Source: a virus
Direction: 5' to 3' (one strand)
DNA: 28,353 nucleotides
Virus record (IMG/VR): IMGVR_UViG_3300046167_000335
Location: 1-28,353 of that record
The translations under genes and the position numbers were made by a program. Below the pieces are notes generated by a model. The model had not been told where the DNA came from. It searched no databases and worked only from the letters and a program-made list of their open reading frames with translations. The stretch's first letter is position 1, and each line of letters starts with the position of its first letter. Below, in pieces: positions 1 to 28,353 of the stretch.

Positions 1-2495
1 CCAGCAAACCCGAAGCTCTTTCAGACCATCGCCATCTACGCTTCTGCGGATTCTTCTTGGGCTAATAGTCAGGTCATCGGTGAGACTCGCGGCACTCAGT
101 TTATCCACGACGCATCCAACGCCACAGACCCAATAGCAGTAGGCGACACCTAGGTATTACTGGGTGCGAGCTTTGGCTTATGGCGGTGGAAGTGATGATC
201 CCTTCGTTCGCTCAGACCGAAATCCAGATAACGACACGTCGAATATCTTGGCAACCGTCGGCCCGAATAATCCCAACTATTCTGAGATTGTGGACGACAT
301 CCCATCTCAGGGAGCGCCTACGGGTCTGACTCTCACAGAGACCACGACACTAGGCAATGACGGTTCTGTTCTACCGGCGGTGCAAGTATCGTGGACGCCT
401 CCCACCTCTGCTGAGTATGTCAGCTATTACGAGGTTGAGTTCAAGCAAACGTCCTCTGGAGAGATTGACTACGGGCAAATCTCAGACGCCTACACAGCGG
501 TCATCAACTATGGCTCCGTTGCTGACGCCACCACCCTCGAGCTTAACTATGGTGGGGTGAACGAGCCAATATCTGGCGCTGGGGCAGACTTTTCTAGCAT
601 CAACGTCTTCGGCAACAGCACTGTGATTGCTGGCATGAAGGAGCTAGAAGAGTTCACCTTTAGGGTGAGGGCGGTTACTTTCACCGGCACAACCTCTGGA
701 TTCATCAGCCAGACTATAACCCTGCAAGGCGACCAGACGGCTCCCGCTGTCCCAGGGAGCATCGTGGCATACGGCAGAATCCAGCAGATAAAACTGGATT
801 TCGAATTGCCCACAGACTCAGATTTGGCCTATGTCGAAATCTTCGAGAACACGACTGATAACCTGAACACCGCTAGTCTGATTGTCAGAACCAAGTCTGA
901 CCAGCACACAGTAACGGGTCTGGGTAACGAGGTCACAAGATACTATTGGCTCAGAAGTGTAGACCGATCTGGCAACACCTCAGCATTCAGTGCGTCATTC
1001 AACGCGACCACAGAAAAGATAACCCTAGACGATTTGGCCCAGTCAGTCCTTGACCAGTTCTCGAGAGGTGATGCCTTCGGCATTGAGCCTGTTACTAGCC
1101 TGCCAGCTAGTGGCGACCATACGGGTCAGGTGAAACTGCTGCTGCCAGAGAACGAGCTTTATGTCTGGACGGGTACAGCGTGGTCTGATCAGATATTCAC
1201 AGCCTCTAGCGTAGACCCCGGCTCCATCACTGCGGCTTCGTTTGCGTCGGGCGTTGAGCCTGTCTCCGTTGTAACTAGCTTGCCCTCTCCCACGGGATAC
1301 ACTGGGCCGGTCTTCGTGTTCAACACTGGAGACTCCCCGCCCAAGATTTACCGATACGACTCTTCTGTTCCTGAGTTTACGGCACTAGTCAACACCAACG
1401 ACCTCACAGGGACATTGCCTGAAAATATCTTCAGTGATGACCTGAGACCAGTAGAGAGGGTGGGGACACTGCCCACAACGGGACTCACAACGGGTCGCGT
1501 GGTGATGCTTACCACCGATTCTAAGCTATACCGCTACTCAGGAACGTCGTGGACTACCGCCGATCTCAGCAGTAGACCTTGACGACCAAGTAAACTTGGC
1601 GACTCAGGTATTTGGTCAGGTGCAAGCCTCGAGCCTCACGGCGGGGCAAATCTCGACAGCATCCATTCAGGCCGGAGCCGTGGTCGCGGATAAAATCTCC
1701 AGCGGGGCGATAACGACTGTCAAATTGGCTACCGACTCCGTGACCGCAAGCAAGATCGCAGCTAACTCTGTGAGCGCATCTGAGGTGGTTGCGGGTAGTT
1801 TGACCAGTACAGAGCTGAACACGTCACAGATCTTCGCTGATTCTGCGGTGATCGGCGCGATTCAGAGCGGGTCCATCACTACATCTGCGGTGGTGAGTGC
1901 GATTGGCTCGTTTGAGTTCATCCAGACTTCAAACATCGTTGCGGGTGTTATCACCGGCAGTAAGCTAGCCGCCAACAACGTGCTGACAAACAGCGCCCAA
2001 ATCACTGACGGTATTGTTACCAACGCCAAGATCGGCAACGTCATCGAGTCTAGCAACTACGTCTCAGGGACATCGGGCTGGCGTATAAACAAGAGCGGCG
2101 ATGCTGAGTTTAACGGCGTAGTTCTTAGCCGGAATCTGATTGTGGCCAGCGGAAGTTACACGCTACCAGATAAGAGCTACACCTTCGGGCATAACCCTAG
2201 CATTGAAGTGGTTGAGACTTACTTCATCGAAGGCGTATATCCGGCAGGGTTCACAGCATGGGCTGGTTCTAATGCTACCTTCCTCGTGAACATCGAGATG
2301 ACCGGCTCATGGTTTACTTGGTCCGGTTATGAAAGCTCGGCAATGCTTGGCCCAGTAGCCACGCTGCTCCCTCTCACGAAGTTTCAAGGAACTCAGGCTT
2401 TCACCATCCAAGTGGATATGATGGGGCGACGAGTTGCTGGTTGGGGTTCGCCAAGTGACTTGGTCCTGAATTACAAGATTTACAAGGTGACCTGA
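1..2495 (+). CDS. Tail tip / host-specificity protein J-like, C-terminal part (gene continues from the window end)
   Basis: This is the distal part of the tail-tip protein whose first 546 codons lie at 26715-28353. Joining the ends across the shared 7 bases and correcting two one-base insertions (CC at 149-150; CC at 1560-1561) gives 1,375 codons without a stop. Around 300-470 there is a fibronectin-III-like stretch (PSQGAPTGLTLTE, then VQVSWTPPTSAEYVSYYEVEF) and a second near 735-1000. From about 1600 comes a repetitive segment of the type AGQISTASIQAGAV / SGAITTVKLATDSV, common in the C-termini of J-like proteins. The end is beta-rich. In the family the N-terminal half forms the tip hub and the C-terminal half contacts the receptor. 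The TGA overlaps the next ATG (TGATG). Tail-tip identity is strong; the intact frame is inferred. Confidence 0.85.
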
Positions 2496-2650
2496 TGGAA
2501 CTGGTGGACGGCTACGAAAACGAAAACGGCGTATTTCTGCGGTTTCAGCAGGTAGCCGACGACCTTGTTACAATGGACATCAAACACTATTCGCCAGACC
2601 ACCCTGAGTTTGCTTGGGCACTGGAACAACTACGAGAACTAGAGGCATAA
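2495..2650 (+). CDS. Small hypothetical protein (51 aa)
   Basis: The ATG overlaps the stop of the tail-tip gene (TGATG), and the gene ends 1 nt before the fibre ATG, so it fills the gap exactly. The product begins MELVDGYENENGVF and is acidic, with many Glu and Asp and an aromatic-rich middle (HYSPDHPEFAWALEQL). There is no signal peptide or membrane segment. I do not recognise the family. Translational coupling between two tail genes suggests a small tail accessory or assembly protein, but that rests only on context. Confidence 0.6.
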   Translation: MELVDGYENENGVFLRFQQVADDLVTMDIKHYSPDHPEFAWALEQLRELEA

Positions 2651-2651
2651 G

Positions 2652-4703
2652 ATGGCTACTCAATTACAAATGCGGAGAGGGACCCAGTCCGAGCACACGT
2701 CATTCACGGGTGCCGAAGGGGAAGTGTCTGTTAACACCACCAACGAGTCTCTACACGTCCACAATGGTTCAGCGGCGGGTGGGTTCGAGCTTGCGCGTGC
2801 GGATCTTGATAACGTCTCTGACTCTGACCTAAACGCTGCTCTCACCGGCAACACGATTGGCTCGTTGACCATCACCACTGCTGACATCACCAATTTCTCA
2901 TTGGGTGGGGTATCGGTCACATCCACGGCTGCTGAGCTAAACATTCTCGACGGTGTTACTGCCACAGCAACGGAAATCAACCTGCTGGATGGCGTTACTG
3001 CTACCACTGCTGAATTGAACTACGTTGATGGGGTTACTTCAGCAATTCAGACCCAGATAGACACCAAGGCACCTTTGGCATCGCCTACGTTTACCGGCAC
3101 AGTGACAGCAGCAGCGTTGACTGTGGACACAGATACCTTGCATGTAGATGCAACGAATAACCGTGTTGGTGTTGGTACTGGTTCGCCAGCGACTAAAGCC
3201 CATATTTATGATGCTTCGACTGATGCAGTTTTATATATTGATTCAGCAAATTCTAATGGTTCTCATGCAAGATTTTTAGCAAGTGGTAGTGTTAAACATT
3301 TTGTTGGTTCAGGCGGTGGTTTTGGTTTAGGCGATGTTGATGACTTTGCAATTAGGTCTTTTGATAATTTAATTTTTGCAACAAACAACTCATCCACAGA
3401 ACGCATGCGCCTTGATGCAAGCGGTAATCTCTTGGTGGGGACTACTACGATAAATGGAGTTGGCGGTTCTAGTTCACCTGAAGGTGTCGTTTTAGACGGT
3501 AATAACGCTCAACTTACTATAGGAACATCATCAGATGTTTCTGCGACATTTAATCGTCAAACTACCGATGGCAATATCGTGCAGTTCCGTAAAGACGGGT
3601 CAATCGTGGGTAGTATTGGTACTGAAGGCGGCGACTTAACTATTGGTAATGCAGACACTGGCTTACAATTTGTTAATACTTCTCAAATTATTAGACCGCA
3701 AAACTTAACCACAAATGCAGCTATTGATGCTCAAGTTGACCTTGGACAATCAGCGTATCGCTTCAAAGACCTCTACCTGTCAGGCGGTGCTAGATTAGGC
3801 CCAATGTTAGGCAGTCCTCTGTCCTATGTAAATGGAACTTCTTTTACATACAATTCAGATAGAGGTTTTATTACAAGTCATACAACTACCAGTGCCTCAG
3901 CAGGAGTTGAAAACGGCTTATTGCTGATTAACAACGATAGCACTGTTGGCAGGATGTCGCCTATTATTAACTTTTCTGCTAGATCGGCAAGTGGCTCTTA
4001 TAATCATTCCTATGCACAGATGTACGGACTTAAAACTGGAAGTGGTTCTGACAGTAACTGGAACAGTGGCGCATTAGTCTTTGCAACTACATCATCGACA
4101 GGGCCATCAGAGCGCATGAGGTTAGACTCATCAGGCCGGTTGATGGTAAATCAAACAGCAGCTTCAGCAGCTGGTGCTGGTGTTAAAATGCAAGTTGCTA
4201 CTGATCTTTTAACTACAGGCGCTTACGCAGGATACTTCTGGGAAAATAGAAGTGGTATGACAATAACTTCAACAAGTGGCTGGGGTGGTTGGTACTCAAC
4301 TGGTACTGCAAGTCATTTTTTATTTAGTGATGATGCAAATAGAGCTAGTATTGGTCGCACATCAGGTACATATACTGCTCTTTCAGATGTAAATAAAAAG
4401 AAAGATTTTGAAGATTCAACTGTAGGTTTAGCAGCAATTATGCAGCTTCAACCAAAGAAATTTAGAATGCTAGATGACGCAGATGATGCGCCTAAATATC
4501 TTGGGTTCGTGGCACAAGACGTTGAGAACGTTATTCCAGAAGCCTATGTTGAAGATACAAGTGTAGATGCAGGAGGAGTAGAAAATACTTTTATTGGGCT
4601 AACAGACAGACCGTTTATTGCTGCTTTAGTTAAAGCCATCCAAGAACAACAAGCAACAATTGCTGCGCTAGAGGCGCGTATTACACAACTGGAGAACAAC
4701 TAA
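2652..4703 (+). CDS. Tail fibre with C-terminal S74 intramolecular chaperone
   Basis: Receptor-binding fibre of 683 aa. The N-terminus (MATQLQMRRGTQSEHTSFTG) is the type found in many marine phage fibres. Residues about 95-130 hold three tandem repeats of the form ELNxLDGVTATxxE. A long beta-rich shaft follows, including ERMRLDASGNLLVG and a later partial copy ERMRLDSSGRLMV. The last ~106 residues are a Peptidase_S74 intramolecular chaperone: SDVNKKKDF with the presumed self-cleavage Ser at 578 (codon at 4383), then LQPKKFRML and LGFVAQDVENVIPEAY, ending in a coiled coil (QEQQATIAALEARITQLEN). In the family this domain trimerises the fibre and then cuts itself off. Base composition turns clearly AT-rich from about 3150 onward, unlike both neighbours, suggesting exchange of the receptor-binding part. 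Confidence 0.92.
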   Translation: MATQLQMRRGTQSEHTSFTGAEGEVSVNTTNESLHVHNGSAAGGFELARADLDNVSDSDLNAALTGNTIGSLTITTADITNFSLGGVSVTSTAAELNILDGVTATATEINLLDGVTATTAELNYVDGVTSAIQTQIDTKAPLASPTFTGTVTAAALTVDTDTLHVDATNNRVGVGTGSPATKAHIYDASTDAVLYIDSANSNGSHARFLASGSVKHFVGSGGGFGLGDVDDFAIRSFDNLIFATNNSSTERMRLDASGNLLVGTTTINGVGGSSSPEGVVLDGNNAQLTIGTSSDVSATFNRQTTDGNIVQFRKDGSIVGSIGTEGGDLTIGNADTGLQFVNTSQIIRPQNLTTNAAIDAQVDLGQSAYRFKDLYLSGGARLGPMLGSPLSYVNGTSFTYNSDRGFITSHTTTSASAGVENGLLLINNDSTVGRMSPIINFSARSASGSYNHSYAQMYGLKTGSGSDSNWNSGALVFATTSSTGPSERMRLDSSGRLMVNQTAASAAGAGVKMQVATDLLTTGAYAGYFWENRSGMTITSTSGWGGWYSTGTASHFLFSDDANRASIGRTSGTYTALSDVNKKKDFEDSTVGLAAIMQLQPKKFRMLDDADDAPKYLGFVAQDVENVIPEAYVEDTSVDAGGVENTFIGLTDRPFIAALVKAIQEQQATIAALEARITQLENN

Positions 4704-5011
4704 TGGCCACATGGACTATTGCAACACTTGAACGAAACACAGACTCAGACCAAGGCGTTATCGTAGCCCACTGGCGGGTCACTGAAGAAGAAACTGTGGG
4801 CGAGGAGACATACAGTGCTTCATCCTATGGAACCTGTGGATTTACCCCAGACCCTTCTGCTGAAGGATACATCGCCTACGATGACCTGACTGAAGCTGAT
4901 GTCATTGGCTGGTGTCAGGATGAGCTAGATCAAGATGCCATTGAGGCTGGTCTTACTGCTAACATTAATGAGCAGAAGAACCCTACAACCGCTGATGGCG
5001 TGCCGTGGTGA
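4703..5011 (+). CDS. Conserved phage protein of the MATWTIxxLERNT type (102 aa)
   Basis: The ATG overlaps the fibre stop (TAATG), so the gene is translationally coupled to it. The N-terminus, MATWTIATLERNTDSDQGVI followed by VAHWRVTE, resembles small proteins I recall beside tail fibres in marine and cyanophages (remembered, not checked). The protein is acidic with no membrane segment. It has three Cys or Trp clusters (YGTCGFTP, DVIGWCQDEL, DGVPW at the end). Its role is unknown; the location beside the fibre suggests a fibre-associated or virion protein. Confidence 0.75.
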   Translation: MATWTIATLERNTDSDQGVIVAHWRVTEEETVGEETYSASSYGTCGFTPDPSAEGYIAYDDLTEADVIGWCQDELDQDAIEAGLTANINEQKNPTTADGVPW

Positions 5012-5214
5012 GCGATAGAGCGGAACAAGCCCTAGAGAAGATCGCCAAGCACGAGCAGGAATGCGCCCAACGGTGGGGTGAGGCTCTGGTGGAACTGCGT
5101 GAACTGCGCAAGGCTACTGATGCCCACGCTCTCCGCTGGGAGAAGCTGGCGTGGCTTGTTGTTGCATCTGCTGTGACTGGAGTAGTCACTGTTGTGGTTA
5201 GTCATATCCAGTGA
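5008..5214 (+). CDS. Small membrane protein with N-terminal coiled coil (XhlA-like architecture)
   Basis: GTG start at 5008 overlapping the previous TGA (GTGA); a GTG at 5005 is also in frame. About 45 charged helical residues (SDRAEQALEKIAKHEQECAQ and on) are followed by one C-terminal membrane helix (LAWLVVASAVTGVVTVVVSH). This layout is like XhlA-type haemolysin/holin accessory proteins and small phage membrane proteins, but I see no decisive motif. The clear holin is elsewhere (14894), so this could be a second membrane or lysis factor, or a superinfection protein. It is probably translated with the next gene, which overlaps by 4 nt. Confidence 0.65.
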   Translation: MSDRAEQALEKIAKHEQECAQRWGEALVELRELRKATDAHALRWEKLAWLVVASAVTGVVTVVVSHIQ

Positions 5215-5663
5215 TAGCGGAAGTCTCAGCCATCATAGCTGGGGTTAACGCTGCAACGTCGGCGATAAAGTCCGTGGCTGAATCCACGAATGACATCCAG
5301 AGCATTGCTGGGTTCGTCTCAAGTTTGGGAAGTGCTCAAGTGCAACTGCAACGCGCCCAGAATGAAGGCAAGTTGAACGAGAAAGATGTGATCGCCGCTG
5401 CGCTGGCTAAGAAGCAGATAGACGAGACCATGAAGGAGATAAAAGACCTGTTTACCGTATCTGGTAACGGTCATCTCTATTCTGAATGTATGCAGCAGAT
5501 GGCCGATGCTAGGAAGGCAGAGCAGTTAAGACTGGCGAGAGAGGCGGCTAGAAAGAAGGCATTCTGGAAGCAGGCGAGAGAATACGCCATAGCAGCATTC
5601 TTCATCTTGATATTTCTTCCTATAGCACTGGGAGGCTTACTGGCGTACCTGACGCGCAGATGA
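5211..5663 (+). CDS. Hypothetical protein with coiled coil and C-terminal membrane helix (150 aa)
   Basis: GTG start at 5211 inside the end of the preceding gene. The first ~60 residues are small and hydrophobic (IIAGVNAATSAIKSVAEST). A charged helical middle follows (KKQIDETMKEIKDL; ARKAEQLRLAREAARKKAFW), then a strong membrane helix at about 124-147 (YAIAAFFILIFLPIALGGLL) and a short basic tail (AYLTRR). I do not recognise the family beyond a loose resemblance to small membrane proteins in marine phage late operons. With its neighbours it forms a run of three consecutive membrane-protein genes, which could act in lysis or in changing the host envelope. Confidence 0.7.
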   Translation: MIAEVSAIIAGVNAATSAIKSVAESTNDIQSIAGFVSSLGSAQVQLQRAQNEGKLNEKDVIAAALAKKQIDETMKEIKDLFTVSGNGHLYSECMQQMADARKAEQLRLAREAARKKAFWKQAREYAIAAFFILIFLPIALGGLLAYLTRR

Positions 5664-5725
5664 CGCACCTTGCCGTCATGAGTATAGGAATCGTGCTAGC
5701 CGTCTGGCTGGCTTACACAATTTGA
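5660..5725 (+). CDS. 21-residue membrane micropeptide
   Basis: ATG at 5660 overlaps the preceding stop (ATGA) and the frame stops at 5725, 7 nt before the next ATG. The product is almost entirely one hydrophobic helix: MTHLAVMSIGIVLAVW then LAYTI. The exact fit between two coupled genes and the helix composition support expression, although so short a frame could arise by chance. No function can be assigned; it could partner the two membrane proteins encoded just upstream. Confidence 0.45.
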   Translation: MTHLAVMSIGIVLAVWLAYTI

Positions 5726-5732
5726 GGCAACC

Positions 5733-6455
5733 ATGTACCAATACCACTACCAAAGACCCACCCCCCATCTTTTGTTTGATATTGCCAAAGGCAAAATGTA
5801 CGACAGCGAGGCGGTCAACATTTTTGGGTTCAATCGTGACGTTAACGGATCATTTGAGACGGTCTGGAATGACGGCGATACTTACGTTTACCCAACATCC
5901 GCTTTGACTATGACCGCTGTGTCTAGCAGCGCAAGTGACACCATGAGCGTGCTTGTAAGCGGCTTAGACGCGAATTATGACCAGATCAGTGAGACGATAA
6001 CCCTTACAGGAACGGTCGCTGTAACGCTCTCCACGCAGTTCTACCGCATCAACTCGGCAGTCATTTTGGCTGGGAATAACGCAGGCAATATCACCATTGC
6101 CAACGGTGGTGTGACTTATGCCTTCATCGAGGCGGGAACGGGTGCCACACAAGCCTGCCTGTATACGGTGCCTAATGGGTACGACCTATACCTATTCAGG
6201 ATCACGGCCAACTCAGCAACCGCTACAGGGTCGCAGTACCTAACCATCAGGAACGCTTTGCGAACCAGTACAGGGCGAGAGTTGAAGGTAGCCGAGGCGA
6301 CGTTTGCCGAAAGCCAAGTGAACTATGACCGGCAAATTCCCTTCAAGATTGCAGAAAAGACAGATTTCCAATTTGAAGCGAAGTCTAGTTCAAGCACCAA
6401 CCAGATCGCTATTTTCGTTGAGGCGGTGTTGGTCAAACAGCACGAAGGCCAGTAG
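5733..6455 (+). CDS. Putative virion structural protein, beta-rich (240 aa)
   Basis: ATG preceded by GAGG about 5 nt upstream. The protein begins MYQYHYQRPTPHLLFDIAKG and is otherwise Ser/Thr/Ala-rich and beta-like (SALTMTAVSSSASDTMSVLV; NAGNITIANGGVTYAFIEAG), with no signal peptide or membrane segment. The length and alternating pattern resemble structural or decoration-type proteins I recall from marine podo- and siphoviruses. The position at the end of the late operon, after fibre and membrane genes, is compatible with a minor virion or fibre-associated protein. The family assignment is from memory and not firm. Confidence 0.7.
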   Translation: MYQYHYQRPTPHLLFDIAKGKMYDSEAVNIFGFNRDVNGSFETVWNDGDTYVYPTSALTMTAVSSSASDTMSVLVSGLDANYDQISETITLTGTVAVTLSTQFYRINSAVILAGNNAGNITIANGGVTYAFIEAGTGATQACLYTVPNGYDLYLFRITANSATATGSQYLTIRNALRTSTGRELKVAEATFAESQVNYDRQIPFKIAEKTDFQFEAKSSSSTNQIAIFVEAVLVKQHEGQ

Positions 6456-6485
6456 AATCGAATATCCACAAACTGAGAGAATCAA

Positions 6486-6680
6486 ATGATCACAATTGAT
6501 GGCGTTGAATACACGGAAGAAGAGCTAAGCGGAGATTCTAAGATCCGCGCTAACAGGATCATGGAGCTACGAGCGGAGGTCGTGAGGTTAATACTGGCCC
6601 AGCAAGAAGCCGACCAGAACATTCGGTTTCACGCTCAACAGATCAAAGAAGAAATGGAACCATCCGAGGAAGACGAATAG
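6486..6680 (+). CDS. DUF6447-like small protein (64 aa)
   Basis: ATG with GAGAG upstream. The N-terminus MITIDGVEYTEEELSGDSK matches the pattern I associate with DUF6447 proteins of marine phages (MITIDGxxYxxxxLS, then a long helix). The rest is one charged helix (RIMELRAEVVRLILAQQEAD) with a very acidic tail (EEMEPSEEDE). Function unknown. It is the last + strand gene of the late operon and ends where it meets the oppositely transcribed early block. Confidence 0.72.
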   Translation: MITIDGVEYTEEELSGDSKIRANRIMELRAEVVRLILAQQEADQNIRFHAQQIKEEMEPSEEDE

Positions 6681-6693
6681 TTCCACATGGAAC
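6680..6693. terminator. Small hairpin between convergent stops
   Basis: The sequence GTTCCACATGGAAC can fold with a 5-bp stem (GTTCC/GGAAC) and a 4-nt loop. It lies exactly between the stop of the + strand gene (6680) and the stop of the - strand gene (6695). The position suits a bidirectional terminator, but the stem is short and no T-run follows, so this is weak. Confidence 0.3.
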
Positions 6694-6694
6694 A

Positions 6695-6976
6695 TTAGGA
6701 AAGGTTAGAGGGAGAGGGCCAAGAAGTCCGCTTGGTGAGCAGCATCACTTTGTGTCGTGTGACACCTAGCTGGTCTGCCATCCACCTCGTGCTCATTCCC
6801 TCCCTTTGCCATTCGTAAATCTGCCGCTTGGTTTCCTCGCTGAACGGCGCTATCACCGAAGCCAGAACCTCAGATATGTACCGCTCCCGCAGTTTCTCTT
6901 GGCACACAATAGCTTGATAGAACATGTCTACCGGCGCTCCCTGAAGCTCGTATGCCTTTGATGACACTTCTGGCAT
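6695..6976 (-). CDS. Hypothetical protein with C-terminal helix-turn-helix (93 aa)
   Basis: Last gene of the leftward early block. Residues about 48-82 contain SEETKRQIYEWQREGMSTRW followed by MADQLGVTRHKVMLLTKR, which reads as a resolvase/terminase-like helix-turn-helix. It may bind DNA and could be a late-acting regulator or a nuclease accessory. The start at 6976 overlaps the upstream Zn-finger gene by 49 nt. An alternative ATG at 6925, 2 nt after that gene's stop and with GGAG at 6938-6941, would give a 76-aa product and keep the helix-turn-helix. Both starts are plausible. No named family is recognised. Confidence 0.6.
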   Translation of the reverse strand: MPEVSSKAYELQGAPVDMFYQAIVCQEKLRERYISEVLASVIAPFSEETKRQIYEWQREGMSTRWMADQLGVTRHKVMLLTKRTSWPSPSNLS

Positions 6977-7119
6977 CGTCTCGTTATCCCCTTTGTGAGT
7001 TCCTTGGTCTCAAACAACCCTTTGCAGTTCATACACACTTGCATGTCGCGTGGTACGCCAAACGGAATTTGAGTGATCTGGCCCCCTTCTTCAAGAAATT
7101 TCTTGACGGCTTCGTTCAT
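6928..7119 (-). CDS. Small Zn-finger protein (63 aa)
   Basis: The product begins MNEAVKKFLEEGGQITQIPF. Its second half has two CxxC pairs (CMNCKGLFETKEL, then RRCQKCHQRH) spaced for one zinc ribbon or knuckle. The "VKKFLEEGGQIT" opening recurs in small phage proteins I have seen, but I cannot name the family. The ATG overlaps the upstream gene's stop by 4 nt. Probably a nucleic-acid-binding or host-takeover protein; function unknown. Confidence 0.65.
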   Translation of the reverse strand: MNEAVKKFLEEGGQITQIPFGVPRDMQVCMNCKGLFETKELTKGITRRCQKCHQRHTSFRERR

Positions 7120-7574
7120 CGTTCCCCCTGAGCTACTGCTAGACCGACCCGAGCAAGCCTGACATTCATCGGGCAGTCATCGGGCAGTTGATTGTTTACG
7201 CTTTCCACTATTTCACTGACCCAGTGCGGGACTCCTTCTGGACGCTTCACCGCTTTGCCTTGGTATTCGATCCCGTGGATGTGCTCCAACAAACGAGTAG
7301 CCAAGGTTTCATTGTGTGAGGTTACGTTGGTCTTAACCTCTCCCCCTTCCGTCTTGCTGCTAGAAAGCTGGTTGAGCTTTGCCCTTATCTGTTTGGGTGA
7401 GGGGAAGTTATCTATCTCCTCAGTCAATTGCCCCAACGCTTCAGTCATCAAGGCCACGCTCTCTCTGGAGAACGCTTGATAATGTACTTTCCCTAATTCC
7501 ACCCAGTCCCGTTTCTTGAACGGATGCAGAGCAAACCACTGGTCATAAAGTGCTGTGAAGTCGTGTTTATCCAT
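7116..7574 (-). CDS. Putative replication protein, helicase-loader-like N-terminus (152 aa)
   Basis: Soluble, helical protein. The first ~65 residues (DFTALYDQWFALHPFKKRDW ... EEIDNFPSPKQIRAKLNQL) resemble the short helical unit with an "FPxPxxxR" turn seen in phage lambda P-like and DnaC-associated loader proteins. The remainder (LATRLLEHIHGIEYQGK ... WVSEIVESVNNQLP) shows no ATPase motif. It lies in the early block downstream of the Erf and SSB-tip genes, which suits a role in recruiting host replication machinery. This is an inference; it could equally be an unrelated regulator. No polymerase, helicase or primase is visible in the genome, so some loader must be expected. A 9-bp inverted repeat lies 18 nt upstream of its ATG. 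Confidence 0.6.
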   Translation of the reverse strand: MDKHDFTALYDQWFALHPFKKRDWVELGKVHYQAFSRESVALMTEALGQLTEEIDNFPSPKQIRAKLNQLSSSKTEGGEVKTNVTSHNETLATRLLEHIHGIEYQGKAVKRPEGVPHWVSEIVESVNNQLPDDCPMNVRLARVGLAVAQGER

Positions 7575-7591
7575 ATTTTTCCCCTGATTGG

Positions 7592-7620
7592 TAGGATATT
7601 AAGAGCCGTGAAATATCCTA
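7592..7620. repeat. Perfect 9-bp inverted repeat upstream of the loader-like gene
   Basis: TAGGATATT (7592-7600) and AATATCCTA (7612-7620) are perfect reverse complements separated by 11 nt. The centre-to-centre distance is 20 bp, about two helical turns. It lies in the 177-nt gap (7575-7751) between two leftward early genes, just before the ATG at 7574. It could be an operator for a dimeric regulator, an mRNA hairpin near the ribosome site, or an origin element. The rest of the gap holds only tiny open frames I cannot support. Confidence 0.5.
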
Positions 7621-7751
7621 TTTGAGTGCGGCAGTTGATCGCTTTGGCGGTGAATATTGCGGGCCGCAAGCAAGCGACCTGTCTCTCATGCCCCGAGGGG
7701 AGGCTGACGCTGCCGCTCGCCTGCCTGAATCACCCGCTCGGCAATGTTACA

Positions 7752-8015
7752 TCAAAAGGGAATGTCTTCCTTCCAGTCCTCTTCTTGTGGAAGCGCAGCC
7801 TTGAACGCTGGCTGACCACCGGCCTGGGGCCGAGATTGTGGCAGTTGCAGTTTCCCGTTGAGCGTGGGTGCTCTGGGGTTGTCGCTGTCGTTTTTCCATA
7901 GGGCCACGTCGTACTCGGTGCCGTTGATCGTCGCTTTGCCTTTGAGGATCGGAGCCTTGGCGTTGCTGCCGTCACTCTTCCACAGGCTTATCTTCAGTTC
8001 GTTGTCGTAGCTCAT
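7752..8015 (-). CDS. Small duplicated-motif protein with SSB-like acidic C-terminal tip (87 aa)
   Basis: The protein contains two copies of one motif: KISLWKSDGSNAKAPILKG (about residues 8-26) and DVALWKNDSDNPRAPTLNG (about 36-54), sharing LWK(S/N)D...N.(K/R)AP.L.GK. A Pro/Gln-rich linker leads to the last ten residues, EEDWKEDIPF, which closely copy the conserved acidic tip of bacterial SSB (DDDIPF). That tip is known to bind SSB partners such as RecO, PriA, Exo I and RecQ. No OB fold is evident in so small a protein. The gene lies between a loader-like gene and the Erf gene. Role inferred: SSB mimic or recruiter of host repair/replication proteins. Its ATG overlaps the upstream stop. Confidence 0.7.
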   Translation of the reverse strand: MSYDNELKISLWKSDGSNAKAPILKGKATINGTEYDVALWKNDSDNPRAPTLNGKLQLPQSRPQAGGQPAFKAALPQEEDWKEDIPF

Positions 8016-8410
8016 AGGATCTCCAGAATGGTGGTGGTTAGCGCTGACGTGATGACAGCAATGACAATGACGATGGCAGAGTCTTTCAGATTCATGCCAA
8101 ATAAGCCCTCTGTGGGCGTTATTTCGACGCTCTCCGGCGTTTTCTTCACTAGGGAGGGTGTTGGTATAGGGTCAGCAATCTCCAAGCCGATGTTGCGGGT
8201 TTTAATTATCTCAAACCTGCGGTGATCCTTCCTGCTGCGTTCAACGTAACCTCTTTGGCAAAGGTTGCTGATGGCGTAGCGTGTTTGCTTTGGCTTCATT
8301 TCTGAACCTCTGGCGATCAGCTGCTGCCTGATGCCGTGATAGGCCATTGGGCCATGCTCTTCAAGGATTTCGTAGATGTCTCTACTAAAGCCGAGTCTTG
8401 GTTTTCTCAT
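8012..8410 (-). CDS. Winged-helix protein with C-terminal membrane anchor (132 aa)
   Basis: Residues about 8-68 read as a winged helix: RDIYEILEEHGPMAYHGIRQ, then MKPKQTRYAISNLCQRGYVE and a wing-like RSRKDHRRFEII. A Pro/Thr-rich linker follows, then a hydrophobic helix at about 110-130 (DSAIVIVIAVITSALTTTIL). A DNA-binding head tethered to the membrane is unusual. It could place phage DNA or a promoter at the envelope, or act as a membrane-sensing regulator. The gene overlaps both neighbours by 4 nt (ATGA), so it is part of the erf operon. I recognise no specific family. Confidence 0.68.
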   Translation of the reverse strand: MRKPRLGFSRDIYEILEEHGPMAYHGIRQQLIARGSEMKPKQTRYAISNLCQRGYVERSRKDHRRFEIIKTRNIGLEIADPIPTPSLVKKTPESVEITPTEGLFGMNLKDSAIVIVIAVITSALTTTILEIL

Positions 8411-9036
8411 TTGGGATTCTCCACTTTTCTGATTGCTGAACGGATGTTGCTAGGAAGCTCTGCCCACACCGCTAGTTTCATGTCACTGTCTTTGCGTAAT
8501 TCATCGAGCAGTTCTTTCATGCCTGCGTGATCTTCGGCGGAAGTGGCTTCGGTTAGAAGGGAAATATAACTAGTTCGTTTTCCCTCATCGACCTTGATGC
8601 CCTCCTCTTGGATGACAGTCTTGGTGACTGACTGGGGTTTGCGTCCCGTTGAATGCTTTGCAGCGGCGTTGCCATCGTCGTCTTCGTCTGCGGCGATCCC
8701 CAGCGCCATGGAAAGCGAATACCTTTTTGCGTAGGTCATCCCACTGCCGAAGCCTTGCGCGTTTTGCTTGTCGGCTACAACAGGCACAGGCCCAGTTCGC
8801 AGCATGTCGTTATACCCATAGAACACCGTTTCGATATGAGTCACGCCGTCGATTTGCACAGCTTCTTGTAAGAATGCGATGCCGTTGGCGTTGAGCGCTG
8901 GTTTTACAGCGTCGATCACACTCTTGAGCGAGGCGAACTTGCTCTTAAAGTGTGGGTTGGTTTGGTCAAATGCCGCATGGGTCATCTGTGACTGCGCCTT
9001 CACAAGTGCGCTAATCAAGGTTTGTTTTGATTCCAT
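8407..9036 (-). CDS. erf: ERF-family single-strand annealing recombinase
   Basis: 209 aa, typical for the family. The N-terminal part (ALVKAQSQMTHAAFDQTNPH, then FKSKFASLKSVIDAVKPAL) and the signature GSGMTYAKRYSLSMALGIAA followed by DEDDDGN (about residues 97-124) are hallmarks of Erf proteins (P22 Erf type), which anneal complementary single strands during phage recombination and genome circularisation. A low-complexity charged linker leads to a C-terminal helical tail. It lies in the leftward early operon. A clustered SSB-tip protein and the NinG-like protein across the divergent promoter suggest a recombination module. The start ATG at 9036 has an AAGGA box and overlaps the upstream gene by 26 nt. 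Confidence 0.93.
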   Translation of the reverse strand: MESKQTLISALVKAQSQMTHAAFDQTNPHFKSKFASLKSVIDAVKPALNANGIAFLQEAVQIDGVTHIETVFYGYNDMLRTGPVPVVADKQNAQGFGSGMTYAKRYSLSMALGIAADEDDDGNAAAKHSTGRKPQSVTKTVIQEEGIKVDEGKRTSYISLLTEATSAEDHAGMKELLDELRKDSDMKLAVWAELPSNIRSAIRKVENPK

Positions 9037-9196
9037 CCATCAAATCCTTTAGTTGGGTTTTAAGGTACTCGTGACGCTCTACCGAGTTTCTTGGTAAATC
9101 ACAGTTGCGGATGTTGTCCACAACCTGTGAAATGGGGGTGGGTACCAGTTCATCGTCTGGCCCATCGGTCATTAGTTCAGATTTAACGCGACCCAT
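9011..9196 (-). CDS. Small hypothetical protein (61 aa)
   Basis: Acidic, mostly helical product without membrane segment or cysteine motif (VVDNIRNCDLPRNSVERHEY, then LKTQLKDLMDGIKTNLD). It overlaps the upstream gene by 14 nt and erf by 26 nt, so it is embedded in the tightly packed early operon. An internal ATG (codon 9) is an alternative start. No family recognised. Its position just before erf could mean an accessory role in recombination, but nothing in the sequence shows this. Confidence 0.55.
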   Translation of the reverse strand: MGRVKSELMTDGPDDELVPTPISQVVDNIRNCDLPRNSVERHEYLKTQLKDLMDGIKTNLD

Positions 9197-9617
9197 GAGG
9201 AACCTCCGTCACGCAGCCAATCTGATAGCCACGATGGTAGATGAACCACTGGCCCGATTCGTTGCAGTCCCAGATGTCGGCAGAGACATAAGCACCGTTC
9301 TGATATTCACGGATCTCCCAATGGAAGTTTTCAGCCCACCACTTTTGAAGGTCTGCCATGTCTGCTCGGCTTTCACTAACCAACCCGTTCTCAAAGGTCT
9401 GGTAGTCGTCCATGCCGTACCAGTGCAGGTTAAAGTTAACGTGGTTGTTTTTAGGTTTGCCAAGATCGCAGTGAGGGCAAAGGATGAAGCCTCTGCCAGA
9501 GTCTCGGAAGTCCACCATGTCTGACTTGCAGGTTGGGCAGGTGGCTTGGTCTATGTCATCGCCCCAAAGTCTTTGGAACTCTGGGTCAGATTCGATTGGT
9601 CTATCAGGTACTAGCAT
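9183..9617 (-). CDS. Zn-ribbon protein (144 aa)
   Basis: ATG preceded by GGGGG. A four-cysteine zinc ribbon occupies about residues 27-50 (CPTCKSDM ... CPHCDLGK). The remainder is aromatic-rich with several Trp/Tyr (NLHWYGMDDYQTF; LQKWWAENFHWEIREY; WDCNESGQWFIYHRGYQIG). There is no signal peptide or membrane helix. I do not know the family. It overlaps the next upstream Zn-ribbon gene by 7 nt, making consecutive zinc-protein genes in the early block. Probably nucleic-acid- or protein-binding; function unassigned. Confidence 0.68.
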   Translation of the reverse strand: MLVPDRPIESDPEFQRLWGDDIDQATCPTCKSDMVDFRDSGRGFILCPHCDLGKPKNNHVNFNLHWYGMDDYQTFENGLVSESRADMADLQKWWAENFHWEIREYQNGAYVSADIWDCNESGQWFIYHRGYQIGCVTEVPHGSR

Positions 9618-9868
9618 GATTCCCCCTTGAAGTACGTTTCCATCAAAAATTCAACGTTTTCTATTACAACCTCCGCTCGGCGCATCCGATCAATAACAAA
9701 GACCGGCGCTTCAACGTAGTAAACAAGGCCGCAATCCCTGCAACTAGCGTTACCGCTCAACTGTCCACCCTCTTGTGACCAAACCTCGCCATCTTTGGCG
9801 AAACCCTCTATGTCTTCGAGGCATTCAAAGCAATACTTGCCAACCAAACTTTTGTAATCAGATTCCAT
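9611..9868 (-). CDS. Small four-cysteine (Zn-ribbon-like) protein (85 aa)
   Basis: Start chosen at ATG 9868 because AAGGAGG lies 4-5 nt upstream; an in-frame TTG directly before it is less likely. Cysteine pairs at YCFECLEDIEGF and SCRDCGLVYYVEAP suggest one zinc ribbon. A helical C-terminal half follows (MRRAEVVIENVEFLMETYF). Its ribosome site is directly downstream of a stop-codon hairpin (9882-9895), so translation may be coupled to the upstream gene. Function unknown. Confidence 0.65.
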   Translation of the reverse strand: MESDYKSLVGKYCFECLEDIEGFAKDGEVWSQEGGQLSGNASCRDCGLVYYVEAPVFVIDRMRRAEVVIENVEFLMETYFKGESC

Positions 9869-9875
9869 CAATCCT

Positions 9876-9895
9876 CCTTGGGCCGCTTACGCGGC
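9876..9895 (-). repeat. 20-bp repeat (copy 1): stop codon inside a GUAA-tetraloop hairpin
   Basis: On the transcript (- strand) GCCGC-GTAA-GCGGC forms a 5-bp GC stem with a GNRA-type GUAA loop. The loop contains the UAA stop of the 9887-10108 gene. The next gene's AAGGAGG follows within a few nucleotides. The same 20 bases recur at 14060-14079 in the same gene-end position. Confidence 0.75.
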
Positions 9896-10108
9896 AAGCT
9901 CTGGTCGTTTCCATTCAAGCTCTGCGATCACCTCTTTCTTGGTGCCGCGTCCGCTCACGATGCGAGTGCCGTTCTCGGTAGCAACCCATCCGCTTCCGCT
10001 TTTGCGTACAACGATGTCCTCTGCGCCTTTGACTACCCACTCAGCAGCTTCGTTTCCAAAGCCGTTACCAGCCCAGAATGCGTCTGCTTTTTTAGTAAGT
10101 TTGATCAT
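9887..10108 (-). CDS. Small hypothetical protein, first gene of leftward operon (73 aa)
   Basis: Start set at ATG 10108 because GGAG lies 6 nt upstream; an earlier ATG at 10135 in the same frame would fall inside the predicted -10 box of its own promoter. The product starts MIKLTKKADAFWAGNGFGNE and contains a short beta-like Gly/Trp region (VVRKSGSGWVATENGTRIVS), ending ELEWKRPELAA. No family is recognised. Being first behind an early promoter, it is a likely early host-takeover or regulatory factor. The stop codon lies in the loop of a stable hairpin. Confidence 0.62.
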   Translation of the reverse strand: MIKLTKKADAFWAGNGFGNEAAEWVVKGAEDIVVRKSGSGWVATENGTRIVSGRGTKKEVIAELEWKRPELAA

Positions 10109-10133
10109 CACGTTCTCCGTTGTTGTTGAAGCC

Positions 10134-10161
10134 ATAATAAACTATCGGTGTATACATGCAA
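10134..10161 (-). promoter_or_regulatory. Early leftward promoter with GGTGTA operator half-site
   Basis: Read on the - strand: TTGCAT (-35), a 16-bp spacer, TATTAT (-10). The spacer contains TACACC (GGTGTA on the + strand at 10147-10152), overlapping the 8-bp palindrome TGTATACA. It would drive the 10108-to-6695 operon. The same half-site sits in the spacer of the other two proposed repressible promoters. Confidence 0.6.
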
Positions 10162-10194
10162 GCACTAATGCAAACTTTTTTTGTATTATTGTTC

Positions 10195-10222
10195 TTGCAA
10201 ACTGCTGGTGTATCTGTACTGT
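10195..10222 (+). promoter_or_regulatory. Putative promoter of the YdaS-like regulator gene
   Basis: TTGCAA, 16-bp spacer, TACTGT, with GGTGTA at 10207-10212 inside the spacer, exactly 60 bp from the copy at 10147. The ATG at 10230 would be at or within a nucleotide or two of the start of transcription, so the message could be leaderless, as phage lambda cI is from PRM. The -10 is poor, so this is tentative. Confidence 0.4.
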
Positions 10223-10229
10223 GGACGGA

Positions 10230-10427
10230 ATGGAAACAGAAGCATTCAAAAGAGTCGTCGAGATTGTTGGGTCAAAGGCTGAGATCGCCCGACAGTGTGG
10301 GGTCAGCGGACAACATATTCAGAAATGGAAAAGCCAAGTTCCGGCTGTCCATGTGATAAAGTTGGAAAAGTTGACAGGTGGAGCGGTTCGACGCGAAGAA
10401 TTGCGACCAGATGTTTTCTACGATTAG
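10230..10427 (+). CDS. YdaS/Cro-like helix-turn-helix regulator (65 aa)
   Basis: The protein METEAFKRVVEIVGSKAEIA, then RQCGVSGQHIQKWKSQVPAV and a C-terminal LRPDVFYD, has the compact Cro-like HTH and the RPD(x)aromatic ending typical of the YdaS antitoxin family of phage and prophage regulators. In lambdoid phages such proteins occupy the cro position. It lies divergently from the leftward early operon, as expected for a switch regulator controlling both promoters. No cI-type partner with a cleavage domain is visible, and no integrase, so this may regulate early transcription rather than lysogeny. An upstream extension to 9939 in the same frame overlaps the divergent gene and is rejected; ATG 10230 gives the correct family length. 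Confidence 0.85.
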   Translation: METEAFKRVVEIVGSKAEIARQCGVSGQHIQKWKSQVPAVHVIKLEKLTGGAVRREELRPDVFYD

Positions 10428-10454
10428 CGGTCAGTCCCTCCTTCCCTCCTCCCT

Positions 10455-10489
10455 CCCCTGTTGTTGTGAGGGGCTGGCCCTTTTTATTT
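10455..10489 (+). terminator. Probable intrinsic terminator after the regulator gene
   Basis: CCCCT (10455-10459) pairs with AGGGG (10469-10473), or alternatively AGGG (10469-10472) with CCCT (10478-10481), followed by a T5 run and TATTT. It lies about 30 nt after the regulator stop. The stems are short, but the T-run and position are typical. Confidence 0.5.
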
Positions 10490-10680
10490 GCTCCACTTCG
10501 GTGGCAGAGGCTTGTACGGAAAAGCGTACGGGTGCGGGTGGTTGACCCGTTGAGCAGAACGACCAAAAGACAATTTGTTTGAAGCTGGGCGCTGTAGTAG
10601 GGAGCGCCAAATGGAACACTCGTTAATGGTGGCATAAAAACCCTCTCCCCCGTTTTAATATGGGCAGAGAGGTGGGCAGC
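10490..10680 (+). other. Structured noncoding stretch with several hairpins (gap 10428-10788)
   Basis: The 361-nt gap between the regulator and the next gene holds no convincing gene but a series of perfect stems: CCAC-TTCG-GTGG (10493-10504, a C(UUCG)G tetraloop), GTACG/CGTAC (10514-10529), CGGGT/ACCCG (10535-10549), GGCGCT/AGCGCC (10588-10608) and CCTCTC/GAGAGG (10642-10672). It could be a structured leader, a small RNA or a replication origin. It does not fold as a tRNA by eye. Confidence 0.4.
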
Positions 10681-10788
10681 GTTTGAGCCAGCGCAGAAAT
10701 GGTTGAGTGGAAATACAGCCTAACGATACAAACAAATCAAGTATGGGCCACCAAACCCCTACTAAATGTCATCTGTGGGAGAGAGAAA

Positions 10789-11106
10789 ATGGATAGAATG
10801 GATCTGATCCTTGACCGGCTCAGTCAGCGTATAACCGAGTGGGAGGGGGCGAGTAGGGAAGCAATTGAAGCAGAAACCAATTTTAAGAGCTTTGAAGCTA
10901 GCAGCCAGAAGGCGCACATGGATGCAGGGGCAAGCGCTGCTAAGGCGCAAACAGAAACCAGATCAAGCGGAGAGTGGGCCAACCACTACCGAACAGTCCA
11001 GCAAGCCAGTCTAAAGGCTGAGACACTGAAGAAAAAGATCATGCTAGGGCAACTGGCGTTTGATGCTGAACGAACCAAGCAAGCCAACCAGCGCCGTATC
11101 GTCTGA
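10789..11106 (+). CDS. Hypothetical coiled-coil protein upstream of ninG (105 aa)
   Basis: Start set at ATG 10789 (GGGAG about 8 nt upstream) rather than an earlier in-frame ATG at 10699, which lacks a ribosome site. Almost wholly helical: LILDRLSQRITEWEGASREA, then AEAETNF-like heptads and AETLKKKIMLGQLAFDAERT. There is no cysteine or membrane segment. The ATG of the NinG-like gene overlaps its stop (TGATGG), so the two are coupled and may act together in recombination or DNA processing. I cannot name a family. Confidence 0.65.
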   Translation: MDRMDLILDRLSQRITEWEGASREAIEAETNFKSFEASSQKAHMDAGASAAKAQTETRSSGEWANHYRTVQQASLKAETLKKKIMLGQLAFDAERTKQANQRRIV

Positions 11107-11537
11107 TGGCTAAGAAACAAACTTCAGCAACGCTTCGCGCTAAAGCATTGAAGACGCTGCAAAAACTTGCAAGAATCAGCGCGGCTGACGACAATGGATA
11201 CTGCAAGTGCGTTTCATGTGGCCGCTTAGACCACTACAAGAACATGGACGGCGGACACTTTATCCCGAAGGGTTCATCGAGTAGATGGGCGTTAGAGGAG
11301 CAAAATGTGCACGCCCAGTGTAAGGGCTGCAACGGCTTCGGCATGAAGCATGGCAGCGCAGAAGCGCAGTACACGATCTGGATGTTAGACTGGTACGGGA
11401 AGGAAGCAGTGGAGTACATGCTGGCGACCAAGAAAGACCCCGTGAAGTATTACGCTGCCGACTATCGAGAAATGATAGAAGACTGGGGCCAGCAGATCAT
11501 GGCCCATGAAAGACGCTTGGGGGAGCGTGGCAGATGA
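11106..11537 (+). CDS. ninG: NinG/Rap-like recombination protein
   Basis: 143 aa. Motifs in order: CKCVSCGRLDHYKNMDGGHF (zinc pair and GGHF), IPKGSSSRWALEEQNVHAQC, then KGCNGFGMKHG. These match the Cys-rich, HNH-like core of lambda NinG (Rap), which stimulates recombination at branched DNA. The second half (YTIWMLDWYGKEAVEYMLAT) is helical, as in the family; it is somewhat shorter than lambda NinG. With Erf across the divergent promoter it makes a two-part phage recombination set. It overlaps the next gene by 4 nt (ATGA). Confidence 0.9.
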   Translation: MAKKQTSATLRAKALKTLQKLARISAADDNGYCKCVSCGRLDHYKNMDGGHFIPKGSSSRWALEEQNVHAQCKGCNGFGMKHGSAEAQYTIWMLDWYGKEAVEYMLATKKDPVKYYAADYREMIEDWGQQIMAHERRLGERGR

Positions 11538-11716
11538 GACCCCCCAGGGTTGTAGCGCAAGACATGGTGAAGGCTATGGACGCAGCAGCCAAACAGGTCT
11601 GGGACTCTGAACCAAAGAATGAATCGCATGAGAAGCTGAAGGCATTGGTTTTTTTCCATGTCTGCAATTCATACGCAAGGCGAGGGGGCTATGGCAAGAC
11701 CGATCCTACCGACTGA
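11534..11716 (+). CDS. Small hypothetical protein (60 aa)
   Basis: ATG overlaps the ninG stop. The product (MRPPRVVAQDMVKAMDAAAK, then QVWDSEPKNESHEKLKALVF, ending RRGGYGKTDPTD) is basic and helical with no membrane helix. It overlaps the following gene's chosen start by 26 nt. The tight coupling supports expression. No family recognised. Confidence 0.5.
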   Translation: MRPPRVVAQDMVKAMDAAAKQVWDSEPKNESHEKLKALVFFHVCNSYARRGGYGKTDPTD

Positions 11717-12664
11717 TCCAGAGGTATTCGCAGTAGAGTTTGAGGCATTGGGCGCGACCAATATGGCGGCCAAGTACAACGTCTCGGTCAGAAACGTGTT
11801 TGCTAAACGCAAGCGGGTGGAGGGGATGTTGGGCAGGACTCTCAACGTCCCTGCGCACCTATCCAAGACCAACGGGCCGAGAAAGGCAGTTCGTCAGACG
11901 CTTACCATCAAGAAAGACAAAACCTTCTTGATTGGTTCAGACGCCCACTACGAGGCCAACACCGTAACCACTGCCCACCTTGCCTTTGTTGAATTAGCCA
12001 AGCAACTCCAGCCAGATGTCATCGTCTTGAATGGTGATCTGATGGATGGCGCGAGCATCAGCCGCCACGCCCCACTGGGGTGGGAGGAAAAGCCAACAGT
12101 AGAGCAAGAGCTAAGCACTGTAACGCAGAGGCTTTCAGAGATTGAGAAGGCAGCGCCTAACGCAGGAGCGGTTCTGGACAATGGGCAACCACGACCAGCG
12201 CTTTGATATGTCACTGGCGCAGAACGCGGCGATGTTTCAGGGAGTCCCAGGGTTTCAGCCTGAAAGACCATTTTCCTAGTTGGACGTTTTGCATGTCCCT
12301 ATGGGTAGAGGGCGCAGAGAAAGCCGATCATGATAAAGCATAGGTTCAATGGCGGGGATCCACGCAGGCTACAACAACGCCCTCAAATCTGGCGTTCACA
12401 TGGTCACGGGGCCACACTCATCAGATGGAGTGCAAGAGTTGGTCTGATTACAACTCGCATCGCTATGGCGTTCAGTGTGGGACAATGGCCGATCCGCACC
12501 AGCCGACCTTCGACTATGCCGAGGACACGCCAAAGAATTGGGTGTCAGGCTTTGTTGTCCTGACTGTCCGTGATAACTTCCTGCTAACGCCAGAGTTCGT
12601 GAAGGTTCACAAGCCAGCTGAATACGAGTGGCGCGGCGAGATCCACCGAGTAGATTACGAATGA
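11691..12664 (+). CDS. Calcineurin-like metallophosphoesterase with N-terminal HTH (interrupted by five one-base insertions)
   Basis: Removing single bases at about 12165, 12259, 12324, 12356 and 12410 restores one 322-aa frame. Residues about 1-45 (DPEVFAVEFEALGATNMAAK, then YNVSVRNVFAKRKRVE) look like a helix-turn-helix. The catalytic part carries the metallophosphoesterase signatures GSDAHYE, VLNGDLMDG, then across the frame breaks TMGNHDQRF, IKHRFNGG.HAGYNN and TGHTH. Such phage enzymes are predicted nucleases or phosphatases acting on nucleic acid or nucleotides. All metal-ligand motifs are present once the frames are joined, so I regard the breaks as sequence errors. Start: ATG 11691 behind a GGGGG box; an earlier ATG at 11658 is possible. 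Confidence 0.82.
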
Positions 12665-12861
12665 TGCGTGAAATAGACGCCACCGAGTACATCATTGCCA
12701 ACCAACTCAACTACCTGAGTGGGCGGGTGGTTCACTTGATTACGGAATACGGGGTCACGAAGGACATCCAAGTTCTGGAAGAGGCCTGCCGTGACTTGGC
12801 GACCTTGGTTCAGCGCGAGCGCTTTATAGAGGAGAGGTTTGGTGCCGACAGTTCTGATTGA
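12661..12861 (+). CDS. Small hypothetical protein (66 aa)
   Basis: ATGATG start at 12661 or 12664, overlapping the metallophosphoesterase stop. The protein is helical and charged: REIDATEYIIANQLNYLSGR, VVHLITEYGVTKDIQVLEEA, RDLATLVQRERFIEERFG. It could be a small DNA-binding or adaptor protein. No family is recognised. It belongs to the rightward early/middle operon by coupling. Confidence 0.6.
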   Translation: MMREIDATEYIIANQLNYLSGRVVHLITEYGVTKDIQVLEEACRDLATLVQRERFIEERFGADSSD

Positions 12862-13006
12862 GGATCTACCCAACAACTGTCAGGTGACAGTCATCGTCTC
12901 AGACCTCTACGAAGAGGAGCCAGACCCCAACCATCCAGCAGAGATGCCAGAGGGCCAGGATAGGGAGAATATCTGGCTGGTTAGCAAGGCTGGTCAAACT
13001 CCATAA
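12842..13006 (+). CDS. Small acidic hypothetical protein (54 aa), last gene of the rightward operon
   Basis: GTG start at 12842, overlapping the preceding gene by 20 nt. The product begins VPTVLIEDLPNNCQVTVIVS and continues with a very acidic stretch (DLYEEEPDPNHPAEMPEG). Its last 26 nt overlap the 3' end of the oppositely oriented methyltransferase gene. The beta-like start and length fit a small phage protein, but I recognise no family. It could be spurious, though it fills the gap well. Confidence 0.5.
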   Translation: MPTVLIEDLPNNCQVTVIVSDLYEEEPDPNHPAEMPEGQDRENIWLVSKAGQTP

Positions 13007-13898
13007 CGATCCGGCCAATCTCTGCAACCAGGGGTGGAACTACGGCGTTTCCGAGGGCTTTAAGTCTGTGTGACCGATTGGGAACCCCATTAGCCACTCG
13101 ACCCACGTTGGGTTCAGGGAGCCAGATTGGGGCGGTTTGTTGTCCTCTTGTGTCGCCACTGATGTCAGGGTTGGCGTGTTCCGGTTGTATTCCGATGGGT
13201 ACGCCCCCTCTTTGCTGTTGTGAGCTGTTGGTGTGGGGTACAATTTCACCATCGAGCCTAGGTCTTTTTGGATGGTTGCGCCGCTGGGACGCCTTTCCCC
13301 TTTCATCGCTTTGATCGCCATATTTACCGACGATCCTCTCTCCCCCAAACCCGCGTTCGGAGTCGGCCACCAACTGCCCGGGTCTTTCTGCATCGAAGGG
13401 GACATCTGGTTTGCTGTTGCTGTTGGAGTGTGCAACAACCCAGACTCTGTCTCGCCTATGGTGGGCGTCGACGGCACAAGCTGGAAGTACAAACGTCCAG
13501 CAGGTGTAGCCTTCCCCTTCCAAGTCAGATAGCACTTTGTCGAGTTCCATCGGGATGATTCCAGAAACATTCTCGCCAATGACCCATCTGGGAGCCACTT
13601 CGCGTATGACGCGCAGCATTTCCGGCCAGAGTGCTCTGTCATCTTCTGCGCCGAGTTGCTTCCCGGCAACACTGAATGGCTGACAAGGGAATCCCCCGCA
13701 AACAAGGTCAACTGTTCCTCGGTACTCATATCCGTTCAACTCCGTGATGTCTGAATGTATAGGGAGGGTGGGCCAATGCTGGGCCAGTATCTTTTGGCAG
13801 AAAGGGTTTTGCTCGCAGAAGGCGACAGTTTCCATACCTGCTGATTCTAGCCCAATGGAGAATCCGCCAATGCCAGAGAATAGATCAAGGACGCGCAC
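12981..13898 (-). CDS. dcm: DNA (cytosine-5) methyltransferase
   Basis: GTG start. 305 aa with the C5-methyltransferase motifs in order: I DLFSGIGGFSIGLE (AdoMet binding, residues 5-18), IV GGFPCQPFSVAG (catalytic Cys72), VI ENVSG (109-113), VIII HHRRDRVWVVAH (about 145-157) and X ALGNAVVPP (about 280-288). The region between VIII and X, where the target-recognition domain normally lies, is polar and low in hydrophobic residues (about 158-265). That is odd, and is explained if the DNA is also constrained by a second frame (13040-13729). It would methylate cytosines in a short recognition site, protecting phage DNA from restriction or marking it. Its start overlaps the upstream small exported-protein gene. 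Confidence 0.93.
   Translation of the reverse strand: MRVLDLFSGIGGFSIGLESAGMETVAFCEQNPFCQKILAQHWPTLPIHSDITELNGYEYRGTVDLVCGGFPCQPFSVAGKQLGAEDDRALWPEMLRVIREVAPRWVIGENVSGIIPMELDKVLSDLEGEGYTCWTFVLPACAVDAHHRRDRVWVVAHSNSNSKPDVPFDAERPGQLVADSERGFGGERIVGKYGDQSDERGKASQRRNHPKRPRLDGEIVPHTNSSQQQRGGVPIGIQPEHANPDISGDTRGQQTAPIWLPEPNVGRVANGVPNRSHRLKALGNAVVPPLVAEIGRIVMEFDQPC
13040..13729 (-). CDS. Long overlapping frame inside the methyltransferase gene (229 codons), possible dual coding
   Basis: Same strand, shifted one base relative to dcm, lying within its codons ~57-286. The ATG product opens MSTEEQLTLFAGDSLVSHSV and contains LTWKGKATPAGRLYFQLVPS. It has three xxPTP elements (LHTPTATA, WWPTPNAG, LYPTPTAH) and ends LNPTWVEWLMGFPIGHTDLK. 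I recall very similar proteins (LTLFAxDS ... TPAGR ... PTPTA ... LNPxWVEWLMGFPxGWT) annotated in phages and prophages, often as "methyltransferase". The framework therefore recurs in nature, though I cannot check here whether always as an overlap. Either both frames are translated, or one is an alternative descendant of the target-recognition region. The function of this product is unknown. Confidence 0.55.
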   Translation of the reverse strand: MSTEEQLTLFAGDSLVSHSVLPGSNSAQKMTEHSGRKCCASYAKWLPDGSLARMFLESSRWNSTKCYLTWKGKATPAGRLYFQLVPSTPTIGETESGLLHTPTATANQMSPSMQKDPGSWWPTPNAGLGERGSSVNMAIKAMKGERRPSGATIQKDLGSMVKLYPTPTAHNSKEGAYPSEYNRNTPTLTSVATQEDNKPPQSGSLNPTWVEWLMGFPIGHTDLKPSETP

Positions 13899-14052
13899 AA
13901 GTAAGTTCCAGATTTAGGTAGTTTGTATGGACTCCATCGCACACTCTCTCAATGTACTGCTGTTCCTCCATCACTTCGTTTTCATAGTCGTTCTGACCGG
14001 CAGCAAAGAAGCCGACGATCAAAAGCAGGGCGAGTGGGTAGCGTAGTTTCAT
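13885..14052 (-). CDS. Small exported or membrane-anchored protein (55 aa)
   Basis: ATG 14052 with AAGGGG upstream. The N-terminus MKLRYPLALLLIVGFFAAGQ is a signal peptide or membrane helix without an obvious lipobox. It is followed by a short acidic domain with two cysteines (YIERVCDGVHTNYLN, LTC). The end overlaps the methyltransferase GTG by 14 nt. It resembles in layout the small secreted "YCxMV" peptides common in phages (remembered, not tested). It may act at the envelope, for example in superinfection exclusion. Easily missed because of its size. Confidence 0.6.
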   Translation of the reverse strand: MKLRYPLALLLIVGFFAAGQNDYENEVMEEQQYIERVCDGVHTNYLNLELTCARP

Positions 14053-14059
14053 GGTATCC

Positions 14060-14079
14060 CCTTGGGCCGCTTACGCGGC
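14060..14079 (-). repeat. 20-bp repeat (copy 2): stop codon inside a GUAA-tetraloop hairpin
   Basis: Identical to 9876-9895. On the transcript GGCCGC-GTAA-GCGGCC (14065-14080) forms a perfect 6-bp stem with a GUAA loop holding the UAA stop of the 14071-14346 gene, followed by the AAGGGG ribosome site of the next gene. Confidence 0.75.
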
Positions 14080-14346
14080 CTCTTGTGTTGCGTGGTCTAA
14101 GATCTCGTCCACATCAACTTGACGAAGCCAAGTAATGACGATGTCATGTAGTAGGCTGCCCCATATTGCGCCACGGAGATTTGGGTCAGATTTTGGCATC
14201 TCGCGCAGCGTCATTTCTTTTAGCAGATCGTATATAGATTCGCAGTTAAGGTTGCCGTTCTGTCTCAGCATTTTTAACTTGCCACTGTTATCAAGCCACC
14301 ATGCAGCCTGCCAAGTTTCGTAGTTTCTCCAACCTTCGTATAGCAT
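14071..14346 (-). CDS. YxGWxNYETW-type phage protein (DUF7249-like, 91 aa)
   Basis: The N-terminus MLYEGWRNYETWQAAWWLDN matches a widespread small phage protein type with YxGWxNYETWxxxLW(I/L)DN (DUF7249-like, from memory). The rest is helical: IYDLLKEMTLREMPKSDPNL, then GSLLHDIVITWLRQVDVDEI. In the family the protein is short and of unknown function. It is the first gene behind the repressible leftward promoter at 14373-14400, in an operon with the exported peptide and dcm. The stop lies in a GUAA hairpin. Confidence 0.75.
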   Translation of the reverse strand: MLYEGWRNYETWQAAWWLDNSGKLKMLRQNGNLNCESIYDLLKEMTLREMPKSDPNLRGAIWGSLLHDIVITWLRQVDVDEILDHATQEAA

Positions 14347-14372
14347 GTCCGTTCCTCGTTGTTGATGGGGTT

Positions 14373-14400
14373 ATTGTACACCAAAGGTTTACACATACAA
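14373..14400 (-). promoter_or_regulatory. Leftward promoter of the dcm operon with palindromic operator
   Basis: On the - strand: TTGTAT, 16-bp spacer, TACAAT. The spacer and -10 are covered by the imperfect palindrome TGTACACC-AAA-GGTTTACA (14375-14393), one mismatch pair. The GGTGTA/TACACC half-site is shared with both promoters of the 10.1-10.2 kb region. Confidence 0.6.
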
Positions 14401-14420
14401 CAGGGGGGAGGGCGAAAAAG

Positions 14421-14451
14421 TTGCCTTTTTTGTAAAAAAGACGGGTATAAT
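14421..14451 (+). promoter_or_regulatory. Rightward promoter before the lysis/late operon
   Basis: Perfect TATAAT at 14446-14451 with TTGCCT at 14421-14426; the 19-bp spacer is long and AT-rich (T and A runs). It lies 41 nt before the ATG of the first late gene. No GGTGTA half-site is inside, so it may be unregulated by the proposed repressor or need an activator. Confidence 0.55.
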
Positions 14452-14492
14452 TCCCACCTAGCACATAATGAACACCGAAACAAGGATCGCAA

Positions 14493-14897
14493 ATGGGTTT
14501 ATTAAAGCGCTTTGCATACCTAGACAGTGGAACGCTTGGAAAGCTAAGCATAGGCGACTGGTCGTGCTACACGATTGAAAGACCGTGGAAGGATAACCAG
14601 CCAAACGTATCCTGTATTCCCGAAGGGACGTATGCCTGCCAGCCATTCAGCGGGACGCGGTTCAAAGACGTTATTCAGGTGATGGATGTGCCAGACCGCA
14701 CGTTTATCCTCCTTCATGTTGCAAATTTCCCACACGACGTGGAGGGCTGTATCGGTGTTGGGGATCGCTTTGTGTCAGATGCGCTAGAGCCTGCTGTTTA
14801 CAACTCCAAGAAGACGCTGCAAAAGCTGATGGAGATATTCAACGGACACGAAGAGCGAATGACCCTGAAGATCACGGGTGTGAGGGCTGAAGTATGA
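14493..14897 (+). CDS. DUF5675-like protein, probable lysis enzyme
   Basis: 134 aa. Motifs typical of DUF5675: LGKLSIGDWSCYTIERPWKD then NVSCIPEGTYACQPFSG, VMDVPDRTFILLHVANFPHD and VEGCIGVG. The H...GC arrangement is reminiscent of L,D-transpeptidase-type active sites, which suggests action on peptidoglycan, but this is inference. No other endolysin is visible, and the gene is followed immediately by a holin with a 4-nt overlap, so it is the best candidate for the lysin. AGGA is 8 nt upstream of the ATG. First gene of the late operon. Confidence 0.85.
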   Translation: MGLLKRFAYLDSGTLGKLSIGDWSCYTIERPWKDNQPNVSCIPEGTYACQPFSGTRFKDVIQVMDVPDRTFILLHVANFPHDVEGCIGVGDRFVSDALEPAVYNSKKTLQKLMEIFNGHEERMTLKITGVRAEV

Positions 14898-15364
14898 AGT
14901 GGGACGCGATCAAAGGTTTAGTGGGCGCAGTAGCACCGACCATAGGAAGCGCCATAGGAGGCCCAGTAGGGGCCGGAGCGGGGAAAATACTCGCACAGGT
15001 ACTTGGGGTACCAGCAGAGCCACAAGCCGTTCAGAAGGCGCTCAGTGAAGCCTCACCGGAACAATTGGCAGAGATCAAGAAAGCCGATCTTGCCTACAAA
15101 ACCCGTCTTGCAGAGTTAGAGGTGGATATCTTCGAGCTTGAGACTGCCGACATCCAAGACGCCAGAAAGAGTGGCGACTGGACGCCCAAGGTTCTCGCAT
15201 TGTTAGCCTTCCTGTTCTTCGGTGGGTATGTGACCCTTGTTACCGTTCAACCGCCAGATGCCAACTCAGAAGCGGTGATAAACCTTGTCCTAGGATACCT
15301 GGGAGGGGTGGTATCAGCGGTGGTGTCATTCTATTTCGGCGCAAGCCACAAGGCAGACAAGTGA
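14894..15364 (+). CDS. Three-TM holin (GTA_holin_3TM type)
   Basis: 156 aa. A small-residue hydrophobic N-terminus (GLVGAVAPTIGSAIGGPVGA) is followed by a charged helical middle (EQLAEIKKADLAYKTRLAEL) and two clear membrane helices (VLALLAFLFFGGYVTLVTV; VLGYLGGVVSAVVSFYFGAS), ending in a short basic tail. This is the layout of the gene-transfer-agent/phage three-TM holin family, which forms membrane lesions at lysis. ATG overlaps the DUF5675 stop (ATGA). Placing holin and lysin directly before the terminase genes is common in gammaproteobacterial phages. Confidence 0.85.
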   Translation: MKWDAIKGLVGAVAPTIGSAIGGPVGAGAGKILAQVLGVPAEPQAVQKALSEASPEQLAEIKKADLAYKTRLAELEVDIFELETADIQDARKSGDWTPKVLALLAFLFFGGYVTLVTVQPPDANSEAVINLVLGYLGGVVSAVVSFYFGASHKADK

Positions 15365-15702
15365 GCAGACCCTTGATTGAAATAGACTGGGATCAGGTTG
15401 ATGAGATGTGCCGCATCCACTGTACGGGGGAGGAGCAGGCAGCGGTTCTAGGTATCGACTATGACACCCTGAATAGAGCCTGTAAGAGAGAGCAGGGGCT
15501 AAGTTTTACGGAGTATTTCAAACAAAAGAGCGCATCAGGGAAAATGAGCCTAAGACGTAGGCAATACACCAAGGCGATGGACGGTGACAACACTCAGTTG
15601 ATATGGCTCGGCAAGAACTGGTTAGGACAGTCAGACCAGCCAGAAGTAGAAGCACAAGACCTGCCACCAATCGTTATCGAGAGGGCGGGTGAGGCTCACT
15701 AA
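15361..15702 (+). CDS. terS: Terminase small subunit
   Basis: 113 aa, GTG start overlapping the holin stop. An N-terminal HTH (WDQVDEMCRIHCTGEEQAAV followed by LGIDYDTLNRACKREQGL) binds DNA. The second half includes KMSLRRRQYTKAMDGDNTQL then IWLGKNWLGQSDQ, the common C-terminal motif of small terminases in this gene position. It recognises the packaging site and delivers DNA to the large subunit, whose start it overlaps by 14 nt. Confidence 0.85.
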   Translation: MSRPLIEIDWDQVDEMCRIHCTGEEQAAVLGIDYDTLNRACKREQGLSFTEYFKQKSASGKMSLRRRQYTKAMDGDNTQLIWLGKNWLGQSDQPEVEAQDLPPIVIERAGEAH

Positions 15703-16915
15703 GCCACAAGATGACATCTTCTTCAGTGACTCACGGTTCAGGGCGGTGGTCGCTGGTAGACGATTTGGGAAGACGTTTCTGTCTACCCATGAGCTTCTTC
15801 GTGCTGCCCTAGAAGGCAAGAACAGGAACTGCTGGTATGTCGCGCCGACCTACAAGGCTGCAAAAGAGATAGCCTGGGACATGCTGAACGAGGCTTTGCC
15901 TGCTGGGTATATCAGTAAGCGGAACGAAACCGCACTATCGCTGACGCTGAAGAATGGTTCTACCATATCCCTCAAAGGGGCAGAGAAGCCTGACAACCTC
16001 AGAGGGAGGGCGTTGGACTTTGTTGTTCTGGACGAGTTCGCAGATATGCGGAAAGAAGCGTGGTACGAAGTGCTGCGGCCCAGTCTGTCGGATCGTCATT
16101 CTGGAGATAATCCGACGCGGGCACTGTTCATTGGAACACCAAAGGGGCGCAACCATTTCTATGACATCTGGACGCGAGGCGTCGATGAGGAGGAGGGCTG
16201 GGAAGCCTTCCAGTATACGACCATCGAGGGCGGTAATGTTGATGAAGCTGAGATCGAGGCAGCGCGGAATGACCTAGACGAAAGGACATTCAGCCAAGAG
16301 TATCAAGCCAAGTTCGTTAACTACTCCGGCATCATCTACTACGCATTCAGCCGAGAAGAGAGCGTGCGGAAGGGTTACATGAACGACCAGCTACATATCG
16401 GCATGGACTTTAACCTAGACCCTATGAGCGCAGCTGTGTGCGTGAGGGAAGCGGATACGATCCAAGTGATCGACGAGATCGTTATTTATGGATCGAACAC
16501 CGATGAGATGGTGGACGAGATCAAGCAACGGTATGGTGACAGGCAAATCACTATCTACCCTGACCCAGCTAGTAAACAACGTAAGACCAGCGCGGGAGGG
16601 AGGACAGACCTATCAATCCTCCAGAACGCAGGGTTTGCGGTAAAGGTGCGGAACAGTCACCCAGCAATCAGGGACAGAATCAACAGCGTGAACAGCAGGC
16701 TACGCTCCACCAGTGGGGTGCGGTCTTTGTTTATTGACCCCAAGTGCAAGCAGACCATCGCTTCCCTTGAACGACAGACCTACAAGGAAGGCACTAGCCA
16801 ACCCAACAAAGATGACGGCTATGACCACATGAATGACGCGCTAGGGTATTTGGTCGAGTACCTATACCCGATTCGTAAGCAAAGAGAAATTGAACAACCA
16901 ACGAGGTGGAGCTAG
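15689..16915 (+). CDS. terL: Terminase large subunit
   Basis: 408 aa, GTG start. ATPase: Walker A VVAGRRFGKT (residues 20-29), Walker B LDFVVLDEFADM (about 110-121), coupling motif FIGTPKGRNHFYDIW (about 147-161). Nuclease (RNase H fold): first acidic motif LHIGMDFNLDPMSAAV (about 235-250), IDEIVIYGSNTDEM, IYPDPAS, and the last acidic motif DDGYDHMNDALGYLVEYL near the end. All key residues are present and the frame is intact. Drives DNA into the prohead and cuts it. Confidence 0.96.
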   Translation: MRLTKPQDDIFFSDSRFRAVVAGRRFGKTFLSTHELLRAALEGKNRNCWYVAPTYKAAKEIAWDMLNEALPAGYISKRNETALSLTLKNGSTISLKGAEKPDNLRGRALDFVVLDEFADMRKEAWYEVLRPSLSDRHSGDNPTRALFIGTPKGRNHFYDIWTRGVDEEEGWEAFQYTTIEGGNVDEAEIEAARNDLDERTFSQEYQAKFVNYSGIIYYAFSREESVRKGYMNDQLHIGMDFNLDPMSAAVCVREADTIQVIDEIVIYGSNTDEMVDEIKQRYGDRQITIYPDPASKQRKTSAGGRTDLSILQNAGFAVKVRNSHPAIRDRINSVNSRLRSTSGVRSLFIDPKCKQTIASLERQTYKEGTSQPNKDDGYDHMNDALGYLVEYLYPIRKQREIEQPTRWS

Positions 16916-18300
16916 TGGCATCTAACATCGAATATCAGCATCCGGACTACGACGCCAGTGAGAATAGGTGGGAGCTTTATGTTCGCTCATACCTTGGGGG
17001 TGAGGAGTATCAGGCAGGCAACTACCTGACTGGCTACTTGAACGAGTCAGAGAACGAGTATGCCCGACGCATACAGTTGACCCCGATTGATAACCACTGC
17101 CGCAACGTGGTGCATATCTACAGTTCGTTCCTGTGGCGCACTCCCCCTGTTCGCGTGTTCAACTCTTTAGCAGGCAACCCAGCGCTAGAGGCGATGATAA
17201 GAGATGCCGACTTGGACGGCGCAAGCCTCAACAGTTTTATGAAGCAGGCCCAGATATGGTCATCGGTTTATGGTCACGTCTGGATTCTTGTGGACAAGCC
17301 AGAGTCCAACGCGCAGACGAGAGCGGAGGAGCTAGACCAAGACATACGGCCCTATCTGTCGCTGTTTACCCCTGAAAACGTCTTCGACTGGAAGTGGGAG
17401 CGCACGCCCTCTGGACGCTTTGAACTCACCTACCTGAAGCTCAGGGAAGCGGTAGACCGTGAGAACGCCACAACCAAGGTGAGTTACTACCGCATCTGGC
17501 GCAAAGGACACGATCCAGCAGTGGAAGTCTGACGGCGACAAGGAGCAGATGGTTAGCGAGATCGACAACCCACTGGGCAAGATTCCAGCGGTCTATCTAC
17601 CGGCCCAACGCAGTGTGACCCGTGGTGTGGGGGTGAGTGACCTGTCAGACATCGCCTACATGCAGAAGGCTATCTATAGCGAGCTTTCAGAGATCGAGCA
17701 GCTAATCAGGATCAGCAACCACCCCTCTCTGGTTAAGACCTACGACACAGATGCGAGCGCGGGAGCGGGTTCTGTTATCAACGTGCCAGATGACGCAGGC
17801 AGATACGATGGCTCCATTCCTGCTTGCAACCTTCTGGTCAAAACATCGACAGCATCAGGGAGTCCATCAAAGACAAGGTGGAAGCTATCAACCGCATGGC
17901 CCAGATGGGCGCTGTACGCGGAACAGATGCGAAGACGATGTCAGGCATTGCCATGCAGACCGAGTTCCAAATGCTCAACGCTAAGCTGTCAGAGAAAGCC
18001 GACCTGCTGGAGTTAGCCGAGGAACATATGTGGACGTACTTCTGCAACTGGCTAGACGTAACGCCAGACGTTGAGGTGTTCTATCCTGATTCCTTCGACA
18101 TCCGCGACTACGACAAAGAGCTTGAGTTCTTGCAGAAGATGAAAGCCAGCGGCGTGAGGTCAGTGACATTAGCGCAAGAGCTAGACAAGCAGATAGCCGA
18201 CCTCGCCCTTGATGATGACAAGTTGGCGCAATCCCATGTGGAGATTGAGGGATCAGCGCAGGTTCTAGGGCAGTTCCCAGTGGTGGATAACAACCAGTAA
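16915..18300 (+). CDS. Portal protein (interrupted by frame errors)
   Basis: Three overlapping frames join to about 461 aa. An insertion at CC 17515-17516 links GHD to QWKSDGDKEQMVSEI. Near 17823 a missing T, or two extra bases, links DDAGRYDGSIP to LQPSGQNIDSIRESIK. Start GTG 16915 behind GGTGGAG. Features: QHPDYDASENRWELYVRSYL, PIDNHCRNVVHIYSSFLWRT (entry to the crown/stem), a long helix QKAIYSELSEIEQLIRISNH, and RGTDAKTMSGIAMQTEFQML. These are typical of DUF4055/SPP1-type portals. Forms the dodecameric DNA gate. Position between TerL and the gpF-like gene supports this. Confidence 0.88.
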
Positions 18301-19178
18301 TGGCGGCACCTGATGACTACGCAGAGTTCCTAGAGCGCCTAGCTTTACAGCATCAGCTTCGATTGGCCGATGCTCTGCAAACGCTAGAAGGCCGTCTTGC
18401 TGGTTATATGCAAACCGCGCCTGCTACGGATGGCGAATTGTTTGATATGGAGTGGGCTTTATCCGCTCGCTCAGAGATCAGGCAAGCGATGGAGGAAGAG
18501 TATCTCGCGGAGGTGCAAGATATCCTTGGTGACTATCAAGAGGTGGCTCAACAGCAGCTGGACATGCTCAACACCTTTGGGCAGTTCACCAGAGTCCCGC
18601 CAGAAGTCATCTCAGGGCTACAACGGCAGTCCTTCCAAGGGTTTGAGGCGTTAGCCTCACAGCAGCTAGATGTCCTATCCAATGGAGTTTATCAGGCATC
18701 ACTCACCGGCAGAGGCAAAGCCGACTTCATCGAGCAACTGAGAGGGAGTATCAATGGAATCTATCAAGCAAGCGATCAAGCGGAAATTCAAGAACTGGTG
18801 GAAGTGGCTCAAAACGCAACTGGAGCCAGACAACAGGCGGCGATTGATCGACTCCATAGAGTTTATGCTGCTGACCGCTTGGGCAATAACCTTCGGCGTT
18901 ATGCGTCACTTTATGCAGTGGATTCGCTCAATCAATTTTCCTCGACGTTAACTATCACAACCGCTAATGAGCAAGGCATTGACCGCTTTGAATACTACGG
19001 TGACCTCATACTAGATAGCCGTCAGTTCTGCCGAGATCACATAGACAAGGTCTATAACAGAGCGCAGATCAAGAAGATCTGGAAGGGAGAGTGGGCAGGC
19101 AAGGCTCCAGGTGATCCGTTCATCGTGAGGGGTGGGTACAACTGCCGCCATCAATGGCTACCAATCGTAGAGGAATAA
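18300..19178 (+). CDS. Mu gpF-like minor head (head morphogenesis) protein
   Basis: 292 aa, ATG overlapping the portal stop. Mostly helical N-terminal two thirds. The C-terminal domain carries the gpF/SPP1 gp7-like signature: DSRQFCRDHIDKVYNRAQIK, then GDPFIVRGGYNCRHQWLPIV, with the usual conserved Cys, Arg and Trp. In the family the protein joins the portal inside the prohead. Frame intact. Confidence 0.88.
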   Translation: MAAPDDYAEFLERLALQHQLRLADALQTLEGRLAGYMQTAPATDGELFDMEWALSARSEIRQAMEEEYLAEVQDILGDYQEVAQQQLDMLNTFGQFTRVPPEVISGLQRQSFQGFEALASQQLDVLSNGVYQASLTGRGKADFIEQLRGSINGIYQASDQAEIQELVEVAQNATGARQQAAIDRLHRVYAADRLGNNLRRYASLYAVDSLNQFSSTLTITTANEQGIDRFEYYGDLILDSRQFCRDHIDKVYNRAQIKKIWKGEWAGKAPGDPFIVRGGYNCRHQWLPIVEE

Positions 19179-19180
19179 CT

Positions 19181-19438
19181 ATGTCCAAAGAATTAGACCG
19201 CGCCAAGAATCTGGTCGCTAGACGGCCAATCCCACCAGCTATCCGCGAACTGTTGGAGCCGTTAGCAGCGGCGGCACCAGAGGAAGAGAAGCTGGAGTTT
19301 GAAGACCTATATGGAATCGTGAACGTGCTGCTCCCCCTCCCCAAGAAGACTAGGAAGAAAAAAGATGCCGAGCCATTACGGACACAGCAAGACGAAGAAG
19401 AAAAAGAAGAAGCCAATGAGCAGCCGAAAGAGGACTAA
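19181..19438 (+). CDS. Small charged hypothetical protein (85 aa)
   Basis: ATG 19181 with AGGA 8 nt upstream; an earlier in-frame start lies inside the gpF-like gene and is not needed. The first half is SKELDRAKNLVARRPIPPAI, the second half Lys/Glu runs (KKTRKKKDAEPLR; DEEEKEEANEQPKED). Possibly an internal head protein or a scaffold accessory by position between gpF and scaffold. Family unknown. Confidence 0.65.
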   Translation: MSKELDRAKNLVARRPIPPAIRELLEPLAAAAPEEEKLEFEDLYGIVNVLLPLPKKTRKKKDAEPLRTQQDEEEKEEANEQPKED

Positions 19439-19458
19439 TAGAAATTAACCGCCAGCTA

Positions 19459-19485
19459 TTGACATCCCTGTGAAGCTGGTATAAT
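19459..19485 (+). promoter_or_regulatory. Strong promoter upstream of scaffold and capsid genes
   Basis: Consensus TTGACA (19459-19464) and TATAAT (19480-19485) with an extended -10 (TGGTATAAT); the 15-bp spacer is short. The in-frame ATG at 19484 overlaps the -10, so the real scaffold start is ATG 19511. An internal promoter would boost capsid protein supply. Confidence 0.7.
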
Positions 19486-19510
19486 GCCCCCACTCGAAAG
19501 AGGTTCGTAC

Positions 19511-20180
19511 ATGAGCGAAGAAGTCATGGTTGAAAGCACTGAAACTGAACCAGTGCAGGATACGGAAGTTCAGGAAAGCAAGACGTTTACCCAAGAGGAG
19601 CTTGATCGCATTGTTGCTGATCGAATCCAGAGGGAGAGGCGAAAGCTAGACAAGAAGCTGGAAGGTATCGACATCGAGGAAGCTCGCCAACTCATGCTTG
19701 AGCGTGAACAGGCGCAGATTGAACGCCAAAAGGAAAAAGGCGAGTTCGAGCAGGTACTGAAGCAGACTGTCGAAAAGAAGGATCTGGAGCTTGCCGCTAT
19801 GCGAGCCGCGTTAGAAACCACCAAGATAGACGGTGCGTTACTGACGGCAGCTAGCAAGCACAACGCTGTAGGACTCTCAACAGGTATCGCAGTTGCTGCG
19901 GAATCGTGTAAAACTCTCCGACGATGGTTCGGTTGAAGTCTTAGACGATAACGGCGCAGTCAGATACAACGACAAAGCCGACCCCCTCTCAGTTGATGAG
20001 TTGGTGGGTGACTTTCTTACGGCTAACCCGCATTTTGTCAGAGCCTCCCAAGGTGGCGCTGGCACTCAGGGAATGGCTGGTGGCTCCACGCAGAAGCCTA
20101 TATCTGTGGCTGACATGGTAGAAAACTGGAACGACGGAGGGCGAGAAGCCTTTGCCGCGTTAAAGAAGAAAGCCAAATAA
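19511..20180 (+). CDS. Capsid scaffold protein (one frame break)
   Basis: Start ATG 19511 with AGAGG upstream. An extra A in the run at 19910-19913 splits it; joined, 222 aa. Long charged coiled coil: KTFTQEELDRIVADRIQRER, QLMLEREQAQIERQKEKGEF, then a helical end (VADMVENWNDGGREAFAALK). The "FTQEELDxIVxxRxxRE" opening is characteristic of phage scaffold proteins (DUF4355-like), which template prohead assembly. It directly precedes the capsid gene. Confidence 0.88.
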
Positions 20181-20206
20181 ACCACTTTTGATATAGGACT
20201 ACTAAT

Positions 20207-21040
20207 ATGGCTGCTACAACTAGCACAACCCTTGACGACCTGTTTGCGAACATCATCGCTCAGGCACGATTCACCGCTGAAGAAGAATCCCTAATGATGG
20301 GATTGGTGACTCAGTACAACATCGGCGACGAAGCCGGCAAGACGATTCAGGTGCCAAAGTACCCTGCAATCACTGCCGCTGACCTAACCGAAGGCACCGA
20401 CCTGACCAGCACGACTGTTTCTACTTCCTCTGTTGACATCACCGTTGGTGAAGTTGGCGCACAGGTAGTATTGACCGACCTGGCTGCTATGGGTGCTGGC
20501 AACCCTGCTGAAGAGTTGGGAACGGTACTGGGTAACGCTATCGCCACCAAGATGGACGCAGACCTGATCGCTTTGTTCGATGGGTTCAGCACTTCCTTCG
20601 GCGCTGCCGCTCAAGAGATCACTGTTGCTGATCTGTTCAAGGCTGCTGCTACCTTGCGTAACAACAAGGCACAAGGCGACATCTTCGCGGTTGTAAACCC
20701 TTTCCAAGCGTATCAACTGAAAGCCAACCTAACCAATACCTTCGCTAACCCCAACGGTGGTGACGCGCAGAACACGGCTATGGTTAACGCTTACGTTGGA
20801 ACCATCGCTGGAATCGACATCTATGAGTCATCCAATGTGACTGTAGACGGTTCTGGTGACGCGAAAGGCGCTGTCTTCTCACGCGAGGCTTTGGCTATCG
20901 CTATGAAGCGCGACTTCCAGATCGAAGCGCAACGAGACGCATCGCTACGGGCCTTCGAGCTTAACGCTACCGCCATTTATGGTGTGGGCGAGCTTGATGA
21001 CACCTATGGCTGCGAGATGTTGTTCGACGCTAGCATCTAG
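20207..21040 (+). CDS. Major capsid protein
   Basis: 277 aa, intact. AATTSTTLDDLFANIIAQAR, then QVPKYPAITAADLTEGTDLT, a beta-rich core with SVDITVGEVGAQVVLTDLAA, FAVVNPFQAYQLKANLTNTF (spine-helix region), IYESSNVTVD and a C-terminal FQIEAQRDASLRAFELNATA. This is the pattern of small HK97-fold major capsid proteins in marine siphophages. High GC codon use, strong ribosome site, and a promoter upstream of the scaffold. Followed by a strong terminator. Confidence 0.92.
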   Translation: MAATTSTTLDDLFANIIAQARFTAEEESLMMGLVTQYNIGDEAGKTIQVPKYPAITAADLTEGTDLTSTTVSTSSVDITVGEVGAQVVLTDLAAMGAGNPAEELGTVLGNAIATKMDADLIALFDGFSTSFGAAAQEITVADLFKAAATLRNNKAQGDIFAVVNPFQAYQLKANLTNTFANPNGGDAQNTAMVNAYVGTIAGIDIYESSNVTVDGSGDAKGAVFSREALAIAMKRDFQIEAQRDASLRAFELNATAIYGVGELDDTYGCEMLFDASI

Positions 21041-21050
21041 AGCGTTTGGA

Positions 21051-21096
21051 TGGCCCTGCCCCTATCTCTCCTTTGGGGTGGGGCCGTCCCTTTTTT
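21051..21096 (+). terminator. Intrinsic terminator after the capsid gene
   Basis: GGCCCTGCCCC (21052-21062) pairs with GGGGTGGGGCC (21075-21085), nine of eleven positions, 12-nt loop, followed by GTCCC and T6 (21091-21096). It probably attenuates transcription so that capsid is made in excess of the downstream tail proteins. Confidence 0.8.
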
Positions 21097-21106
21097 GGAG
21101 GTTCTA

Positions 21107-21396
21107 TTGGCTATAACTTACCGAGGCGAGCGGTTCGAGGGTTACAACAAACCCAAGCGCACACCCTAAGCACCCAGAGAAAAGCCATGCAGTATTGGCA
21201 AAGGAAGGCGACAAGGTTCGTCTGATCCGCTTTGGGCTACAAGGTGCGAGACAATAAGCCCCCTCGCAAGGGTGAGAGTGAGGCAGACAAGGCCAAGCGT
21301 AGATCGTTCAAGGCTAGGTTCGCCAAGCAGATAGCAGCAGGGCGCAAAGACAAAACAGCATCAGCCGCGTATTGGGCTGACAAGGTGAAGTGGTAA
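21107..21396 (+). CDS. Small head-tail region protein ending AAYWADKVKW (two frame breaks)
   Basis: TTG start at 21107 behind GGAGG. Correcting one base in CCC 21164-21166 and one in GG 21243-21244 gives 95 aa: AITYRGERFEGYNKPKRTP, then KHPEKSHAVLAKEGDKVRLI, RFG, ESEADKAKRRSFKARFAKQI and SAAYWADKVKW. I recognise this as a small conserved phage protein (YRGxxFxGYNKPxRTPxHxxKSHAVLAK) placed between capsid and head-tail genes in several marine phages. Highly basic; role unknown, perhaps head decoration or DNA-associated. Confidence 0.75.
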
Positions 21397-21809
21397 TGGC
21401 ATTTTCTCAAGACTCCGATCTGGTAGCCCTTGTCCCTGACATCTTGGACTTCGGCATCACATCCTTTGCGACTGAACACACGAAAGCGCAAACAGATTTA
21501 ACCCGTACCATCCGAAACGAGTGGTGGTACAAGAAGCAGATCCCAGGGGAGATGAACCCCGCTTATCTGACAGATTCCCAGTGGACTCGCTGCAATGCCT
21601 ACTTGGTGTTGTGGAAGTTCGCCCTCCCCCAGCTAACCAACTGGGTTCAAGATGACCGCTTTCTCAACATGATTAACTTCTACCAGCAGCGCTACCAAGA
21701 AGAACTGGTGGCGGTGTTTGCTGATGGTGTTGAGTATGACGACGACGCAAGCGGCACCATTGAAGATGATGAGAAGGGCATTGTCGCTTATGGGCGACTC
21801 ACACGATGA
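21396..21809 (+). CDS. Putative head-tail connector protein (137 aa)
   Basis: ATG 21396 overlaps the preceding TAA. The protein starts AFSQDSDLVALVPDILDFGI and includes TIRNEWWYKKQIPGEMNPAY, SQWTRCNAYLVLWKFALPQL and an acidic C-terminal section. It is alpha-helical, of the size and position of head-completion/adaptor proteins (one gene after capsid, before tail genes). Family not named with certainty. Confidence 0.75.
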   Translation: MAFSQDSDLVALVPDILDFGITSFATEHTKAQTDLTRTIRNEWWYKKQIPGEMNPAYLTDSQWTRCNAYLVLWKFALPQLTNWVQDDRFLNMINFYQQRYQEELVAVFADGVEYDDDASGTIEDDEKGIVAYGRLTR

Positions 21810-22250
21810 GCATTGGCCTGAAGATCAGCATAAACCCCAAGGATCTAAAGGGGTTGACTGAGAAAAAGCGCCAAGAGATTCAGCGCAGGATCTCCCCTGC
21901 CATTGATAAGACGGCAACCCTAGGCGAGCAGATAATTCTGGGGCGTACCAAGAAAGGAGTCGGCATTGATGGCCCCTTCAAGCCTGTACTCCCCTGCCTA
22001 TGTTGAGTTCCGGCGCACAAAGCTCCGCAAAGAGACCCCCAACTTGGTCAACCTTAATGCAACTGGGGACATGTTGCGCTCTGTACAGGTGGAGGGGAGC
22101 AAAGGCGGCAGGGTGGCTAGTATCTACCTTGTTGGTCAGTTCAACGCTCAGAAGGCTTACTGGACGGACAGACAGCGTCCTTGGTGGGGCTTCAACAACC
22201 AAGAAGAGTCACGCATGGCTAAGTTATTCCGTAAGGAGCTTCTGCGATGA
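21806..22250 (+). CDS. HK97 gp10-like head-tail joining protein (one frame break)
   Basis: ATG overlaps the previous stop (ATGA). An extra base near 21983-21985 splits it; joined, 147 aa. Reading: LKISINPKDLKGLTEKKRQE, ... RTKKGVGIDGPFKP then YSPAYVEFRRTKLRKETPNL, NATGDMLRSVQVEGS and RQRPWWGFNNQEESRMAKLF. The "G.f..Yspay...R...g......nLt.TG.m..S" pattern is that of gp10/Mu gpG-like (tail completion) proteins. Joins the connector to the tail. Confidence 0.8.
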
Positions 22251-22681
22251 GTGTGAGAGAGAACATAGCCGCAAACTTGGTGACAGCGCTACAAGCCGTA
22301 ACTACCCCAGTTACCATCAAGTTTGTTACTCGGGAGCCATTCGACTTTGACAAGTTAAGCAATGCCCAATATCCCGCGGTCTTGGTTAGGACTACCAGCG
22401 AGGACAGAGGTGACTCCACATTGGGTGGAGCGGCAGCACAACGCTTGGCAACGATTGACTATCAACTTGTCTGCTATGTGAAGGGGACAGGCTTAGACCA
22501 AGCAAGGAATAACATCGTCGAGGCTATAGAAGAAAAGCTAGACGAGGACAGATCGCGTGGTGGCAATGCTATTGATACACAGATCATTAGCGTAGACACC
22601 GATGACGGCAGTATTGCCCCAGTGGGTGGGGTGATTATAACGGTACGCATCGAGTACCAATACACTAGAGGCACAACCTAA
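22247..22681 (+). CDS. Tail terminator-like protein (144 aa)
   Basis: ATG overlaps the preceding TGA. VRENIAANLVTALQAVTTPV, then KFVTREPFDFDKLSNAQYPA, a beta-rich middle (RLATIDYQLVCYVKGTGLDQ) and DTQIISVDTDDGSIAPVGGV with a final strand. Size, fold pattern and position immediately before the tail tube gene match tail terminators (lambda gpU type), which stop tail growth and connect tail to head. Confidence 0.75.
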   Translation: MSVRENIAANLVTALQAVTTPVTIKFVTREPFDFDKLSNAQYPAVLVRTTSEDRGDSTLGGAAAQRLATIDYQLVCYVKGTGLDQARNNIVEAIEEKLDEDRSRGGNAIDTQIISVDTDDGSIAPVGGVIITVRIEYQYTRGTT

Positions 22682-22691
22682 GAGGTGAAGC

Positions 22692-23093
22692 ATGGCAACG
22701 ACTAAAGGCTCAAGCGGCGTAGTCAAATTGGCGGTAAGCGGCGGCACTGTCGCTGCTATGGGTGAGATTCGTAGTTTCACCTTGGATGAAACGGCAGACA
22801 CGATTGAAGATTCTGTGATGGGCGATACCGCCCGCACTTATGTTTCTTCGTTGACCACTGCCACTCTCTCCGTGGACGTTTACTGGGACGATGCTGACGC
22901 AGTCCAGCTAGTAATGGATGCGGCGGCAGACCTTGATTGGGAACTGTACCCAACGGGAACAGGCACTGGCGAGAAGTATTACAGTGGCTCTGGAATCCTG
23001 ACGAGCAAGTCATTGACTGCCTCGTTTGATGGTATGGTTGAGGGTAGTTTCGCTCTGCAAGTATCTGGAGCGGTTACCGAAGCCACTGCATAA
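22692..23093 (+). CDS. Major tail (tube) protein
   Basis: 133 aa, beta-rich: TKGSSGVVKLAVSGGTVAAM, GEIRSFTLDETADTIEDSVM, SLTTATLSVDVYWDDADAVQ, then KSLTASFDGMVEGSFALQVS. The "G.vkvg...va.v..fsl.e.ad..e.t.mgd" opening is that of TP901/marine tail tube proteins. Followed by the chaperone pair with its frameshift and the tape measure gene, the conserved siphovirus order. Confidence 0.9.
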   Translation: MATTKGSSGVVKLAVSGGTVAAMGEIRSFTLDETADTIEDSVMGDTARTYVSSLTTATLSVDVYWDDADAVQLVMDAAADLDWELYPTGTGTGEKYYSGSGILTSKSLTASFDGMVEGSFALQVSGAVTEATA

Positions 23094-23105
23094 AGGAATC
23101 CCCTG

Positions 23106-23456
23106 ATGGGTTTAGCTAAAGACTTACGAAACAGAAGAAAAGTGAATGCTCGAAAGATCGAGGTAGAGGCATGGGCTGATCCAGATGGACAGCCTTTTGC
23201 CATTTACTGCTTCCCGATCACTTGTTTTGACATGAACGAGATGCAGAAAAAGCACCCGAAGTTCATGGAAGGTATGACCATCGCATCAATGGTTGATTTG
23301 ATTGTCTTGAAAGCCTGTGACGAGTCTGGAGACAGACTGTTTTCCTCGGGTGATGACAAGCACGACCTGATGGGTGAGGAGAGTTCAATCATCACAGACA
23401 TAGCGGCAAGAATGTTCTCTGCCGTTCAGACTGTAGAGGATCACGAAAAAAACTAA
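23106..23456 (+). CDS. Tail assembly chaperone, short form (lambda gpG equivalent)
   Basis: 116 aa, ending at TAA 23454-23456. GLAKDLRNRRKVNARKIEVE, FPITCFDMNEMQKKHPKFME, MVDLIVLKACDESGDRLFSS, then IITDIAARMFSAVQTVEDHE. This is the usual composition of the N-terminal (G) chaperone product. Its last codons form the slippery site that gives the longer product. The chaperone holds tape measure protein during tail assembly. Confidence 0.88.
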   Translation: MGLAKDLRNRRKVNARKIEVEAWADPDGQPFAIYCFPITCFDMNEMQKKHPKFMEGMTIASMVDLIVLKACDESGDRLFSSGDDKHDLMGEESSIITDIAARMFSAVQTVEDHEKN

Positions 23457-23599
23457 GAGCCGGTTCGTTGAGGTTTAACCTAGTTGCCTTGGCGGATCGG
23501 CTGCATATGAGCATCGGAGAGGCCGAGCAGATGCCGTTGTCAGAGTTCAACGAGTGGATGGCCTACTTTAACTTGATAGGTACAGACGATGGCAAATGA
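23106..23599 (+). CDS. Tail assembly chaperone, frameshifted long form (lambda gpG-T equivalent)
   Basis: A -1 shift at A AAA AAC (23447-23453) continues into a frame that has no start of its own: CTA AGA GCC ... read as LRAGSLRFNLVALADRLHMS and IGEAEQMPLSEFNEWMAYFN, stopping at TGA 23597-23599. Total about 164 aa. The C-terminal "LADRLxMSxxEAExMPLSEFxEWxAYF" is typical of the T-part of gpG-T. It overlaps the tape measure ATG (23589) by 11 nt, as expected. Seen: heptamer, frames and family pattern. Inferred: actual frameshifting. Confidence 0.87.
23447..23453 (+). promoter_or_regulatory. Programmed -1 ribosomal frameshift site
   Basis: A AAA AAC in the correct phase (codons GAA AAA AAC TAA), one codon before the zero-frame stop. 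This is the classic X XXY YYZ slippery heptamer. Unlike the other frame breaks in the window, it matches a known mechanism for this gene pair. Confidence 0.87.
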
Positions 23600-25084
23600 A
23601 GCGGTAAGAATCCCGATAGAGGCGGTGGATAACACCAAGGCCGCTTTCAACTCTGTCAACGCTAACCTTAACAAGACCGCAAAGAATGCCAAGGTAGTCA
23701 CTGGTTCCTTCGGCAGATTCCGCGGCGCATCTCAGCAACTTGGTTTCCAGATACAGGACGTTGCCGTCCAACTTCAAAGTGGTACAGCTGCGACTACAGT
23801 TTTCGCACAACAAGGCTCGCAGATTGCCTCCATCTTTGGGCCTGCCGGTGCCGTAGTGGGTGCTCTGATCGCCGTTGGCGCTGCGGTTGCTGGGCCTCTG
23901 ATTCGGTCATTGTTAGGCGGAACCAACGCTCTAGAAGAGATGGGCGAGGCTGCCGATAACGTAGCGACATCACTAGCAAACATGACCGCCACGCAGCTGA
24001 TTCAAGCACAAAGGCAGAATGCTCAGGCAGTGGTTGATGCGCAGAACGTTATAACCGAAGCAACAGAGAGGCTCGCACAAGCAGAAGCAAAAAGGGCCGC
24101 TGCTCAGTCGAGCGTGTTTTCCAATCTTCGGTCATATCAACAAAGCATTGAAGACCAGAACCAAGCAATAGAAGAAGAAAAGGGCGATAATTGAAGAAGC
24201 CACAATCGTCATTGAGAAGGTTGAGAAGGCAAATAACAAGTTCGCGGAGTCTCAGGAAAAAGGTAGCCAACAAGACCAAAGAAACAGAAGACCCGTTGGT
24301 AGCGTTCAATGAGCGTATGCGCGACCAGCTAGCAACCATGTCGATGAACAATGAGCAGACTGCAACCTACAACGCCTTGAAAGATGGGACGATCACGGCT
24401 TTGGAGCGGGAGGCGATTCAGTTAGGCGCAGCAAAGGATGCTCTCACTTCGTACAACGAAGAAAAGAAACGAGCAGAACAGCTAGACAAGGAAATACTGA
24501 GCGGCGAACAGGCTGCTAGCGCAATGTTTGGGGCGATGGATATTGACCGCCTAAAAGCTATTAAGAAGGAGCGCAAAGAAAAAGAGGACGCCAAGAATGC
24601 TGTTCTTGGAAATTTAGATCAGCAGTTAGAGGCATCTGCCCAGAACAGTAAGAAGATGTTTGCTGTTAACAAGGCTTTCCGCATCGCTCAAGCCACCATG
24701 CAGACCTACGAGGCGGCCACTAAAGCCTTGGCTGCATTCCCTCCCCCTTTTGGTCAGTTAGCGGCTGTAGCTACAGTCGGATTCGGTCTAAGCCAAGTGG
24801 CGGCTATTAAGTCCCAGAGTTTTGAGGGTGGGGGATTCACTGGAAGAGGTGCTAGGGCTGGCGGCTTAGATGGTAAGGGTGGCCGAATGGCTATGATCCA
24901 CCCTAACGAAACAGTGATTGACCACACAAAGGGCGGTGCTAGTGGCATCACGATTATCAACAACGTAGACGCTAGAGGATCAGGCGCTGACGTAGACCAA
25001 AGAATCAAATCTGCTATGGCCCAGACCTCACAACAGACTATAATGACCATCCAAGATTTGATGCGCCGTGGGAGGTTTGCATAG
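23589..25084 (+). CDS. Tape measure protein (two frame breaks)
   Basis: Extra bases in GGG 24182-24184 and GG 24262-24263 put the middle in three frames; joined, 497 aa. The middle section reads AIIEEATIVIEKVEKANNKF. Opening RIPIEAVDNTKAAFNSVNAN; hydrophobic segment IFGPAGAVVGALIAVGAAVA (about 78-97); long helical repeats; C-terminal MAMIHPNETVIDHTKGGASG, a common ending in short tape measures. It sets tail length. At roughly 1.5 A per residue, 497 aa implies a tail near 75 nm. Confidence 0.9.
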
Positions 25085-25686
25085 ATGACTACCTTTACCT
25101 TCCCAAGTATCACCCCAACGACCTAACACGTTTGAGCTTGTTTCTAATACTCGCACGTTCCAGTCGCCCTTAACCTAACGCTGTCCAGACCACATCTCGC
25201 AAGGGTTCTCTCTGGCGAGCCAGCTTGCAGTTTAGAAACCTCTCAGGTGATGACCGCCAAGAGATGCAGGCGTTTCTGGTTAAGCTAAACGGACAAGAGC
25301 ATCGGTTCACCTTGCACGATCATTCCTTCACGCGAAGGGGTGCGGGGGGTGGAAACCTAGTGGTAAACGGTGGTAGCCAATCGGGTACCAGTCTGGTCTG
25401 TGATGGTGCTACGGCTAACGTCGCTGGATACCTGAAGCCAGGGGACTACATCTCCTTTAACAACGAGCTTCACATGGTGGTTGCTCAGGCAGACTCGGAT
25501 GCTTCTGGCAATGTCACGCTGAGCATCGCTCCGCCAATTCGCAAAACCCCACCCGATGACACGGTTGTTACCTATACATCGCCAGTGAAAGGCGTGTTTA
25601 TGCTGGCAGGCCCAGCGTCATGGGATACCCAAGTGGACATAACCTCCACGTTCAACATCGAAGCGGTGGAGGACGTTCTGGCATGA
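25085..25686 (+). CDS. Distal tail protein (two frame breaks near the start)
   Basis: Extra bases in CC 25122-25123 and CC 25174-25175 create early stops; corrected, 199 aa from ATG 25085, 4 nt of spacing after the tape measure gene. It reads TTFTFPSITPT then NTFELVSNTRTFQSPLTNAV, QTTSRKGSLWRASLQFRNLS, HRFTLHDHSFTRRGAGGGNL, QSGTSLVCDGATANVAGYLK. The opening and beta-rich body are typical of distal tail proteins connecting tube and tip in marine siphophages. Assignment by pattern and order. Confidence 0.78.
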
Positions 25687-26345
25687 GTCGAGGCTTTCCA
25701 TCCAATGTCCTCGCGGCATTATCTGCTCAGCATGTTGCGCTGGTTACGTTTGCCAAATTGGAGTTTCCAAGCGGTACTTTGTATGTGCATAACTCAATCG
25801 GCACCTACACTTGGGGCGGTGAGGACTGGCTAGGTACTGGTGATCTGGGCGAAATCAGCGAGATTGAGGAAGGCGCTGATGTCAGCCCTTACAAAATCAC
25901 TCTCTCCCTTAGTGGATTAGATCCAGACGTATCTGCCGCCGCTCTGACTGAAGACTACTACCTGCAACCTGTAACGGTTTACCTTGGCGTTTTAGATACC
26001 AGTGATGACCTGATTGCTGACCCCACGATTGTGTGGGAAGGCGCAATGGACCAGATGACCGTATCGGTGGGAGCGGAGAGTGGAGACGTGATCTCGCTAA
26101 CCGCTGAGTCAGAGCTTGCTAGATTCAACAAGGCATCCAATCTGAAATATACCAACGCTCAGTTGCAAAAGGACTTTGCTGGCGATTTAGGCTTTGACCT
26201 AATGGCTGACATTGACGGGGCGAAGCTGAGATGGGGCGATGCCGCGTCTAACGCGATCATCGGAACGCCTAGACCTGGCACCTTCACGCCATTCGACCCC
26301 AACAACATCGACCCCAGCGATTTCGGCAACAACTTTAGATTTTGA
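25683..26345 (+). CDS. Tail tip/baseplate hub protein (DUF2163/GTA gp13-like)
   Basis: 220 aa, ATG 25683 overlapping the previous stop. SRGFPSNVLAALSAQHVALV, then FAKLEFPSGTLYVHNSIGTY, TWGGEDWLGTGDLGEISEIE, beta-rich body and an acidic/Pro-rich end. The "valv..l.f.sG..y.h...g...w.G..w.G.G.l..i" pattern is shared by tail proteins located between the distal tail protein and the NlpC/P60-like gene (GTA gp13 region). Likely part of the tip complex. Confidence 0.78.
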   Translation: MSRGFPSNVLAALSAQHVALVTFAKLEFPSGTLYVHNSIGTYTWGGEDWLGTGDLGEISEIEEGADVSPYKITLSLSGLDPDVSAAALTEDYYLQPVTVYLGVLDTSDDLIADPTIVWEGAMDQMTVSVGAESGDVISLTAESELARFNKASNLKYTNAQLQKDFAGDLGFDLMADIDGAKLRWGDAASNAIIGTPRPGTFTPFDPNNIDPSDFGNNFRF

Positions 26346-26713
26346 TGAGAGTCCACAACGCATTAAATAAGTGGAAGCGCCGAGAGTTTAGCTATGGCGA
26401 TGCCGACTGCTGCCAGTTCGCGGCCTTCATCGTCAAAGAGCTAACCGGCAAAGATTATTCTGAGCGGTTCAAATACGACTCAGAGGCTCAGGCTGAAGTT
26501 TTAGTGGGAAGAGAGGGTGAGCTTGTGGATTTTATCGGCAGCATCTTGGGTGATGTCAGTTCTGACATAAAGGACGGCGACCCTTGCATTGTTGATATCC
26601 CGATGATTGGGCAGGTGTGCGGGGTTAAGCTGTCAGATCGCGTTGTTTGTCTGACCCAAAAAGGGATGGTTCAAATACCAGACCGATACTTGATAGCAGG
26701 ATGGAGCGTATAG
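26345..26713 (+). CDS. DUF6950-like / NlpC-P60-like tail protein (122 aa)
   Basis: Start ATG 26345 overlapping the previous TGA; an upstream TTG is less likely. The core RREFSYGDADCCQFAAFIVK then ELTGKDYSERF has the aromatic-x-G-x-ADC motif used as the cysteine active site in NlpC/P60-type tail hydrolases and in DUF6950. The later His expected for catalysis is not obvious in the region, so it may be inactive or divergent. Placement directly before the J-like gene matches lambda gpK. Could trim peptidoglycan during entry. Confidence 0.75.
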   Translation: MRVHNALNKWKRREFSYGDADCCQFAAFIVKELTGKDYSERFKYDSEAQAEVLVGREGELVDFIGSILGDVSSDIKDGDPCIVDIPMIGQVCGVKLSDRVVCLTQKGMVQIPDRYLIAGWSV

Positions 26714-26714
26714 A

Positions 26715-28353
26715 ATGCCACCAGTAGTTGCGCCAATTTTAGCAGCAGGGGCAGCCATCGCCGGCGCTGCTTCGGGCATCGCAATGAGTATTGGCATGGC
26801 TATCCCTTTCGTGGGCTTAACCGGAACGGCTGCGACTATTGCTGGCTTTGCTACGGTGTTTGGTGCTTCTGCCGCGCTCAAGGGCTTAATGCCCGATCTA
26901 TCAATACCGCAAGCAGATAACGACAAGACCAGACAGCAGACAGTCAAAGGCACAATTGAAAGCCAGAAGATGGTCTATGGTGAAGCTCTGGTCTCTGGGC
27001 CTATCTTCTTCGTCGGCTTGGGCGGGACTGGCAATAAAGACCTTTATCACGCCATCGCTCTCACTGGGCATGAAGTGGAGGACATCACAGACGTTCACTT
27101 CGACCTAGAGGTTATAACAGACGCACAGATTAGCGGCACCAACGTAACCGCTGGAACCTACGGCCCAACATCTGATGACCCATTAGTCACCATCACCCAG
27201 ATTAATCGACGGCTAGGCGCAAGCGACCAGACCTATGACACGTTGCTCCAGACCTTTGTGGGTGCAAACTGGAGCACAGCTCATAGGACTCGTGGGATTG
27301 CCACGATATCAACTAAGTGGACGCTGACCGACTCATCTCAGCAAGTGTGGGATAGAAAGAAGCCGCAGAACATCAAAGCCTTGGTCAAAGGCAAGAAAGA
27401 CATTTACGACCCTCGACTTGATACGAGTGCGGGGGACAATCCTACCAATGCAACCTATCAGCAGTGGTCGGACAATCCCGCTCTGTGTGTGGCTAATTAC
27501 CTGACCGATACCAAGTTTGGTCTGTCTATCCCAGCTAGCAAGATTGACTGGGCGGCGGTAGAGACTGCGGCGGATGCTTGTGATGTTACGGTAACGGTGC
27601 CCAACTCAGGGACGCAAAAGCGGTTCACTGCGAACGGCGTTTTGTTCGCAACAGACACTCACCGAGCGAACATCAACAAGCTGCTGTCTTCCATGAACGG
27701 CAGCCTAGTCTATTCCAACGGTATTTACACCATCAGGGCGGGAATCTATGAAGCCCCCACAGAGAGCCTCACGGAAGATGACCTCGCAGGGCCAATTAGC
27801 GTTAAGACTTCGGTGGAGCGCGGCCAGCGTTTTAATACAATCCGCCCGATTTTTATTGACCCCGCCCAGCACCATAAATCAGTCGAAGCTCCAGCGGTAT
27901 TTATTACAGCGGCAGTTAGCCGAGATAATGACGAGGTTCTCACCAAAGACATAGAGCTACCGTTTACCAATAGTTCGTTCATGGCGCAGAGGATCGCGCA
28001 CAAACAAGTTCAGATGTCAGACCAGCAAAAGGTGCTGACATTCCCTGCCAACCTGACAGGACTTCGAGTTGACGTTGGGGACAGAGTGTCTGTCACCGTT
28101 GAGGAACTGAACTACAGCAACAAGGTCTTCCGCTGCGCTAGCTGGTCGTTCTCTGATACTCAAGATGGGGTGGTCAACCTCACTCTCTTAGAGGATGACT
28201 CTGGGTCCTATGCCGACCCTGCTGCAAATGAATACAGCACAATTGAAGCGACTGGCGTTATCACTGAGGCGTTCCGTGGAGTACCTGACCCACAAAACCT
28301 ATCGGCTACGGCAGGACTGAAGAACATTGAACTCAACTGGACTAACCCAGCAA
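26715..28353 (+). CDS. Tail tip protein J-like, N-terminal part (continues at base 1)
   Basis: ATG 26715 with GGAG upstream; open to the end (546 codons, the last base is the first of a codon). N-terminal Ala/Gly-rich hydrophobic segment (APILAAGAAIAGAASGIAMS, GMAIPFVGLTGTAATIAGFA). Then KMVYGEALVSGPIFFVGLGG, HAIALTGHEVEDITDVHFDL, RLDTSAGDNP, NPALCVANYLTDTKFGLSIP, WAAVETAADACDVTVTVPNS and QRFNTIRPIFIDPAQHHKSV: the order typical of lambda J and marine tail-tip proteins (hub and phage-tail_3-like regions). The rest is at 1-2495. It forms the tip that touches the host receptor. Confidence 0.93.
   Translation, partial: MPPVVAPILAAGAAIAGAASGIAMSIGMAIPFVGLTGTAATIAGFATVFGASAALKGLMPDLSIPQADNDKTRQQTVKGTIESQKMVYGEALVSGPIFFVGLGGTGNKDLYHAIALTGHEVEDITDVHFDLEVITDAQISGTNVTAGTYGPTSDDPLVTITQINRRLGASDQTYDTLLQTFVGANWSTAHRTRGIATISTKWTLTDSSQQVWDRKKPQNIKALVKGKKDIYDPRLDTSAGDNPTNATYQQWSDNPALCVANYLTDTKFGLSIPASKIDWAAVETAADACDVTVTVPNSGTQKRFTANGVLFATDTHRANINKLLSSMNGSLVYSNGIYTIRAGIYEAPTESLTEDDLAGPISVKTSVERGQRFNTIRPIFIDPAQHHKSVEAPAVFITAAVSRDNDEVLTKDIELPFTNSSFMAQRIAHKQVQMSDQQKVLTFPANLTGLRVDVGDRVSVTVEELNYSNKVFRCASWSFSDTQDGVVNLTLLEDDSGSYADPAANEYSTIEATGVITEAFRGVPDPQNLSATAGLKNIELNWTNPA
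28347..28353 (+). repeat. Terminal 7-base identity with the window start
   Basis: CCAGCAA at 28347-28353 equals bases 1-7. Merging them gives codons CCA GCA AAC CCG in the frame of both halves of the tail-tip gene. Seven bases alone could be chance; the continuous protein makes circular closure likely. Confidence 0.7.

Follow-up and report, generated by a model that had tools for sequence, protein, structure and literature searches.

A reading frame nested in a phage cytosine methyltransferase gene

The DNA analysed here (the window) spans all 28,353 bases of an IMG/VR virus record and carries lambda-like tail genes, a terminase, a portal, Erf and NinG. On its minus strand, positions 12981–13898 (frame 1; 305 aa, GTG start) encode the predicted catalytic subunit, alpha, of a C5 methyltransferase (MTase), and nested wholly within this gene, in register +1 relative to it, lies a second open frame (frame 2; 13040–13729, minus strand; 229 aa, ATG start) encoding the putative specificity subunit, beta. 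The first-pass annotation had described a 229-codon frame inside the MTase gene, shifted by one base; the coordinates hold, and the strand, unstated there, is minus. The motifs that it had listed were also seen, namely PCQPFS, ENV and GNAVVPP in frame 1 and PTPxA repeats and LNPTWVEWLMGFPIGHTDLK in frame 2, the latter peptide being read from the same piece of DNA as EPNVGRVANGVPNRSHRLKA of frame 1. Of the flanking genes that were tested in the window, none was recognised as a restriction endonuclease, and for this reason the MTase looks like an orphan; scans for promoters and terminators near the gene yielded no signal above chance. Just past the MTase, genes for the small and large terminase subunits and the portal are located on the plus strand (15361–17532). 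The large subunit, at 408 aa, and the portal, at 208 aa, are shorter than is usual in their families, so that reading frames in this stretch may be broken.

Alpha matched PF00145 over residues 1–171 only (E = 2.5e-45) and TIGR00675 over residues 3–164 (E = 2.9e-34), with HhaI and HaeIII as its best matches, and frame 1 was also matched by phrog_363 (PHROGs v4, label 'DNA methyltransferase'; E = 2.7e-79). As in the large chain of C5 MTases (PF00145), motifs I–VIII are present, including PCQ and ENV; alpha also carries motif X and is without motif IX. The catalytic cysteine lies in motif IV, PCQPFS (13671–13688, minus strand), a sequence that is near-invariant in our alignment of alpha chains (A2), and motif X, RLKALGNAVVPPLVAEIGRIV (13005–13067, minus strand), was assigned from the sequence and the same alignment. 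Motifs IX and X, which in C5 MTases follow the target recognition domain (TRD) in one chain, are thus divided between the frames, X being in frame 1 and IX in frame 2. In an AF2 model of alpha, residues 1–168 and 283–303 folded confidently and residues 169–281 had low confidence, which is what a linker would give. In line with this, residues 162–252 (13143–13415, minus strand), which lie over the DNA of the beta modules, have the character of a polar linker evolving near-neutrally, as judged from the omega values of the two frames (see below) and the low AF2 confidence.

Frame 2 had no match in Pfam or NCBIfam, and when it was compared with PDB sequences, singly or as a profile, only chance matches came up. 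AF2 modelled beta alone with low confidence (pLDDT 57, pTM 0.23) and a Foldseek search with this model was empty; neither the model nor the Foldseek result was counted as evidence of fold. The best-predicted part was a beta-hairpin, CYLTWKGKATPAGRLYFQL (13469–13531, minus strand; pLDDT 82–91 over residues 70–90), with strands at residues 67–74 and 80–87. The conserved end of beta, LNPxWVEWLMGFPxGWTDL, is spaced like C5 motif IX, for which the corresponding string in HhaI is LTPRECARVMGYPDSY; in the window this motif reads LNPTWVEWLMGFPIGHTDL (13061–13117, minus strand) and is near-invariant in the alignment of beta chains (A1). The same DNA encodes the alpha segment EPNVGRVANGVPNRSH (13068–13115, minus strand), near-invariant in alignment A2. 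A possible ribosome-binding site of beta, GGAG (13740–13743, minus strand), was read from the sequence 10 nt before the ATG, and Shine-Dalgarno (SD)-like words were found ahead of the beta start in 73% of 253 loci, as compared to 37% after synonymous resampling of frame 1.

The nested pair recurs in phages and bacteria

A search with frame 2 yielded 80 viral loci with the MTase in the same register in all, a set that was chosen by frame 2. The reverse search, performed with the MTase protein alone, provides an unbiased test of the pairing: all 71 viral loci matched frame 2 at +1, down to 34% identity, with frame 1 interrupted in a few (L121, L134, L139) and two loci being end fragments. Complete nested pairs were found in 146 of 160 further loci (80 viral loci collected by the MTase profile and 80 bacterial loci by the frame-2 profile), so that the comparison of homologues proposed in the first-pass annotation shows the two frames open together. 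Its expectation that the pairing may recur in phages was likewise borne out by phrog_1008 (PHROGs v4, label 'DNA methyltransferase'), a family matched by all 74 homologues and by frame 2 itself (E = 6.7e-39), and by Paenibacillus larvae phages, in which both frames of the pair are annotated 'DNA-cytosine methyltransferase'. Hosts of pair-bearing phages include Paenibacillus, Lacticaseibacillus, Salmonella, Pseudomonas, Stenotrophomonas, Synechococcus and Acinetobacter. Whole genomes contain it only sparsely: of 200 from one phylum, 2 have the family, and one of these is the centre genome itself. A literature search found no paper describing the nested phage family, the review and phage papers retrieved being without mention of it.

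In a minority of loci frame 1 contains a stop or a frameshift, and some copies are therefore broken or differently organised. Five loci (L121, L134, L204, L185 and L286) have a single in-frame stop in the frame-1 linker, with frame 2 intact and motif X on a short frame-1 ORF of its own. In two loci of different origin, 6 nt are inserted between P and C of the catalytic PCQ (TAGCTG at L167:2223–2228 and TGACTG at L259:5033–5038), creating a frame-1 stop (GGFP*LCQP) and leaving frame 2 open. In L297, L302, L314, L139 and L236, indels redistribute alpha and beta segments among the frames, for example with motifs I–VIII, a frame-2-type TRD and IX in one ORF and X in another; these loci are either natural fusions or decaying copies. 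A Roseovarius MAG (OX638333.1; L274–L276, L278, L279) contains five matching nested-pair copies at separate chromosome sites, suggesting repeated prophages or an assembly effect, and in L118 (70–2670) the frame-1 open frame runs about 470 codons upstream of the MTase start, a possible fusion of the MTase to another protein.

Substitution patterns support dual coding

A conserved MTase with biased codon use might by itself keep the +1 frame open, in which case frame 2 would be a by-product without function. The N-terminal part of frame 2 does lie over the most conserved MTase motifs, so that some similarity comes free, and even the phage ShiLan, whose enzyme is a single chain, has a 153-codon +1 frame (L344:1585–2043) that matches positions 13–125 of the frame-2 profile (i-E = 2e-11). 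Against this reading, when the window was synonymously shuffled 2000 times with frame-1 protein and codon usage kept, frame 2 acquired a mean of 5.6 stops and was stop-free in none of the shuffles, and 257 non-identical complete pairs had no frame-2 stops where 6.2 per locus were expected; these pairs had to match both profiles, a requirement of which the 71/71 result above is independent. Moreover, mycobacteriophage and Tsukamurella relatives keep frame 1 but are without the N-terminal frame-2 match. Codon choice also serves frame 2: of 185 loci, 179 use GGT for the G of VGR (22% elsewhere), and the codon for the R of GRVA has A as its last base in 223 of 243, in both cases as the frame-2 residues need.

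The substitution analysis was based on 33 independent close pairs, and omega was obtained by sorting changes by their effect in both frames, the values being simple counts with bootstrap and not model fits. Difference rates at frame-1 positions 1, 2 and 3 were 0.075, 0.030 and 0.303 before the overlap, 0.070, 0.031 and 0.115 in the catalytic overlap, 0.294, 0.126 and 0.158 in the TRD stretch, 0.086, 0.025 and 0.071 in IX/X, and 0.070, 0.058 and 0.243 after the overlap. Suppression of frame-1 synonymous sites, which the first-pass annotation had suggested measuring, is confined to the overlap (third positions 0.303 ahead of it versus 0.115 in its catalytic part) and argues against a by-product. 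Within the TRD stretch, frame-1 position 1, the wobble position of frame 2, changes fastest. Frame-1 omega was 0.08 before the overlap, 0.19 in the core, 0.32 in IX/X and 0.22 after the overlap, and rose to 0.83–1.05 in the TRD stretch (for 0.83, 95% interval 0.65–1.03). Frame-2 omega was 0.24–0.46 in the core, 0.17–0.22 in the TRD stretch (dNN/dNS 95% interval 0.12–0.23) and 0.19–0.21 in IX/X, versus 0.68 and 1.23 in the non-overlapping flank controls. Both frames are therefore constrained in IX/X and in the catalytic core, where alpha residues 58–161 share their DNA with the N-terminal ~100 residues of beta (13416–13727, minus strand; region B), and the TRD stretch is constrained essentially in frame 2 only. 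The pattern is the same in the nearest relatives of the window: as compared to L087, which has the same modules, 26, 4 and 3 changes were counted at frame-1 positions 1, 2 and 3 in the TRD stretch, and 4, 1 and 17 before the overlap.

A frame 2 that is constrained where frame 1 is not leaves the by-product reading already refuted by the substitution pattern, and we regard it as extremely improbable. The sequence comparisons thus support true dual coding, as the first-pass annotation had proposed, with both frames open in relatives and constrained in their substitutions. Its view that the frame-1 target recognition region is shaped by the second frame agrees with the near-neutral evolution of frame 1 there, and recognition is therefore probably coded by frame 2.

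Frame 2 corresponds to the probable specificity half of the enzyme

In ShiLan gp70, Phinally gp5 and a Tsukamurella plasmid enzyme, motifs I–VIII, PTPxA modules, IX and X are present in one chain, in which motifs I–VIII match the frame-1 profile and the modules and IX match the frame-2 profile (i-E = 5e-13 for ShiLan). These single-chain relatives, which occur in actinobacterial phages, were reached via the mycobacteriophage beta; no fused single-chain form turned up when the fetched loci were scanned with a regular expression. Other relatives are split differently. In L271 and L272, alpha ends after motif VIII and beta comprises the TRD modules, IX, EPxxxRVAxGVxxRxxR and X in one frame, so that peptides encoded by the same DNA in the window are here found next to each other, the segment corresponding to EPNVGRVANGVPNRSH being separate and following motif IX. 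The motif IX segment precedes motif X in one chain in these two loci as well as in ShiLan and Phinally. In mycobacteriophage pairs (Alma gp83/gp82, HamSlice), beta ends with IX and X and overlaps alpha at the join only, and in Arthrobacter phage PhluffyCoco genes 42 and 43, as annotated, follow one another with no overlap. Pfam gave no match on the beta chains carrying IX and X. As ShiLan keeps the +1 frame described above, single-chain forms may have arisen from nested ones by frameshift, or the reverse. The single-chain gp50 of Propionibacterium phage B22 (L348:587–2686) contains an intein-like insertion (GGSPCFVAGT...VVHNCQDLS) in motif IV, at the P|C site where L167 and L259 have theirs.

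Because it is homologous to the corresponding part of the single-chain relatives and of the rearranged loci, we identify frame 2 as the probable TRD and motif IX half of a C5 MTase, that is, its specificity (beta) subunit. The first-pass annotation had offered three roles for the second product, and the homology to the single-chain TRD and motif IX favours the methyltransferase partner over the inhibitor and the anti-restriction factor. A separate effector of the latter kinds, or a regulatory protein, that overlaps the MTase by chance would be compatible with the lack of a Pfam family for beta, and nested phage genes often encode small effectors. It is nevertheless very unlikely, given that in single-chain relatives the catalytic domain shares its chain with the frame-2 modules and motif IX, and that alpha, lacking motif IX and with a near-neutral TRD stretch of its own, therefore needs a partner.

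Programmed frameshifting could also yield a single polypeptide, with motifs I–VIII read in frame 1, the TRD and IX in frame 2 and X in frame 1 again. Exactly this order is present in one frame in the single-chain relatives, and L297 and L314 hold motifs I–VIII, a frame-2-type TRD and IX in one ORF. Such a product would however require two shifts in opposite directions, and frame 2 possesses a start of its own, ahead of which SD-like sequence is enriched. The ~60 N-terminal residues of beta, which frameshifting would make superfluous, also fall where frame 2 is under constraint; in addition, alpha and beta exist as separate or partly overlapping genes in relatives, and M.EcoHK31I was reported as two polypeptides (PMC3404938). 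We consider frameshifting improbable, if less so than an unrelated effector, and favour two separately translated subunits.

Putative recognition modules in beta

The variable part of beta consists of 1–5 units of ~38 aa each, opening with W/L/Y-x-T-P. Three are present in the window, all on the minus strand: module 1, LHTPTATANQMSPSMQKDPGSW (13370–13435), a variant recognised by eye that the module-cutting script missed, and modules 2, WPTPNAGLGE...SMVKL (13241–13369), and 3, YPTPTAHNSKEG...QSGS (13118–13240), which module segmentation assigned to clusters 13 and 0, respectively. Across loci the segmentation gave 163 clusters and 173 architectures. Among loci whose catalytic domains are <60% identical, 133 module pairs were at least 75% alike, 95 of which sit in another slot or array size. 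Swappable recognition modules would be expected to show this pattern, and the shuffling of beta modules between loci suggests, without proving it, several targets per enzyme. A stronger form of this idea, for which we see an even chance, is that beta strings together exchangeable TRD modules with one DNA target apiece, and that phages alter and accumulate methylation specificities by recombining this one frame, over which alpha is a near-neutral linker. If true, a long nested gene would be a freely evolving specificity cassette and not a compromise between two constrained proteins.

Comparison with known enzymes

In M.EcoHK31I, the frame of the small subunit lies within the gene of the large one, and methylation requires both subunits. 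Lee, Kam and Shaw reportedly described the enzyme as a two-polypeptide C5 MTase in 1995. This nesting is matched in the window and the great majority of its relatives, in which beta lies at +1 inside alpha. M.EcoHK31I, a C5 MTase (YGGCCR) from one E. coli strain, carries motifs I–VIII and X in the large and IX in the small polypeptide (PMC3404938), as does the window enzyme, the comparison being with the published description. Its predicted TRD was placed in the large subunit (PMC3404938), whereas the window TRD is assigned to beta and is constrained only in frame 2; the window enzyme further differs in being an apparent phage orphan with a module array. M.AquI (CYCGRG) also consists of two polypeptides, with motifs IX and X both in the small subunit (PMC3404938). 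It resembles the window enzyme as a split C5 MTase with motif IX in the smaller subunit but differs in the position of motif X, which in the window is in alpha. AquI-like relatives, such as the mycobacteriophage pair Alma gp83/gp82, do exist, and motifs IX and X are together in the small subunit in L271, L272, L317 and L318. The multispecific MTases of SPbeta, phi3T and rho11s are phage orphan C5 enzymes with several short tandem TRD modules in a single chain; tandem putative modules and an apparent phage orphan enzyme are likewise found here, with the modules in a nested second frame. PHROGs matches the two frames with phrog_363 and phrog_1008 and is silent both on their shared DNA and on phrog_1008 being the specificity half. 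A two-chain C5 MTase whose small subunit holds motif IX and no other motif is thus already known (M.EcoHK31I), and what is new is the TRD in beta, the module arrays, the neutral alpha linker and the wide spread in phages.

A proposed two-subunit enzyme and its significance

Taken at the sequence level, the window very probably encodes both subunits of one orphan phage C5 MTase, with alpha catalytic and beta choosing the site. One transcript would give rise to alpha from the GTG and to beta from the internal ATG with GGAG upstream. Alpha would contribute AdoMet binding, the catalytic cysteine and the last helix (motif X), beta would contribute target recognition and motif IX, and the two would assemble into a complete enzyme that methylates the phage genome and shields it from host restriction; translation of beta, two-chain assembly, methylation and protection are what we infer from the arrangement.

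In prokaryotes and phages, there are few long genes nested on the same strand for which both products have evidence. In the present case a role, if a predicted one, can be assigned to the second product, and the pair is present in hundreds of phage and prophage loci, with single-chain, side-by-side, partly overlapping and fully nested forms open to comparison, which makes the pair a benchmark for overlapping-gene detection. Two families now labelled 'DNA methyltransferase' could be named as catalytic and specificity subunits, and the finding suggests that the TRD of M.EcoHK31I-like enzymes should be sought in the small subunit. The family would also offer a direct test of fast evolution of a nested frame where the other frame tolerates change.
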